Positions 1 through 64,000 of a stretch of 64,000 bases of DNA are shown in pieces. The notes beneath the pieces are model-generated. The model made no database searches. It saw only the letters and a program-made list of their open reading frames with translations, and was not told the DNA's origin. A program made the position numbers and the translations under genes. Source of the DNA: Pseudomonas abietaniphila (lineage in GTDB: Bacteria; Pseudomonadota; Gammaproteobacteria; Pseudomonadales; Pseudomonadaceae); assembly GCF_039697315.1 (NCBI RefSeq), contig NZ_CP155619.1:2790001-2854000 (forward strand), given 5' to 3'. Within the stretch, counting starts at the first letter, position 1. Each line of letters starts with the position of its first letter.

Positions 1-516
1 CGGCGCGCGGTTCTGCAGAAGGATATCGACGACTTTTTCCGACTCGATCTGCAGTTGCGGAATGGTCTCGGCCAAAGTGGCCGCCACCTGATGCAGGGAC
101 AAAACGGTTTGTTCGCGGGAGAGAATCACATCCGTGCTTTTTCGCAGATTTTCCCAGTCAATCTGCACGGCTTTGAGCTCATCGCCGACTTCAGCGGGCG
201 CAGCGGGCAGGCCGGTGTTTTTGTCGCCCTTTTTGAGGTACTGCCAACGGGTATCGAAGTCGTTTCGTGCATCGGCGAGCAGCTTGAACGCTGCCGCCTT
301 GCCGGCCGCCGCCTCGGTGGCGTTCTTGGCGATCCGCTGCGACAACACGCGCAACTCGCCCGCGTGGCCGATGTACTGCTTGTCGTAGTTGGATTGCGTG
401 CTCAGGTACGCAAAATTGACGAACAGCAGCATGATAAAAACAATCAGGCCCACGAACAGCGCGATGATCTGCGAGCGGCTGCGTGCGCCTTCGAGTGACT
501 TGCCGGTATTACTCAT
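1..516 (-). CDS. pilJ: Type IV pilus methyl-accepting chemotaxis protein PilJ, N-terminal part
   Basis: Partial gene: only the first 172 codons lie in the window and the rest runs off the left edge. PilJ is the inner-membrane chemoreceptor of the Pil-Chp system that controls twitching motility and cAMP signalling. The visible part has a short cytoplasmic N-terminus, a hydrophobic membrane segment at about residues 16-36, then the periplasmic PilJ-type sensor region with the family-typical stretch QYIGHAGELRVLSQRIAKNA. The start is the ATG at 514-516. It follows pilI on the same strand after a 129-base gap in which I see no gene. The HAMP and signalling domains are outside the window. Confidence 0.93.
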   Translation of the reverse strand, partial: MSNTGKSLEGARSRSQIIALFVGLIVFIMLLFVNFAYLSTQSNYDKQYIGHAGELRVLSQRIAKNATEAAAGKAAAFKLLADARNDFDTRWQYLKKGDKNTGLPAAPAEVGDELKAVQIDWENLRKSTDVILSREQTVLSLHQVAATLAETIPQLQIESEKVVDILLQNRAP

Positions 517-645
517 TTCTCAGGGCTCCGCCTGAACCTCGGTTTGATTTTGGAGCGCCCGAACGTCAACAGTCGGGATGCACACGATGTACGGCAGGCG
601 CGACTGCGAAGACGACACGCGTCTTCGGTGCTCTGCCCGACCGTA

Positions 646-1185
646 TTAAAGCGCGACATCCATGAACCCCGGCGACTGCACCAGGATTCTGGGACTGAAA
701 ACCCGCCAGGCCTGCTCACGCAAGAATCGACCTTGAACATATGGGGCAATGGCGGGATCGCTGTCTTCGAGCGACTCCGGCATCAGGCTGCGCTCACTGA
801 AGTGCTGCATTCCCAGGACCTCATCGACCAGCAACCCGGCGAAGACCTCATGGTGATCGATCACCAGCACCCGGCGTTGCTTGCGCAGCGGTGAGAGCTC
901 GTGGCCGAAGAACGCGCACAGGTCCATGATCGGCAGCAACCGCCCGCGCAGGTTCGCGACGCCCTTGACCCAGGGCTTTACGCCCGGAAGCGTGGCATAA
1001 CGCGGCTCGTGAAGAATTTCATCGACCTCGCCCATGGGCGCCACGTAGTAGCGCTCGCCCATGCGAAAACCGATACCGCTCCAGCCTTGCAGCCGGGTTT
1101 CCTGCAAAGGCAGTCCGGCAGCCAGCGAGCGGCAGCGCTGGTCGATATCGAGCAGCAGTTGAAAGGCGGTTTGCGACTGAGCCAT
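646..1185 (-). CDS. pilI: Pil-Chp adaptor protein PilI (CheW-like)
   Basis: A 179-residue CheW-domain protein that would couple the receptor PilJ to the histidine kinase ChpA. The CheW fold covers most of the length, with the typical segments YYVAPMGEVDEIL and WVKGVANLRGRLLPIMDL. There is no membrane segment, so it acts in the cytoplasm. It is the third gene of the pilG-pilH-pilI-pilJ order and begins 16 bases after the end of pilH, consistent with one transcript. Identification rests on domain and gene order; sequence alone does not separate PilI from other CheW proteins as cleanly. Confidence 0.93.
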   Translation of the reverse strand: MAQSQTAFQLLLDIDQRCRSLAAGLPLQETRLQGWSGIGFRMGERYYVAPMGEVDEILHEPRYATLPGVKPWVKGVANLRGRLLPIMDLCAFFGHELSPLRKQRRVLVIDHHEVFAGLLVDEVLGMQHFSERSLMPESLEDSDPAIAPYVQGRFLREQAWRVFSPRILVQSPGFMDVAL

Positions 1186-1201
1186 GAACGCTGGCCGGCC
1201 T

Positions 1202-1567
1202 TCAGCCTGCCAGGACCGCGTTCAGGGTTTTCATGAGGGTTTCTTCGTCCACAGGCTTGGTCAGGTAGTCCCGCGCGCCCTGACGCTTGCCCCAGACCTT
1301 GTCGGTTTCCTGATCCTTGGTGGTGATCATGATGACCGGGATCATGTTGGTGTCAGCGTCTTTGGTCAGTTGACGCGTCGCCTGAAAACCGTTCAGGCCG
1401 GGCATGACAATGTCCATCAGCACAGCGTCGGGCTTTTCCTGACGCGCCAGCGCCACGCCGTCGGCGCCGTTCTCAGCCTTGAGAACCTCGTGGCCGTGTT
1501 TTTCCAGCATCCCGGTCAGCTTGTACATTTCAGTCGGCGAGTCATCGACGATCAGAATTCGAGCCAT
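1202..1567 (-). CDS. pilH: Twitching-motility response regulator PilH
   Basis: A single receiver (CheY-like) domain of 121 residues with no output domain. The acidic pocket is seen at IVDDS near residue 8, the phosphoacceptor Asp at about residue 52 (LMDIVMPG), and the conserved Lys in LTKPVD. In the family PilH is a phosphate sink opposing PilG in pilus extension and retraction. The open frame extends upstream to 1615, but the ATG at 1565-1567 is preferred because GGGGAAC lies a few bases upstream and the domain begins directly with MARILIVDD. It sits 44 bases after pilG. Confidence 0.95.
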   Translation of the reverse strand: MARILIVDDSPTEMYKLTGMLEKHGHEVLKAENGADGVALARQEKPDAVLMDIVMPGLNGFQATRQLTKDADTNMIPVIMITTKDQETDKVWGKRQGARDYLTKPVDEETLMKTLNAVLAG

Positions 1568-1611
1568 GGTGTTCCCCATAGAAACAGCCGCCCCTGGGTG
1601 AGGGCACGGCA

Positions 1612-2022
1612 TCAAGATAGTTGTTGTTCTACTGCCACGAACCCTGGCACATGAGCCTTGATCGCACTGAGCAGTTCTTCCTTGCTAAACGGTTTGGTCA
1701 AAAACTGATCAGAACCGACAATTCGCCCCTTGGCTTTGTCGAACAGCCCGTCCTTGGAGGACAACATGATCACCGGCGTAGACTTGAATGCCCGGTTGTT
1801 CTTGATCAACGCGCACGTCTGATACCCGTCGAGTCTGGGCATCATGATGTCGACAAATATGATTCTCGGATGATTATCAGCAATCTTGGCCAGCGCATCG
1901 AAGCCGTCTACTGCGGTGATCACTTCACAGCCGACGTTTTTCAGCAGGGTCTCGGCGGTGCGACGAATCGTTCGGGAGTCGTCGATGATCATCACTTTCA
2001 ATGGGGCTGAATGCTGTTCCAT
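1612..2022 (-). CDS. pilG: Twitching-motility response regulator PilG
   Basis: A 136-residue stand-alone receiver domain. Acidic residues IIDDS lie near residue 13, the phosphoacceptor Asp near 58 (FVDIMMPRLDG), and the conserved Lys in LTKPFS. PilG is the first gene of the pilG-H-I-J cluster and, in P. aeruginosa, is the response regulator promoting pilus extension. It is divergent from gshB across a 264-base gap that should contain both promoters; I could not pick a convincing promoter there. Order and length match the known cluster, so confidence is high. Confidence 0.95.
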   Translation of the reverse strand: MEQHSAPLKVMIIDDSRTIRRTAETLLKNVGCEVITAVDGFDALAKIADNHPRIIFVDIMMPRLDGYQTCALIKNNRAFKSTPVIMLSSKDGLFDKAKGRIVGSDQFLTKPFSKEELLSAIKAHVPGFVAVEQQLS

Positions 2023-2286
2023 GTCTGCTCTACCATCGCCGCGGCGATTCAGATGGGCTGCCTTCGGCCGGGCGTCTGGTGCTGGTCGGATCGCTAACCC
2101 CCCTTCTAGAGGGCTCGAATGGCAACCGACGTGAAGTCAGATGCCGAGCCTTTTTAGCACACTCTCCAGACGCAATCCATAAAGCAAATGCGCCACGCTT
2201 GCCCCTTGACCCCAAGCGTGCGCAGCGCCACCCTGACGCCTGTTTTCGGCCCGTTGCGGCCATTACCGATCAGAGGATATCGCCCC

Positions 2287-3240
2287 ATGAGCATTCGCCT
2301 GGGAATTGTCATGGACCCTATCGAGCGCATCTCCTATAAAAAGGACAGCTCGTTGGCCATGCTCCTTGCAGCGCAAGCGCGCGGCTGGTCACTGTTCTAT
2401 ATGGAACAGCATGATCTTTATCAGGATGCCGGGCAGGCCCGCGCACGGATGAAGCCGCTGAAGGTGTTTGCCGATCCGGCGCACTGGTTCGAACTGGAGG
2501 CCGAAGTCGACAGCGGTCTGGACGACCTGGACGTGATCCTGATGCGCAAGGATCCGCCGTTCGACATGGAATTCGTCTACGCCACTTACTTGCTGGAGCA
2601 AGCCGAGCGTGCGGGCGTGCTGGTGGTGAACAAGCCCCAGAGCCTGCGTGACTGCAACGAAAAGCTGTTCGCTACGCTGTTTCCGCAGTGCACGCCGCCG
2701 ACGCTGGTCAGCCGTCGTTCGGACATCCTGCGGGAATTCGCCGCCAAGCATGGCGACGTCATTCTCAAGCCGCTGGACGGCATGGGTGGCGCGTCGATCT
2801 TCCGTCATCGCGCGGGCGACCCGAACCTGTCGGTGATTCTGGAAACCCTGACGAACCACGGCCAGCAGCAAATCATGGCGCAAGCGTACCTGCCTGCGAT
2901 CAAGGACGGCGACAAGCGCATCCTGATGGTGGACGGTGAGCCTGTGCCTTATTGCCTGGCCCGCATCCCGGCCGCCGGCGAAACCCGTGGCAACCTGGCA
3001 GCGGGCGGCCGAGGCGAAGCGCGTCCCCTGACTGACCGCGACCGCTGGATCGCCGCCGAAATCGGCCCGACCCTGCGCGAAAAAGGTTTGTTGTTTGTAG
3101 GACTCGACGTGATTGGCGAGCACCTGACCGAAATCAACGTCACCAGCCCGACCTGCATCCGTGAAATCGACAACGCGTTCGGTACGGACATTGGCGGGAT
3201 GTTGATGGATGTGATCGAGAAGAAGCTGCAGGCCCGGTAA
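2287..3240 (+). CDS. gshB: Glutathione synthetase
   Basis: A 317-residue ATP-grasp ligase joining gamma-glutamylcysteine and glycine with ATP, the second step of glutathione synthesis in the cytoplasm. The N-terminal GshB segment starts MSIRLGIVMDPIERI, and the ATP-grasp core shows ILKPLDGMGGASIFR (about residues 158-172) and the metal-binding INVTSPTCIREID near residue 285. The open frame continues upstream to 2188, but the ATG at 2287 is chosen because an AGAGG ribosome site precedes it and the protein then matches the family N-terminus and length. It lies next to the pil genes and tonB, as in other pseudomonads. Confidence 0.96.
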   Translation: MSIRLGIVMDPIERISYKKDSSLAMLLAAQARGWSLFYMEQHDLYQDAGQARARMKPLKVFADPAHWFELEAEVDSGLDDLDVILMRKDPPFDMEFVYATYLLEQAERAGVLVVNKPQSLRDCNEKLFATLFPQCTPPTLVSRRSDILREFAAKHGDVILKPLDGMGGASIFRHRAGDPNLSVILETLTNHGQQQIMAQAYLPAIKDGDKRILMVDGEPVPYCLARIPAAGETRGNLAAGGRGEARPLTDRDRWIAAEIGPTLREKGLLFVGLDVIGEHLTEINVTSPTCIREIDNAFGTDIGGMLMDVIEKKLQAR

Positions 3241-3253
3241 CCGCATCGCCTCA

Positions 3254-3317
3254 TTCGCGAGCAAGCTCGCTCCCACAGAACCGCTGCAATTCTGTGGGAG
3301 CGAGCCTGCTCGCGAAG
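3254..3317. repeat. REP pair, outward arrangement
   Basis: Two inverted copies of a palindromic REP sit between gshB and tonB: TTCGCGAGCAAGCTCGCTCC at 3254 and GTGGGAGCGAGCCTGCTCGC from 3294. Here the GTGGGAGC heads face each other, the reverse of the arrangement at most other pairs in this window. The whole stretch could fold into a long hairpin in the gshB transcript. Confidence 0.85.
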
Positions 3318-3481
3318 AGGGCCGTATTGCCAGCACATCCCTCGACACCTGAAATTCGCCCACTAATCGGCCCGCAGATATCAAAGCCCAAGAACGCCCT
3401 GACATTGCGTTATCATGCGCGGCCTGAATTTCGCCCTAGGTGGGTTTCCGCAATGCTGGCTTGTGTGACTCCGGAGCGTCG

Positions 3482-4384
3482 ATGAACGCTGCGGTCGACA
3501 GTGATCTCCCGATGGCCCTGACCCGTACCACCGTGCGCCCGGCCGATCGCCTGGGTTTTACCTTGATGATCGCAGCCCTCGTGCACCTGGCGCTGATCCT
3601 TGGCGTGGGTTTCACCTACGTCAAACCCGAAAAGATCAGCCAGACGCTGGAAATCACCCTCGCCCCCTTCAAGAGCGACACCAAGCCCAAGGACGCTGAC
3701 TTCCTCGCACAGGAAAACCAGCAAGGCAGCGGCACCCTCGACAAGAAGGCCGTGCCCAAGACCACCGAAATCGCACCGTATCAGGACACCAAGATCAACA
3801 AGGTGACGCCTCCGCCCGCTGCCAAACCGGTGATCAAGCAGGAAGCGCCCAAAACGGCCGTCGCCACCAAGGCGCAGGCGCCGCAAAAAACCGTCGCCAA
3901 GCGCGACGAAGTCAAACCCGAAGAGGCGAAGAAAGCCGCGCCCACGTTCGACAGCGCCCAGTTGAACAGCGAAATCGCCAGCCTTGAGGCCGAACTCGCC
4001 GACGAGCAGCAGGCGTACGCCAAGCGTCCGAAGATCCATCGCTTGAGCGCTGCGTCGACCATGCGCGACAAGGGCGCCTGGTACAAAGAGGACTGGCGCA
4101 AGAAGATCGAGCGCATCGGCAACCTCAATTATCCTGAAGAAGCCCGGCGCCAGCAGATCTACGGCAGCCTGCGGATGATGGTGTCGATTAACCGCGACGG
4201 CTCTTTATATGAAGTGCTGGTGCTTGAATCGTCCGGACAGCCGTTGCTGGATCAGGCCGCTCAGAGAATCGTGCGGCTCGCGGCGCCATTTGCGCCGTTT
4301 AGTGGCGACCTGGCTGACATCGACCGGCTCGAGATCATCCGCACCTGGAAGTTTGCCCGCGGGGACAAGCTGTCCAGTAACTGA
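3482..4384 (+). CDS. tonB3: TonB-family energy transducer (TonB3-like)
   Basis: A 300-residue TonB protein: short cytoplasmic N-terminus, one membrane anchor at about residues 24-43, a long Pro/Lys/Glu-rich periplasmic spacer (about 60-150), and a C-terminal TonB domain with YPEEARRQQIYGSLRMMVSI and a final RTWKFARG. TonB proteins pass proton-motive force from ExbB-ExbD to outer-membrane transporters. No exbB or exbD is adjacent. In P. aeruginosa the gene at this position (between gshB and algH) is tonB3, reported to be needed for twitching motility, which fits the pil genes nearby. The ATG at 3482 is chosen; an upstream in-frame start at 3440 is less likely. Confidence 0.88.
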   Translation: MNAAVDSDLPMALTRTTVRPADRLGFTLMIAALVHLALILGVGFTYVKPEKISQTLEITLAPFKSDTKPKDADFLAQENQQGSGTLDKKAVPKTTEIAPYQDTKINKVTPPPAAKPVIKQEAPKTAVATKAQAPQKTVAKRDEVKPEEAKKAAPTFDSAQLNSEIASLEAELADEQQAYAKRPKIHRLSAASTMRDKGAWYKEDWRKKIERIGNLNYPEEARRQQIYGSLRMMVSINRDGSLYEVLVLESSGQPLLDQAAQRIVRLAAPFAPFSGDLADIDRLEIIRTWKFARGDKLSSN

Positions 4385-4417
4385 TTGAGTTAGGGGAGCC
4401 ACTGCATAGCAGCCACT

Positions 4418-4564
4418 GTAGGAGCGTGGCTTGTGTCTGGGCCGCATTCGGACGATCTGCCGGGTACCGGCAGCAAAACCTGTGAATGCGGTCAATCAGA
4501 CGCATCCTGCTGACCGAATGTGCGACGGGTCCCCCGCCGATCGCGGGACAAGCCACGCTCCTAC
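4418..4564. repeat. REPIN (GTAGGAGCGTGGCTTGTCCC family)
   Basis: Left REP begins at 4418 with GTAGGAGCGTGGCTTGT and the right inverted REP ends at 4564 with GACAAGCCACGCTCCTAC; the arms are 147 bases apart end to end. The interior holds a perfect small hairpin, CTGCCGGGTACCGGCAG, followed by CAAA, also present in the tandem array at 45-46 kb. Same head sequence as the RAYT-linked array. Confidence 0.85.
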
Positions 4565-4630
4565 CAGTTTTTGCGTCATGCACTAATCCCGTAGTTGTCA
4601 CAGCAGCCCCGCAGCGCCACACTAGGGCTC

Positions 4631-5200
4631 ATGAAAAACGTCACTCCGTCGTACCTCAAGCATCAATTTCTGATCGCCATGCCCCACATGCACGATGAGA
4701 ACTTCGCTCAGACCTTGACCTACATCGTCGAGCACAACGCCAATGGCGCAATGGGTCTGGTGATCAACCGACCGCAAAGCCTGTCGCTGGCGGACATTCT
4801 GGAGCAGTTGCGCCCGGAAATGTCGCCACCCGTTCGCTGTCAGCACATCCCCATTCATGTCGGCGGCCCGGTTCAAACCGATCGCGGTTTTGTCCTGCAC
4901 CCCACCGGCCAGATTTTTCAGGCCACGGTCGATCTGGGCGGCATCTCGCTGTCCACCTCGCAGGACATCCTGTTTTCGATCGCCGACGGCTACGGCCCTG
5001 ATCAAAACTTGATCACCCTGGGCTATGCCGGCTGGGATGCCGGCCAGCTCGAAGCCGAATTTGCCGCCAACGCCTGGCTGAACTGCGCGTTCGACCCCGC
5101 GATTCTGTTCGAACTCGACAGCGAACAGCGGCTCGACGCGGCGGCTGCCAAATTGGGCGTCAACCTGAATCTGCTGACCAGCCAGGCGGGCCACGCCTGA
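4631..5200 (+). CDS. algH: AlgH / YqgE family protein (UPF0301)
   Basis: A 189-residue UPF0301 protein. Family hallmarks are the N-terminal YLKHQFLIAMPHM, then GAMGLVINRP and VHVGGPVQTDRGFVLHP-type segments, and GYAGWDAGQLEAE near the end. AlgH was linked to alginate gene expression in P. aeruginosa, but its biochemical role is not settled. The start is the ATG at 4631; the frame is open upstream but the protein then aligns with the family. Its TGA shares one base with the ATG of ruvX (TGATG), indicating translational coupling. Confidence 0.93.
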   Translation: MKNVTPSYLKHQFLIAMPHMHDENFAQTLTYIVEHNANGAMGLVINRPQSLSLADILEQLRPEMSPPVRCQHIPIHVGGPVQTDRGFVLHPTGQIFQATVDLGGISLSTSQDILFSIADGYGPDQNLITLGYAGWDAGQLEAEFAANAWLNCAFDPAILFELDSEQRLDAAAAKLGVNLNLLTSQAGHA

Positions 5201-5640
5201 TGACCGCACTGCGCCTGCTTCTGGGGTTTGACTACGGCACCAAACAGATCGGCGTCGCTGTCGGCCAGGTCATCACCGGCCAGGCCCGGGAGCTGTGCAC
5301 CCTGAAAGCGCAGAACGGTGTTCCGGACTGGGACAAGGTCCAGGCGCTGATCACCGAGTGGAAGCCTGACGCCATTGTCGTCGGCCTGCCGCTGAACATG
5401 GACGGCACGCCCAGCGAAATGAGCGCTCGCGCCGAGAAATTCTCGCGCAAGCTCAACGGCCGGTTCAACGTGCCCGTCTATACCCATGACGAACGCCTGA
5501 CCACCTTTGAAGCCAAGGGTGAGCGCATGTCGCGCGGCGGGCAGCGTGGCAGCTACCGCGACAACCCGGTGGACGCCATTGCCGCAGCGCTTCTGCTGCA
5601 AGGCTGGCTGGAAGCCAACAGCGCGCTGTTCGACACGTGA
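5200..5640 (+). CDS. ruvX: Putative pre-16S rRNA nuclease / Holliday junction resolvase-like RuvX (YqgF)
   Basis: A 146-residue RNase H-fold protein. The N-terminal LGFDYGTKQIGVAVG carries the first catalytic Asp, VVGLPLNMDG follows near residue 62, and the C-terminal half has THDERLTT with a Glu/Asp pair and RDNPVDAIAAALLLQ. Family members process the 5' end of 16S rRNA. It overlaps algH by one base and lies 93 bases before pyrR, the same order as in P. aeruginosa. Confidence 0.94.
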   Translation: MTALRLLLGFDYGTKQIGVAVGQVITGQARELCTLKAQNGVPDWDKVQALITEWKPDAIVVGLPLNMDGTPSEMSARAEKFSRKLNGRFNVPVYTHDERLTTFEAKGERMSRGGQRGSYRDNPVDAIAAALLLQGWLEANSALFDT

Positions 5641-5733
5641 GCGCCTTACATTGCACTGCATTGAACAGCACTGAATTCGAGTTTAAGCCCGGCCAGCCGC
5701 AAGGAATGGGACCGGGCTTCTGAAGGAGCGACC

Positions 5734-6258
5734 ATGAGCACCCTGCCCAACCCCGCCGAACTGATCAGCCAGATGGCGATCGACCTGAACGCGCACCTGA
5801 ATAAACGTGGTATCAGCGAGCCGCGTTTCATCGGCATTCGTACCGGCGGCGTCTGGGTCGCTCAGGCGCTGCTCCAGGCCCTGAACAGCCAGTCCCCGCT
5901 CGGCACGCTGGACGTGTCCTTTTACCGTGATGACTTCAGCCAGAACGGCCTGCACCCGCAAGTGCGCCCTTCCGAGCTGCCGTTCGAGATCGAGGGCCAG
6001 CATCTGGTGCTGATCGATGACGTATTGATGAGCGGCCGAACCATTCGTGCAGCCCTGAACGAACTGTTCGACTACGGCCGACCGGCCAGCGTGACGCTGG
6101 TATCGCTGCTTGATCTGGACGCTGCCGAGCTGCCGATTCGTCCGAATGTGACCGGCGCGACGCTCGATCTGTCTCCGACCGAACGGGTCAAGCTGTCCGG
6201 CCCGACGCCACTGACACTTGAACTGCAAGACCTTTCCACCGATTCCGCCGCCCTCTAA
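5734..6258 (+). CDS. pyrR: PyrR: pyrimidine regulator / uracil phosphoribosyltransferase
   Basis: A 174-residue type I phosphoribosyltransferase. The PRPP-binding loop [17 protein letters not shown] lies at about residues 90-106, and [11 protein letters not shown] in the N-terminal part is the usual PyrR motif. PyrR proteins bind pyr mRNA or act as uracil phosphoribosyltransferases; in Pseudomonas its regulatory mode differs from the Bacillus attenuation system, and I saw no clear attenuator here. GAAGGAG lies 6 bases before the ATG. It is first in the pyrR-pyrB-pyrC' operon, 12 bases from pyrB. Confidence 0.94.
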
Positions 6259-6270
6259 GAGTCCTTTGCG

Positions 6271-7275
6271 ATGACGCCTTTCGACGCCAAGCGCCCGCTG
6301 CAGCTGAACCATCAGGGTCAGCTGCAACATTTTCTCTCGCTCGACGGTTTGCCCCGCGAACTGCTGACCGAAATCCTCGACACCGCCGACTCGTTTCTCG
6401 AAGTGGGCGCCCGAGCGGTGAAAAAAGTGCCGTTGTTGCGCGGCAAGACTGTGTGCAACGTGTTCTTCGAGAACTCGACCCGCACGCGCACCACCTTCGA
6501 ACTCGCGGCGCAACGGCTGTCGGCGGACGTCATCACTCTGAACGTGTCGACCTCGTCGACCAGCAAGGGCGAAACGCTGTTCGACACACTGCGCAACCTT
6601 GAAGCCATGGCGGCCGACATGTTCGTCGTGCGTCACGGCGATTCGGGCGCGGCGCACTTCATCGCAGAGCACGTCTGCCCGCAGGTGGCGATCATCAACG
6701 GCGGCGACGGCCGTCATGCGCACCCGACGCAGGGCATGCTGGACATGCTCACGATCCGTCGCCACAAGGGCAACTTCGAGAACCTTTCGGTGGCCATCGT
6801 TGGCGACATCCTGCACTCGCGTGTGGCGCGTTCGAACATGATCGCCCTCAAGGCACTGGGCTGCCCGGACATCCGCGTGGTCGCCCCCAAAACCCTGCTG
6901 CCGATTGGCGTCGAGCAGTACGGCGTGAAGGTCTACACGGATCTGGCTGAAGGCCTGAAAGACGTCGATGTGGTGATCATGCTGCGTCTGCAACGCGAGC
7001 GCATGTCAGGCGGCCTGTTGCCGAGCGAAGGCGAGTTCTACCGCCTGTACGGGCTGACCACCGCCCGCCTGGCTGGCGCCAAGCCGGACGCCATCGTCAT
7101 GCACCCCGGCCCGATCAACCGTGGCGTGGAAATCGAGTCGGCAGTGGCCGACGGCGCGCATTCGGTGATCCTCAATCAAGTGACCTATGGCATCGCCGTG
7201 CGCATGGCCGTCTTGTCCATGGCCATGAGTGGCCAAACCGCCCAACGCCAGTTCGAGCAGGAGAACGCGCAGTGA
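6271..7275 (+). CDS. pyrB: Aspartate carbamoyltransferase catalytic subunit
   Basis: A 334-residue enzyme that condenses carbamoyl phosphate and aspartate in pyrimidine synthesis. The carbamoyl-phosphate loop is [19 protein letters not shown] (about residues 64-82), with [13 protein letters not shown] and a later [12 protein letters not shown] in the aspartate domain. The N-terminus is longer than in E. coli PyrB, as is typical of the pseudomonad enzyme, which forms a dodecamer with the inactive dihydroorotase-like chain encoded next. The last four bases overlap the start of that gene. Confidence 0.96.
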
Positions 7276-8543
7276 AGTTCAGCATCATCAACGCTCGCGT
7301 CATCGACCCTGTCAGCGGTCTGGATCAAGTCATCGACGTTCACCTGGAAGCCGGAAAGGTCCTGGCGCTCGGCGCGGCACCTGCCGATTTCACGCCTTCA
7401 CAAATCATCGACGGCGCAGGACTGGTGGCAGCACCGGGGCTGGTCGATCTGAACGTGTCGCTGCGCGAGCCGGGCTATAGCCGCAAAGGCAGCATCGCTT
7501 CGGAAACCCGCGCGGCTGCAGCCGGTGGTGTGACCAGCCTGTGCTGCCCGCCCAGGACCAAGCCCGTCCTGGACACATCGGCGGTTGCCGAGCTGATTCT
7601 GGATCGCGCGCGCGAAGCCGGACACAGCAAAGTCTTTCCGATCGGCGCATTGAGCAAAGGCCTGGAAGGCGAGCAACTGGCTGAGCTGATCGCCCTGCGT
7701 GACGCTGGCTGCGTAGCGTTCACCAACGGCCTGGTCAATTTCAGCAGCAACCGCACCCTCTGCCGCGCGCTGGAATACGCGGCGACCTTCGACCTGACGG
7801 TGATCTTCAACTCGCAGGATTACGATCTGGCGCAAGGCGGACTGGCACACGACGGCCCGACCGCTGCCTTCCTCGGCTTGCCGGGCATCCCGGAAACCGC
7901 TGAAACCGTCGCACTGGCCCGTGACCTGCTGCTGGTCGAGCAAAGCGGCGTGCGCGCTCACTTCACCCAGCTGACCAGCGCCCGCGGTGTGGCCTTGATT
8001 GCACAGGCCCAGGCCCGTGGCCTGCCGGTGACCGCTGACGTGGCGCTGTATCAATTGATTCTCACGGACGAAGCGCTGATCGACTTCTCCAGCCTCTACC
8101 ACGTGCAACCGCCGCTGCGCACACGCGCTGACCGCGATGCATTGCGCGAAGCGGTGAAGTCCGGCGTGGTCCAGGCCATCTCCAGCCACCACCAGCCACA
8201 CGAACGCGACGCCAAGCTCGCACCGTTCGGCGCGACGGAGCCAGGCATCAGCAGCGTCGAGCTCCTGCTGCCGTTGGCGATGACGCTGGTCGAGGACGGC
8301 CTGCTTGACCTGCCGACGCTGCTGGCGCGACTGAGCGCAGGGCCTGCGGCGGCCTTGCGCCTGCCTGCGGGCCAATTGGCCGCTGGCGCGCCCGCGGATC
8401 TGGTGCTGTTCGACCCTGCGGCGTCTACCGTGGCGGGCGAGAAGTGGCTGTCGAAAGGCGAAAACTGCCCGTTCCTCGGCCATTGCCTGCCGGGCGCGGT
8501 GAAGTACACGTTTGTGGATGGGCGGATCAGTTACATCGGGTGA
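7272..8543 (+). CDS. pyrC': Dihydroorotase-like non-catalytic subunit PyrC'
   Basis: A 423-residue amidohydrolase-fold protein. Active dihydroorotases carry HxH after the first beta strand (DxHxHLRxPG); here the corresponding text is [15 protein letters not shown], so both metal-binding histidines are replaced by Asn and Ser. This matches the known pseudomonad pyrC', a catalytically dead homologue required to assemble the PyrB complex, with true dihydroorotase encoded elsewhere. It starts with GTG (7272-7274) inside the overlap GTGA with pyrB, so the two chains are probably made in coupled amounts. Confidence 0.93.
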
Positions 8544-8630
8544 CCGTTCAGCTGCCGGTCCGACACGCCTCACTCTCACAGGCAACTTCAAACCCGTGAG
8601 AGTGAGGGTGTTCTGAACCGAGCGGAAACC

Positions 8631-9047
8631 CTACCTCTGGGCGTTCTTCATGGAGATCTGATCATTCAGCGTCCAGAAGTCGTACAGCACGCCGAGAAAC
8701 GCAAAGCCGCCCGTCAACAGGTAAAGGATGCCGGTGATCCATTTGCCCTGGTACATCCGGTGTACACCGAACACGCCCAGAAAGGTCAGCAGAATCCAGG
8801 CGACGCTGTAATCGGTGCTGCCCGCGTTGAATCGCAGGTCCGCTTCACGATCCATCGACGGGATCAAAAACAGGTCGATCAGCCAGCCAATCCCCAGCAA
8901 CCCGAAGGTGAAAAACCAGATCGTCCCGGTGACTGGCTTGCCGTAATAGAACCGATGGGAACCGGTAAAGCCGACGATCCACAGCAGATAACCCATGATC
9001 TTGCTGTGGGTGTCCGGACGTTGGACGTCAGGGTAATAGGTGTTCAT
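8631..9047 (-). CDS. TM2 domain-containing membrane protein
   Basis: A 138-residue protein with two TM2-like modules. Each has a hydrophobic hairpin with Gly-rich motifs (FTGSHRFYYGKPVTGTIWF around residues 27-45 and GVFGVHRMYQGKWITGILY around 91-109) and a Trp-Leu-Asp or Tyr-Asp-Phe-Trp end. About four membrane segments are expected. The function of bacterial TM2 proteins is unknown. GAGGTAAGCA precedes the ATG. It is convergent with pyrC' and divergent from the C40 peptidase across a 250-base gap in which I see no gene. Confidence 0.85.
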   Translation of the reverse strand: MNTYYPDVQRPDTHSKIMGYLLWIVGFTGSHRFYYGKPVTGTIWFFTFGLLGIGWLIDLFLIPSMDREADLRFNAGSTDYSVAWILLTFLGVFGVHRMYQGKWITGILYLLTGGFAFLGVLYDFWTLNDQISMKNAQR

Positions 9048-9297
9048 TGCTTACCTCTTTTCCACCGATAGAAAAAAATATGCGTAAATTTTGTGACTTT
9101 CGTATCGCTCTCCGACGTATGGCTTGAACCTCTACTGATTCGCGCAAACCCTTGTTCTGCAAGGTGATGCCTGAAGAGATGTGACAGTTTTACTGTCAAA
9201 ACTGACTCCAGAGCCAGTAAATTGTTCGACAAGTGGCCTCAGAAACGGTGAAAAAGCTGTTATAAAGTTGCGCGCTGACCACTATGAGCCCTGCCTA

Positions 9298-10029
9298 ATG
9301 CGTCCATTTTTCAAGACATGGCTAACTATTTGCCTATTTATGCCATTGGCCGCCCACGCCACCAATCGTGAGCAAGCGTTACCTTCGAGCTTTACGGGTT
9401 TTACCGCCAAATCCGAGTCATCGGAAACCGTATCGCGCAACATTGCCGCTCAACGCGCAGCAATCGCCGCCCTCGAAGAAACAGCAACCCCGCTTGAGAC
9501 GTCAAGCAAGAACAGCCGAGCAACCAAGGGCAAGAAGTCCCACAGTTCTCGCAAGATTTCGCAGAACACCGTTGCCCTCGCGAATGCAGGGCAGCCGGGC
9601 ACCAAGCAAAGCAGCAATGTCGTTAACCGAGCTGTAAAAGCCATCGGTACCCCTTATCGTTGGGGCGGCACCAGCCCAACCAAAGGCTTCGATTGCAGCG
9701 GCCTGGTCAAATACGCGTTCAACGACGTGAGCGAAGTGGATTTGCCGCGTACCTCCAACGCCATGGCTGAAGGCCACGGTCAGAAGGTGGATCGCAAAGA
9801 CCTGAAGCCGGGCGACTTGCTGTTCTTCAACATCAAGAGCCGCAAAGTAAACCACGTCGCCATCTACCTCGGTGACGACCAGTTCGTTCACGCCCCTCGT
9901 CGCGGCAAGTCGGTGACCATCGACACGCTGAAAAAGCCGTACTGGGACAGCCACTACGTGGTTGCCAAGCGCGTGCTGCCGAAACAGGCGCCAACGCAGA
10001 AAGGCACGGTGCGGATCGCCCAGCGCTGA
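9298..10029 (+). CDS. Secreted NlpC/P60 (C40) peptidase
   Basis: A 243-residue precursor with a signal peptide (MRPFFKTWLTICLFMPLAAHA), a low-complexity Ser/Lys/Arg-rich linker to about residue 107, and a C-terminal NlpC/P60 domain. The catalytic Cys is at about 133 (FDCSGLVKYAF) with His at about 186 (VNHVAIYLG) and about 198 (FVHAPR). Such enzymes cut D-Glu/meso-DAP bonds in peptidoglycan stems in the periplasm. The frame is open upstream to 9181, but the ATG at 9298 gives a clean signal sequence. There is no lipobox, so it is probably soluble rather than a lipoprotein. Confidence 0.88.
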   Translation: MRPFFKTWLTICLFMPLAAHATNREQALPSSFTGFTAKSESSETVSRNIAAQRAAIAALEETATPLETSSKNSRATKGKKSHSSRKISQNTVALANAGQPGTKQSSNVVNRAVKAIGTPYRWGGTSPTKGFDCSGLVKYAFNDVSEVDLPRTSNAMAEGHGQKVDRKDLKPGDLLFFNIKSRKVNHVAIYLGDDQFVHAPRRGKSVTIDTLKKPYWDSHYVVAKRVLPKQAPTQKGTVRIAQR

Positions 10030-10060
10030 CGGGCGCCAATCTGTAAGACGATAGAAACCT

Positions 10061-10148
10061 GTGGGAGCGAATTCTTTCGCGAGAGGCCGAAACAGCCGAT
10101 AGAGACTCATCGGATGTACGGGCCAATCGCGAATGAATTCGCTCCCAC
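10061..10148. repeat. REPIN (GTGGGAGCGAATTC family)
   Basis: Left arm GTGGGAGCGAATTCTTTCGC at 10061; inverted right arm GCGAATGAATTCGCTCCCAC ends at 10148. It sits between two convergent genes. The same subfamily recurs at 31.7 kb. Confidence 0.85.
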
Positions 10149-10167
10149 AGTTGCTTATGGCCAGCAG

Positions 10168-11202
10168 TCAGAAATTATCAGGCGTCTTCGCTTTCTCACG
10201 CGCGCTTTCCCGGGTGATCAGGCCTTTGCTCACCAGATCCTTCAGGCACATGTCCAGTGTCTGCATCCCCAATGACCCACCGGTCTGAATCGAGGAGTAC
10301 ATCTGCGCCACCTTGTCCTCACGGATCAGGTTACGGATCGCGGAGGTGCCGATCATGATCTCGTGCGCCGCCACCCGGCCACCGCCCACTTTCTTGAGCA
10401 ACGCCTGGGACACGATGGCGTGCAGTGACTCGGACAACATCGAGCGAATCATCGATTTTTCCTGAGCCGGGAACACGTCCACGATCCGGTCGATACTCTT
10501 CGCCGCCGACGTGGTGTGCAGTGTGCCGAACACCAGGTGTCCGGTTTCCGCAGCCGTCAGCGCCAGCCGAATGGTTTCCAGGTCACGCAACTCGCCCACC
10601 AGAATCACGTCCGGGTCTTCCCGCAACGCCGAACGCAACGCCTCGGAGAAGCCATGAGTGTCGCGATGGACTTCACGCTGGTTGATCAGGCTTTTCTTGG
10701 ACTCGTGAACGAATTCGATCGGGTCTTCGATGGTGAGGATGTGGTGGTGTTTGTTGGCGTTCAGGTAATCGACCATCGCCGCAAGCGTCGTCGACTTGCC
10801 CGACCCGGTCGGCCCGGTCACCAGCACCAGCCCCCGAGGGACATCGGTAATTTTCCGAAACACTTCCCCCATGCCCAGCTCTTCCATGCTCAGGACCTTG
10901 GAGGGAATGGTCCGGAACACAGCACCTGCACCACGGTTCTGGTTGAACGCGTTGACCCTGAACCGCGCCACGCCCGGCACCTCGAAGGAAAAGTCCGTTT
11001 CCAGATCCTCCTCGAAGTCCTTGCGCTGCCTGTCGTTCATGATGTCGTAGATCAGCGCCTGGACTTCTTTCTGGTCCAGCGCTGGCAGGTTGATCCGCCG
11101 CACATCGCCATCGACGCGAATCATCGGTGGCAGGCCGGCAGAGAGATGTAAGTCCGACGCGCCTTGCTTGGCACTGAAGGCAAGCAGCTCGGTAATATCC
11201 AT
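10168..11202 (-). CDS. pilT: Type IV pilus retraction ATPase PilT
   Basis: A 344-residue secretion ATPase of the PilT family that powers pilus retraction at the inner membrane. The N-terminal domain starts MDITELLAFSAKQGASDLHL, Walker A is GPTGSGKST (about residues 130-138), the Asp box is TIEDPIEF, Walker B is in DPDVILVGE, and the His box is FGTLHTTSA. The C-terminal PilT signature AIRNLIREDK is present. Length equals P. aeruginosa PilT. The ATG at 11200-11202 is preferred over an upstream in-frame start at 11217. In P. aeruginosa pilU follows pilT; here a REPIN and the peptidase gene follow instead. Confidence 0.96.
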   Translation of the reverse strand: MDITELLAFSAKQGASDLHLSAGLPPMIRVDGDVRRINLPALDQKEVQALIYDIMNDRQRKDFEEDLETDFSFEVPGVARFRVNAFNQNRGAGAVFRTIPSKVLSMEELGMGEVFRKITDVPRGLVLVTGPTGSGKSTTLAAMVDYLNANKHHHILTIEDPIEFVHESKKSLINQREVHRDTHGFSEALRSALREDPDVILVGELRDLETIRLALTAAETGHLVFGTLHTTSAAKSIDRIVDVFPAQEKSMIRSMLSESLHAIVSQALLKKVGGGRVAAHEIMIGTSAIRNLIREDKVAQMYSSIQTGGSLGMQTLDMCLKDLVSKGLITRESAREKAKTPDNF

Positions 11203-11256
11203 ACAGCTCCTCATCACATAGAATGCCGCAGACTTTAGCCCTGCTGGCGCAAATCA

Positions 11257-11943
11257 ATGTCCACGATAGCAGAGAACATTTCAACGCTCGCAGAGCGAAT
11301 TCACAACGCCGCGCAGGCCGCCCAGCGCGACCCGGCTTCAGTGGTCCTGCTCGCCGTGAGCAAGACCAAGCCGGCAAGCGATCTGCGCGAAGCGTACGCC
11401 GCCGGGCTGCGCGACTTCGGCGAGAACTACCTGCAGGAAGCCCTCGGCAAACAGACCGAATTGAGCGACCTGCCCTTGATCTGGCATTTCATCGGCCCCA
11501 TCCAGTCCAACAAGACTCGCGCAATCGCCGAGAACTTCGCCTGGGTACACTCCGTGGATCGTCTGAAAATCGCACAACGCCTGTCCGAGCAACGCCCTGC
11601 CGATCTGCCCCCGCTCAACATCTGCATTCAGGTCAATGTCAGTGGCGAAGCCAGCAAATCCGGCTGCACCCCTCAAGACCTGCCTGCGCTGGCCCAGGCA
11701 ATCAGCGCCCTGCCCCATCTGAGATTGCGCGGATTGATGGCAATTCCCGAACCGACAGAAGACAGCGACGAACAGAACGCTGCTTTTGCTGCTGTACGCA
11801 CTTTGCAAGATCAACTGAACCTGCCGCTGGACACCCTTTCCATGGGCATGAGCCACGACCTGGAAGCCGCCATCGCACAAGGCGCGACCTGGGTGCGGAT
11901 CGGCACTGCCCTCTTCGGCGCCCGCAATTACGGGCAGCCTTAA
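11257..11943 (+). CDS. yggS: YggS family pyridoxal phosphate homeostasis protein
   Basis: A 228-residue PLP-binding protein with the alanine-racemase-type barrel. The PLP lysine is in LLAVSKTKP (about residue 36); IWHFIGPIQSNKTR, MGMSHDLEAAI and VRIGTALFG are family signatures. It has no known catalytic activity and buffers PLP and amino-acid pools. It is divergent from pilT (54-base gap) and 24 bases upstream of proC, the usual yggS-proC-yggT arrangement. Confidence 0.95.
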   Translation: MSTIAENISTLAERIHNAAQAAQRDPASVVLLAVSKTKPASDLREAYAAGLRDFGENYLQEALGKQTELSDLPLIWHFIGPIQSNKTRAIAENFAWVHSVDRLKIAQRLSEQRPADLPPLNICIQVNVSGEASKSGCTPQDLPALAQAISALPHLRLRGLMAIPEPTEDSDEQNAAFAAVRTLQDQLNLPLDTLSMGMSHDLEAAIAQGATWVRIGTALFGARNYGQP

Positions 11944-11967
11944 CCTTTGCCTCACAGGAAATCGTTC

Positions 11968-12786
11968 ATGAGCAAGACCCGTATCGCGTTCATCGGCGCC
12001 GGCAACATGGCGGCCAGCTTGATTGGCGGCATGCGCGCCCAGGGCGTCGAAGCTGAATTGATCCGCGCCAGCGATCCCGGCGCAGAAACCCGCGAGCGTG
12101 TGGCCAAAGAGCACGGCATCAAAGTCGTCGCAGACAACGCTGAAGCCATCGAAGGCGCCGACGTGGTGCTGCTGGCGGTGAAACCACAGATGATGAAAAC
12201 CGTCTGTGAAGCGCTCAAACCAGCCCTCAAGCCGAATCAGTTGTTGGTGTCCATTGCGGCCGGTATCACCTGCGCCAGCATGAAAGCCTGGCTGGGCGAG
12301 CAGCCTATCGTGCGCTGCATGCCGAACACCCCGGCGCTGCTGCGTCAGGGCGTAAGCGGCCTGTACGCCACCGCTGAAGTGACTCAAGCGCAACGCCAGC
12401 AAGCCGAAACCCTGTTGTCCGCGGTGGGTATCGCCCTGTGGGTCGACGAAGAGACTCACATCGACTCCGTCACCGCCGTCTCGGGCAGCGGCCCTGCGTA
12501 CTTCTTCTTGCTGATCGAAGCCATGACTGCGGCGGGCGTGAAGCTGGGGTTGTCGCAAGAGGTCGCCAAACAGCTTGCCGAACAGACCGCGCTGGGCGCC
12601 GCTCGCATGGCCACCGAAAGCGATGTCGATGCCGCCGAACTGCGTCGGCGCGTGACCTCGCCGGCGGGCACCACGGAAGCCGCGATCAAATCGTTCCAGG
12701 CGGACGGTTTTGAAGCGATGGTAGAAAAGGCGCTGGGCGCTGCCGCACATCGCTCGGCCGAGATGGCCGAGCAGCTGGGCAAATAA
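11968..12786 (+). CDS. proC: Pyrroline-5-carboxylate reductase
   Basis: A 272-residue NAD(P)H-dependent reductase making proline from pyrroline-5-carboxylate. The Rossmann motif is IAFIGAGNMAASLIGG (about residues 5-20), and the C-terminal signature VTSPAGTTEAAIKSFQ is complete. The start at 11968 has CAGGAAAT upstream; an earlier in-frame TTG at 11947 is not favoured. It is followed 10 bases later by yggT. Confidence 0.96.
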   Translation: MSKTRIAFIGAGNMAASLIGGMRAQGVEAELIRASDPGAETRERVAKEHGIKVVADNAEAIEGADVVLLAVKPQMMKTVCEALKPALKPNQLLVSIAAGITCASMKAWLGEQPIVRCMPNTPALLRQGVSGLYATAEVTQAQRQQAETLLSAVGIALWVDEETHIDSVTAVSGSGPAYFFLLIEAMTAAGVKLGLSQEVAKQLAEQTALGAARMATESDVDAAELRRRVTSPAGTTEAAIKSFQADGFEAMVEKALGAAAHRSAEMAEQLGK

Positions 12787-12796
12787 GGAGCAATTC

Positions 12797-13387
12797 ATGA
12801 ATGCACTCACCGGCGCCACGATTTTCGTCATTCAGACGCTGATCAGCCTGTACCTGACCATCGTTCTGCTGCGCTTCGTGCTGCAACTGGTCAAAGCCAA
12901 CTTCTACAACCCGCTCTGCCAGTTCGCCGTGCGCGCCACTCAGCCGCTGCTCAAGCCTATCCGCCGGATCGTGCCTAGCGTGTTCGGTCTGGACACGTCG
13001 TCTCTGCTACTGGGCATCGTGATTCAGGCGCTGTTGATGGCGTTCGTGCTGATGATGACTTACGGCACCATCGGCGACGTGCCGCATCTTTTGATGTGGT
13101 CGATCATCGGCATCACGTCGTTGCTGCTGAAAATCTTCTGGGTCGCGATGATCATCATGGTGATCGTGTCCTGGATCGCGCCTGGCACTCACAACCCGGC
13201 TGCCGAACTGGCCTACCAGATCAGCGAGCCAATTCTGGCACCGTTCCGCCGCATCATCCCCAACCTCGGCGGCCTGGACATCTCGCCGATCTTCGCTTTC
13301 CTGGCGATTCAGGTGCTGCAGTCGTACGTCATGCCTGAGCTGGCTGCCTATGCCGGTATGCCGCAGGAACTGTGGCGATTGATCTGA
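12797..13387 (+). CDS. yggT: YggT family integral membrane protein
   Basis: A 196-residue protein with two YggT repeats, each a pair of hydrophobic segments joined by a charged loop with the pattern NPxxxxAxxxxxPxLxPxRRIxP (about residues 37-62 and 131-155). YggT proteins are implicated in osmotic shock tolerance, and the relatives CCB3/YlmG in membrane complex assembly. AAGGAGCAATTC precedes the ATG. It is last in the yggS-proC-yggT operon. Confidence 0.93.
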   Translation: MNALTGATIFVIQTLISLYLTIVLLRFVLQLVKANFYNPLCQFAVRATQPLLKPIRRIVPSVFGLDTSSLLLGIVIQALLMAFVLMMTYGTIGDVPHLLMWSIIGITSLLLKIFWVAMIIMVIVSWIAPGTHNPAAELAYQISEPILAPFRRIIPNLGGLDISPIFAFLAIQVLQSYVMPELAAYAGMPQELWRLI

Positions 13388-13459
13388 AACCTGGGGCGAC
13401 CGAAGCCATCTTCGTCGCCCCGAATTTGCAGACGTACGCCGATCGCCTCTGCCGAAGGC

Positions 13460-13592
13460 GTGGGAGCGTGGCTTGTCCCGCGATCTGCTGCGCAGCGGCA
13501 GTAAAGGCTAAGAACGAGATCTTCCTGAATGATCTCGCCGCCCGGATTTAGGGGCGCTGCGCACCCCATCGCGGGACAAGCCACGCTCCTAC
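13460..13592. repeat. REPIN (CGTGGCTTGTCCC family)
   Basis: Left arm GTGGGAGCGTGGCTTGTCCC at 13460; right arm GGGACAAGCCACGCTCCTAC ends at 13592, 133 bases in all. It fills most of the 318-base gap between yggT and metX, in which I see no gene. The two arm ends differ at one position (GTGGG against CTAC). Confidence 0.85.
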
Positions 13593-13705
13593 GCAGTACG
13601 GGCAGAATCGAAAGCCCGACCGCCAGCGAATTCAGCTGTTTAGTTTGTTGCCGCTCCCCCCCGCGATCTTTAGACTTACGCCTCATTTCAGCGAGAGCAG
13701 GGTCG

Positions 13706-14845
13706 ATGTCCACGGTCTTTCCCGAAGATTCTGTCGGTCTAGTCACGCCGCAAACGGCGCATTTCAGCGAGCCTCTGGCGCTGGCCTGCGGTCGCTCGCT
13801 GGCTGCCTATGACCTCGTCTATGAAACCTACGGTCAACTCAACGCCGCCAAAAGCAACGCGGTGCTGATCTGTCACGCCTTGTCTGGCCATCATCACGCT
13901 GCTGGCTACCACAGCGCCGACGACCGCAAGCCGGGCTGGTGGGACAGCTGCATCGGTCCTGGCAAGCCTATCGACACGAACACGTTCTTCGTCGTCAGCC
14001 TGAACAACCTGGGCGGCTGCAACGGTTCGACCGGTCCGAGCAGCATCAATCCGGAAACCGGCAAGCCGTTCGGCGCCGACTTCCCGGTGTTGACCGTCGA
14101 GGACTGGGTCCACAGCCAGGCGCGTCTGGCCGACACACTGGGCATCCAGCAATGGGCGGCCATCGTCGGCGGCAGTCTGGGCGGTATGCAGGCGCTGCAA
14201 TGGACCATGACCTACCCGGACCGTGTTCGCCATTGCCTGGCCATTGCTTCGGCCCCGAAACTGTCGGCGCAGAACATCGCCTTCAACGAAGTCGCCCGAC
14301 AGGCGATTCTGACCGATCCCGAATTCCACGGCGGCTCATTCCAGGAAATGGGCGTGATCCCCAAACGCGGCCTGATGCTGGCGCGCATGGTCGGGCACAT
14401 CACGTATCTGTCCGATGACTCCATGGGCGAGAAATTCGGCCGTGGCCTGAAAAACGAAAACCTCAACTACGACTTCCACAGCGTCGAGTTCCAGGTCGAA
14501 AGCTACCTGCGCTATCAGGGCGAAGAATTTTCCGGCCGGTTTGACGCCAACACGTACCTGTTGATGACCAAGGCGCTGGACTACTTCGACCCGGCCGCCA
14601 ACTTCAATGACGACCTGGCCGCCACCTTCGCCCACGTCACGTCCAAATTCTGCGTCATGTCGTTCACCACCGACTGGCGTTTCTCGCCCGCGCGTTCGCG
14701 CGAACTGGTGGACGCCCTGATGGCCGCGAAGAAGGACGTCTGCTACCTGGAGATCGATGCACCGCAAGGCCACGACGCCTTCCTGATGCCGATCCCGCGC
14801 TACCTGCAGGCCTTCTCCAGCTACATGAACCGAATTGCACTCTGA
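13706..14845 (+). CDS. metX: Homoserine O-acyltransferase (O-succinyl type) MetX
   Basis: A 379-residue alpha/beta-hydrolase-fold acyltransferase activating homoserine for methionine synthesis. The nucleophile Ser is in [11 protein letters not shown] near residue 155, and the C-terminal catalytic His is in GHDAFL near residue 358. [10 protein letters not shown] and [14 protein letters not shown] are family motifs. Pseudomonad MetX is described as using succinyl-CoA (MetXS); that choice cannot be read with certainty here. An upstream open frame to 13529 runs through the REPIN, so the ATG at 13706 is taken. metW begins 7 bases after its stop. Confidence 0.95.
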
Positions 14846-14852
14846 GGACACC

Positions 14853-15473
14853 ATGAGAGCCGACCTGGAAATCATCCAAGACTGGATACCGGCAGGCAGC
14901 CGCGTGCTCGACCTCGGCTGCGGTGACGGCGAGTTGCTGGCCTGGCTGCAGAGCAACAAAAATGTCACGGGCTACGGCCTGGAAAACGACGCCGACAACA
15001 TCGCCCGCTGCGTCGCGCGCGGCGTCAACGTCATCGAGCAAGACCTGGACAAGGGACTGGGCAACTTCGCCAGCAACAGCTTCGACGTCGTGGTCATGAC
15101 CCAGGCGCTTCAAGCCGTTCATTACCCGGACAAGATCCTCGACGAAATGCTGCGCGTCGGTCGTCAGTGCATCATCACGTTCCCCAACTTCGGTCACTGG
15201 CGTTGCCGCTGGTACCTGGCAAGCAAAGGCCGGATGCCGGTGTCCGAATTCCTGCCGTACACGTGGTACAACACGCCGAACATCCACTTCTGCACCTTCG
15301 AAGACTTCGAAGAACTGTGCCGGGGTCGTTCGGCCAAGGTCATTGATCGGTTGGCCGTCGATCAGCAGCATCGACACGGTTGGGCCAGCAAGCTATGGCC
15401 TAATCTGTTGGGTGAGATCGGCATCTATCGGGTCAGCAGCCCGGGTCTGCAGGACCACCAGATCGCCGTGTGA
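14853..15473 (+). CDS. metW: Methionine biosynthesis protein MetW
   Basis: A 206-residue protein with a class I methyltransferase fold: SAM-binding motif VLDLGCGDGELLAWL at about residues 19-33, then YGLENDADNIARC. MetW is always paired with MetX in this group and is thought to assist or regulate homoserine acylation. TGAGGACACC lies just before the ATG. The downstream DUF4426 gene starts 23 bases after its stop. Confidence 0.95.
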   Translation: MRADLEIIQDWIPAGSRVLDLGCGDGELLAWLQSNKNVTGYGLENDADNIARCVARGVNVIEQDLDKGLGNFASNSFDVVVMTQALQAVHYPDKILDEMLRVGRQCIITFPNFGHWRCRWYLASKGRMPVSEFLPYTWYNTPNIHFCTFEDFEELCRGRSAKVIDRLAVDQQHRHGWASKLWPNLLGEIGIYRVSSPGLQDHQIAV

Positions 15474-15496
15474 CCCCGACAATGAGGAGAATGATC

Positions 15497-15943
15497 ATGG
15501 CTCGTCTGATCGCAATGTTCGGCCTGCTGTTTGCGCTTGCCGCGCCGGCCTCGGCCGCTGACAGTGCCAGCCTGAACCGGCAACAGCAGTTTGGCGACCT
15601 GATCATTCACTACAACGCCTTCGCGTCGGGGCTGTTGCAACCGACCATTGCAAAGGACAACGGCTTGATCCGCAGCAAGGGACAGGCCGTCATCAACGTT
15701 GCGGTTCTCAAGGGTGACAAAACCGTCACTGCCGACATCGACGGCTCAGTCGCCGATCTGACCGGACGCAAGAAAGCATTGAGCTTCAGACCGGTCAGCG
15801 AAAACGGTTCGGTCAACTACCTCGCACAGTTCGCCGTAGAGCCCGACAGCTCAGCCACTTACGTCTTCACGATCAACGTCAAAGCGGGTGATGGCGACAC
15901 GCACACACTCAGCTTCAACCAGCAGATTTTCTCGGACCAATGA
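15497..15943 (+). CDS. DUF4426 periplasmic protein
   Basis: A 148-residue protein with a signal peptide ([21 protein letters not shown]) and a DUF4426 domain with [11 protein letters not shown] at the mature N-terminus. Function unknown. The start is set at 15497 because GAGGAGA lies 6 bases upstream; two earlier in-frame ATGs overlap that ribosome site. It is consistently placed between metW and rdgB in pseudomonads. Its last four bases overlap the rdgB start. Confidence 0.85.
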
Positions 15944-16536
15944 TGAATTTCACCCAGCTCGTACTGGCCAGCCACAACGCCGGCAAACTCAAAGAACTGC
16001 AGGCCATGCTCGGTGGCAGCGTGCAACTGCGCTCGATCGGCGAGTTCAGCAGCGTCGAGCCTGAAGAGACCGGCCTGTCGTTCGTCGAGAACGCGATCCT
16101 CAAGGCCCGCAATGCGGCGCGCATTTCCGGCCTGCCGGCACTGGCCGACGATTCGGGGCTTGCCGTGGATTTTCTTGGCGGCGCGCCGGGCATTTATTCG
16201 GCGCGTTATGCCGATGGCAAAGGCGACGCGGCCAACAACGCCAAGCTGCTGGACGCCCTTAAAGACGTGCCCGAAGACCAGCGCGGTGCGCAATTCGTCT
16301 GCGTGCTGGCGCTGGTTCGCCATGCCGACGATCCATTGCCCATCCTCTGCGAAGGCCTGTGGCACGGTCGCATCCTCACCGCCGCCAGCGGCGAGCATGG
16401 CTTCGGCTACGATCCGCTGTTCTGGGTGCCTGAGCGCAATCTGTCGAGCGCCGAACTGAGCCCGGCCGACAAAAACCAGATCAGCCATCGCGCCCGTGCC
16501 ATGGCCATTCTGCGTCAGCGTCTGGGTTTGCAATGA
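15940..16536 (+). CDS. rdgB: dITP/XTP pyrophosphatase RdgB (Ham1 family)
   Basis: A 198-residue nucleotide-sanitising enzyme that hydrolyses dITP, dXTP and ITP so that deaminated purines do not enter DNA. The substrate loop [11 protein letters not shown] is at about residues 10-20, [16 protein letters not shown] near 68, and [14 protein letters not shown] text ([14 protein letters not shown]) near 150, with SHRARAM at the end. Two adjacent ATGs (15940 and 15943) are possible; the first overlaps the preceding gene by four bases. Confidence 0.95.
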
Positions 16537-17747
16537 CTGATGATGCCAACACCCGGCCGCTGATTCTCGGGGCGGCCGGTTTCAGCTCGGAGCAACCGCG
16601 AACCCCGCTGCCCGAACTGCCTCCACTGTCGTTGTACATCCATATTCCGTGGTGCGTGCGCAAATGCCCGTACTGCGACTTCAATTCCCACACCGCCAGC
16701 CCCGTGCTGCCGGAGCAAGAGTATGTGGATGCGCTGCTGGCCGACCTTGATCAAGACCTGCCGCACGTCTACGGTCGTGAACTGAGCACGATCTTCTTCG
16801 GGGGTGGAACGCCCAGCCTGTTCAGCGCCGACGCCCTCGGGCGGCTGCTCAAGGGCGTTGAGCAGCGCATTCGATTTGCACCCGACATCGAAATCACCTT
16901 GGAGGCGAATCCGGGCACCTTCGAGCAGGTGAAATTCAGCGCGTATCGTGGCCTGGGCATCAATCGGCTGTCGATCGGAATCCAGAGCTTTCAGGAAGCC
17001 AAGCTCAAGGCGCTCGGTCGCATCCACAACGGCGATGAAGCCGTCCGCGCTGCCGACATGGCGCGTCAGGCCGGCTTCGATAACTTCAACCTCGACCTGA
17101 TGCACGGGCTGCCGGATCAATCGCAAGACGATGCCTTGGGTGATCTGCGTCAGGCCATCGCCCTCGCGCCCACGCACCTGTCCTGGTATCAGCTGACGCT
17201 TGAGCCGAACACTGTGTTCTGGAATCAGCCGCCGACGCTGCCGGAAGACGACATTCTCTGGGACATCCAGGAAGCGGGTCAGACCCTGCTCAGGGAAAAC
17301 GGCTACGCGCAATACGAGGTCTCGGCCTACGCACAGTCCGGGCGCGCCGCGCGGCATAACCTGAACTACTGGAGTTTTGGGGACTTCATCGGCATCGGCG
17401 CAGGCGCTCACGGCAAGCTCAGCCATCCTGACGGACGCATCGTGCGCACCTGGAAAACACGTTTGCCCAAGGATTATCTGAACCCCGCCAAGTCGTACCA
17501 GGCCGGAGAGAAGCTGCTGGCGCTGGACGAAATGCCCTTCGAATTCCTGATGAACGCCCTGCGCCTCACAAATGGCGTCGACGCTGCATTATTTCAGCGT
17601 CGCACCGGTCTAAGCGTCGATTCGCTGGCCAGCGCGCGCCAGCAAGCCGAACAACGGGGCTTGCTGGAAGCCGATCCGGCCCGGCTGGTCGCCACTGCCC
17701 GCGGTCAATTGTTCCTCAACGACCTGCTGCAGTACTTTCTTCTTTAA
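16533..17747 (+). CDS. hemW: Radical SAM heme chaperone HemW
   Basis: A 404-residue radical SAM protein. The cluster motif [14 protein letters not shown] (Cys-x3-Cys-x2-Cys) is at about residues 40-53, followed by [10 protein letters not shown] and [11 protein letters not shown]. The motif with the extra Cys-Asp-Phe and the C-terminal HemW domain separate it from HemN, so it is a heme chaperone rather than coproporphyrinogen dehydrogenase; older annotation often says the latter. It overlaps rdgB by four bases. Confidence 0.94.
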
Positions 17748-17769
17748 GGCTTAACGCTAAGGACACTGA

Positions 17770-18093
17770 ATGGACCTCGTACTCGACCTGCTGGCCACCG
17801 TCTCGCGTTGGAGCCGCAGCAACCTTTCGGAAATCGCACTGGCGTTGGTGGGTTGCCTGCTGATCCTGTTCGGCGCAGACATCAAAGGCTGGATCGAAGG
17901 ACGCCTGAGCAGCTTTGCCGGCGCCTTGCGCGTACCGGTCATGGCATTGCTGTGCACCATCGGCAGCGGCGCGGCACTGATCTACGCCACCCCTTGGGTG
18001 GTTCGCGGATTGAGCCAGTTCAACAACTACAGCCTGGCGCCAGTGTTGTTAGTGGTGCTGGTGTTGATCGGGGTTGTCGCGGACAGAAAGTAA
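17770..18093 (+). CDS. DUF3392 membrane protein
   Basis: A 107-residue protein with three hydrophobic segments (about residues 20-37, 54-75 and 87-104) and the DUF3392 pattern FGADIKGWIEGRL between the first two. Function unknown. It lies 22 bases after hemW and is the last gene of the metX-to-DUF3392 run, followed by a REPIN. Confidence 0.85.
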   Translation: MDLVLDLLATVSRWSRSNLSEIALALVGCLLILFGADIKGWIEGRLSSFAGALRVPVMALLCTIGSGAALIYATPWVVRGLSQFNNYSLAPVLLVVLVLIGVVADRK

Positions 18094-18112
18094 CCGCTTC
18101 TGGCCAAAGGCC

Positions 18113-18199
18113 GTGGGAGCCGGCTTGCTGGCGAAGGCGTCAGGTCAGACACCATTGCAGTGAATGACAATCCGCATTCGCCAGCAAGCCGGCTCCCAC
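18113..18199. repeat. REPIN (GTGGGAGCCGGCTTGCTGGC family)
   Basis: Left arm GTGGGAGCCGGCTTGCTGGC at 18113; right arm GCCAGCAAGCCGGCTCCCAC ends at 18199. Located between the convergent DUF3392 and trmB genes. The related copy at 38.5 kb is decayed. Confidence 0.85.
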
Positions 18200-18228
18200 A
18201 GGTTCAGCGGCGGGACCTGTTATCTAGG

Positions 18229-19002
18229 TTACGCCAGCTTCTCAAACTTCAAATCCCAAACGCCATGCCCGAGACGCTCGCCACGGCGTTCGAACTTGGT
18301 GATCGGACGCTCCGCAGGGCGCGGGACGCATTTTCCGTCTTCGGCCAGGTTGCGATAACCCGGGGCGACGTTCATCACTTCCAGCATGTATTCGGCGTAC
18401 GGTTCCCAGTCGGTGGCCATGTGCAGAATGCCGCCCGGCTTGAGCTTGCTGCGCACCAGCGCGGCGAACTCGGCCTGAACGATACGACGCTTGTGATGGC
18501 GCGCCTTGTGCCACGGGTCCGGGAAGAACAGCATCAGGCGGTCGAGGCTGTTGTCGGCCACGCAGCGGTTGAGTACCTCAATCGCATCGCAATCGTAGAC
18601 CCGCACGTTGGTCAGGCCCTGCGTCAATACGCCATTCAGCAACGCGCCGACACCCGGACGGTGCACCTCCACGCCGATGAAATCCTGATCAGGTGCAGCG
18701 GCGGCCATCTCCAGCAACGAGTGACCCATGCCAAAGCCGATTTCCAGGGTGCGCGGTGCTGAACGACCGAACACCGCATCGAAATCCACCGGTGCATCGG
18801 CCAGTGGCAGCACGAACAGCGGCTTGCCCTGGTCCAGACCACGCTGTTGGCCTTCGGTCATACGACCGGCGCGCATCACGAAGCTTTTGATGCGCCGATG
18901 ATGGCTGTCATCGCCCTGCTCTTTACCGTCTTCGTCGTTCATCACTTCGTCGTTCATCACTTCGTCGTCCGGAAGTGCATCGGGCTTTTGCGAATCAATC
19001 AT
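18229..19002 (-). CDS. trmB: tRNA (guanine-N7-)-methyltransferase TrmB
   Basis: A 257-residue SAM-dependent enzyme forming m7G46 in tRNA. The SAM motif [14 protein letters not shown] is at about residues 87-100, and the family signature [16 protein letters not shown] near 159; [13 protein letters not shown] follows. The first 45 residues are acidic and poorly conserved, with a short tandem duplication ([12 protein letters not shown]). The ATG at 19002 is used; a TTG lies one codon upstream. It begins 10 bases after thiG on the same strand, so the two are probably co-transcribed. Confidence 0.94.
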
Positions 19003-19012
19003 CAACAGGCTC

Positions 19013-19807
19013 TTACTTGATCAGACCATCCAGCGGCGAGGACGCGCTGGCATAGAGTTTCTTCGGCATACGGCCAGCGAGGTAAGCCATGCGGCCTGCC
19101 AGGATGGCGTGTTTCATGGCTTCGGCCATCAGCACCGGCTGCCCGGCGTGGGCGATGGCCGAGTTCATCAGCACCGCTTCGCAGCCCAGCTCCATCGCGA
19201 TGGTGGCGTCAGAAGCCGTCCCGACACCGGCATCGACCAGCACCGGAACTTTCGATTCTTCGAGGATGATCTGCAGGTTGTACGGATTGCAGATCCCCAG
19301 GCCAGTACCGATCAGGCCTGCCAGCGGCATGACCGCGCAGCAGCCGATTTCCGCCAGTTGGCGAGCGATGATCGGGTCATCGCTGGTGTAGACCATCACG
19401 TCGAAGCCGTCCTTGACCAGCGTTTCAGCGGCCTTGAGGGTTTCGATCACGTTGGGGAACAGGGTCTTCTGGTCGGCCAGGACTTCCAGCTTGACCAGAT
19501 TGTGACCGTCGAGCAGCTCACGGGCCAGACGGCAGGTGCGTACGGCCTCGATAGCGTCGTAGCAACCGGCAGTGTTCGGCAGGATGGTGTAGCGGTCCGG
19601 CGGCAGCACGTCGAGCAGGTTCGGTTCGCCCGGGTTCTGGCCCAGGTTGGTCCGGCGCACGGCGACGGTGACGATCTCGGCGCCCGAGGCTTCAATCGCC
19701 AGACGGGTTTCTTCCATATCCTTGTACTTGCCAGTGCCGACCAACAGGCGCGACTGGAAAGTACGACCCGCCACTGTAAACGGCTTGTCGCTACGAACAT
19801 TGCTCAT
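19013..19807 (-). CDS. thiG: Thiazole synthase
   Basis: A 264-residue barrel enzyme that builds the thiazole phosphate of thiamine from deoxyxylulose phosphate, dehydroglycine and ThiS-thiocarboxylate. Seen motifs: [12 protein letters not shown] near the N-terminus, the Schiff-base Lys in [10 protein letters not shown] near 106, [14 protein letters not shown] near 186 and [14 protein letters not shown]. It lies between thiS (75 bases upstream) and trmB. Confidence 0.96.
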
Positions 19808-19882
19808 CGGAAATCCTCTTTACGGTTGAGGTTCTTGCAGTTCTTTCTGGATCGGGGCGCGGGGCGGCTCGGCTGTGAACGA

Positions 19883-20083
19883 CTAGCCGCCACCGATGGC
19901 ATGCACCACTTCGACCTGATCACCTTCGTTCAGCGTCGTGGCGTCATGCTGGCTGCGCGGGACGATATCCAGATTGAGCTCGACCGCGATACGACGCCCG
20001 GCCAGATCCAGACGGGTCAGCAACGCCGCAACGGTCGCGCCGTCGGGCAGTTCAAAGGATTCACCGTTCAACTGAATGCGCAT
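19883..20083 (-). CDS. thiS: Sulfur carrier protein ThiS
   Basis: A 66-residue ubiquitin-like protein ending in Gly-Gly-Gly, whose C-terminus is adenylated and thiocarboxylated to supply sulfur for thiazole. Start MRIQLNGESFELPDG; the internal GDQVEVVHAIGGG is the family end. An upstream in-frame ATG at 20098 would add five residues. Paired with thiG as usual. Confidence 0.94.
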   Translation of the reverse strand: MRIQLNGESFELPDGATVAALLTRLDLAGRRIAVELNLDIVPRSQHDATTLNEGDQVEVVHAIGGG

Positions 20084-20194
20084 GCGAAGGGCAGCCATCA
20101 TTTTAGGGGGCGAGCATTCTAGCCCGATCAGCCGGTATGACCAAGGCAAAGGCGTGCCATTCGTCTCAACCCGGACCTGCGGGTCAGGTTTACC

Positions 20195-20578
20195 TTACAG
20201 GGTGTCGAGGCCAAGCCGCCAGGCCGTCCAGCCGAGAATGAACCAGCCAATCAGAAAGCACAGCCCGCCGATCGGCGTGATGATGCCCAGTTTGCTCATG
20301 CCGGTCAGCGTCAGCAGATAAAGGCTGCCTGAGAACAGGATGATGCCCAGCGTGAACGAAATGCCTGCATAGGCCACCAGCCGCCCCTGGATCTGCATCG
20401 CCAGCAGGGCCACACCGAAGAGCGCCAGCGCGTGAATCAACTGGTACAGCACACCGGTATGAAAAATCGCCAGGTACTCGGGGCTGAGTCGATTTTTAAG
20501 GGCATGAGCCGCAAAAGCACCCAGCGCGACGCCAGTAAATCCAAAGAATGCGGCCAACATCAGAAACGTTCGTAACAT
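20195..20578 (-). CDS. DUF423 membrane protein
   Basis: A 127-residue integral membrane protein of the DUF423/YgdD family with four hydrophobic segments. The N-terminus with GFTGVALGAFAAHALKNRL and the later HALALFGVALL are typical, as is ITPIGGLCFLIGW. Function unknown. The ATG at 20576-20578 is chosen over long upstream extensions that cross into the divergent mtgA region. Confidence 0.88.
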   Translation of the reverse strand: MLRTFLMLAAFFGFTGVALGAFAAHALKNRLSPEYLAIFHTGVLYQLIHALALFGVALLAMQIQGRLVAYAGISFTLGIILFSGSLYLLTLTGMSKLGIITPIGGLCFLIGWFILGWTAWRLGLDTL

Positions 20579-20657
20579 ATGCAACTCCAGGCAAAGTCGT
20601 TCAATGGCGCGTGGTCTGTATAATGGCCCGCTCAACGGGTTCGGCCAAGCCATCTCT

Positions 20658-21368
20658 ATGCTGCGTTTCCTCCTTCGTCGTGTCGCCAAAGGCCTGCTCT
20701 GGTTCGCAGCGGCAAGTGTCGTGCTTGTTTTGATTTTTCGCTGGGTCCCTCCTCCGTTCACCGCACTGATGGTAGAGCGCAAGATCGAATCATGGTTCGA
20801 CGGCCAGCCCATTGACCTGCAGCGCGACTGGGAGCCTTGGGAGAAAATCTCCGATGACCTGAAAGTCGCCGTCATCGCTGGCGAAGACCAGAAGTTCGCC
20901 GAGCACTGGGGTTTCGATATCGACGCCATTCAGGCCGCACTGGTTCACAACGAGCGCGGCGGCTCGATTCGCGGCGCCAGTACGCTGAGCCAGCAGGTCT
21001 CCAAGAACCTGTTCCTGTGGTCCGGCCGCAGCTATCTGCGTAAAGGTCTGGAGGCGTGGTTCACCGCGCTGATCGAGGTGTTCTGGTCCAAGCAACGGAT
21101 CCTTGAGGTCTACGTCAACAGCGTTGAATGGGACGACGGCGTGTTCGGCGCCCAGGCAGCCGCTCAGCATCACTTCCACATCAACGCCAGCCAGCTCTCG
21201 ATGCAACAGGCGAGCTATCTGGCGGCCGTGCTCCCCAATCCCCGCGAATGGAGTGCCAGCAACCCCAGCAGTTACGTGTCGCGGCGTGCAGGATGGATTC
21301 GTCAGCAGATGCGCCAGTTGGGCGGGGATGAGTATCTGGTGGGGTTGAATCACAGCCGTAAGTGGTGA
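20658..21368 (+). CDS. mtgA: Monofunctional peptidoglycan glycosyltransferase MtgA
   Basis: A 236-residue GT51 enzyme that polymerises lipid II into glycan strands at the inner membrane. One N-terminal membrane anchor (about residues 10-30) is followed by the GT51 domain with the catalytic Glu in VIAGEDQKFAEHWGFD, then RGASTLSQQVSKNLFLW, RKGLEAWFTALIE and ILEVYVNSVEW. No transpeptidase domain is present. The start at 20658 fits the family; the frame is open to 20604. It ends before a REPIN and a bidirectional terminator shared with rpoH. Confidence 0.95.
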   Translation: MLRFLLRRVAKGLLWFAAASVVLVLIFRWVPPPFTALMVERKIESWFDGQPIDLQRDWEPWEKISDDLKVAVIAGEDQKFAEHWGFDIDAIQAALVHNERGGSIRGASTLSQQVSKNLFLWSGRSYLRKGLEAWFTALIEVFWSKQRILEVYVNSVEWDDGVFGAQAAAQHHFHINASQLSMQQASYLAAVLPNPREWSASNPSSYVSRRAGWIRQQMRQLGGDEYLVGLNHSRKW

Positions 21369-21390
21369 TGATCATCGACCACGTCCGGGT

Positions 21391-21477
21391 GTAGGAGCGC
21401 GCTTGCCCGCGATGGCGGTGTGCCTGACACGTTCATAGCGTCTGACGAAACGCAATCGCGGGCAAGCGCGCTCCTAC
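21391..21477. repeat. REPIN (GTAGGAGCGCGCTTGCCCGC family)
   Basis: Left arm GTAGGAGCGCGCTTGCCCGC at 21391; right arm GCGGGCAAGCGCGCTCCTAC ends at 21477. Placed between mtgA and the terminator. Confidence 0.85.
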
Positions 21478-21503
21478 ATTGAGGGAAACCGCAGCGCGCA
21501 AAC

Positions 21504-21534
21504 AAAAACGCCCCGATCATCTCGGGGCGTTTTT
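21504..21534. terminator. Bidirectional intrinsic terminator between mtgA and rpoH
   Basis: A 13-base perfect stem AAAAACGCCCCGA / TCGGGGCGTTTTT with a 5-base loop. The A and T runs at the two ends let it stop both mtgA (plus) and rpoH (minus) transcripts. Confidence 0.9.
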
Positions 21535-21552
21535 CATTTCAGCGTTTGGCGC

Positions 21553-22407
21553 TTATGCAGCAATCGACAGCTTGAGCTTGTTCATCGCGCTCTTCTCGAG
21601 CTGACGAATACGCTCTGCGGACACTTTGTATTTCTCCGCCAGATCATGCAGCGTGGCTTTCTCTTCCGCCAACCAGCGCTGGTAGAGGATGTCACGGCTG
21701 CGTTCGTCGAGGACGTTCAGCGCTTCGTGCAGGTTCGCCGTCGAGCTGTCGGTCCAGTCAGAATCTTCCAGCTGACGAGCCGGATCGTAACGGTGGTCTT
21801 CCAGGTAGTTGGCCGGCGACTGGAACGCGCTGTCGTCGTCTGCTTCCGCAGCCGGGTCGAACGCCATGTCGTGGCCGGTCAAACGGCTTTCCATTTCGCG
21901 CACTTCACGCGGCTCAACGCCAAGGCTTTCGGCCACGCGATGCACTTCTTCGTTGTTCAGCCACGCCAGGCGCTTCTTCTGACTGCGCAGGTTAAAGAAC
22001 AGTTTGCGCTGGGCTTTGGTGGTCGCGACTTTCACGATCCGCCAGTTGCGCAAGATGAACTCGTGAATCTCGGCCTTGATCCAGTGCACGGCGAACGACA
22101 CCAGACGAACGCCCATTTCTGGGTTGAAACGCTTCACGGCCTTCATCAGGCCGACGTTACCTTCCTGGATCAGGTCAGCCTGAGCCAGGCCGTAACCGGA
22201 ATAACTGCGTGCAATGTGCACAACAAAACGCAGGTGGGCGAGCACCATCTGCCGAGCCGCCCCTAAATCCTGCTCGTAATAGAGACTCTCGGCCAGTTCA
22301 CGCTCCTGCTCGGGCGTCAGCAGTGGAATGCTGTTTACCGTGTGCACATAGGCTTCCAGGTTTGCACCCGGAACCAAGGCATAAGCAGGTTGCAAAGAAT
22401 TGGTCAT
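21553..22407 (-). CDS. rpoH: Heat-shock sigma factor RpoH (sigma-32)
   Basis: A 284-residue sigma-70-family factor. Region 2 has the core-binding [20 protein letters not shown] (about 78-97), the RpoH box QRKLFFNLR is at about 133-141, and the region 4 helix-turn-helix ends [18 protein letters not shown]. It directs transcription of chaperone and protease genes. The start is the ATG at 22405-22407 with GGAGGTTTTTTCGT before it. ftsX lies 140 bases upstream on the same strand, and a candidate promoter pair lies in that gap. Confidence 0.97.
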
Positions 22408-22454
22408 ACGAAAAAACCTCCGACACATGACTCGTGCAGTTCAGCACTGCGAAA

Positions 22455-22499
22455 ATTGACCGGAAACCGCTAAACAAGTTCCCTTAGCTGAAAAGTCAA
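22455..22499 (-). promoter_or_regulatory. Candidate rpoH promoters: sigma-70-like and AlgU (sigma-22)-like
   Basis: Read on the minus strand, TTGACT (22499-22494) is followed after 17 bases by TGTTTA, a weak sigma-70 pair. Overlapping it, GAACTT (22481-22476) is followed after exactly 16 bases by TCAAT (22459-22455), fitting the AlgU/RpoE consensus GAACTT-N16/17-TCnnA. AlgU control of rpoH is known in P. aeruginosa. Transcription from the second would start about 40 bases before the ATG. Confidence 0.55.
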
Positions 22500-22546
22500 T
22501 AGATGAAACAAAATTTACGCCACACACATTACCCAAACATTAACAC

Positions 22547-23572
22547 TCAACGAGGTGCCAGCTCTCTCAAATGGCGTGCAACTGCAATCCACGCACCGAT
22601 ATACCCCAACAACACTGCCCCTAGCAAGAGCGACAGACCATCGGCCATGGGCACGCCGGCCAGGGAAAAATTGCTGCCGTACAGGCCCGCAAGCCTGACC
22701 ACGGCTTCGTTAAGCCAGTCCAGGCCGAAAGCCAGTACGCCCCACGAGAGTATCCCCGCGCCGAACCCGTACAACGCTCCCATATAAAGGAAGGGCCTGC
22801 GCACGTAGCTGTCAGTACCGCCTACCAGTTTGATGACTTCGATTTCGGTGCGACGGTTCTCAATGTGCAGACGGATGGTATTGCCGATGACGAGCAACAA
22901 CGCCACCACCAGCAACACCGTCAAACCGAACACGAAGCGATCACCCAGCTTGAGAATAGCCGCCAGACGTTCGACCCACACCAGATCAAGCTGGGCTTGC
23001 TGGACCTTGGGCAACTCAGCGAGACGTGTACGTAATGCTTCAAGCGCGGCTTTGTCAACTTCCTGCGGCGTAACCAGCACGACGCCAGGCAACGGGTTTT
23101 CTGGCAGCTCCTTGAGCGCTTCGCCCAAGCCGGACTGCTGCTGGAACTCGGTCAGGGCCTGATCGCGGCTGATGTACTCCGCTTCGGCGACGCCGGGCAT
23201 GCCTTTGATCTGCGTAACCAGGCCTTCGCCCTCACTCGGCGAAGCATCCAGTTGCAAATAAAGGGAGATCTGCGCCGCACGCTGCCAGGATCCACCCAGA
23301 CGCTCGACATTGCTCAGCAGCAACGACAGGCCCATGGGCAGGCTCAACGCCACGGCCATGACCAGACAGGTGAAAAAACTGCCAATCGGCTGCTTGCCCA
23401 GACGGCGAAGGCTGTCCAGCAGACTGGAACGATGTGCCTCGACCCAGGCATTGAACAACATGCCAAAACCCGGGCCGTCGTCGTCATCGTGCTTCTTTTT
23501 CTTCTGCGGGCCTGGCTCGGCGGCCTTAGGCGCGACGCGTTCAGAGACTTTAGGGCTGCGAGTGGCACTCAT
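22547..23572 (-). CDS. ftsX: Cell division ABC transporter permease FtsX
   Basis: A 341-residue membrane protein. A long basic/acidic cytoplasmic N-terminus (to about residue 60) precedes the first membrane segment; a periplasmic domain (about 95-210) is followed by three more hydrophobic segments near the C-terminus with GNTIRLHIENRRTEIEVIKL between them. With FtsE it recruits or activates peptidoglycan amidases at the septum via EnvC. It overlaps ftsE by four bases (ATGA). Confidence 0.95.
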   Translation of the reverse strand: MSATRSPKVSERVAPKAAEPGPQKKKKHDDDDGPGFGMLFNAWVEAHRSSLLDSLRRLGKQPIGSFFTCLVMAVALSLPMGLSLLLSNVERLGGSWQRAAQISLYLQLDASPSEGEGLVTQIKGMPGVAEAEYISRDQALTEFQQQSGLGEALKELPENPLPGVVLVTPQEVDKAALEALRTRLAELPKVQQAQLDLVWVERLAAILKLGDRFVFGLTVLLVVALLLVIGNTIRLHIENRRTEIEVIKLVGGTDSYVRRPFLYMGALYGFGAGILSWGVLAFGLDWLNEAVVRLAGLYGSNFSLAGVPMADGLSLLLGAVLLGYIGAWIAVARHLRELAPR

Positions 23573-24240
23573 ACGCCAGCCTCCCCGTCACCGATCAGTC
23601 GACCGCGTTGCAGCGTCAGCATGCGGTGGCGCATGCGCGCGATCAGCGCCAAGTCGTGGCTTGCGATCAGTACGCTGGTGCCCAGACGGTTGATGTCTTC
23701 GAATACACCCATGATTTCCGCTGCCAATCTTGGATCGAGGTTACCGGTGGGTTCATCCGCCAGCAGCAAGGCCGGGCGGTGGACGATGGCGCGGGCGATG
23801 CCCACGCGCTGCTGTTGGCCTGTGGACAAGTCGCCGGGATACAGCTCGGCTTTGTCAGACAGCGCTACGCGTTCCAGCGCAGAGTCGACGCGCTTGGTCA
23901 CTTCGGCTTTGGACAGGCCAAGAATCTGCAATGGCAAGGCGACGTTATTGAACACCGTGCGATCAAACAGCAACTGGTGGTTCTGGAACACCACACCGAT
24001 CTGCCGACGCAAAAACGGAATCTGCGCGGTGCTGATCTGGCCCAGGTCCTGCCCGGCCAGCAGCAGCTTGCCGGTGGTGGGGCGCTCCATCGCCAGCAGC
24101 AGGCGCAGCAAGGTACTTTTACCGGCACCCGAGTGGCCGGTCACAAACAGAAACTCTCCACGACGCACTCGAAAGCTCAGCTCATGCAAGCCGACGTGTC
24201 CGTTCGGATAGCGTTTACCGACCTGTTCGAAACGAATCAT
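23569..24240 (-). CDS. ftsE: Cell division ATP-binding protein FtsE
   Basis: A 223-residue ABC ATPase. Walker A GHSGAGKST is at about residues 35-43, the signature LSTGQQQRVGIARA near 137, and Walker B ALLLADEPTGNLD near 158. It pairs with FtsX at the division site. It overlaps both ftsX and ftsY by four bases, so the three are translationally coupled. Confidence 0.96.
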   Translation of the reverse strand: MIRFEQVGKRYPNGHVGLHELSFRVRRGEFLFVTGHSGAGKSTLLRLLLAMERPTTGKLLLAGQDLGQISTAQIPFLRRQIGVVFQNHQLLFDRTVFNNVALPLQILGLSKAEVTKRVDSALERVALSDKAELYPGDLSTGQQQRVGIARAIVHRPALLLADEPTGNLDPRLAAEIMGVFEDINRLGTSVLIASHDLALIARMRHRMLTLQRGRLIGDGEAGV

Positions 24241-25790
24241 GTGCGCTCCCGCTCGGCGAAAAGGGCTTGAACGAAGGGTTCAGCCTCGAAAGTACGCAAA
24301 TCGTCGATGCCTTCACCGACGCCGACGTAGCGAATCGGCAACCCGAACTGCTTGGCCAGCGCAAAGATCACACCGCCTTTGGCAGTGCCGTCGAGTTTGG
24401 TCAGCGCCAGCCCGGTCAGCTGGACCGTCTGGTTGAACTGTTTGGCCTGATTGATCGCGTTCTGGCCGGTGCCGGCATCGAGTACCAGCAGCACTTCGTG
24501 AGGCGCCTGCTCGTCGAGCTTGCCGATCACGCGGCGAACCTTTTTCAGTTCTTCCATCAGGTTGTCTTTGGTGTGCAGACGACCGGCGGTGTCGGCAATC
24601 AACACATCGATGCCCCGCGCTTTGGCGGCCTGCACGGCGTCGAAAATCACCGAAGCGGAGTCGGCACCGGTGTGCTGGGCAATGACCGGGATCTTGTTGC
24701 GCTCGCCCCAGACCTGCAATTGCTCGACGGCGGCAGCACGGAAGGTGTCGCCCGCCGCCAGCATGACTTTCTTGCCTTCGAGTTGAAGCTTCTTCGCCAA
24801 CTTGCCAATGGTGGTGGTCTTGCCCGCACCGTTGACGCCCACGACCAGAATCACGAAGGGCTTGTGCTCGGATTTGATCACCAGTGGCGCCTCCACCGGC
24901 TTGAGCATTTCGGTCAGCTCGTTTTGCAACGACTTGTACAGCGCGTCACTGTCAGTCAATTGTTTACGCGCCACTTTCTGCGTCAAGTTACGCACGATCA
25001 GCGAAGTGGCCTCAACACCAACGTCTGCGGTCAGCAAACGGGTTTCCAGCTCATCGAGCATGTCGTCGTCGATGGCTTTCTTGCCCAGAAACAGACTGGC
25101 CATGCCTTCGCCCAGGCTGGCGCTGGTCTTGGACAGGCCTTGCTTGAGGCGGGCGAAGAAACCGGGCTGCTTCGGCTCGGCTGTCCCAGGTGCCGGGGCG
25201 GTCGCAGGAGCGGCTGGCGCTTCGACATCGGGCACAACCGGTGTAACCACCGGTCCAGAGACCGGAGGCGGCGTGACTGGAGACGGCTGCGACAGCGCAG
25301 GCAGATCGTCACCGGCAACAGGGTCAGGCAAGGCGACCGGGCTCGGCTCGATCGACGGCGGCACTTCGAAAGAGGTGGAGTCGACAATGGCTGGCTGAGC
25401 AGGGGGTTGAGGCGTGGCGACTTCCGGCTGTACGGGAGAAGCGGTGTAAGCCGGAATCTCGGGGGTAACGTGCGGCTCGCTCTCAGGTGTCAGGGCGACG
25501 GGCTCTTCGGCAACCGGCAGTTTCAACCACGGCTCGGCGTCAGCCTGCTCGATAACCGGCGCAAGCTCGTGGGCGGCAACGGCCTCTGGCAACGGCTCGG
25601 CAGGTATTGGGGCAATCTGCGGCTCAGCAACGACTGGCGTTGTCTCAACGACAGTCTCCGGCGCTGCTGCAGGTAAGTCCTGGGGCTGTTCGGCGACGGT
25701 TTCCTGCGGTTTTTTGCGCAGCCATCCGAACAGGCCTTTCTTCTCGCCAGCCGGGGCTGGGGTCTTCTTGTCGTCGTTGGAACCAAACAT
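24237..25790 (-). CDS. ftsY: Signal recognition particle receptor FtsY
   Basis: A 517-residue SRP receptor GTPase that docks ribosome-SRP complexes at the inner membrane. The first 200 or so residues are a Pro/Glu/Ala-rich A domain with no fixed fold; the NG domain follows. G1 is GVNGAGKTTTIGKLA, then AAGDTFRAAAVEQL, DTAGRLHTKDNLMEEL and LTKLDGTAKGGVIF, ending with YVGVGEGIDDL. First gene of ftsY-ftsE-ftsX. The 304-base gap to the divergent M16 gene holds no gene that I can see and presumably both promoters. Confidence 0.96.
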   Translation of the reverse strand: MFGSNDDKKTPAPAGEKKGLFGWLRKKPQETVAEQPQDLPAAAPETVVETTPVVAEPQIAPIPAEPLPEAVAAHELAPVIEQADAEPWLKLPVAEEPVALTPESEPHVTPEIPAYTASPVQPEVATPQPPAQPAIVDSTSFEVPPSIEPSPVALPDPVAGDDLPALSQPSPVTPPPVSGPVVTPVVPDVEAPAAPATAPAPGTAEPKQPGFFARLKQGLSKTSASLGEGMASLFLGKKAIDDDMLDELETRLLTADVGVEATSLIVRNLTQKVARKQLTDSDALYKSLQNELTEMLKPVEAPLVIKSEHKPFVILVVGVNGAGKTTTIGKLAKKLQLEGKKVMLAAGDTFRAAAVEQLQVWGERNKIPVIAQHTGADSASVIFDAVQAAKARGIDVLIADTAGRLHTKDNLMEELKKVRRVIGKLDEQAPHEVLLVLDAGTGQNAINQAKQFNQTVQLTGLALTKLDGTAKGGVIFALAKQFGLPIRYVGVGEGIDDLRTFEAEPFVQALFAERERT

Positions 25791-26094
25791 GGAGGACGGC
25801 TATCTCACGGTAGCGACGCGCCAGAGCGGCGCCTCTGAAAAATTCTGTCAATGCGAAACAGACTGCTTTTATGTCCGCTTGTTCATCAGTTGGCCGAGTG
25901 ACGCTTTGTTAGACAATCACTCAACGCTCCCGGCAATCCCTACAGAAATACGTCATAGCGGCGGATTTCTTCGTAGTCCGATTCCCAAGCATGAGTCTTA
26001 GACATAGTCGGCAGCCAAACTGGCCGCTATCCTAACACCCCCGCGCCCGCCGACGCTAAGTTCAAGCAGGCCGCCTCGAAGGTTCAAATTACGA

Positions 26095-27450
26095 ATGAAT
26101 GCTCTCGCCCGCTGTGCCGCAGGCCTGCTGCTCGGCACACTCTGTTTGCCCCTTGCAGCCAACGCTGCCGATCCCCAACCCACTTCCGAATTCACGCTGG
26201 ATAACGGCCTGAAAGTGGTCGTGCGCGAAGACCATCGCGCGCCGGTCGTGGTGTCTCAGGTCTGGTACAAGGTCGGGTCCAGCTATGAGACGCCCGGCCA
26301 GACGGGCCTCTCCCACGCGCTTGAACACATGATGTTCAAAGGCAGCTCCAAGGCCGGCCCCGGTGAAGCGTCGCTGATCCTTCGCGACTTGGGCGCCGAA
26401 GAGAACGCTTTCACCAGCGACGACTACACCGCCTACTACCAGGTGCTGGCCCGTGATCGCCTGAGCGTAGCCTTCGAGCTGGAAGCCGACCGCATGGCGA
26501 CGCTGAAGCTGCCACCGGAAGAATTCTCCCGCGAGATCGAAGTCATCAAGGAAGAACGCCGCCTGCGTACGGACGACAAGCCCAACGCCAAGGCATACGA
26601 ACGCTTCAAGGCCATCGCCTACCCTGCCAGCGGCTATCACACGCCGACCATTGGCTGGATGGCTGACCTGGACCGCATGAAAGTCGAAGAGCTGCGTCAC
26701 TGGTATGAATCCTGGTACGTGCCGAACAACGCCACATTGGTGGTGGTCGGTGACGTGAAACCCGACGAAGTGAAGGCCTTGGCCGAGCGTTTCTTCGGTC
26801 CGATTCCTCGTCGCGACGTTCCACCGTCGAAAAAGCCGCTCGAATTGCCTGAGCCTGGCCTGCGCCAGATCACCGTTCATGTGGCGACGCAGATGCCGAG
26901 CCTGATGTACGGCTTCAACGTGCCGAGCCTTTCCACGGCCACCGACCCTCAGTCGGTAAACGCGCTGCGCCTGATCTCCGCCCTGCTCGATGGCGGCTAC
27001 AGCGCGCGTATCCCGACCCGGCTCGAGCGCGGCGAAGAGCTGGTCACCGGCGCATCGTCGGACTACGACGCCTACACCCGTGGCGACAGCCTGTTCACCA
27101 TCAGCGCCACGCCCAACCAGCAGAAAAAGAAAACCCTGGCCGACACCGAAGCCGGTATCTGGCGCCTGCTCGATGAACTGAAAACCAAGCCGCCCACCCA
27201 GGAAGAACTCGAGCGTGTGCGTGCCCAGGTCATCGCCGGGCTGGTGTACGAACGCGATTCGATCACCAGTCAGGCCAGCACCATCGGCGAACTGGAAACC
27301 GTCGGCCTGTCCTGGCGGCTCATCGACCAGGAACTGGCGGCGCTGCAGAGCGTGACGCCGCAAGACATCCAGAAAGCTGCACGCACTTATTTCACCCGCG
27401 AACGCCTTGCGGTCGCGCACGTTCTGCCTGAGGAGAAAGCCCATGAGTAA
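26095..27450 (+). CDS. M16 zinc peptidase, active subunit
   Basis: A 451-residue secreted insulinase-family peptidase. The signal peptide is MNALARCAAGLLLGTLCLPLAANA. The inverted zinc motif HxxEH is intact in GLSHALEHMMFKGSS near residue 74, with a downstream Glu in the expected helix. Periplasmic location is expected. The following gene encodes a homologue without the zinc motif, so the two probably form a heterodimer like other M16B pairs. They overlap by eight bases. Substrate unknown. Confidence 0.9.
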   Translation: MNALARCAAGLLLGTLCLPLAANAADPQPTSEFTLDNGLKVVVREDHRAPVVVSQVWYKVGSSYETPGQTGLSHALEHMMFKGSSKAGPGEASLILRDLGAEENAFTSDDYTAYYQVLARDRLSVAFELEADRMATLKLPPEEFSREIEVIKEERRLRTDDKPNAKAYERFKAIAYPASGYHTPTIGWMADLDRMKVEELRHWYESWYVPNNATLVVVGDVKPDEVKALAERFFGPIPRRDVPPSKKPLELPEPGLRQITVHVATQMPSLMYGFNVPSLSTATDPQSVNALRLISALLDGGYSARIPTRLERGEELVTGASSDYDAYTRGDSLFTISATPNQQKKKTLADTEAGIWRLLDELKTKPPTQEELERVRAQVIAGLVYERDSITSQASTIGELETVGLSWRLIDQELAALQSVTPQDIQKAARTYFTRERLAVAHVLPEEKAHE

Positions 27451-28939
27451 GCGCAACGAAACACGCTTTGCGCGAACGCGGGCTCCTGCGTTGTTGCTCG
27501 CCGCGACACTCGGCCTGTTCGGCACGGCCCCGGTGATGGCCGACACGACCGTTGACGCACCCAAGGCGATCGACAAAGCCGCCAATACCCTCGAATCGCT
27601 GAAAGAGCTCGACGGCAAAGCGCCCGCCCGACGCACGCTGAACATTCAGTCGTGGAAAACCGCCGAAGGCGCTCGCGTGCTGTTCGTCGAAGCCCATGAA
27701 CTGCCCATGTTCGACATGCGACTGCTGTTCGCCGCCGGCAGCAGTCAGGACGGCGCGACGCCGGGTATCGCCCTGATCACCAACGCCATGCTCAACGAAG
27801 GCGTGAAAGGCAAGGATGTCAGCGCCATCGCCCAGGGTTTCGAAGGTCTTGGCGCCGATTTCGGCAACGGTTCCTACCGCGACATGGCCATTGCGTCGCT
27901 GCGCAGCCTGAGCGCCCCGGACAAGCGTGAGCCTGCGCTGAAGCTGTTCTCGGAAGTCGTCGGCAAACCCACCTTCCCGGCCGACTCGCTGGCGCGGATC
28001 AAGAACCAGTTGATGGCCAGCTTCGAGTACCAGAAACAGAACCCCGGCAAGCTGGCGGGCGACGAATTGTTCAAGCGCCTGTACGGCGATCACCCCTACG
28101 CACACCCGAGCATGGGCACGGCCAAAAGCATCACGCCCATCAACCTGGCGCAGCTGAAGGCCTTCCATGCCAAGGCGTATGCAGCGGGTAACGCGGTCAT
28201 TGCCCTGGTCGGCGACCTGTCCCGTTCGGAAGCGGAAGCCGTGGCCGCTCAGGTATCGGCGTCGTTGCCGAAAGGGCCGGCGCTGGCGAAGACCGTCGCA
28301 CCGACCGAGCCCAAACCAGGCGAAACCCATATCGAATTCCCCTCGAAGCAGACGCACCTGATGCTGGCTGAACTGGGCATCGACCGCGCCGACCCGGATT
28401 ACGCTGCGTTGTCGCTGGGTAACTCGATCCTGGGCGGCGGTGGCTTCGGCAGTCGCTTGATGTCGGAAGTCCGCGAGAAACGTGGCCTGACCTACGGCGT
28501 GTCCTCGGGCTTTACCCCGATGCAGGCACAAGGTCCATTCATGATCGGGCTGCAGACCCGCGCCGAACTGAGCGAAAACACGCTCAAACTGGTCAAGGAC
28601 ATCACCCGCGACTTCCTCGCCAACGGCCCGACCCAGAAAGAACTGGACGATGCCAAGCGTGAACTGGCGGGCAGTTTCCCGCTGTCGACCGCCAGCAACT
28701 CGGCGATCGTTGGCCAACTGGGTGCCATTGGCTTCTATAATCTGCCCCTGACCTACCTCGAAGACTTCATGACGCAGTCCCAGAGCGTCACCGTCGAGCA
28801 GATCAAAGCGGTGATGAACAAACACCTGGACGCTGACAAGCTGGTGATCGTGACTGCCGGTCCGACCGTCCCGCAGAAACCGCTGCCGCCCCCTACTGAT
28901 AAACCCGCCGAGCAACCTCTCGGCGTTCCGGAGCACTGA
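27443..28939 (+). CDS. M16 peptidase-like partner lacking the zinc motif
   Basis: A 498-residue secreted M16 homologue with a signal sequence ending near GTAPVMA. Where an active enzyme has HxxEH, this one has GIALITNAMLNEG, so no zinc ligands remain. The C-terminal half keeps the M16 substrate-binding pattern (EVREKRGLTYGVSSGF). It is most likely the non-catalytic half of a heterodimer with the preceding gene. GAGGAGAAAGCCC precedes the ATG, inside the end of the first gene. rsmD starts on the last base of its stop. Confidence 0.88.
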   Translation: MSKRNETRFARTRAPALLLAATLGLFGTAPVMADTTVDAPKAIDKAANTLESLKELDGKAPARRTLNIQSWKTAEGARVLFVEAHELPMFDMRLLFAAGSSQDGATPGIALITNAMLNEGVKGKDVSAIAQGFEGLGADFGNGSYRDMAIASLRSLSAPDKREPALKLFSEVVGKPTFPADSLARIKNQLMASFEYQKQNPGKLAGDELFKRLYGDHPYAHPSMGTAKSITPINLAQLKAFHAKAYAAGNAVIALVGDLSRSEAEAVAAQVSASLPKGPALAKTVAPTEPKPGETHIEFPSKQTHLMLAELGIDRADPDYAALSLGNSILGGGGFGSRLMSEVREKRGLTYGVSSGFTPMQAQGPFMIGLQTRAELSENTLKLVKDITRDFLANGPTQKELDDAKRELAGSFPLSTASNSAIVGQLGAIGFYNLPLTYLEDFMTQSQSVTVEQIKAVMNKHLDADKLVIVTAGPTVPQKPLPPPTDKPAEQPLGVPEH

Positions 28940-29559
28940 TGACCTCGACTTCCAAGCCGCCGCGTATCCACAAAGGGCACAAAATCCACACGGGCCTTGG
29001 CCAATTGCGGATTATCGGCGGCGAATGGCGCAGTCGGCGTCTGAGTTTCCCTGACGGCCCGGGTTTGCGCCCGACGCCGGATCGCGTGCGTGAAACCCTG
29101 TTCAACTGGCTGGCGCCTTATATCGAAGGCGCCCGTGTACTCGACCCGTTCGCGGGCAGCGGCGCGCTGTACCTGGAGGCCTTGTCCCGTGGCGCCAGCA
29201 TGGGCCTGGCCCTCGACACCAACTCAAGCGCCATTTCCAGCCTCCGCGAACACTTGGGCACCTTGCGCTGCACCGTCGGCAAGACGCACGCCACCGACGC
29301 ATTGCGTTACCTGGAATCGCAACCCGCTGAACAGTTCGACGTGGTTTTTCTCGACCCACCGTTCCATCAGAATCTGCTGACGCCCGCCTGCACGCTTCTC
29401 GAAGAGCGCAACTGGCTCGCGGATAACGCATGGATCTACACCGAGAGTGAAACCGCGCCGTCGACCCTCGGTCTGCCGGGCAACTGGCGCCTGCACCGTG
29501 AGAAGAAGGCCGGGCAGGTGTATTACGCGCTGTGGGAAAGAAGTGTTGTCGCAGGCTGA
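28939..29559 (+). CDS. rsmD: 16S rRNA (guanine966-N2)-methyltransferase RsmD
   Basis: A 206-residue class I methyltransferase. LRIIGGEWRSRRLSFPD near the N-terminus, RPTPDRVRETLFNWL, the SAM motif LDPFAGSGALYLEAL near residue 70 and the catalytic FLDPPFHQN near 137 are all present. It overlaps the preceding peptidase by one base (TGATG). A Lys-rich extension precedes the domain. Confidence 0.95.
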   Translation: MTSTSKPPRIHKGHKIHTGLGQLRIIGGEWRSRRLSFPDGPGLRPTPDRVRETLFNWLAPYIEGARVLDPFAGSGALYLEALSRGASMGLALDTNSSAISSLREHLGTLRCTVGKTHATDALRYLESQPAEQFDVVFLDPPFHQNLLTPACTLLEERNWLADNAWIYTESETAPSTLGLPGNWRLHREKKAGQVYYALWERSVVAG

Positions 29560-30559
29560 CAGCCGTCCGTTCGTTCCCGCGTTCGGACTCGGCAACCCTC
29601 ACCTGCAGACCCTCTGGGGTCCGCTCTGGCGAAAAACCATTCACATGGATCGTCGACGCGAGCGCATCTGGCTGGAGGACGGGGACTTCCTCGACATGGA
29701 CTGGTACGGCCCGCACGACGCCAAGGTGCCCGTCGTACTGGTGCTCCATGGCCTCACCGGCTCCTCCAACTCGCCGTACGTCGTCGGCCTGCAGCAAGCC
29801 ATGGAGAAACGTGGCTGGACCAGCGTTGCGCTGAACTGGCGAGGCTGCTCAGGCGAACCCAATCTGCTTCCGCGCAGCTACCACTCCGGCGCGAGCGAAG
29901 ACCTTGCGGCCGTCATCGCACATATCCGAACTGCGCGCCCCTTGGCGCCGCTGTACGCGGTCGGGTATTCGCTGGGCGGCAACATTCTGCTCAAGCACTT
30001 GGGCGAGTCAGGGCTGGAGAGCAATCTTCAGGGTGCGGCGGCGGTCTCGGTGCCGTTCAGGCTGGATGAATGCGCCGACCGTATCGGTCTGGGTTTTTCA
30101 AAGGTCTATCAACGGCATTTCATGCGTGAAATGGTCGGCTACATCCGGGACAAGCAGCGGCGCTTTCAGCATGAAGGCATGAATGAGGGCCTCGCCGTCC
30201 TCGCCGCGCTGGGCTCGCTGGACAACCTACGAACCTTCTGGGAATTCGATGGAAAGGTGACCGCACCGCTCAACGGTTTTGTCGACGCTAAGGATTACTA
30301 CCGACGCGCCTCAAGCCGTTATTTCCTCGGGGCCATTCGCACACCAACGCTGCTGGTGCAGGCAATCGACGACCCGTTCGTGTTCAGGCACAGCCTGCCC
30401 GAAACGAGCGAGCTTTCCGCCAGCACGCAATTCGATCTGCAGAACCATGGCGGTCATGTGGGGTTTGTCGGCGGCACGATCAAAACGCCGACCTATTACC
30501 TGGAGAAGCGGATTCCGGAATGGTTGGTGGATGTGCACGGTGCCGACACTCACCTGTAG
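29543..30559 (+). CDS. YheT-like alpha/beta hydrolase
   Basis: A hydrolase of about 338 residues with the YheT-type N-terminus FGLGNPHLQTLWGPLWR. The oxyanion region is VLHGLTGSSNSPYV, the nucleophile Ser is in AVGYSLGGNILLKHLGE, and the catalytic His is in NHGGHVGFVGG near the end. Substrate unknown; relatives act on small esters. The start is uncertain: GTG at 29543 has GGGAAAGAA just before it and is used here; TTG at 29546 is an alternative. It overlaps the end of rsmD by 17 bases. Confidence 0.85.
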   Translation: MLSQADSRPFVPAFGLGNPHLQTLWGPLWRKTIHMDRRRERIWLEDGDFLDMDWYGPHDAKVPVVLVLHGLTGSSNSPYVVGLQQAMEKRGWTSVALNWRGCSGEPNLLPRSYHSGASEDLAAVIAHIRTARPLAPLYAVGYSLGGNILLKHLGESGLESNLQGAAAVSVPFRLDECADRIGLGFSKVYQRHFMREMVGYIRDKQRRFQHEGMNEGLAVLAALGSLDNLRTFWEFDGKVTAPLNGFVDAKDYYRRASSRYFLGAIRTPTLLVQAIDDPFVFRHSLPETSELSASTQFDLQNHGGHVGFVGGTIKTPTYYLEKRIPEWLVDVHGADTHL

Positions 30560-30636
30560 ACACTCTCCACTGTGCAAGATCGTTCAAGACAGCGAAACAC
30601 CACGCGCCTAACATTCGGGGCATAAGGAGAAACACC

Positions 30637-31365
30637 ATGTCCCGTCATCAACTCTACGTTCGCGGTCTTCGCGACAGTGTGCCCATGCTCGTCGGCATTG
30701 CGCCGTTCGGCATCATCTTCGGAACCCTCGCCGGAGTCGGCGGTTTGTCGCTGTTGCAAGCGGTCGGCATGTCGATGTTCGTCTATGCAGGCTCGGCTCA
30801 ATTTATCGTCGTCAGCCTTATGGGCGCCGGGGCCAGCGCCGTGGTGATTCTGCTGACCACCTTCATCGTCAACCTGCGCCATGTGCTCTACAGCGCCACG
30901 TTGCAGCCGCAGGTCCATGGCTTGCCGCAACGCTGGCGATTGCTGCTGGCGTTCTGGCTGACCGACGAAACCTTCGCGGTGGTGCAGCGCTATTACCTCG
31001 TCCACGGCCGCCAACCGCTGGCGCATTGGTATTGGCTGGGCGTGACCAGCGCACTGTATGCCTGTTGGGTCGGCAGCTCGCTGGTGGGCGTGTTGTTCGG
31101 TCAGGCGGTGCCGGACATGGCGAGCTGGGGTCTGGAGTTCGCGATGCTGGCAACGTTCATCGGCATCGTGGTGCCGCTGTTACGCAATCAGCCGCAGATC
31201 GCCGCTGCACTGGCCGCGGGCGCTGTGGCACTGATGACGTGGTCGCTGCCGTACAAACTGGGGTTGATGGCGGCCGCGTTCAGCGGGATTGCCGTGGGTG
31301 TTCTGCTTGAACGTCGACAGGCGGCCAATTCCCATGACCGCTCGCACGAGGAGGCTCAGTCATGA
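30637..31365 (+). CDS. azlC: AzlC-family branched-chain amino acid exporter, large subunit
   Basis: A 242-residue membrane protein with about seven hydrophobic segments. PMLVGIAPFGIIFGTLA and YAGSAQFIVVSLMGAGAS are AzlC signatures. With the small AzlD it exports branched-chain amino acids in other bacteria. ATAAGGAGAAACACC precedes the ATG. It overlaps azlD by four bases. Confidence 0.9.
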   Translation: MSRHQLYVRGLRDSVPMLVGIAPFGIIFGTLAGVGGLSLLQAVGMSMFVYAGSAQFIVVSLMGAGASAVVILLTTFIVNLRHVLYSATLQPQVHGLPQRWRLLLAFWLTDETFAVVQRYYLVHGRQPLAHWYWLGVTSALYACWVGSSLVGVLFGQAVPDMASWGLEFAMLATFIGIVVPLLRNQPQIAAALAAGAVALMTWSLPYKLGLMAAAFSGIAVGVLLERRQAANSHDRSHEEAQS

Positions 31366-31685
31366 GCTATTGGTGGCTGATTCTGGGCATGACGGCAATC
31401 ACCTTTCTGATGCGCTACAGCCTCTTCGCATGGCCCAACCTACGCTTCCCGCCGGTCGTGCGCCAAGGCCTGCACTACGTGCCTACGGCCGTACTGACCG
31501 CCATCGTGGTGCCCGGTATGCTGCTGCCGGACGGCGAGCATTGGCAGGTGTCGTTTCAGAACGCCTACTTGCTGGCCGGCATCGCGGCCATCGCGATTGC
31601 AGCGTTCAGCCGTCACCTGCTGGCGACCATTGGTGGCGGCCTGGTGGTGTTTTTTCTGCTGCGATGGACGATGGGGCAGATATAG
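31362..31685 (+). CDS. azlD: AzlD-family transporter small subunit
   Basis: A 107-residue protein with four hydrophobic segments and the AzlD pattern MTAITFLMRYSLF and VPTAVLTAIVVPGMLLP. Always paired with AzlC. Last gene of this pair, followed by a REPIN. Confidence 0.9.
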   Translation: MSYWWLILGMTAITFLMRYSLFAWPNLRFPPVVRQGLHYVPTAVLTAIVVPGMLLPDGEHWQVSFQNAYLLAGIAAIAIAAFSRHLLATIGGGLVVFFLLRWTMGQI

Positions 31686-31714
31686 CGCGAACTCGGCCAG
31701 ACATACTTGCCCCT

Positions 31715-31802
31715 GTGGGAGCGAACTCATTCGCGAAAGGAGGGTACATTCGATACATCTCGATCGGCTGCCCCACTCCATCGCGAATGAATTCCCTCCC
31801 AC
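31715..31802. repeat. REPIN (GTGGGAGCGAACTC family)
   Basis: Left arm GTGGGAGCGAACTCATTCGC at 31715; right arm GCGAATGAATTCCCTCCCAC ends at 31802. The right arm has a G-to-C-side mismatch near its end, so this pair has begun to decay. It lies between convergent azlD and sseA. Confidence 0.8.
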
Positions 31803-31857
31803 AGATCCAGTCCGGCAGCCGATCGATCAAGACTCCCAAACCGATCAGCAGAGCGCG

Positions 31858-32712
31858 TCACTCCCCTGTCGCAACTCCACGAGCCGGATCATTGATCCAC
31901 TCGCTCCACGACCCTGCATACAACCTGCCCAGCGGATAGCCCGCCAGGCACAATGCGAACAGGTTATGGCACGCCGTGACACCGGAACCGCAGTAAGCCA
32001 CCAACTGATCTGGCGAGCGGCCTTTTAACGTTTGCGCAAACCGCTGCTTGAGCTGTTCAGCCGGGAGGAAACGTCCATCGGGGCCCAGATTGTCGGTAAA
32101 CGCTGCGCATTGAGCACCGGGAATGTGCCCTGCAATCGGGTCGATAGGCTCGACCTCGCCGCGAAAGCGTGCCGGCGCACGGGCATCGATCAAGGTCATC
32201 TCCGGGGTTCCGAGTCGCGCCTGCAAATCCGCTGCGCTCAACACCAGGGATTCATCGGGAGCGCCATCGAACGCGCCTTGTCGGTGATCCGGCGGGTCCA
32301 GACTCAACGGCAGCCCCGCCGCATGCCACGCCTTCAGACCGCCGTCGAGGATGAACACGCCATCTCGCTTGCCCAACCACGCCAGTAACCACCATGCACG
32401 GGCCGCGTATGCGCCTGGGCCATCGTCATAAAGCACAATCTCGCTGTCGTTGTTGACGCCCCAAAAGCGCAGGCGCTCGATCAGCACCTGCGGGTCCGGC
32501 AGCGGATGGCGCCCCGTGACGCCTTTGGTGATGGGTCCGCTCAAGTCATTGAGCAGGTCCGCGTACGAAGAACCCTCTATGTGACCTTCGGCATAGCTGC
32601 GCTGGCCGTAGTCCAGGTCATCAAGAGAGGAACGACAATCCAGAACCACAAGCCCGGGTTGTTGTTGGCGTTCGGCCAGTTGTTGCGGGCTGATCAATTG
32701 CGCGATGGACAT
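31858..32712 (-). CDS. sseA: Sulfurtransferase, 3-mercaptopyruvate / thiosulfate type (SseA-like)
   Basis: A 284-residue protein with two rhodanese domains. The catalytic Cys of the second domain is in VAYCGSGVTACHN; the loop CGSGVTA favours mercaptopyruvate sulfurtransferase. The first domain keeps VVLDCRSSLDD but is usually inactive in this family. The ATG at 32710-32712 with CAGGAGCCTGTC upstream is preferred to 32757. It lies 69 bases downstream of the TetR gene on the same strand. Confidence 0.88.
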   Translation of the reverse strand: MSIAQLISPQQLAERQQQPGLVVLDCRSSLDDLDYGQRSYAEGHIEGSSYADLLNDLSGPITKGVTGRHPLPDPQVLIERLRFWGVNNDSEIVLYDDGPGAYAARAWWLLAWLGKRDGVFILDGGLKAWHAAGLPLSLDPPDHRQGAFDGAPDESLVLSAADLQARLGTPEMTLIDARAPARFRGEVEPIDPIAGHIPGAQCAAFTDNLGPDGRFLPAEQLKQRFAQTLKGRSPDQLVAYCGSGVTACHNLFALCLAGYPLGRLYAGSWSEWINDPARGVATGE

Positions 32713-32781
32713 GACAGGCTCCTGCAGACAGTGAAAGTGGCGATAGCGATAAGACAATCCATTTGAGCGGATGAACGCGCT

Positions 32782-33468
32782 TCAGCTCGCGTCCTCCAGT
32801 GCCTTGTTGAGCGGCACATAAAATTCGGCGCACAGCGCATGCACGGCTTCCCGCGCGTCCGGGGTAACGTAAGCGAGTTCGAGCATCAGCACTTGATACA
32901 CGCCGCGCCGGATAGCGTCTTCGTTCAGGTGCGTGGCGTTTTCCCGGGTGGTGCAGAGGAAACGCACCCAGGACGTCAAGATGATCCAGGCATTGAGCGT
33001 GAGCGATTCGATCTGGACCTTGTCCATCTCCAGAATCCCGGCTTCGACGAAACCGCCGTAAATGGCCATGGCCTTGATCAGGCAATGCTGCGAGAACCGC
33101 CGATAACGCGCCGCCAGCTCAGGGTCGGCATCGAGCAGATGTTCCAGGTCGCGGTGCAAAAACCGGTAGCGCCACATCCCGTCGAGAATCGCCGTCAGGT
33201 AATGACGCTTGTCTTCGACACCTGGCAAGCGACCTTTGGGCGGATGCAAAAAGCTGTCGACCAAGGCTTCGTATTCGGTGAACAGCTCGGCGATGATCGC
33301 CTGCTTGTTGGCGAAGTGGTAATACAGATTGCCCGGCGAAATCTCCATGTGCGCAGCGATGTGGTTAGTGCTGACGCTGCGCTCACCCTGCAGATTGAAC
33401 AGCTCCAGGCTGCTCTGCACGATGCGTTCACGGGTCTTGATGCGTAAGGTTTTAATGCGCGGCGCCAT
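32782..33468 (-). CDS. TetR-family transcriptional regulator
   Basis: A 228-residue regulator with an N-terminal TetR helix-turn-helix (RERIVQSSLELFNLQGERSV ending in ISPGNLYYHFANKQAII, about residues 13-60) and an all-helical ligand domain. It is 73 bases downstream of an MFS gene on the same strand and 1.4 kb from the divergent aldehyde dehydrogenase operon. The P. aeruginosa gene in the matching place also lies beside that operon, so regulation of it is a reasonable inference. Ligand unknown. Confidence 0.9.
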   Translation of the reverse strand: MAPRIKTLRIKTRERIVQSSLELFNLQGERSVSTNHIAAHMEISPGNLYYHFANKQAIIAELFTEYEALVDSFLHPPKGRLPGVEDKRHYLTAILDGMWRYRFLHRDLEHLLDADPELAARYRRFSQHCLIKAMAIYGGFVEAGILEMDKVQIESLTLNAWIILTSWVRFLCTTRENATHLNEDAIRRGVYQVLMLELAYVTPDAREAVHALCAEFYVPLNKALEDAS

Positions 33469-33541
33469 GCTCGACTCGAACGTTGGGACGTGACAGGAAT
33501 GTGTCCGATCTTAACGCAAGCGCCGCGATGCGGTGCAGCCC

Positions 33542-34738
33542 TCACGACTCGACGGATGCCGTGACCTTCGTACGGGTGGCGATGGCCACGGCAAGACCGA
33601 TCAACGCGGCGGCGACTGCCAGCGCGAGAATTACGCCTCGCAACCCCATCGACACGGCCAGAACACCTACCAACAATCCGGCCAACGGTTGGGTCAGGTT
33701 GTTCAGCAACGTAATGACACCAACGGTCTTGCCGAAATCGCGCACCGGAATCACCCGCTGGCGAATGGTCCGCATGTAGACGTTGAACATCTTGTCGAAG
33801 CCGACGACGAGCAGAAAACCCACCACATAAATCTCGGAGGCAGCACCTGTGGCGGTGATCAGCGCCCCTAGCGTGATGGCGCAATACGACACCCTGCCCA
33901 GCAACGACAGCGGTAACGCGATACGGGCGAGCCCGAACAGAATCAGGATGGTGACCAGCGCCCCCGCCGCTTGAAGCCCCGCGTAGAAGTCTTTGCTTTC
34001 ACCGAATGAGCCGATGACCATGGCGGCCGAGCTGGCCAGCGTCACGCCCACGATGAGATTCACGCCCGCCGCCAGGCAGATGATCTTTTTGAGCTCGACG
34101 GACTGACGAATGTGGCTGAAGGCAATGCGCAAGGGCTGAAACCAGATGTCTGCGTGCTGCTCGAAGGTCTCCAGCGTCACGTTGCTGGAACGCTGCCACT
34201 CACGCATCGCGACGTCAGCCAGCACGAACAGCAGCGCAACGCCGATCACCACGCCTGGCCACGGGCAGAACTCCAGCGAGAGCGCTGCCAGCAACGGCCC
34301 GAGGACGAGCCCGGTCTGGTCGGCGATCTGTGAGTAGGACAGCGTCTTGCCGTATCGGTAATCCGCGAAGATATGGGGCATCACCACTTCACGCGCCATG
34401 ATCCCCTGAGTGGTCAGCACGCCGCAGATCGCGGAGAGCAGCACCAGCCAGTAGATCCCGCCAAACAGCCCGTACAAGACTACGGCAACCATGCAGACCA
34501 CCGCGCGGTACATCTGGCTGATGTGCAGCAGGCGAATCGGGGCGAACTTGTCGCACAGCGCGCCGCAGATGGGGAACGCCAGGAACCGCGGCAGCGTCTC
34601 GACGAAAAACGCCAGGCCCGCCCAGGAAGCGCTTTGGGTCGTCTGGAAGACGATCAGCGGCACCAGAAACAGCAGAACTTGGTCGGCAAGCCGCGAAAGA
34701 AAGAGGGAAAAGAAGAACGCCAGATAGTCCGTACGCAT
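33542..34738 (-). CDS. MFS transporter
   Basis: A 398-residue major facilitator with about 11-12 hydrophobic segments. FLSRLADQVLLFLVPL begins the first helix, CGALCDKFAPIRLLHISQ is the loop 2-3 motif, and the second half repeats the pattern less clearly. Substrate cannot be predicted. GGAGTCTCA precedes the ATG at 34736-34738. It is divergent from the aldehyde dehydrogenase gene across a 181-base gap and appears to be an addition to the order I recall from P. aeruginosa, where the TetR gene directly neighbours the dehydrogenase. Confidence 0.85.
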   Translation of the reverse strand: MRTDYLAFFFSLFLSRLADQVLLFLVPLIVFQTTQSASWAGLAFFVETLPRFLAFPICGALCDKFAPIRLLHISQMYRAVVCMVAVVLYGLFGGIYWLVLLSAICGVLTTQGIMAREVVMPHIFADYRYGKTLSYSQIADQTGLVLGPLLAALSLEFCPWPGVVIGVALLFVLADVAMREWQRSSNVTLETFEQHADIWFQPLRIAFSHIRQSVELKKIICLAAGVNLIVGVTLASSAAMVIGSFGESKDFYAGLQAAGALVTILILFGLARIALPLSLLGRVSYCAITLGALITATGAASEIYVVGFLLVVGFDKMFNVYMRTIRQRVIPVRDFGKTVGVITLLNNLTQPLAGLLVGVLAVSMGLRGVILALAVAAALIGLAVAIATRTKVTASVES

Positions 34739-34859
34739 TGAGACTCCATGTCGGGTGTTGCGAAACGATTCGCCAGGAACCGGCGCGAAGCAGTCTGGCC
34801 CGCAGATTTGCGCTGTGCAAGCGTCATGACCCTCTCGGCAATGATCATGACGAGGCCAT

Positions 34860-34888
34860 TTGACTTTATAGAGCAATGACTCTAAAAC
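34860..34888 (+). promoter_or_regulatory. Candidate promoter with a TetR-type operator in its spacer
   Basis: TTGACT (34860-34865), 17 bases, TAAAAC (34883-34888) fits a sigma-70 promoter about 25 bases before the dehydrogenase ATG. Inside the spacer lies the perfect inverted repeat TAGAG-N6-CTCTA (34869-34884), which extends to TT-A-TAGAG/CTCTA-A-AA with one mismatch pair. A repressor bound there would block RNA polymerase directly. The nearby TetR protein is the obvious candidate, by inference only. Confidence 0.5.
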
Positions 34889-34919
34889 AACGTTACAACG
34901 TCCAAAAGGAACTGCAGCA

Positions 34920-36359
34920 ATGCCTGTCGAATCCGTCCGCTTGCCCCCGCCTGACGACCTTCCCGACCCGAATGCCGAACTTCAGCGAGTGTTCGACAGT
35001 CAGCGTCGGGCGTTCGCGGCAAACCCGATGCCGGTCGCCGGGCAACGCCTGCAGTGGCTCGACAGCCTTCGCCAGTTGCTCAGCCACGAACGCCAGGCGT
35101 TGATCGACGCGATCAGCACGGATTTCAGCCACCGCAGCGCCGACGAGACGCTGCTCGCCGAATTGATGCCGAGTCTTCACAACATTCATTACGCACGCCG
35201 TCATCTGAAGAAGTGGATGCGCGCATCTCGGCGCCACGTGGGTATGGCATTCCAGCCCGCCTCGGCCAAAGTCATCTATCAGCCGCTGGGCGTGATTGGC
35301 GTGATCGTGCCGTGGAATTACCCGCTGTACCTGGCAATTGGTCCGCTGGTGGGCGCCTTGGCGGCAGGCAATCGGGTGATGCTCAAGCTCAGCGAGTCCA
35401 CGCCTGCGACAGGTGAGTTGCTCAAAAAGCTGTTCGCCCAGGTTTTCCCCGAGGACCTGGTGTCGGTGGTGCTGGGCGAGGCGGACGTCGGCGTGGCGTT
35501 TTCCCGACTGCCGTTTGATCATTTATTGTTCACTGGCGCCACCAGTGTCGGGCGACACGTGATGCGCGCTGCGGCAGATAACCTGACGCCCGTCACGCTG
35601 GAGTTGGGCGGTAAGTCCCCTGCGATCGTCTCCCATGACGTCCCGTTGAAGGACGCTGCCGAGCGCATCGCTTTCGGCAAAACGCTGAACGCCGGCCAGA
35701 CCTGTGTCGCGCCGGATTACGTTCTGGTGCCCAAGGAGCGCGTCGAGGATTTTGTCGACGCCTACAAAAAGGCAGTCACCGGGTTCTATCCGACACTGGC
35801 GGACAACCCGGACTACACGGCCATCATCAACCCACGGCACATGGCCCGGTTGAACAGCTACGTGGCCGACGCGACGAGCAAGGGCGCAACTGTCATCTCG
35901 CTGTACGAAGAGGGCCAGGGAAGACGCATGCCGTTCAGTCTCATACTCGGCGTCAAGGACGAGATGCTGGTCATGCAGGACGAGATTTTCGGCCCGCTGT
36001 TACCCATCGTCCCTTACGAGCGCATCGAGCAGGCCTTCGACTACATCAATCAACGACCTCGCCCACTCGCGCTGTATTACTTCGGCTACAACAAGACCGA
36101 GCAAAAACGCGTGCTGGAGCAGACGCATTCCGGTGGCGTCTGCCTGAACGACACCTTGCTCCATGTCGCCCAAGACGACTTGCCCTTCGGCGGTATCGGC
36201 GCATCCGGGATGGGGCACTACCACGGTCACGAAGGTTTTCTGACATTCAGCAAGGCCAAAGGCGTGTTCATCAAGCAGCGTTTCAACGCCGCGCGGCTGA
36301 TTTATCCACCGTATGGCAAGGCGATACAGAAGCTGATTCAGCGGTTGTTCGTGCGATGA
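34920..36359 (+). CDS. Aldehyde dehydrogenase, coniferyl-aldehyde type
   Basis: A 479-residue NAD(P)-dependent aldehyde dehydrogenase. VPWNYPLYLAIGPLVGALAAG is the cofactor-side motif, LFTGATSVGRHV follows, the catalytic Glu is at about 229 (VTLELGGKSP) and the Cys at about 262 (GQTCVAPDY). The short form with GQTCVAPDY and a hydrophobic C-terminal end resembles coniferyl aldehyde dehydrogenases (CalB) and fatty-aldehyde enzymes. It overlaps the next gene by four bases. The real substrate is open; context suggests it finishes an alcohol oxidation begun by the GMC enzyme. Confidence 0.9.
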   Translation: MPVESVRLPPPDDLPDPNAELQRVFDSQRRAFAANPMPVAGQRLQWLDSLRQLLSHERQALIDAISTDFSHRSADETLLAELMPSLHNIHYARRHLKKWMRASRRHVGMAFQPASAKVIYQPLGVIGVIVPWNYPLYLAIGPLVGALAAGNRVMLKLSESTPATGELLKKLFAQVFPEDLVSVVLGEADVGVAFSRLPFDHLLFTGATSVGRHVMRAAADNLTPVTLELGGKSPAIVSHDVPLKDAAERIAFGKTLNAGQTCVAPDYVLVPKERVEDFVDAYKKAVTGFYPTLADNPDYTAIINPRHMARLNSYVADATSKGATVISLYEEGQGRRMPFSLILGVKDEMLVMQDEIFGPLLPIVPYERIEQAFDYINQRPRPLALYYFGYNKTEQKRVLEQTHSGGVCLNDTLLHVAQDDLPFGGIGASGMGHYHGHEGFLTFSKAKGVFIKQRFNAARLIYPPYGKAIQKLIQRLFVR

Positions 36360-36892
36360 CTGCGGCGGCTTCGGGCGTTTCCCGGCGCGGCGTACTGAAA
36401 CTGGGGCTCGGGGCGACTGCATTTCTGTCCACGGCAGGCGTGACGGCGAGCCTCAGCGGGTGCTCCAGTCAGACGGCAGCGCCGGGTTTCAGCGTTTTGC
36501 GTGCGAGCGACATGCCGTTTTTGCAGGCCGTGATTCCGGTCATGCTTGAGGGCGCAACCGCAGCGGTCACCTTACGAAATGCGGTAGACGCCACGTTGCA
36601 CAGCCTGGACAGCGGCCTGGCGGGTCTGTCCCCGGAAATGCTCAAGCTGACTCAGCAACTCTTCGATGTGCTGGCGATGGCGATCACTCGAGGACCGCTG
36701 ACGGGGATCTGGGGCCGTTGGGAAAACGCCGATGCCGAGCAAATCCGGCATTTTTTGGGACGTTGGCAAAACAGTTCGCTGAACCTTTTGCGACAGGGCC
36801 ACAGCTCGTTGCTGCAGCTGGCGCTCATGGCCTGGTATGGCCGGGCCGAGTCGTGGGTCGCGTGCGGGTATCCTGGGCCGCCGAAAATCTAA
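36356..36892 (+). CDS. Tat-exported small protein, putative partner of the GMC dehydrogenase
   Basis: A 178-residue protein with a twin-arginine signal: SRRGVLKLGLGATAFLSTAG (Arg-Arg at residues 10-11), followed by LSGC at 33-36, a possible lipobox. The mature part is helical-looking and has no motif I recognise with certainty. Its place between an aldehyde dehydrogenase and a GMC oxidoreductase recalls the small Tat-exported subunit of gluconate, sorbitol and glucose dehydrogenases. The ATG overlaps the preceding stop (ATGA). Confidence 0.82.
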   Translation: MTAAASGVSRRGVLKLGLGATAFLSTAGVTASLSGCSSQTAAPGFSVLRASDMPFLQAVIPVMLEGATAAVTLRNAVDATLHSLDSGLAGLSPEMLKLTQQLFDVLAMAITRGPLTGIWGRWENADAEQIRHFLGRWQNSSLNLLRQGHSSLLQLALMAWYGRAESWVACGYPGPPKI

Positions 36893-36922
36893 ACCATAAA
36901 AACAATAAAAAGCCGAGGTTCT

Positions 36923-38518
36923 ATGCCTGTTCCCGACACGTTCCGCGAGGGTCTTGCTCGCGGATGGAAAACTTACGATGGCTCGACGCTTGAGCGAGAC
37001 CTGACGCTGGAAGCCGACGTCGCCATCATCGGCAGCGGTGCAGGCGGCGGCACCACGGCGGAAATCCTCAGCGCCGCCGGGCTCAAGGTCGTGATCATCG
37101 AAGAGGGTCCGCTGAAAACCAGCTCCGACTTCAAGATGCTGGAGGACCAGGCGTATTCAACGCTGTATCAGGAAGGCATTGGCCGCATGAGCAAGAACGG
37201 CGCCATCACGATCCTACAAGGCCGCGCGGTGGGTGGAACCACGCTGATCAACTGGACGTCGAGCTTTCGTACGCCCGACCAGACCCTCGACCACTGGGCG
37301 CGCGAGCATGGCGTGAAAGGCCACAGCCCGGCCGAAATGGCCCCCTGGTTCGACAAGATGGAACAACGACTGGGCGTCTCGCCGTGGATCATGCCGCCAA
37401 ACGCCAATAACGACGTCATTCGGCAGGGCTGCGAGGCACTCGGCTACAGCTGGCATGTGATCCCGCGCAACGTGCGGGGTTGCTGGAACCTGGGCTATTG
37501 CGGAATGGGCTGCCCGACCAACGCCAAGCAATCCATGTTGGTAACGACGATTCCTGCGACGCTGGAACGAGGGGGCGAGTTGCTGTACCTCGCTCGCGCC
37601 GAACGCCTGATCATCGAGAACGGCAAGGTACTCGGCGTAGAGTGCCAGGCGATGGATGAACGTTGCGTCGCACCCACCGGGCGCAAGATCACGGTCAAGG
37701 CGCGCCACACGGTGCTCGCCGGCGGCGGCATCAACAGCCCCGCCCTGCTGATGCGCTCCAGGGCGCCGGACCCGCATGGCCGTCTGGGAAAGCGGACGTT
37801 CCTGCACTTGGTGGCATTCTCGGCGGGCCTGTTCGACAAGGTCATCAACCCGTTCTACGGCGCGCCACAATCGATCTACTCCGACCATTTCCAGTGGCGC
37901 GACGGCGTGACAGGCCCCATGGCCTACAAGCTTGAGGTCCCGCCCTTGCAACCCGCGCTGACGGCAACGTTGCTGGGCGATTACGGTCCAAAAAACGCAG
38001 AACGCATGGCCCAGTTGCCGAACACGCACATGATGCTGGCGCTGCTGCGCGACGGCTTTCACCCCGGCAGCGTCGGTGGAACGGTCGAATTGCGCGGCGA
38101 TAACACGCCGGTGCTGGATTATCAGGTGTCGCCCTACGCCTGGGACGGCGTACGCCGCTCGCTGCACAGCATGGCCGAGATTCAGTTTGCGGGCGGCGCC
38201 AAGGCCGTCATGCCGTTACACGGCGACGCCGACTACGTGAAAACCGCCGCTCAGGCGCGCTCGCTGATCGACACCCTCAGCCTGGAAATCTTCCGCACGC
38301 GCCTGGGCAGCGCGCACGTCATGGGTGGCTGTGCAATGGGTGAAGATCCGGAACATGCCGTCGCTGATAGCCTGGGTCGGCATCACCAGCTGGAAAACCT
38401 GTCGATTCACGACGGATCGTTGTTTCCGACCAGCATCGGCGCCAATCCACAGTTGTCGATCTACGGACTGACGGCGAAGCTGGCAACGGCGCTGGTGGAT
38501 CGATTGAAGCGCACGTGA
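36923..38518 (+). CDS. GMC-family FAD-dependent oxidoreductase
   Basis: A 531-residue flavoprotein. The FAD-binding GSGAGGG is at about residues 37-43 after DVAII, the second FAD motif LQGRAVGGTTLINW at about 98-111, and the C-terminal GMC end has AHVMGGCAMGEDP and IGANPQLSIYGLTAKLA. Three cysteines, C187, C193 and C197 (RGCWNLGYCGMGCPTNAKQ), form a cluster like that of long-chain alcohol oxidases and Fe-S sugar dehydrogenases. No signal peptide of its own; export as a complex with the Tat-tagged partner is possible. Substrate unknown, probably an alcohol. Confidence 0.9.
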   Translation: MPVPDTFREGLARGWKTYDGSTLERDLTLEADVAIIGSGAGGGTTAEILSAAGLKVVIIEEGPLKTSSDFKMLEDQAYSTLYQEGIGRMSKNGAITILQGRAVGGTTLINWTSSFRTPDQTLDHWAREHGVKGHSPAEMAPWFDKMEQRLGVSPWIMPPNANNDVIRQGCEALGYSWHVIPRNVRGCWNLGYCGMGCPTNAKQSMLVTTIPATLERGGELLYLARAERLIIENGKVLGVECQAMDERCVAPTGRKITVKARHTVLAGGGINSPALLMRSRAPDPHGRLGKRTFLHLVAFSAGLFDKVINPFYGAPQSIYSDHFQWRDGVTGPMAYKLEVPPLQPALTATLLGDYGPKNAERMAQLPNTHMMLALLRDGFHPGSVGGTVELRGDNTPVLDYQVSPYAWDGVRRSLHSMAEIQFAGGAKAVMPLHGDADYVKTAAQARSLIDTLSLEIFRTRLGSAHVMGGCAMGEDPEHAVADSLGRHHQLENLSIHDGSLFPTSIGANPQLSIYGLTAKLATALVDRLKRT

Positions 38519-38528
38519 CGCATCATCC

Positions 38529-39250
<722 letters not shown>

Positions 39251-39275
39251 GTGATGTTCAGGTGCATACCGAGCG

Positions 39276-39302
39276 CTAATGCGGCACAATTCGCCGCATT
39301 AG
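39276..39302 (+). terminator. Hairpin between coaD and the ferredoxin gene
   Basis: Perfect 10-base stem CTAATGCGGC / GCCGCATTAG with a 7-base loop, followed by TTTAGTTA. It could end the coaD transcript. The T run is weak and the ferredoxin ATG is only 40 bases further, so it could also act as a leader structure. Confidence 0.5.
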
Positions 39303-39593
<291 letters not shown>

Positions 39594-39672
39594 CCAAAGG
39601 CATTTTTTGTCGGCATCCGCGCTTTCGCCGAAGACACTGGCTGTAATGCCTGTTGACCTGAGCGAGATACGC

Positions 39673-41415
39673 ATGACATCGATGCTGGAGCGAATACCCT
39701 CGTTGCTTGGCGCAGTGCTTTCACTGAGCGCCCTTTCGGCTCAAGCCAGTCCTGATCACCCTGACCAGGCCGCCATTGCCAGCCCACACCCCATCGCCAC
39801 CGCCGCCGGTCGGGAAATTCTGGTCGACGGCGGCAACGCTTTCGATGCTGCCATCGCAATCAGCGCGACCCTTGCCGTGGTCGAGCCTTACGGTTCTGGC
39901 CTGGGCGGTGGCGGCTTCTTCTTACTGCGTCAGGCAGGTGAACCTGTCCAGTATCAATTCCTCGATGCGCGAGAAAAAGCGCCGCTCAAGTCCAAGCTCA
40001 AGATGTTTTATCGCCACGGCGTTGCTCAACCGGACCTTTCCCTGAATGGCCCGTTGGCGGCCGCGATCCCGGGGTTGCCCGCGGCACTGGTTGAACTCGC
40101 CGAGCGCTATGGCCGCTTGCCCTTGAGCATCTCCATGGCGCCTGCCATCCGCATTGCGTATCGCGGCTTCAAGGTCGACGAGGTCTACCGGGAACGTGCC
40201 AGTTGGCGGTTGTTTGCCCTGCGCGCCAACAAAGAAAGCGCCCGCCTGTTTCTGCGCAACAACGAAGTGCCTGACATTGGCGAAATCATCAAACAGCCAG
40301 AACTCGCGCAGACACTGGATCGTCTGGCGGACAAAGGCCGCGCCGGCTTTTACAGCGGGCTGACGGCACAAGCGATGGTGAGCGGGGTTCGCGCAGCGGG
40401 CGGCATATGGAATTACCACGACTTCGAAGAGTACGAGGTCATCACCCGCACGCCGCTGCGCTTCCAGCTGGCGGACCAGCGGGAACTGATCAGCGCGCCT
40501 CCGCCTTCGGCGGGCGGCATTGCCTTGGCGCAAAGCCTGTTCATGCTGCAGCAACTGCCGTGGCGGGAATCGGAAAAAGTTCAGCGCGCCCATTACGTCG
40601 TGGAAGTCTTGCGACGCGCGTTTCGTGATCGGGTGCTATTCGGTGATCCCGACTACGTGCCCAACCCGATCGCTCAGGTCCTGGCCCCTGATTACCTGTT
40701 TGAGCTGACGGGCAGCATCGATCCTCATCGAGCCACGCCCAATAACATCCTGCCGCCCGCACCGCGCTGGCGCGAAGGTGACAACACCAGCCATTTCTCG
40801 GTCCTCGACAACGAGGGTAACGCCGTCGCAGCAACGCTCTCGCTGAATCTGCCATTTGGCTCGACCTTCACCGTACCCGGCACGGGTGTGGTTTTGAACG
40901 ATGAAATGGACGACTTCGCGGTCGACCCCAAAGGCAGCAACACCTATGGGCTGGTCGGCAGTCAGGCGAACATCATCGAACCCGGCAAGCGTCCACTGTC
41001 GAGCATGAGCCCCAGCTTCATTGAAAGTCCGCAGGCGTTCACCGCCTTCGGTACGCCAGGCGGCAGCCGGATTCCCAGCGTGGTGTTGCTGTCGATGCTG
41101 CAATACCTGGACGATCAGCCCGTGACCCAGTGGACCTCGGCGCCGCGCTACCATCACCAATACATTCCGGATGTGCTGGAGTACGAGGCGGGCGCGTTCA
41201 CGGAAGAGGAATTGAGCGACCTGCGCGAACGCGGTTATCGCCTCAGGGAAACCAAGCGCGATTTTGGCAACCAGCAGGTGCTGTTGTGGCGCAAGAACAA
41301 CGCCAAGGTGGAAGCCGCGAGTGATCCACGCGGAATAGGTGTGTCAGCGACGTTCAGACCCGATGCGCCGCTGAATCTGGTGCGGACCTGCGCCGATCAG
41401 TCGTGCTTGCCGTAG
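39673..41415 (+). CDS. ggt: Gamma-glutamyltransferase
   Basis: An N-terminal nucleophile hydrolase of about 580 residues made as a proenzyme. A signal peptide ([21 protein letters not shown]) is followed by the large-subunit motif [20 protein letters not shown] and [10 protein letters not shown]. Autocleavage is expected before Thr372 in GDNTSHFSV; the usual second Thr is Ser here. [10 protein letters not shown] and [10 protein letters not shown] are the small-subunit motifs. It breaks down glutathione in the periplasm. The start could also be at 39607 or 39682. Its 3' end overlaps the convergent small membrane gene by 19 bases. Confidence 0.9.
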
Positions 41416-41735
41416 CCACTCGTGGTGCAACCCAGGCAGCGCACAAACGCTGCTTTACCCGGATCGACGACCAGTGCCTTGCCGGTCGCGCCGAGATTGC
41501 CGCCCGCCGCAGCGAATGGCGATGCGATCACGAACAACCCCGCACCGATCACGGTTGCCACGATCAGCAGCGGACGCGCGATCAGCAGGTCGCCCATCAT
41601 CGCGTAAGCCGGGGGATTCTGAATCTGGTAAACCGGATCACCGCTGCCAGCGGCCTCAACCTGCGCCATGGCCGGCGTCATCTGCAAGCCGAAGAACACG
41701 GCCAGGGTAGCAGCGAGAATACGAAACGGGCGCAT
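41397..41735 (-). CDS. Small exported or membrane protein of unknown function
   Basis: A 112-residue protein with a signal-like N-terminus ([24 protein letters not shown]), a short polar stretch, one hydrophobic segment (about residues 67-88), and a C-terminus with a Cys pair ([16 protein letters not shown]). I do not recognise the family with certainty; it is conserved beside ggt/mutM in pseudomonads as far as I recall. The ATG at 41733-41735 is chosen because it gives the signal sequence. Its end overlaps the end of ggt. Confidence 0.72.
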
Positions 41736-41851
41736 GGCGTGATCCTTCAGGCTCAACGAAAAAGTGATGGTGCTCACTATAAACAGGGATCGGGGTTAAG
41801 CAAGGGGATGTCTGTCTCATTCGCGACACACATCCCGCGGGACGCTAAGCG

Positions 41852-42664
41852 CTACTTTTGACATTTGGGGCAATAAACGCTCGCCCTCTGTCCCAGTTTG
41901 ACTTCGCGCATCGTTGTGCCACAGACCTTGCAGGGCTCCTCGCCGCGACCGTACGCAAACAATTCCTGCTGGAAATAGCCCGGCTGGCCGTCACCGCCAA
42001 TGAAATCACGCAGCGTCGTACCGCCGCGCTCGATGGCTGCGGCCAGAATGCGCTTGATCTCGATGGCGAGCTTTATATAGCGCGCTTTGGAAATGCTCTT
42101 GGCCTCACGGCGCGGGTCGATCCCCGCCGCAAACAACGCCTCGGTCGCATAGATATTGCCCACGCCCACGACGACCGCGTTGTCCATGATGAACGGCTTG
42201 ACCGCCATCGACCGGCCCCGTGACAGCTCGTACAGACGCAAGCCATCGAACAGATCGGTCAACGGCTCCGGCCCCAGACGCATCAACAGCTCATGGTTAT
42301 GGGGGTCGAGGCTCCAGAGCATCGCGCCGAAACGCCTCGGGTCGGTGTAACGCAGGGCCAGCCCGGATTCCAGTTCGATATCGACGTGCTCGTGCTTGAG
42401 TGCCGGAAGCCCGGCCTCGACCAGTCGCAGATTGCCCGACATACCCAGGTGGCTGATCAACGTCCCCACTTCTGCCTGGATCAGCAGGTATTTAGCGCGT
42501 CGTTCCACGACCACGATCTTCTGGCCGGACAGACGCACGTCCAGATCCTCCGGAATCGGCCAGCGCAAACGGCGATCACGAACAATCACGCGACTGACGC
42601 GTTGCCCTTCCAGATGAGGCGCGATGCCCCGACGGGTGGTTTCGACTTCAGGTAATTCAGGCAT
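41852..42664 (-). CDS. mutM: Formamidopyrimidine-DNA glycosylase
   Basis: A 270-residue base-excision repair enzyme removing 8-oxoguanine and cutting the abasic site. The catalytic N-terminal Pro-Glu ([14 protein letters not shown]) is present, with Lys in the beta-turn, and the C-terminal zinc finger has four cysteines (CKVCG ... CPKCQ). [10 protein letters not shown] and [14 protein letters not shown] are family motifs. Upstream, an HDOD gene is on the same strand 43 bases away. Confidence 0.97.
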
Positions 42665-42706
42665 GAGGCAGCAGCTCGGAGGCGACGGGACAGCAGGCGC
42701 ACGTGA

Positions 42707-43573
42707 TCAGTGCGCGCTCAGTTCACGGATACTTTCTTTGAGGTTTTCGAAGTCGTAATCGGACAGGCCGACGTAATCGAGAACCAGATGACCGATGCTG
42801 TTCCATTCATGGTCAATGGCCTGATTCCCCAATACACGATGAGACGAGCAGATGTGCTCGGCCATCTTGAGCGTCGCCAGCAGGTTTTTCAGCGGCGCAT
42901 TGCGGCCCGAATCGTCCTGAAAGATCGCCAGCGCATTGTGATGATTGGCGATGGCATTGCTGACATGTTCGGGCAAACGCCAGGACTTGGCTGTGAAATA
43001 GCCGACAACCGCGTGGTTCGTGTTGAGAATGCGGTTCTCTGTGTCCACCACCCGGCACTCCGGTCCGGCTTTGGCGTAGGCCTCCTCCAGCACGTTCATG
43101 TACTCGGGAAAACGCTTGAGCATCAATGGCACGCCGCAGTCGTGGAACAGGCCCAGCGCGTAGGATTCGTCCACCGTCTGCGAGCCGAGTCGCTTGGCCA
43201 GCGTCAGGCTGGTCATGGCGACATCCTGAGCGGTGTCCCAGAAGCGGTTGAGGACCACGATGGTTTCGTCACTCATCTCACCCTTGATCGACTGCGCGTT
43301 GATCAGGTTGATGACGGACCGGCTGCCCAGCAAATTCACCGCACGCTGAATGGACGCGATCTTGTTGGCCAGACCGTAATGCGCCGAGTTGACGATTTTC
43401 AGCAGAGCGCCGGACAGGCCGGGGTCCTGTGCGATCAACCGGGCGATCACACCCAAATCAGGGTCGGGCATGTACTGCTCCATCTGCAAATCAACCATGA
43501 TTTGCGGCTGGGGCGGAACGCTGATGCCTTGCAACGCCTGCTGGATCTGCTCGGAAGTAAGCTCTTGGGACAT
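42707..43573 (-). CDS. HDOD domain protein
   Basis: A 288-residue protein made almost entirely of an HDOD domain: IARLIAQDPGLSGALLKIVNSA, then AVNLLGSRSVINLINAQ, and an HD-like ALGLFHDCGVPLML. HDOD proteins are usually non-enzymatic signalling modules in motility, cell-cycle or stress pathways; the HD pair here lacks the full metal set of phosphodiesterases. It probably shares a transcript with mutM. Confidence 0.88.
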   Translation of the reverse strand: MSQELTSEQIQQALQGISVPPQPQIMVDLQMEQYMPDPDLGVIARLIAQDPGLSGALLKIVNSAHYGLANKIASIQRAVNLLGSRSVINLINAQSIKGEMSDETIVVLNRFWDTAQDVAMTSLTLAKRLGSQTVDESYALGLFHDCGVPLMLKRFPEYMNVLEEAYAKAGPECRVVDTENRILNTNHAVVGYFTAKSWRLPEHVSNAIANHHNALAIFQDDSGRNAPLKNLLATLKMAEHICSSHRVLGNQAIDHEWNSIGHLVLDYVGLSDYDFENLKESIRELSAH

Positions 43574-43741
43574 AAGTACACACTCAAGGTCAGGGGGCGA
43601 TTCTAACCCTTACCGCCCATGCTTCGACAACCGTTGAAACACTCTCAGGATCCGACAGACCGCTAGCCGGTTAATTCATCGCCAGACGCCCGCAGGCGAG
43701 ATCACGCGTTATAATCCCGCTCTTTTTTCCGGAGCGACGTC

Positions 43742-44938
43742 ATGTCCCTGCCTAGCTTGCGCCTCAAGCCCAACGCCGACCGTCGCCTGCGCGCCGGTCA
43801 CCTGTGGATCTACAGCAACGAAATCGACGTTGCCGCCACCCCGCTCAACGGCTTCGCTCCAGGCGCCCAAGCGATTCTGGAAGCAGCGGGCGGCAAGCCG
43901 CTGGGCATCGTCGCCATGAGCCCCAACAACCTGATCTGCGCGCGCTTGCTGTCGCGCGACGTCAAGCTGCCGCTGGACAAGTCGCTGCTGGTGCATCGCC
44001 TGAACGTCTGCCTGTCGCTGCGCGAGCGCCTGTTCGACAAACCTTTTTATCGCCTGGTGTACGGCGACTCCGATCTGTTGCCGGGTCTGGTGGTTGATCG
44101 CTTCGGCGATATCCTGGTGGTGCAACTGGCCTCTGCGACCATGGAACAGCATAAGGACGACGTCCTGGCGGCACTGATCCAGGTGATCAAGCCAAGTGGC
44201 ATTTTGCTGAAGAACGATTCCGCGGCGCGCGACGCCGAGGGCCTGACCCGCTACGTCGAAACCGCCTTCGGCCTGGTGCCTGAGTGGGTGGCGCTGGAAG
44301 AGAACGGCGTGAAATTCGAAGCGCCGGTCATGGAAGGCCAGAAAACCGGCTGGTTCTATGACCACCGCATGAACCGCGCGCGCCTGGCGCCGTACGTCAA
44401 AGGCAAGCGCGTGCTGGACCTGTTCAGCTACATCGGCGGCTGGGGCGTGCAGGCCGGCGCGTTCGGCGCCAGCGAAGTGTTCTGTGTTGACGCCTCGGGG
44501 TTCGCGCTCGATGGTGTTGAACGCAACGCCGGGCTGAACGGCTTTGCGGAGAAGGTCACTTGCATCGAAGGCGATGTGTTTGAAGCACTGAAAGAGTTGA
44601 AAGCCGCTGAAGAGCGCTTCGACGTGATCGTTGCCGATCCGCCTGCGTTCATCAAACGCAAGAAAGACCTGAAGAACGGCGAAGGCGCCTACCGTCGCCT
44701 GAACGAGCAGGCCATGCGCCTGCTGAGCAAAGACGGCATTCTGGTCAGCGCATCCTGCTCGATGCACCTGCCCGAAGACGACCTGCAAAATATCCTCCTG
44801 ACCAGCGCCCGTCATCTGGACCGCAACATCCAGCTGCTGGAACGCGGCGGCCAAGGCCCGGACCACCCGGTACACCCGGCCATCCCGGAAACGCGCTACA
44901 TCAAGAGCATTACGTGCCGGTTGTTGCCGAATAGTTGA
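43742..44938 (+). CDS. rlmI: 23S rRNA (cytosine-C5)-methyltransferase, RlmI-like
   Basis: A 398-residue protein with an N-terminal PUA domain (LRLKPNADRRLRAGHLWIYS) and a class I methyltransferase domain: DLFSYIGGWGVQAGAFGASE near residue 226, VADPPAFIKRKKD near 299, and the Cys-containing SASCSMHL near 337. This layout matches RlmI, which makes m5C1962 in 23S rRNA. CCGGAGCGACGTC precedes the ATG. The tandem repeat array starts 26 bases after its stop. Confidence 0.9.
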   Translation: MSLPSLRLKPNADRRLRAGHLWIYSNEIDVAATPLNGFAPGAQAILEAAGGKPLGIVAMSPNNLICARLLSRDVKLPLDKSLLVHRLNVCLSLRERLFDKPFYRLVYGDSDLLPGLVVDRFGDILVVQLASATMEQHKDDVLAALIQVIKPSGILLKNDSAARDAEGLTRYVETAFGLVPEWVALEENGVKFEAPVMEGQKTGWFYDHRMNRARLAPYVKGKRVLDLFSYIGGWGVQAGAFGASEVFCVDASGFALDGVERNAGLNGFAEKVTCIEGDVFEALKELKAAEERFDVIVADPPAFIKRKKDLKNGEGAYRRLNEQAMRLLSKDGILVSASCSMHLPEDDLQNILLTSARHLDRNIQLLERGGQGPDHPVHPAIPETRYIKSITCRLLPNS

Positions 44939-44963
44939 TAGCAAATCTCCGGGACAAGCTTTT

Positions 44964-46293
44964 GTAGGAGCGTGGCTTGTCCCGCGGTCTGCCGGGAACC
45001 GGCAGTAAATCCAGGCGTTTGCGGTATGTCAGGAAGAGTTCATTCGCAGGGTTTTACCGTTGCTGCGCAACAGATCGCGGGACAAGCCACGCTCCTACAA
45101 TTGACGCTTTCTGGAAACACAACTCCACATGCCCCTATCCCATTAAAAACTCACTTCGGCTGTTGTGCCGAACAGCCTCCCGCCCGCCCTATGGCGATCC
45201 TCTGTAGGAGCGTGGCTTGTCCCGCGATCTGCCGGGAACCGGCAGGAAATCCAGGCATTTGCGGTATGTCAGGAAGAACTCATTCGCTGGATCTACTGTT
45301 GCTGCGCAACAGATCGCGGGACAAACCACGCTCCTACAACTGGCGCTTTCTGGAAACACAACTCCACATGCCCCTATCCCATTAAAAACTCACTTCGGCT
45401 GTTGTGCCGAACAGCCTCCCGCCCGCCCTATGGCGATCCTCTGTAGGAGCGTGGCTTGTCCCGCGATCTGCCGGGAACCGGCAGTAAATCCAGGCATTTG
45501 CGGTATGTCAGGAAGAACTCATTCGCTGGATCTACTGTTGCTGCGCAACAGATCGCGGGACAAGCCACGCTCCTACAATTGGCGCTTTCTGGAAACACAA
45601 CTCCACATGCCCCTATCCCATTAAAAACTCACTTCGGCTGTTGTGCCGAACAGCCTCCCGCCCGCCCTATGGCGATCCTCTGTAGGAGCGTGGCTTGTCC
45701 CGCGATCTGCCGGGAACCGGCAGTAAATCCAGGCATTTGCGGTATGTCAGGAAGAACTCATTCGCTGGATCTACTGTTGCTGCGCAACAGATCGCGGGAC
45801 AAGCCACGCTCCTACAATTGGCGCTTTCTGGAAACACAACTCCACATGCCCCTATCCCATTAAAAACTCACTTCGGCTGTTGTGCCGAACAGCCTCCCGC
45901 CCGCCCTATGGCGATCCTCTGTAGGAGCGTGGCTTGTCCCGCGATCTGCCGGGAACCGGCAGTAAATCCAGGCATTTGCGGTATGTCAGGAAGAACTCAT
46001 TCGCTGGATCTACTGTTGCTGCGCAACAGATCGCGGGACAAGCCACGCTCCTACAACTGGCGCTTTCTGGAAACACAACTCCACATGCCCCTATCCCATT
46101 AAAAACTCACTTCGGCTGTTGTGCCGAACAGCCTCCCCCCGCCCTATGGCGATCCTCTGTAGGAGCGTGGCTTGTCCCGCGATCTGCCGGGGAACCGGCA
46201 GTAAATCCAGGCATTTGCGGTATGTCAGGAAGATCTCATTCGCTGGATCTACTGTTGCTGCGCAACAGATCGCGGGACAAGCCACGCTCCTAC
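44964..46293. repeat. Six tandem REPINs in a 239-bp repeating unit
   Basis: Six REPINs begin at 44964, 45204, 45443, 45682, 45921 and 46159 (steps 240, 239, 239, 239, 238). Each is about 135 bases: left arm GTAGGAGCGTGGCTTGTCCC, interior with hairpin CTGCCGG-GAA-CCGGCAG and, in copies 2-6, CTGTTGC-TGC-GCAACAG, then right arm GGGACAAGCCACGCTCCTAC. Five linkers of about 104 bases are nearly identical and carry the palindrome TTCGGC-N6-GCCGAA. Copy 1 is the most diverged; copies 3-5 are almost the same. No promoter or gene is supported inside; the open frames it contains are by-products of the repeat. Confidence 0.95.
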
Positions 46294-46382
46294 AATTGGC
46301 GCTTTCTGACACACAATTTCGCGAGCCCATCGATTCTTGGCCGCTAACGTTACCCTCAACGCTGATTAACGAGGGCAACGGA

Positions 46383-46844
46383 ATGTCTGAGATGTCACCC
46401 GGAGGCAATCGCCTCCGCTTTGGGCGTTACTCCGAAAGCGGACGTATTTATCTACTAACCAGCGTTACACGAGATCGCACACCGTTTTTCGGCGACTGGC
46501 GGATGGGTCGATTGCTCGTGAATGCTTTCCGCCAAGCAGAAGAAGAAAGAGCAGCCCGATCGTTAGCATGGGTTGTCATGCCCGACCATTTCCATTGGTT
46601 AGTGGAGCTCCAGGATGCCCATCTTGCTGTCTTGATGTGCAAAACCAAGTCGCGCACCGTAAGGGCGTTAAACCATGCGACCGGAAGCCATCATCGCCTT
46701 TGGCAAAAGGGTTATCACGACCGAGCAGTTCGACGAGAGGAGGATCTGCAAGCAATTGCACGCTACATCGTCATGAACCCGGTCAGAGCAGGGCTAGCCA
46801 GGCGGGTGCACGACTACCCTCTGTGGGATGCTATCTGGATCTGA
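46383..46844 (+). CDS. REP-associated tyrosine transposase (RAYT)
   Basis: A 153-residue Y1 HUH transposase of the IS200/IS605-related TnpA-REP family. The HUH motif is VMPDHFHWLVE (His69, His71) and the catalytic Tyr is at 128 in IARYIVMNPVRAGLA; FRQAEEERAARSLAW and LWQKGYHDRAVR are further family blocks. RAYTs cut and join single-stranded REP DNA and are thought to spread REPINs. The six-REPIN array ends 89 bases upstream and a single REP starts 16 bases after its stop. The ATG at 46383 is chosen with AGGGCAACGGA before it; the frame stays open back to 46119 through the last REPIN. Confidence 0.92.
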   Translation: MSEMSPGGNRLRFGRYSESGRIYLLTSVTRDRTPFFGDWRMGRLLVNAFRQAEEERAARSLAWVVMPDHFHWLVELQDAHLAVLMCKTKSRTVRALNHATGSHHRLWQKGYHDRAVRREEDLQAIARYIVMNPVRAGLARRVHDYPLWDAIWI

Positions 46845-46860
46845 GGCAGTCTCTCGATCC

Positions 46861-46885
46861 ATCGCGGGACAAGCCACGCTCCTAC
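46861..46885. repeat. Solitary REP behind the RAYT gene
   Basis: A single right-arm REP, GGGACAAGCCACGCTCCTAC ending at 46885, of the same head sequence as the upstream array. With the array it brackets the RAYT gene. The rest of the 270-base gap to ilvD shows no gene. Confidence 0.88.
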
Positions 46886-47114
46886 AGGGTTCTGTGTACG
46901 CCACAAGATTTCTTGCCCATTCCCTCCCGCCGCCACAGGTGTAGAATCAGCGCTATTCATCGCCAGTCATCCCCGGCGGGTTTATGAGCTCAGGCTGAGC
47001 GTACGGTGATCCCGTGTCGTTCGGTTTCTTCGCTGCATCCGGTCACTGCCTTTGCATCCGACGTCACTAGAAGCTCACTCCCTTCCTTATTAGCCGATTA
47101 GCCGGAGTGCTCCA

Positions 47115-48962
47115 ATGCCTGATTACCGTTCGAAAACGTCTACCCACGGCCGTAACATGGCCGGCGCGCGCGCTCTGTGGCGTGCCACGGGCATGAAGGA
47201 CGAAGACTTCAAGAAGCCGATCATCGCCATCGCCAACTCGTTCACCCAGTTCGTACCGGGTCACGTGCACCTCAAGGATCTGGGCCAGCTGGTCGCCCGC
47301 GAGATTGAAAAGGCAGGCGGCGTCGCCAAGGAATTCAACACCATCGCCGTGGATGACGGCATCGCCATGGGCCACGACGGCATGCTGTACTCGCTGCCGA
47401 GCCGCGAGATCATCGCCGACTCCGTGGAGTACATGGTCAACGCCCACTGCGCCGACGCCATCGTCTGCATCTCCAACTGCGACAAGATCACCCCCGGCAT
47501 GCTGATGGCGGCTCTGCGCCTGAACATCCCGGTGATCTTCGTCTCAGGCGGCCCGATGGAAGCCGGCAAGACCAAACTCGCCAGCCACGGCCTGGACCTG
47601 GTCGACGCCATGGTCATCGCCGCTGACTCCAGCGCTTCCGACGAGAAAGTCGCCGAGTACGAGCGCAGCGCTTGCCCGACTTGCGGTTCGTGCTCCGGCA
47701 TGTTCACCGCCAACTCGATGAACTGCCTGACCGAAGCCCTGGGCCTCGCCCTGCCAGGCAACGGTTCGACCCTGGCCACGCACAGTGATCGCGAGCAATT
47801 GTTCCTGCAAGCCGGCCGCACCATCGTCGACCTGTGCAAAACCTACTACCGCGATAACGATGACTCGGTTCTGCCGCGCAACATCGCCAACTTCAAAGCG
47901 TTCGAAAACGCAATGACGCTGGACATCGCCATGGGTGGTTCGACCAACACCATCCTTCACCTGCTGGCAGCCGCCCAGGAAGCAGAGATCGACTTCGACC
48001 TGCGTGATATCGACCGTCTGTCGCGCAAAGTGCCGCAGCTGTGCAAAGTCGCGCCGAACATCCAGAAGTACCACATGGAAGACGTCCACCGCGCGGGCGG
48101 CATCTTCAGCATCCTGGGTTCGCTGGCCCGTGGTGGCCTGCTGCACACCGACCTGCCCACCGTGCACGCTAAATCCATGGAAGAAGCGATCGCGAAGTGG
48201 GACATCACCCAGACCGACGACGAAGCGGTTCATCACTTCTTCAAAGCGGGCCCGGCAGGCATCCCGACGCAAACCGCGTTCAGCCAGTCGACACGCTGGG
48301 AAACCCTGGACGACGACCGTGAAAACGGCTGTATCCGCAGTGTCGAGCATGCTTACTCGCAGGAAGGCGGTCTCGCCGTGCTGTACGGAAATATCGCGCT
48401 GGACGGTTGCGTGGTGAAAACCGCAGGCGTTGACGAGTCGATCCATGTGTTCGAAGGCAACGCGAAAATCTTCGAAAGCCAGGACAGCGCCGTTCGCGGC
48501 ATCCTCGCTGACGAAGTGAAAGCCGGCGACATCGTGATCATCCGTTACGAAGGCCCGAAAGGCGGTCCGGGCATGCAGGAAATGCTCTACCCGACGTCGT
48601 ACCTGAAATCCAAAGGCCTGGGCAAAGCCTGCGCACTGTTGACCGACGGACGTTTCTCGGGCGGCACTTCGGGCCTGTCCATCGGCCACGCTTCGCCTGA
48701 AGCGGCAGCCGGCGGCGCAATCGGTCTGGTGCGCGATGGCGACAAAGTGCTGATCGACATTCCAAACCGTGGGATCAATCTGTTGATCTCCGACGAGGAA
48801 ATGGCGGCCCGTCGTGCCGAGCAGGACAAGAAAGGCTGGAAGCCTGTCGAATCGCGTCCTCGCAAGGTCACCACCGCCCTCAAGGCATACGCCCTGCTCG
48901 CGACCAGCGCCGACAAAGGCGCTGTACGCGATAAAGCCCTGCTGGACAAGCTGGTGCCATAA
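47115..48962 (+). CDS. ilvD: Dihydroxy-acid dehydratase
   Basis: A 615-residue Fe-S dehydratase of branched-chain amino acid synthesis, converting dihydroxy-isovalerate and dihydroxy-methylvalerate to keto acids. Cluster and active-site motifs: [12 protein letters not shown] near residue 119, [17 protein letters not shown] near 192, and [20 protein letters not shown] near 512. Standard length. GGAGTGCTCCA lies before the ATG. A strong terminator follows. Confidence 0.97.
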
Positions 48963-48982
48963 GCATCGACCCGCGATGAAAA

Positions 48983-49009
48983 ACACCCCGCTGGTCGGGG
49001 TGTTTTTTT
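48983..49009 (+). terminator. Intrinsic terminator after ilvD
   Basis: Stem ACACCCCG / CGGGGTGT with loop CTGGT, followed by seven Ts. The A run on the left side may let it serve the convergent DUF3429 gene as well. Confidence 0.9.
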
Positions 49010-49047
49010 GTCTGCGATTTCTCGGATGGGCCAGCGTGTCAGTGATT

Positions 49048-49512
49048 TCACGAGCCGATGGCGACAGTGATTGCGCCCAACAGCAAGCACAGACTGGCGA
49101 CCAGCGTTAAACGCAGTCGCATCGGCAAATACCACGCGGGCAGCGTGGTGGCCTTCACCAAACGCCTGTCCTGCCAGTAGTGCGCGACGAAACCAAAAAT
49201 CAGCAGCAGACACCCCAGCGGGGCAGGCAATAACATGGCGGGCCAGGCGATCAGCGCCGGGATGACACTCCAGATGAACCGCTCGCGACACTGATCGGCG
49301 CTCAAGCCCTGCAAGGTCATGGCAAACCCCCAATGCAACGCACCCACAAAGCTCAGGATCACCGCGCCGTAGGCGAGCAGCGCTTGCGTGCAGAGAGGAC
49401 GGTGTTCAGCTGAAACCAAGATCAGCAACACGAGCCCAAGAAACGGCAGCAAACCGCCATACCCCAACAGGGCCACGTACCTTGGCGGCGCAGAGACAGA
49501 CATCGCTTTCAT
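49048..49512 (-). CDS. DUF3429 membrane protein
   Basis: A 154-residue protein with about five hydrophobic segments and the DUF3429 pattern FVGALHWGFAM near residue 55 and YWQDRRLVKA later. Function unknown. AAGGAGCTCAA lies 4 bases before the ATG at 49510-49512, a strong reason to prefer it to the upstream in-frame start. It is divergent from the photolyase-like gene. Confidence 0.83.
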   Translation of the reverse strand: MKAMSVSAPPRYVALLGYGGLLPFLGLVLLILVSAEHRPLCTQALLAYGAVILSFVGALHWGFAMTLQGLSADQCRERFIWSVIPALIAWPAMLLPAPLGCLLLIFGFVAHYWQDRRLVKATTLPAWYLPMRLRLTLVASLCLLLGAITVAIGS

Positions 49513-49656
49513 TTGAGCTCCTTTCCAGTCATTCACCTGTATGACTATGGCTCAAAAGTGCATTCCTGCTGAGCGCTTTAATTGAGTCAGCCGCACAGAT
49601 CCATTGTCCTTTACCCGTGGTCCAAGACCTTGATCCATCGACGGTGAGCCCTTCCC

Positions 49657-50925
49657 ATGAGTACCTTAATCTATTGGTTTCGTCAGGACCTTCGGCTTGC
49701 CGACAACCCTGCACTCATTCAGGCCTGCAAGCAGGCTCAGGTGCTGTTGCCTGTGTACTGCGCCGCGCCGCAAACGTCGACGCCGTGGGGCTTCCCTCGC
49801 AAGGGACCGCACCGCCTGTGCATGGAAAATACTGCGGTGAGGGCGCTGGCCGACCAGCTAAGTGCAAAAGGCAGCGCACTGCTGCATCTGGAGGGCGACC
49901 CCGTTGAGCAACTGATCGCGCTCGCACGGCGCCTTTCGGTCAAAAAGATTATCTGCGAACGCATCGCAGCCCCCGAGGAGGAGGCGCAAGTTGAGGCGCT
50001 ACGCGCTGCGGGCCTTCAGGTCGAGGATCACTGGCAATCCAGCCTGTTCACGCTCGAGTCGCTGCCGATGCACGTCGATGAACTGCCGGACGTGTTCAGC
50101 AGCTTCCGCCGCTCGGTGGAAAAAGCCGGCACCGCCTCGCGCAAGGTGCTGGATGCGCCAGCGGCCTTGCCTGGACTGCCGAACGGCGTGACCGTCGAGG
50201 CCATCCCGTGTCTATCGCCCCCCGACACTGATCCACGCTCAGCCCTTCCCTATCAAACGCCTGCGTTCGACGGCAGCGAGCAACCGGGGCACCAGCATCT
50301 GCAGCAGTATTTCGACCGTCAACTGGCGAACAGCTACAAGGCCACACGCAATAACCTGAGTGCGGTAGACGACTCGACCAAATTCTCACCCAGGCTTGCG
50401 CTGGGCTCATTGTCAGCTCCACAGGTTGATCAGGCACTGAAGGCATTTGAAGCCGCGCAGGGCGCCAACGACAGCACGTACTGGATCTTTTTCGAGCTGC
50501 TGTGGCGCGACTACTTCCGCTTTCTGCACCTCAAGTACGGGCGACGTTTGTATCGAGCAAGCGGCCTGAACGGCGGCGCGGAGCCTCATCACAACCCCCA
50601 AGGGTTCGAGCGTTGGTGCCGTGGAGACACCGGAGAGGCCTTGATCGATGCGGGCATGCGCGAGCTGGCCGCCACCGGATACCTCTCAAACCGCATGCGC
50701 CAGATCGTCGCCAGCTACCTGATTCATGAGCTTATAAGCGACTGGCGCGCTGGTGCGGCGTGGTTCGAATCGCAGCTGGTGGACTACGACGTCTACAGCA
50801 ATCAGGGCAACTGGCTGTATATCGCGGGACACGGGACGGATCCCAGAGGAGGACGGCATTTCAACACGGCCAAGCAGGCCAATGATCATGACGCCGACGG
50901 GCGTTACCGGCGTTTGTGGGGATAA
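49657..50925 (+). CDS. Cryptochrome/photolyase, DASH-like
   Basis: A 422-residue flavoprotein. The N-terminal photolyase domain starts STLIYWFRQDLRLADNPAL; the FAD domain has FELLWRDYFRFLHLKYG, then YLSNRMRQIVASYLIHEL and DYDVYSNQGNWLYIAGHGTD, the last being the CRY-DASH signature. Such proteins repair cyclobutane dimers, mainly in single-stranded DNA, or sense blue light. It stops soon after YRRLWG, where most DASH proteins continue with a Trp-x-Pro-Glu-Leu segment, so the C-terminus is shorter than usual. The direct repeat TGGGGATAAC spans the stop region. Confidence 0.85.
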   Translation: MSTLIYWFRQDLRLADNPALIQACKQAQVLLPVYCAAPQTSTPWGFPRKGPHRLCMENTAVRALADQLSAKGSALLHLEGDPVEQLIALARRLSVKKIICERIAAPEEEAQVEALRAAGLQVEDHWQSSLFTLESLPMHVDELPDVFSSFRRSVEKAGTASRKVLDAPAALPGLPNGVTVEAIPCLSPPDTDPRSALPYQTPAFDGSEQPGHQHLQQYFDRQLANSYKATRNNLSAVDDSTKFSPRLALGSLSAPQVDQALKAFEAAQGANDSTYWIFFELLWRDYFRFLHLKYGRRLYRASGLNGGAEPHHNPQGFERWCRGDTGEALIDAGMRELAATGYLSNRMRQIVASYLIHELISDWRAGAAWFESQLVDYDVYSNQGNWLYIAGHGTDPRGGRHFNTAKQANDHDADGRYRRLWG

Positions 50926-50981
50926 CTTGGTGGGGATAACGCAGAGGCACGCATTCCCTGCGTGCCGCTGCGTCATTCGTA

Positions 50982-52037
50982 TTACTGAATCTCGTCCGGC
51001 TTGACGATCACCCAGTTCTTGTCGGCCGTCACCGGCAGCCCTTCTTTGGCCTGAGCCTCGGCATTGGTTTTCATCATGCCGTTGAGCTGGGTCATGTACT
51101 TGTCTTTGCGGTTGACCCACAGGTGGATGCCACCTTTGTTGACGTCGACGCTGTGGAACAGCATGTAGCCGTCACTCGTCGGCGTGTCGCCGCCGACCAG
51201 TACCGGTTTCTTCCACTGATCGATGTAGGTCAGGATCGCCGCTTGTTTGCCGGCCATCCAGGTGGCTGGCGTCCACAGATAAGGCGTAAGCTCCAGGCCC
51301 AGATTCGCCTTCTCGTCGTACTTGCCTGCTGTGATCTGTTTGCGTGCGGTGGTCAGCTCGCCGGTGTCGCGGTTCTTCAGCAGCGTGGTCACACCGATGA
51401 CGTTCTGCGGTTTGACGTTGTAGCCGTACTTGGGATCCGACGCGACCATCCGCACCAACTCTTCGGACGCGGCGGTCATCACGTAGACCTCGATGCCGTT
51501 TTCCATCAGCTTGTTGTAGAGCTCGGCCTGGCCGGTAAAGACCTTCGGCGGCTGGACCTCGATGGTTTTGACCACGTCACCTTCGTAATAGGTGCTTGGG
51601 ACCGGCTTACCGGACGCCATCAACTCGTCCACGTAACCTTTGAGCTCTTTGAGGGTAAAGCCGGAAAACACCTGCGCGACCCATGGATAGCAGACCATGT
51701 CGTCGATTTCGCAAAGGCGGTAGTAGTAGCTGAACAGGCTTTCCTTGTGCTCAGCGGTGTCTTTGAACGGGATCAGCTTGAGGGAAGGGTCGAGCTTTTC
51801 TCGGGTGATCAGCCCTTTGTTTTCCATGAACGGCAGCAGCGACTCTTCCAGGTCGTAGCGGTAGCTGGTGTTGTCCATGTCGAAAACGGCGAAGTTACCC
51901 TTGTTGGCATTTGCCGCGATCATGGCGTTCAACTGCTTGGCCGCGGGCTCGGGCCAGTGCTTGAGTTCCGTGGACATGGCCTGCCCGGCAAGGCCCAGAC
52001 AGAGCGCAGCGGCCAACAGTTTTGGTGCGAGCTTCAT
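50982..52037 (-). CDS. pchP: Secreted HAD phosphatase, phosphorylcholine phosphatase-like
   Basis: A 351-residue precursor with a signal peptide (about residues 1-22, ending AGQAMS). HAD motif I is FDMDNTSYRYD (Asp53, Asp55), motif II is YVMTAASEELV, and motif IV has VGGDTPTSDGYM. This set and length match P. aeruginosa PchP, the periplasmic phosphorylcholine phosphatase used in choline acquisition. No choline genes are adjacent, so the substrate is an inference. Confidence 0.85.
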   Translation of the reverse strand: MKLAPKLLAAALCLGLAGQAMSTELKHWPEPAAKQLNAMIAANANKGNFAVFDMDNTSYRYDLEESLLPFMENKGLITREKLDPSLKLIPFKDTAEHKESLFSYYYRLCEIDDMVCYPWVAQVFSGFTLKELKGYVDELMASGKPVPSTYYEGDVVKTIEVQPPKVFTGQAELYNKLMENGIEVYVMTAASEELVRMVASDPKYGYNVKPQNVIGVTTLLKNRDTGELTTARKQITAGKYDEKANLGLELTPYLWTPATWMAGKQAAILTYIDQWKKPVLVGGDTPTSDGYMLFHSVDVNKGGIHLWVNRKDKYMTQLNGMMKTNAEAQAKEGLPVTADKNWVIVKPDEIQ

Positions 52038-52209
52038 AACGGTGTCCTCCCCTTTATCAGTTCGAGGCTGGACCGTAACAAAAAGCCATTACTGTTTTAA
52101 TGCGTCAGCGACCGTGTTCGTTCTGATGGCGTCACGTTGATAACCATTTGCGACGAATGACATAAAAACGACATATTTGTGACAGCTGCATAGCCACTTC
52201 CGGCCCACT

Positions 52210-52299
52210 GTGGGAGTGAGCTTGCTCACGAAGACTGACGTTCAGGCGCTGAAGATGCGGGGAATATCAGGACGCTTTCGTGAGCAAGCTCACTCCCAC
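52210..52299. repeat. REPIN (GTGGGAGTGAGCTTGCTCAC family)
   Basis: Left arm GTGGGAGTGAGCTTGCTCAC at 52210; right arm GTGAGCAAGCTCACTCCCAC ends at 52299. Compared with the GCGAGC family, paired C-to-T and G-to-A changes keep the stem intact. In the 342-base gap between pchP and folA I see nothing else. Confidence 0.85.
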
Positions 52300-52379
52300 A
52301 GATTCTCGACACCTTCACCTTAACGGTGGAGGAACAGTCTCTACTGGAGCTGGAACCGGGCAGCATCGGACGATGCGAT

Positions 52380-52892
52380 TTAACCTCGTTCCCACACCTC
52401 AAAGCTGTACGCAGGCTTGTCATCCAGCGCCGGGGTCGGCGTGTCGGACACCCGTTTCCACTGCGCAAGATCGAACTCCGGAAACCAGGCATCGCCCTCA
52501 GGACTCAATGCTACGCGCGTCAGGTACAGGCGATCAGCCTGCGCCAGCCCTTGTGCATAAAGCTGCGCGCCACCAATCAGCATCACCTCGTCAACGCCCT
52601 GCTCGGTCGCCCACTCCTCGGCGCGCTGCACGGCAGCTTCCAGGGAAGTGAAGACCTCGGCGCCCTCAAGCTGAAGGCCAGCCTGACGGGTCACGACGAT
52701 GTTCAATCGACCGGGCAGCGGACGGCCCAGCGAATCCCACGTCTTGCGACCCATGATGATCGGCTTGCCCAGCGTGGTCGCCTTGAAGTACTTGAAGTCC
52801 CCCGGCAAATGCCAGGGCATGGAATTGTCGACGCCGATGACCCGGTTTTCACCGAGGGCGGCAATCAGGCTGAGGGGGAGATGTTTTTTCAT
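52380..52892 (-). CDS. folA: Dihydrofolate reductase
   Basis: A 170-residue enzyme reducing dihydrofolate with NADPH. Seen: LIAALGENRVIGVDNSMPWH near the N-terminus with the Trp-His pair, FKATTLGKPIIMGRKTWDSL and LIGGAQLYAQGL. The catalytic acidic residue is in LPGDFKYFK. The long open frame upstream is not coding; the ATG at 52890-52892 gives the normal length. Confidence 0.96.
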   Translation of the reverse strand: MKKHLPLSLIAALGENRVIGVDNSMPWHLPGDFKYFKATTLGKPIIMGRKTWDSLGRPLPGRLNIVVTRQAGLQLEGAEVFTSLEAAVQRAEEWATEQGVDEVMLIGGAQLYAQGLAQADRLYLTRVALSPEGDAWFPEFDLAQWKRVSDTPTPALDDKPAYSFEVWERG

Positions 52893-52970
52893 GGCGACGA
52901 GGATAGCAGAGGCCACGGATGGATTCGTAGCCCGGCCCTGATCGCGATGCCGCGATGCGTCAAAGAACGC

Positions 52971-53034
52971 TTCGCGAGCAAGCTCGCTCCCACAACGTGT
53001 TGAGTAAGGCTGCAGGCGGTGAGCTTGCTCGCGA
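52971..53034. repeat. REP pair, one arm decayed
   Basis: TTCGCGAGCAAGCTCGCTCC at 52971 is an intact REP; the facing copy GTGAGCTTGCTCGCGA ending at 53034 has lost the GTGGGAGC head. The arrangement is outward, as at 3.25 kb. Confidence 0.75.
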
Positions 53035-53127
53035 TTGCGGTTGTCCAAGAGAGGCCAACCCTGCCGCTGTGCGCGATTACGGCCACAACGGTTATGCTCA
53101 CTTCTGACTTCGCCAACGAGATACTGT

Positions 53128-54507
53128 GTGACTGCACTGACCCCACTCGATGAACTGTGGCTGACCGAGGCCGTGCGCTTGCGTGAGCAGCACGCCGGCC
53201 CGCTGGAGGATGACGAGGCCAATCGCCGTGCCCGCGCCAGCGCGGGTGACTTGCTGACCCGGATCAAGAACCGCGCTCTCTGGCTTGCCGAACGCGACGG
53301 TATGCTCGCGGCCCTGCACCACTGGAAACAAGGTGCCCGGCTCTCGCTGATCGTGCTGGCCGCGTTCGCTGTCATCAGCGGTGCGGGTCTGGCATTCGCG
53401 GCGCTGGGTGACGGACAGACACCGGTCAATGTGTTCTGGGCGCTGGGCAGCCTGCTTGGCGTGAACCTGATCCTGCTACTCAGCTGGGCGCTCGGCCTGA
53501 TCTTCGCGGGCGGGAGCGCGACCAGCCTCGGTCGCCTCTGGTTATGGCTCAGCGAGAAACTCGCCCGCGATGCTCAAGCGGCGCAACTGGCGCCGGCCCT
53601 GATTCTGCTGTTGCAACGCAAGCGGCTCAACCGCTGGGTGCTGGGCACCTGCGTCAACGGCCTCTGGTTGCTGGCACTGCTCAGCGCCCTCACGCTTCTG
53701 TTATTGCTCATGGCGACTCGCCGCTACGGGTTCGTCTGGGAAACCACGATTCTGGGCAGCGACACGTTTGTCAGCCTGACCCAGAGCCTGGGCACTCTGC
53801 CCTCGCTGCTCGGGTTCGACGTGCCCACAGAAGACATGATCCGTGCCAGCGGCAACAGCGCACAGACGATCGAAAACGCCCGACAGGCCTGGGCCGCCTG
53901 GCTGGTCGGCGTGCTGGTGGTGTACGGCATCCTGCCTCGTTTACTCCTGACGCTGATGTGCTACGCCCGTTGGCGCGCAGGTCGCAAAAAGCTGGCGCTG
54001 GACCTCAGCCAGCCCGGTTTCGCCGAACTGCGGGAACGCCTGATGCCGAGCAGCGAACGCCTGGGCGTCAACGACGCCGCCCCCGCGCAACTGCATCAGG
54101 TGCACACCGGCACATCGACCCATGAGAGCGAAGGCGCGCTGCTGGTCGCGGTCGAACTCGACGATCAACGTCCCTGGCCGCCGACGCTGCCAGAAACCGT
54201 GGCCGACGCCGGCATACTCGACAGCCGCGAATCCCGCAGGACCCTGCTCGACCAACTGACCCGCTACCCGCCCGCGCGACTGGCCATCGCCTGCGATCCG
54301 CGTCGCTCGCCCGATCGAGGCAGTCTTGCGCTGATTGCCGAGCTGGCACGGTGTGCGGCTTCAACCCGTATCTGGTTGCTGCCTGCGCCGTCGGGTCAGG
54401 CGCTGGATGCCGACCGCCTTGGCGATTGGCATCAAGCGTTGCAGCAACTGGATCTGAAGTGGACGGACAGCGCGCCACTGACCTGGCTGGAGACCGGACA
54501 TGACTGA
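53128..54507 (+). CDS. DUF2868 membrane protein
   Basis: A protein of about 459 residues starting at GTG 53128 (TALTPLDELWLTEAVRLREQ). Hydrophobic segments lie near residues 70-90, 101-130, 176-205 and 257-280, separating a charged N-terminal region and a C-terminal soluble domain with DPRRSPDRGSLALIAEL. DUF2868 has no known function. The last eight bases overlap a DUF3482 GTPase gene, and the pair is conserved together, so they probably act as one system: membrane protein plus GTPase. Confidence 0.83.
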   Translation: MTALTPLDELWLTEAVRLREQHAGPLEDDEANRRARASAGDLLTRIKNRALWLAERDGMLAALHHWKQGARLSLIVLAAFAVISGAGLAFAALGDGQTPVNVFWALGSLLGVNLILLLSWALGLIFAGGSATSLGRLWLWLSEKLARDAQAAQLAPALILLLQRKRLNRWVLGTCVNGLWLLALLSALTLLLLLMATRRYGFVWETTILGSDTFVSLTQSLGTLPSLLGFDVPTEDMIRASGNSAQTIENARQAWAAWLVGVLVVYGILPRLLLTLMCYARWRAGRKKLALDLSQPGFAELRERLMPSSERLGVNDAAPAQLHQVHTGTSTHESEGALLVAVELDDQRPWPPTLPETVADAGILDSRESRRTLLDQLTRYPPARLAIACDPRRSPDRGSLALIAELARCAASTRIWLLPAPSGQALDADRLGDWHQALQQLDLKWTDSAPLTWLETGHD

Positions 54508-55885
54508 TAGCAACGCGCACCCGCCGCTCAAGCTGGCCGTGGTCGGCCACACCAACGTGGGCAAAACCTCATTACTGCGCACGCTGACCCGCGATGTCGG
54601 ATTTGGCGAAGTCTCGCACCGGCCAAGCACGACGCGCCACGTGGAAGGTGCGCGCTTGTCGGTCGATGGCGAAGCGCTGCTGGAGCTTTACGACACGCCG
54701 GGCCTTGAAGACGCGATCGCCCTGCTCGACTTCCTGGAGCGCCTTGATCGTCCCGGCGAACGCCTTGACGGCCCGGCACGCTTGGCGCGTTTTCTTGAAG
54801 GCAGTGAAGCCCGCCAGCGCTTCGAACAGGAAGCCAAGGTGTTGCGCCAGTTGCTGGCGTCGGATGCCGGTCTCTACGTGATCGACGCCCGCGAGCCGGT
54901 GCTTGCCAAATACCGCGACGAACTCGCCGTCCTCGCCAGTTGCGGCAAGCCCCTGTTGCCGGTACTCAACTTCGTCAGCAGTTCCCGGCACCGCGAACCG
55001 GACTGGCGGGAAGCCCTGGCCCGACTCGGCCTGCACGCGCTGGTGCGCTTCGACAGCGTGGCACCGCCGGAAGATGGCGAGCGGCGGCTGTATGAAAGCC
55101 TCGCTCTGTTGCTGGAAAACTCTCGGGGTCAGCTGGAACGCTTGATCGCTGATCAACAGGCGCAACGCGAGGTTCGTCGCCACAGCGCTGCACGGCTTAT
55201 TGCCGAGCTGCTGCTGGACTGCGCGGCGTGTCGACGTAGCGTCGCGACGACGTCTGATCAGGTGCAATCGGCCATCGATGACGTGCGCAAAGCTGTACGC
55301 CACCGCGAACAGCGTTGCGTCGAGGCATTGCTCAAGCTGTATGCGTTTCGTCGGGAGGATGCGTCCGCCAGCGATCTGCCGCTGCTGGACGGGCGCTGGG
55401 GGGACGACCTGTTCAATCCCGAAACGCTGAAGCTGCTGGGCGTGCGCGTGGGCGGTGGCATCGCGGCTGGCGCGGCGGCGGGTGCGGGCGTGGACTTGCT
55501 GGTGGGCGGTATCACCCTCGGCGCTGCGGCGTTGGTGGGCGCCATTGCCGGCGGCGCACTGCAAACCGCCCGCAGTTATGGCGGCCGCTTGCTTGGCAAG
55601 CTGAAGGGTCAACGCGAACTGACGGTCGACGACGCCGTATTGCGTCTGCTGGCGTTGCGACAGCGCCAATTGCTGATTGCACTGGAGGCTCGCGGTCATG
55701 CCGCCGTCGACAGCATCAAGCTCGACACCCCGCAGGACAAGACCTGGCGCCAGGGCAAGCTGCCCGATGCGCTGCACAAGGCGCGAGCGCATCCGCAGTG
55801 GTCGTCGTTGAATCCGCATCCCAAGCTTGATCAGACCGAGCGGCAGGAGCAGATCGAGGTGTTGGCTGGCTCGGTTCTTATCTGA
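54500..55885 (+). CDS. DUF3482 GTPase
   Basis: A 461-residue GTPase of the HSR1-related/DUF3482 family. G1 is VVGHTNVGKTSLLRTL (about residues 14-29), G2-like Thr in PSTTRHVEG, G3 ELYDTPGLEDA near 62, and a G4-like LNFVSSSRHREPD. The C-terminal half includes a Gly/Ala-rich hydrophobic stretch (about 312-355) like a membrane-inserting region. Function unknown. It follows DUF2868 with an eight-base overlap. Confidence 0.87.
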   Translation: MTDSNAHPPLKLAVVGHTNVGKTSLLRTLTRDVGFGEVSHRPSTTRHVEGARLSVDGEALLELYDTPGLEDAIALLDFLERLDRPGERLDGPARLARFLEGSEARQRFEQEAKVLRQLLASDAGLYVIDAREPVLAKYRDELAVLASCGKPLLPVLNFVSSSRHREPDWREALARLGLHALVRFDSVAPPEDGERRLYESLALLLENSRGQLERLIADQQAQREVRRHSAARLIAELLLDCAACRRSVATTSDQVQSAIDDVRKAVRHREQRCVEALLKLYAFRREDASASDLPLLDGRWGDDLFNPETLKLLGVRVGGGIAAGAAAGAGVDLLVGGITLGAAALVGAIAGGALQTARSYGGRLLGKLKGQRELTVDDAVLRLLALRQRQLLIALEARGHAAVDSIKLDTPQDKTWRQGKLPDALHKARAHPQWSSLNPHPKLDQTERQEQIEVLAGSVLI

Positions 55886-55899
55886 ATATCGCGCCCCTT

Positions 55900-55987
55900 G
55901 TAGGAGCAATCCGAGTTTGCGAGGGTCGCGATGCGGTGTGTCAGGCAAATCGCTATCGCGACCGTCGTAAACTCCGATTGCTCCTAC
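55900..55987. repeat. REPIN (GTAGGAGCAATCCGAGTTTG family)
   Basis: Left arm GTAGGAGCAATCCGAGTTTG at 55900; right arm AAACTCCGATTGCTCCTAC ends at 55987, with the inner parts GGTCGCGA and TCGCGACC also pairing. The arms are diverged at a few positions. It is distinct from all other families here. Confidence 0.8.
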
Positions 55988-55991
55988 AGGG

Positions 55992-56555
55992 TTATGCGGC
56001 GAGCAGCGCCAGCGCCTTTTCTTTCAGGATGTTCAGATCCATCACCGGCACATTCATCTCTTTCGCCATTTCATCCCACTGACGCATCCGCAGGCTGACG
56101 CCGCACAGCGGGTCGCGCTCGAAGGCATCGGCTTCGGCGTCGCTCATCACGCCGCCTTGATACGCCAGCGTGCGTCGGCTCGCTTCGCTCAACTGGTCGT
56201 AATAGCCGGGTTGTCTCAGCGTCAGATAGCGCTTGGCCCGAACGTGGTATTCCACGAGCCTGGCGACCCGCTCGCTGAACCCGCATGTGCGCAGGTAATC
56301 GGCGCCCACCCGTTCGTGACTGGCCACGCCGTAGCCGCCCATGCTCGCCGCACCCGGATCGCGTTCGCAGAGATGACCGATGTCGTGGAAGAACGCCGCC
56401 AGCACCACTTCGTCGTCATAACCTTCTGCCAGCGCCAGCTCGGCGGACTGCGACATGTGTTCGATCTGCGACACCGGCTCGCCGATGTAATCGTCGCTGC
56501 CGCGTTGCGCATAGAGGCCGAAGACCTCGTTGACGACCTGTTCAGCGTGTTGCAT
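55992..56555 (-). CDS. HD-domain oxygenase, PhnZ-like
   Basis: A 187-residue HD-domain protein. It has the diiron set of PhnZ almost residue for residue: His33, His57, Asp58 (FFHDIGHL), His80 and His104, with Tyr23, Glu26 (YIGEPVSQIEH) and Lys108 in the PhnZ substrate positions. PhnZ-type enzymes use a mixed-valence diiron centre to cleave the C-P bond of hydroxylated aminophosphonates; relatives act on myo-inositol or glycine-type substrates. No phnY partner or phosphonate gene is adjacent, so the substrate is open. Confidence 0.82.
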   Translation of the reverse strand: MQHAEQVVNEVFGLYAQRGSDDYIGEPVSQIEHMSQSAELALAEGYDDEVVLAAFFHDIGHLCERDPGAASMGGYGVASHERVGADYLRTCGFSERVARLVEYHVRAKRYLTLRQPGYYDQLSEASRRTLAYQGGVMSDAEADAFERDPLCGVSLRMRQWDEMAKEMNVPVMDLNILKEKALALLAA

Positions 56556-56730
56556 GGGTTAACCTCGATTCTGCGTGACTGGCTTGGTGCGCCCACCCTA
56601 CTCGCGCTGTATTGCGAAGCGATGGCAGCCGCCAGGCGCTTGCCGATAGTCGCATCGATCATTTTGCGATAGGGGAAATGCGCGCGGCCCGGTATGATCG
56701 CGCGCCCGATACACCCGGAACCCAATCGTC

Positions 56731-57186
56731 ATGAAACCCACCTTGATCGCCGCCGCCGAACTCGACCGCCTTGAGACCTGGCAGAAATACTCTAGCTACA
56801 TGTGTGGAGGCTGCGTGTCCAGCTGCTGCACGTTGCCGGTTGAAGCGAAGATCAAGGACCTGATCCGCATTGGCGTGGTCGACGAGTTCGAACAGGGCGA
56901 CAACCCGAAGAACATCGCCAAACGCCTGCAGAAAGAAGGCATTGTCGAGCGCTTCAACCAGAAGTCGGGGATCTTCACGCTGCAGCGCATGAGCAACAAC
57001 GACTGCCTTTACCTGGATCGCAAGAGCCGTTTGTGCACGATCTACGATAAACGCCCGGATACATGCCGCAACCATCCCAAGATCGGTCCGCGCCCCGGCT
57101 ATTGCGCTTACAAGCCCAAAGAAGTCGTGCGCGAGAGCAGCGGGACGTTGAACTCAAACTCCGGCCGGGTGCCACTGAAGTTCTGA
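56731..57186 (+). CDS. YkgJ-family cysteine-cluster protein
   Basis: A 151-residue protein with the Cys pattern of the YkgJ/UPF0153 family: MCGGCVSSCC near residue 24, then DCLYLDRKSRLCTIYDKRPDTCRNHP near 92 and a final GYCAY. These cysteines likely bind zinc or an Fe-S cluster. Function unknown. It is convergent with typA, with a REPIN and a terminator between them. Confidence 0.88.
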   Translation: MKPTLIAAAELDRLETWQKYSSYMCGGCVSSCCTLPVEAKIKDLIRIGVVDEFEQGDNPKNIAKRLQKEGIVERFNQKSGIFTLQRMSNNDCLYLDRKSRLCTIYDKRPDTCRNHPKIGPRPGYCAYKPKEVVRESSGTLNSNSGRVPLKF

Positions 57187-57209
57187 TCACATTGGTTTGA
57201 AGTAAAACT

Positions 57210-57298
57210 GTGGGAGCGAGCTTGCTCGCGAAAGGATTCATCAGACGTCCAACAGGCATTGGATTTTCCTACGCCTTCGCGAGCAAGCTCGTTCCCAC
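57210..57298. repeat. REPIN (GTGGGAGCGAGCTTGCTCGC family)
   Basis: Left arm GTGGGAGCGAGCTTGCTCGC at 57210; right arm CGCGAGCAAGCTCGTTCCCAC ends at 57298, with one mismatch. Same family as at 3.25 kb but in the inward REPIN arrangement. Confidence 0.85.
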
Positions 57299-57334
57299 AG
57301 AAACCTCCGCGCTTTCACATATCCCGCACAAACA

Positions 57335-57368
57335 AAAACGCCCCCGGTCTCGCGACCGGGGGCGTTTT
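57335..57368. terminator. Bidirectional intrinsic terminator between the YkgJ-type gene and typA
   Basis: A 15-base perfect stem AAAACGCCCCCGGTC / GACCGGGGGCGTTTT with loop TCGC. The A and T ends allow it to serve both convergent genes. Among the strongest hairpins in the window. Confidence 0.92.
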
Positions 57369-57385
57369 CGTTCAGCCGGGGCTAG

Positions 57386-59206
57386 TTACGCCTTGGCTTT
57401 CTTGGCAGCGCGGGTACGCTCGCTTTCGTCGAGGATCTTCTTGCGAAGACGGATCGACTTAGGCGTGACTTCGCACAGCTCGTCTTCCTGGATGTATTCC
57501 AGAGCCTGTTCCAGGGTGAAGCGAACAGGTGGAACCAGAGCGATGGTCTCGTCTTTACCCGAAGCACGCATGTTGTCGAGCTTCTTGCCCTTGGTAGGGT
57601 TGACGCCCAGGTCGTTGTCACGGCTGTTCTGGCCAACGATCTGACCGTTGTAGATTTCCTGACCGTGTTCAACGAACAGCTTGCCACGCGCCTGCAGGGT
57701 TTCCAGGGAGTAGGTCAGTGCCTTACCGGTTTCAACCGAAACCAGAACGCCGTTCTGACGACCGGACATGTGGCCCGACTTCACGGTGTCGTAGCGATCG
57801 AAGATCGAGGTCAGGATGCCAGCACCGTTGGTCAGGGTCAGGAACTGGTTACGGAAACCGATCAGACCACGAGCAGGGATGTTGTATTCCAGACGCACAC
57901 GGCCTTTCCCATCCGGCACCATGTTGCTCAGGTCGCCCTTACGCAGACCCATCTCTTCCATGACCTTGCCCTGCGATTCTTCAGGGATGTCGATGGTCAC
58001 GTTTTCGTACGGTTCTTGCTTGACCCCGTCAACTTCACGAATGATCACTTCAGGACGGCCCAGGGCCAGCTCGAAGCCTTCGCGACGCATGGTTTCGATC
58101 AGTACCGAGAGGTGCAGCTCACCACGGCCGGATACTTTGAACTTGTCAGCGGAGTCGCCTTCCTCAACGCGCAGTGCAACGTTGTACAGCAGCTCTTTGT
58201 CCAGACGGTCCTTGATGTTACGGGACGTCACGAACTTGCCTTCTTTACCGCAGAATGGCGAGTCGTTGACCTGGAAGGTCATGGAAACGGTTGGCTCGTC
58301 AACGGTCAGCGGCTTCATCGCTTCAACGACAGTCGGGTCGCACAGGGTGTCGGAGATGAACAGCTCTTCGAAGCCGCTGATGCAGACGATGTCGCCGGCA
58401 GCTGCTTCTTCGACGTCGATGCGGTGCAGACCGTGGTGACCCATCAGCTTGAGGATACGACCGTTGCGACGCTTGCCGTCAGCGCTGATCGCCACAACCG
58501 GGGTGTTCGGCTTGACGCGACCGCGAGCGATACGGCCAACACCGATGACGCCCAGGAAGCTGTTGTAGTCCAGTGCCGAAATCTGCATCTGGAAAGGACC
58601 GTCACGGTCAACTTTCGGCGCAGGGACGTGATCGACGACCGCTTGGTACAGCGGGGTCATGTCTTCGGCCATCTCGTTGTGGTCCAGACCTGCGATGCCG
58701 TTGATGGCCGAGGCGTAGACGACCTGGAAGTCCAGTTGCTCTTCGGTAGCGCCCAGGTTGTCGAACAGATCGAAGATCTGGTCCAGAACCCAATCAGGAC
58801 GCGCGCCCGGACGGTCAACCTTGTTGATGACCACGATTGGACGCAGGCCGGCTTCGAACGCCTTCTTGGTCACGAAACGGGTTTGCGGCATAGGGCCATC
58901 TTGAGCGTCGACCAGCAGCAGAACGGAGTCAACCATCGACATCACGCGCTCTACTTCACCACCGAAGTCGGCGTGGCCCGGGGTGTCAACGATGTTGATG
59001 TGGTAGCCATTCCAGTTGATCGCGGTGTTCTTCGCGAGAATGGTAATACCGCGCTCTTTTTCCTGGTCGTTGGAGTCCATCACGCGTTCGTCGTTGAGCT
59101 CGTTGCGCTCAAGGGTGCCGGACTGGCGCAAAAGCTTGTCGACGAGGGTGGTTTTACCGTGGTCAACGTGAGCAATGATGGCGATGTTGCGTAGATTTTC
59201 GATCAC
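57386..59206 (-). CDS. typA: Ribosome-associated GTPase TypA/BipA
   Basis: A 606-residue translational GTPase resembling EF-G. G1 [15 protein letters not shown] is at about residues 13-27, G3 [15 protein letters not shown] near 77, G4 [13 protein letters not shown] near 131, followed by domain II, EF-G-type domains and the BipA C-terminal domain with [10 protein letters not shown]. It helps 50S assembly and growth at low temperature. The start codon is GTG (59204-59206), giving [20 protein letters not shown]. Confidence 0.97.
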
Positions 59207-59345
59207 TTGTGTATCTCGATCAGAGGATTCGGTCAGCTGCTTAGTGTAGGCAGCTATGAACAGTAGAGCCGGCTAAAGCCGTTACGGCTGACGACTGGTG
59301 TCGGGGGGCCGGTGACGCAAGCCACAGGCAAACAGCCCCGGGCAC

Positions 59346-60800
59346 TTAGCTCGGTCGATAAACGCGCACATTGGCATGCCCCTCACTGAGCAAATGATGA
59401 GCATGCAGGCGACTCATGACGCCTTTGTCGCAATACAGCAGGTACTGGCGCGTGTGATCCAGTTCCTTGAAACGGCTGTTCAGTGCAAAGAACGGCAGCG
59501 TTTGTACTTCAACGCCCGACAGTTCCAGCGGACGGTCTTCGGCTTCATCCGGGTGACGGATGTCGATGACCACCTGTCCGGCCAGAGCCTGACTGACTTC
59601 TTCGACCTGAACGTCCTGGCCCAATTCCTCGATCACGCGATCGATGGGCACCATACGGGCGTTTTCGAGCGCACGCTCGAGTACCGCCATGTCGAATTCT
59701 TTTTCTTCATGCTCAACGCGGTTCCGTTTGGCCGCGGTCTTTGGATTGACCGAGATCACACCGCAGTATTCAGGCATGTGCCGGGCAAAATCGCCGGTGC
59801 CGATCTCGTCGGCCAGGTCGATGATGTCCTGCTTGTGACTGGCGATCAGCGGGCGCAGAACCAGCTTCTCCGTCACGCAATCGATGACCGACAGGTTAGG
59901 CAGTGTCTGACTGGACACCTGCGAAATCGCTTCGCCGGTCACCAGCGCGTCGATTTCCAGCCTGTCGGCGATATTGGTCGCAGCGCGCAACATCATACGC
60001 TTCAATACTACGCCCATATGACTGTTATCGACTTTTCCGAGAATTTCTCCCAGAACTTCCTCGAACGGTACGCTGATGAACAGGACCCGTTGCGAGCTGC
60101 CGTACTTCTTCCAGATGAAGTGCGCGACTTCCATCACGCCCAGTTCATGGGCCCTGCCGCCCAGATTAAAGAAGCAGAAATGGCTCATCAGGCCACGGCG
60201 CATCACCTGATACGCCGCGACGGTGGAATCGAAACCACCCGACATCAACACCAGCGTCTGCTCCAGCGAGCCCAGCGGATAACCGCCGATGCTGTTGTGC
60301 TGGCTGTGAATCACGAATAACCGTTTGTCGCGAATCTCGATGCGCACCTCAACTTCAGGCGCTTTCAGGGAGATTCCGGCCGCACCGCATTCGCGACGCA
60401 GTTTGCTGCCCACGTACTTCTCGACGTCCATCGAGCTGAAGTCGTGATGACCGGCACGCTTGCAGCGCACCGAGAAAATCTTGCCAGGCAGGGCATCACC
60501 GAAGTGCAGCTTGCACTTCTCATAGATGTCATCCATGTCGCCTAGCGGGTACTGATCGACCTGCAGGAAATGGGCGATGCCGGGCATGCAGCTCAGACGC
60601 TCGGTCATCTCGTGCAGGACCTTCGCATCCTCGACCTTCGTTTCGACCTCAAGGTTGTCCCACACGCCATCCACCACCAGCGCCGGATCCAGATCACGGA
60701 GCACGGTACGGATGTTTTTGGCCAGCTGCTTGATGAAGCGCTTGCGTACAGGCCGGCTTTTGATAGTGATTTCCGGGAAAACTTTGACGATTAGTTTCAT
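59346..60800 (-). CDS. thiI: tRNA 4-thiouridine synthetase ThiI with rhodanese domain
   Basis: A 484-residue protein with a THUMP domain (N-terminal 165 residues), a PP-loop ATPase ([15 protein letters not shown], near residue 184) and a C-terminal rhodanese domain with the sulfur-carrying Cys in [10 protein letters not shown] near residue 461. It makes s4U8 in tRNA and feeds sulfur into thiazole synthesis, linking it functionally to the thiS-thiG genes in this window. The ATG at 60798-60800 is chosen; the open frame runs back to 60863. Confidence 0.95.
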
Positions 60801-60897
60801 GAAAACAGCGCGCGAGGTGCCGGTCGAAAAAGGGGGGCGCGGATTATAGCGGAAATTGCTCAAGGTTTAACCAGTTATCGTATAGCCGATCATCAGC

Positions 60898-60943
60898 GCA
60901 CCAAAAAGTGACTGTATACAATCCTGACGCACCGTTAAGGTGC
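60898..60943. promoter_or_regulatory. NtrC binding sites upstream of glnA
   Basis: GCACC-GTTAA-GGTGC (60929-60943) is a perfect NtrC-type inverted repeat. GCACC-AAAAA-GTGAC at 60898-60912 is a weaker second site exactly 31 bases upstream. Relative to the sigma-54 start below they lie near -107 and -138, the spacing of the enterobacterial glnA enhancer. Confidence 0.75.
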
Positions 60944-61015
60944 GCCGCTTTTCACAATTGCGACGTTTTACGCCCTAAAACCGGTTGTTTTCCGCGGAAA
61001 ACCCAACACAGGGCA

Positions 61016-61032
61016 CTGGCATGCAAATTGCT
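61016..61032 (+). promoter_or_regulatory. Sigma-54 promoter of glnA
   Basis: CTGGCATGCAAATTGCT fits the consensus YTGGCAYRNNNNTTGCW at every defined base; GG (61018-61019) and GC (61030-61031) are 10 bases apart as required. Transcription would start near 61043, about 89 bases before the glnA ATG. Confidence 0.88.
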
Positions 61033-61131
61033 CCCTTGTGAGGCAGGTTGCCTTGGCCGACTATCGCGCCCGGCATCACCCAAATTAAAGGGCCCACCAC
61101 TACTCAGCCCTAATCCACCCCGGAGGACAAC

Positions 61132-62538
61132 ATGTCGAAGTCGGTTCAACTCATCAAAGATCATGACGTTAAGTGGATTGATCTGCGCTTCACGGACACC
61201 AAAGGCACTCAGCACCACGTGACCATGCCAGCTCGCGATGCGCTGGAAGACGATTTCTTCGAAGTCGGCAAAATGTTCGACGGTTCCTCCATCTCTGGCT
61301 GGAAAGGCATCGAAGCCTCCGACATGATCCTGCTGCCGGACGACGAAACCGCCGTTCTGGACCCGTTCACCGAAGAGCCGACCCTGATCCTGGTGTGCGA
61401 CATCATCGAACCTTCGACCATGCAAGGTTACGACCGCGACCCACGCGCTATCGCTCACCGCGCCGAGGAATACCTGAAGTCCACCGGTATCGGTGACACC
61501 GTATTCGCCGGTCCAGAGCCAGAATTCTTCATCTTCGACGAAGTGAAGTTCAAATCCGACATCTCCGGTTCCATGTTCAAGATCTTCTCCGAACAAGGCT
61601 CCTGGATGTCCGACGCTGACATCGAAGGCGGCAACAAGGGCCACCGTCCTGGTATCAAAGGCGGCTACTTCCCGGTTCCACCGTTCGACCACGACCACGA
61701 AATCCGCACCGCAATGTGCAACGCCCTGGAAGAGATGGGCCAGGTCGTCGAAGTTCACCACCACGAAGTGGCAACTGCTGGCCAGAACGAAATCGGCGTG
61801 AAATTCAACACGCTGGTCAAGAAGGCTGACGAAGTTCAGACCCTGAAGTACGTTGTACACAACGTTGCCGACGCTTACGGCCGCACCGCTACCTTCATGC
61901 CTAAGCCTCTGTACGGCGACAACGGTTCGGGTATGCACGTCCACATGTCCATCGCCAAAGATGGCAAGAACACCTTCGCGGGCGAAGGCTATGCCGGCCT
62001 GTCCGACACCGCCCTGTACTTCATCGGCGGTATCATCAAGCACGGTAAGGCGCTGAACGGCTTCACCAACCCGTCGACCAACTCCTACAAGCGTCTGGTC
62101 CCAGGTTTCGAAGCTCCGGTCATGCTGGCCTACTCGGCTCGCAACCGTTCCGCTTCGATCCGTATTCCTTACGTCTCCAGCCCACGCGGCCGTCGTATCG
62201 AAGCACGTTTCCCGGACCCATCGGCTAACCCATACCTGGCCTTCGCAGCCCTGTTGATGGCTGGCCTGGACGGTATCCAGAACAAGATCCACCCTGGCGA
62301 TGCAGCTGACAAAAACCTGTACGACCTGCCACCTGAAGAGGCTGCAGAGATCCCACAAGTTTGCGGCAGCCTGAAAGAAGCGCTGGAAGAACTGGACAAG
62401 GGCCGTGCGTTCCTGACCAAAGGCGGCGTGTTCAGCGACGACTTCATCGACGCTTACATCGCGCTGAAATCGGAAGAAGAAATCAAGGTACGTACCTTCG
62501 TACACCCACTGGAATACGAGCTGTACTACAGCTGCTGA
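61132..62538 (+). CDS. glnA: Glutamine synthetase, type I
   Basis: A 468-residue dodecameric enzyme forming glutamine from glutamate, ammonia and ATP. Seen: [16 protein letters not shown], the ATP-site [25 protein letters not shown], and the adenylation Tyr397 in NLYDLPPEE, so activity should be controlled by GlnE adenylylation as well as by NtrC at the promoter. CCGGAGGACAAC lies before the ATG. A strong terminator follows 34 bases after the stop. Confidence 0.98.
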
Positions 62539-62571
62539 TCCAGTCGCGCCAGCCGCTGGCTGCGTGAATGA

Positions 62572-62597
62572 AAGGCCTCCTTCGGGAGGCCTTTTTT
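62572..62597 (+). terminator. Intrinsic terminator after glnA
   Basis: Stem AAGGCCTCC / GGAGGCCTT with a TTCG tetraloop, followed by a T run to 62597. Confidence 0.94.
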
Positions 62598-62695
62598 ATT
62601 GTGCAATGCGTTGGCTATAAATATGTACCGCAGATGGAAAAACCGCTTCCGGCAACCTTGTGTCTCTGCTCGTCTACAGCACAAGGATTTTGTTC

Positions 62696-63142
62696 ATGTT
62701 CAAACCTGGTTCTGCCTGCCTGCTCCTGGCGATGATCACCCTCGGCGGATGCGTCACCGCTCAGACGTCCAGTACTTCTGGCGCCTCGGGCGTGCAATCA
62801 ACCGTTCTGCTGAAAAGCTCAAGCTCCTGGGATGGCGTGTCTTATGACGCCTACCCTGCCAGCAAGCCTGAGCTGACGGTTGTGAATATCAAAATCCCCG
62901 CCAACACCGCCCTCAAATGGCACGAACACCCAATGCCCAATGCGGCCTACGTCGTGTCCGGCCACCTCACGGTGGAAACCCGGGAAGGGGGTCAGTCGAT
63001 TCTGCTCAAGCCGGGCGATGTGCTGCCTGAAATGGTCAACCGGCAGCACCGAGGCTTAACGGGGAATACTGCGGTGGAGCTCGTTGTCTTCTATGCGGGT
63101 ACCCCGGGAATGCCGCTCTCGTCCAGCCAACGTGATAAATAG
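62696..63142 (+). CDS. Cupin-domain lipoprotein
   Basis: A 148-residue protein with a lipoprotein signal (MFKPGSACLLLAMITLGGC, lipobox Cys19), a Ser/Thr-rich linker and a cupin domain with metal ligands in WHEHPMPNAAYVVSG and the later LKPGDVLPEMVNRQH. Substrate unknown. ACAAGGATTTTGTTC precedes the ATG. It lies just upstream of a secreted chorismate mutase but no firm link is visible. Confidence 0.83.
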   Translation: MFKPGSACLLLAMITLGGCVTAQTSSTSGASGVQSTVLLKSSSSWDGVSYDAYPASKPELTVVNIKIPANTALKWHEHPMPNAAYVVSGHLTVETREGGQSILLKPGDVLPEMVNRQHRGLTGNTAVELVVFYAGTPGMPLSSSQRDK

Positions 63143-63173
63143 TGATCGTTCGGTCATCCGTGAGTGCATAACA

Positions 63174-63740
63174 ATGCTTAAACAACTCCAACTCGTTGCC
63201 TTAACCTGCGGCCTGGTCTCAAGCGGCCTTCACGCCGCCCCCGCTCAGCAGCCTCCCGTGCAACTTCAGCCACTGATTGCGGCCATGGAGCTGAGGCTGG
63301 AAATTGCCAATGACGTGGCGCGCAGCAAATGGCACAGCGGCAAGCCGGTGCAGGACAGTGAGCGTGAGCGTCAGGTGATCCAGAACGCCGAATCACGGGC
63401 CGGCGAATTCAAGCTGACTGGCGACGACGTACGCGAATTCATGACGGCGCAGATGGAGGCCAACAAGATGGTGCAATACGCGCGCATCGAACAATGGCGC
63501 GAAACCGGCCACTCCCCGGAGAAACCCGATGTCAGCTTGACCGACGGCATTCGGGGTCGGCTGGATACGCTGCTGCCAGTGCTGGTGCAGAGTTACTCGG
63601 CGTTTCAGCCTTATCGCAGCGATACCCGATGTTCAGGCTGGGTGCAGTCGCAGATCCAGCAACAGACAGGTGATCCCGTGATAGTGACCGCCCTGCAACG
63701 AGCGACGGGCGATCTCTGCCGGACAACGGCGCTGCAGTGA
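63174..63740 (+). CDS. Periplasmic chorismate mutase (AroQ-gamma type)
   Basis: A 188-residue precursor with a signal peptide (MLKQLQLVALTCGLVSSGLHA). The mature part begins with the AroQ helix MELRLEIANDVARSKWHSGK, then SERERQVIQNAESRA; Arg, Lys and Glu at the expected active-site spacing are present. Two cysteines near the end (TRCSGW, DLCRTT) could form the disulphide typical of the secreted form. Role outside the cytoplasm is not understood in the family. It starts 31 bases after the cupin gene. Confidence 0.87.
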   Translation: MLKQLQLVALTCGLVSSGLHAAPAQQPPVQLQPLIAAMELRLEIANDVARSKWHSGKPVQDSERERQVIQNAESRAGEFKLTGDDVREFMTAQMEANKMVQYARIEQWRETGHSPEKPDVSLTDGIRGRLDTLLPVLVQSYSAFQPYRSDTRCSGWVQSQIQQQTGDPVIVTALQRATGDLCRTTALQ

Positions 63741-63866
63741 GCGGACGCGCAGGTCCGCTTCTCAAATGACACCGTCGATCAGTATTCCTCTATGCTGCCC
63801 CGTGCCGCGCGATGCATTTAGCGCGACACCATTGCTGGTTGTCCTGATCGCTGCCCTGGAGTGTTC

Positions 63867-64000
63867 ATGCGTCAATGTCTCGCCCTTCTGCTGCTGGTGC
63901 TTGCACTGCCCGCTGCCGCGCAGATCTACAAGTACACCGACGCCAACGGCAACACGGCCTACAGCAACCAGCCGCCCAACGGAACCCGGGCCGAGACGGT
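63867..64000 (+). CDS. DUF4124 domain protein, N-terminal part
   Basis: Partial: 44 codons before the window ends. A signal peptide (MRQCLALLLLVLALPAAAQ) leads into IYKYTDANGNTAYSNQPPNG, the DUF4124 start. TGGAGTGTTC precedes the ATG. In pseudomonads such a gene lies between glnA and ntrB-ntrC, which probably continues beyond the edge. The 126-base gap before it shows no gene. Confidence 0.85.
   Translation, partial: MRQCLALLLLVLALPAAAQIYKYTDANGNTAYSNQPPNGTRAET

What the first reader, a model, noticed from the sequence alone, without database searches (positions are those of the whole stretch)
44964..46885. RAYT gene fed by a six-copy tandem REPIN array
Six REPINs in a 239-bp unit stand directly upstream of a RAYT with complete HUH and Tyr motifs, and a single REP of the same head sequence stands directly behind it. 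Solitary REPINs with this head are also seen at 4.4 and 13.5 kb. RAYT-REPIN systems are described and clusters of REPINs are known in Pseudomonas, but a regular array including identical 104-base linkers next to its transposase suggests local amplification of REPIN plus linker as one unit, perhaps the donor site for spread through the genome.
Basis: partly seen in the sequence, partly recalled or inferred. Interest (0 to 1): 0.72.

Follow-up and report, generated by a model that had tools for sequence, protein, structure and literature searches.

The report
Tandem REPIN cluster beside its RAYT
A Pseudomonas genome carries six side-by-side copies of a short mobile hairpin next to the transposase thought to move it; this arrangement was described in 2011, and the copies sampled elsewhere in the genome do not look like recent offspring of this cluster.

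Summary
Six REPINs (134-135 bp) and five near-identical linkers (104-105 bp) stand at 44964-46293 with a 238-240 bp period, directly upstream of an intact RAYT (46383-46844). One REP of the same head lies behind it. The head occurs 182 times in the 6.55 Mb genome, with 47 perfect REPINs. Local amplification of REPIN plus linker is well supported. The 'donor site' idea is not: the linker was found nowhere else in the genome; array REPIN interiors are at most 77% identical to any of 44 sampled REPINs outside it, while unlinked REPINs reach 93%; and a relative with an 80%-identical RAYT at the same locus has 95 head copies but one REPIN beside the RAYT. Six other places in this genome, away from any RAYT, carry tandem arrays of the same family. 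Bertels and Rainey (2011) described the arrangement in P. fluorescens SBW25, with a cluster beside each of three RAYTs. Here 13 of 80 related RAYT loci have an adjacent tandem array. Most likely route: two direct REPINs flanking a linker, multiplied by recombination or slippage. A new member of a known kind; low interest.

The parts
44964..45098 (+). REPIN 1 (135 bp), the most divergent copy
   Evidence: unit 1 differs from units 2-5 at 10-13 positions
45099..45203 (+). linker 1 (105 bp)
45204..45337 (+). REPIN 2; right REP has one mismatch
45338..45442 (+). linker 2 (105 bp)
45443..45576 (+). REPIN 3
   Evidence: same letters as REPINs 4 and 5 (100% identity)
45577..45681 (+). linker 3 (105 bp)
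45682..45815 (+). REPIN 4
45816..45920 (+). linker 4 (105 bp)
45921..46054 (+). REPIN 5
46055..46158 (+). linker 5 (104 bp)
46159..46293 (+). REPIN 6 (135 bp)
46294..46316 (+). first 23 bases of the RAYT leader, similar to the first 24 of the linker
   Evidence: local alignment
46383..46844 (+). RAYT (TnpAREP), 153 aa; HxH at His69/His71 and catalytic Tyr128 (residues counted by hand on the translation)
   Evidence: NF047646 157.2 bits, cut-off 80; Y1_Tnp PF01797 39 bits, cut-off 23; alignment with 4ER8
46866..46885 (-). single REP with the same head, downstream of the RAYT

Best explanation
This is an ordinary RAYT-REPIN system, very probably of Pseudomonas, in which the REPIN beside the RAYT has been locally multiplied. 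An ancestral locus (rRNA methyltransferase gene, one REPIN, RAYT, ilvD) gained a second REPIN and a linker. The two direct REPINs flanking the linker then served as homology for unequal recombination or replication slippage, giving (REPIN + linker)n. The RAYT is presumed to nick and join REP single strands and so to spread single REPINs in trans, without the linker. Shown: the anatomy, the linker confined to the array, near-identity of the inner units, and single-REPIN orthologous loci in two relatives. Inferred: the recombination route, the order of events, and RAYT action on this REP.
For: Inner units differ at 0-3 positions and unit 1 at 10-13, as expected if inner copies arose last. The linker has 5 matches in the genome, all in the array. 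In 398 genomes of the genus only the own one has a linker match, with at most two candidate stretches scored per genome. The orthologous locus has a single REPIN with the same head in Pseudomonas sp. SLFW (L005) and in G182 (L166). In Pseudomonas sp. NFACC02 the contig with the methyltransferase gene starts inside a REPIN next to that gene, and the RAYT contig starts inside a sequence like the end of the linker (46 of 54 aligned positions identical; score 66 against at most 21 in 500 shuffles), followed by a REPIN. So at least two REPINs, in the same orientation as each other, seem to flank the linker there. Tandem arrays of the same REPIN family occur at six further places in the genome (L087, L091, L096, L097, L116, L117), none of them at a RAYT, so amplification needs no neighbouring RAYT. 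E. coli mutation-accumulation data record loss of five of six copies in a tandem REPIN cluster (PMC8049555, passages).
Against: No same-species strains were available to see copy number vary. The NFACC02 arrangement is read from two contig ends, not a closed sequence, and its REPINs stand in the opposite orientation to the window's, so REPIN replacement or inversion also happened at this site. The RAYT-head pairing is not strict: of the 8 other genomes with the 26-base head, 3 (G182, G348, G386) show it beside a fetched RAYT locus, 4 (G068, G184, G152, G235) do not, and G195 has no RAYT match; 15 of the 25 RAYT matches in these 8 genomes were fetched and 10 were not. Of 8 comparison genomes without the head, 7 also have RAYT matches.
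Confidence: 0.85

Rival explanations
1. The array is the donor site: the RAYT preferentially mobilises REPINs (with or without linker) from the adjacent array to the rest of the genome.
For: Array and RAYT are adjacent and the same head is dispersed through the genome. RAYT-adjacent tandem arrays recur at 13 of 80 related loci.
Against: Linker not found outside the array. Nearest outside REPIN is 84% identical over its length and 0.767 in its interior, against 0.93 between other unlinked REPINs; array members rank 27 to 37 of 50 in mean similarity to distant REPINs. G182 has 95 head copies with one REPIN at its RAYT. An old donor role, before the present array letters arose, is not excluded.
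Confidence: 0.06
2. The array is selected for function: repeated hairpins regulate or insulate the RAYT, the upstream methyltransferase gene or ilvD (transcript stability, termination, gyrase or IHF binding).
For: Arrays beside RAYTs recur. Each linker carries a terminator-like hairpin on the minus strand, 5 found against 1.3 (sd 1.2) in shuffles, though this is one site repeated five times. Bertels and Rainey suggest functional roles for clusters.
Against: Two relatives with orthologous loci have a single REPIN. No sigma-70-like promoter was found in 44900-46450. Arrays also lie far from RAYTs.
Confidence: 0.15
3. The copy number is an assembly artefact.
For: No reads were available; units 3 and 4 are identical.
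Against: The genome is one contig. The other units carry private differences and lengths.
Confidence: 0.03

Closest known systems
Ordered tandem REPIN clusters of P. fluorescens SBW25, with one cluster beside each of its three RAYTs (Bertels and Rainey 2011, PMC3116915)
   Same: [quoted passage not shown] cluster adjacent to a RAYT with the matching REP type; inverted REP doublets forming hairpins (passages).
   Different: Different REP head; six REPINs in about 1.33 kb, against the largest SBW25 ordered cluster of four REPINs plus one REP, over 700 bp.
REP-associated tyrosine transposase family (NF047646; TnpAREP of PDB 4ER8)
   Same: HxH and Tyr motifs, similar length, REPs on both sides.
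   Different: REP recognition by this protein is untested; it is a distant homologue of the solved one (39.5 bits).
REP classes PF1-PF22 of fluorescent pseudomonads (Nunvar et al. 2013, PMC3686654)
   Same: GTAG/GTGG-tagged REPs; by eye closest to PF21 and PF19.
   Different: The head GTAGGAGCGTGGCTTGTCCCGCGATC is not among the 22 sequences shown in the Table 1 passages.

Membership tests
RAYT (REP-associated tyrosine transposase) | Profile match over curated cut-off | tested here: met
   NF047646 157.2 bits, cut-off 80
RAYT (REP-associated tyrosine transposase) | HUH motif and catalytic Tyr | tested here: met
   HFH (69-71) and Y128 align with 4ER8
RAYT (REP-associated tyrosine transposase) | Present as a distinct single copy | tested here: met
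   Three RAYTs in the genome; the other two are 60% identical to this one
RAYT (REP-associated tyrosine transposase) | Flanked by cognate REPs | tested here: met
   Six REPINs upstream, one REP downstream; same head beside the orthologous RAYTs in L004, L005 and L166. Pairing across the genus is looser
RAYT (REP-associated tyrosine transposase) | Binds and cleaves its REP | not testable with these tools
   needs an in vitro assay
REPIN | Two inverted REPs at set spacing forming a hairpin | tested here: met
   134-135 bp doublets; REPIN 2 folds at -75.7 kcal/mol with RNA parameters
REPIN | Dispersed, high copy number | tested here: met
   182 exact heads, 47 perfect REPINs
REPIN | Excision or mobility | not testable with these tools
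   no reads or same-species strains
Ordered tandem REPIN cluster (Bertels and Rainey) | Tandem repetition of REPIN plus flanks | tested here: met
Ordered tandem REPIN cluster (Bertels and Rainey) | Adjacent to a RAYT (three SBW25 cases) | tested here: met
   89 bases lie between REPIN 6 and the RAYT start codon
REP class PF1-PF22 | Exact head listed | tested here: not met
   not in the Table 1 passages

The most novel reading that the evidence does not exclude
RAYTs themselves cause tandem growth of the REPINs beside their own gene, for example by nicking and rejoining REP single strands at the replication fork, so that arrays next to RAYTs are a by-product or a self-limiting sink of transposase activity.
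Probability: 0.1. Interest if true: 0.45.

Novelty: new member of a known kind. Interest (0 to 1): 0.15.

Why it matters
It adds one large, clean example of a RAYT-linked tandem REPIN cluster, with a REP head not found in the literature searched. It also gives a simple sequence test of the donor idea, which comes out against it. The one-REPIN, probably-two-or-more and six-REPIN states at one conserved locus suggest the order of amplification.

Tried and rejected
Rfam scan of 44900-47120: one hit, MIR3454 at 27.4 bits against a gathering score of 142, taken as a chance match to the long hairpin. Coding reading of the array: the ORFs listed there are mechanical and the 239-base period is not a multiple of three.

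Donor hypothesis: tested and disfavoured. The comparison used the 50 REPINs that my pattern extracted from 38 fetched stretches plus the window, not all in the genome. Of the 38 stretches, 33 were chosen by similarity to an array REPIN and 5 from the head list; this choice favours the donor idea, so the negative result is conservative.

RAYT-specific array formation: 13 of 80 RAYT loci have a tandem repeat of period 60 or more within 1.5 kb, against 0 of 80 in the outer parts of the same loci. The outer parts are not matched for REPIN-bearing intergenic DNA, so this is not a fair control. In this genome, arrays of the same family also occur at six non-RAYT places, so enrichment at RAYTs beyond REPIN sites in general is not shown. 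REP heads were recognised by my pattern in the array units of 10 of those 13 loci, not in L022 and L082, and not convincingly in L083. The 13 are not all independent: the RAYTs of L006 and L007 share 144 of 146 residues.

Full report
Observation. The window lies in a 6,552,522-base single-contig genome at 2,790,001-2,854,000. Between a 23S rRNA methyltransferase-like gene (43742-44938; Pfam PF10672 and PUA_3; NCBIfam matches all below their cut-offs) and ilvD (47115-48962) lie six REPINs and a RAYT. The REPINs are 134-135 bp and start every 238-240 bp; each is two inverted copies of the head GTAGGAGCGTGGCTTGTCCC around an interior that folds as a long hairpin. TRF reports one array, 44963-46316, period 239. 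Unit comparison gives 0-3 differences among complete units 2-5 and 10-13 for unit 1 against the others.

The RAYT. The 153-aa product matches the REP-associated tyrosine transposase model at 157.2 bits, cut-off 80, and Y1_Tnp. It aligns with the solved TnpAREP 4ER8, with the HxH and the Tyr in register. The genome holds three RAYTs; the other two are 60% identical to this one. The RAYT at 5412573 is itself flanked by tandem arrays of a different repeat on both sides.

The REPIN family. The exact 20-base head occurs 90 + 92 times, the reversed pattern 0 times; 47 REPINs have both heads perfect. Of the first 100 listed places (of 182), clustering at 400 bp gives 35 singles, 23 pairs, 2 clusters of four and this array with 11 exact heads, the largest in that part. 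Of eight other stretches examined because their matches lay close together, six are tandem arrays of the same family with periods of 132-387 bp and about 2 to 4 copies (L087, L091, L096, L097, L116, L117); L095 and L099 show no REPIN-sized period. None of the three RAYTs lies at these places.

Testing the donor idea. The linker has five matches in the genome, all in the array, and none in the 397 other genomes of the genus searched, with at most two candidate stretches scored per genome. The closest REPIN outside the array is 84% identical over its whole length. Of 50 REPINs extracted, the six array copies have at most 0.767 interior identity to any of the 44 others, while unlinked REPINs elsewhere reach 0.93; array members rank 27, 28, 29, 30, 32 and 37 of 50 in mean similarity to REPINs more than 5 kb away. 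The sampled population therefore does not look like recent offspring of the array.

Relatives. The same locus (methyltransferase, REPIN, RAYT, ilvD) has one REPIN with the same head in Pseudomonas sp. SLFW (RAYT 78% identical) and in G182 (RAYT 80% identical). G182 nevertheless has 47 + 48 copies of the 26-base head. In Pseudomonas sp. NFACC02 (RAYT 87% identical) the methyltransferase contig begins inside a REPIN and the RAYT contig begins inside a linker-like sequence followed by a REPIN, which suggests at least two REPINs and an unresolved repeat there. REPIN orientation at this site differs: the REPIN interior in G182 runs as in the window, in SLFW and NFACC02 the other way.

RAYT and head across the genus. 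The 26-base head occurs in 9 of 398 genomes including the own one. Of the other 8, three (G182, G348, G386) have it beside a fetched RAYT locus; in G068, G184, G152 and G235 it was not seen beside the RAYT loci fetched, and G195 has no RAYT match. Fifteen of the 25 RAYT matches in these genomes were fetched. Of 8 comparison genomes without the head, 7 have RAYT matches, at 49-60% identity for their best. This speaks against a strict one-to-one pairing at this level of similarity, or for loss or change of RAYTs; the three loci with RAYTs 78-87% identical to the window's (L004, L005, L166) all carry the same head.

How common it is. Of 80 RAYT loci from species genomes, 13 have a tandem repeat of period 60 or more within 1.5 kb of the RAYT; the highest TRF scores are 10.8 copies of 110 bases at 96% (L007) and 12.6 copies of 94 bases at 78% (L012); the outer parts of the same loci have none. 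Ten of the 80 loci are cut by a contig end within 750 bp of the RAYT, so arrays may be under-counted. Among the 29 relatives' loci (L127-L155) a period of 60 or more was seen in 2, L143 and L147, only the first with an evident REP head.

Literature. Bertels and Rainey (PMC3116915; [quoted passage not shown] PMC8049555 (two passages) treats tandem REPINs as locally amplified or deleted, and reports loss of five copies from a six-copy tandem cluster in E. coli. PMC3686654 (passages) lists 22 REP classes of fluorescent pseudomonads; this head is not among them. PMC8266576 (abstract and one section) covers REP recognition by TnpAREP. PMC3390384 was seen in passages only. The 20-base head is in no paper of the searched library, which would not show sequences given only in figures or supplements.

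Mechanism. Shown: tandem structure, near-identity of inner units, linker confined to the array, single-REPIN state in two relatives. Inferred: a second REPIN plus linker arose at the locus (the linker's first 24 bases resemble the RAYT leader), and recombination or slippage between the direct REPINs multiplied REPIN plus linker. The RAYT probably mobilises single REPINs in trans; this follows from the published family, not from a test here.

Verdict. A real, well-described kind of structure with a REP head not found in the literature searched. The donor interpretation is disfavoured. Interest low.

Noticed in passing
L120 3672-4022 and 4804-5464 (own genome near 5.41 Mb): A third RAYT of this genome (60% identical to the window's) is flanked on both sides by tandem arrays (150 and 164 bp periods) of a different repeat containing GTGGGAGCTGCTGGAGGTTACGAC.
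   Followed up: partly
L119 (own genome near 344.6 kb): The second RAYT has REPs of another type nearby whose REPIN interior, by eye, resembles that of the window's REPIN family, suggesting two REP heads sharing one interior.
   Followed up: no
window 45155-45172, 45394-45411, 45633-45650, 45872-45889, 46111-46128: Each linker carries a minus-strand terminator-like hairpin (TTCGGC-loop-GCCGAA followed by GTGAGTTTTT).
   Followed up: no
L004, L005 and L157, REPIN between methyltransferase gene and RAYT: The REPIN interior stands in the opposite orientation to that in the window's array, while in L166 it has the same orientation, suggesting inversion or replacement of the REPIN at this site.
   Followed up: partly
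L193 642-1491 (G182): Another RAYT of G182 has a tandem array of period 203, 4.2 copies, with a different REP head (GTAGGAGCGCGCTTGCCCGCGAA) beside it.
   Followed up: no
window 18930-18968: A short tandem repeat, 2.6 copies of a 15-base unit.
   Followed up: no
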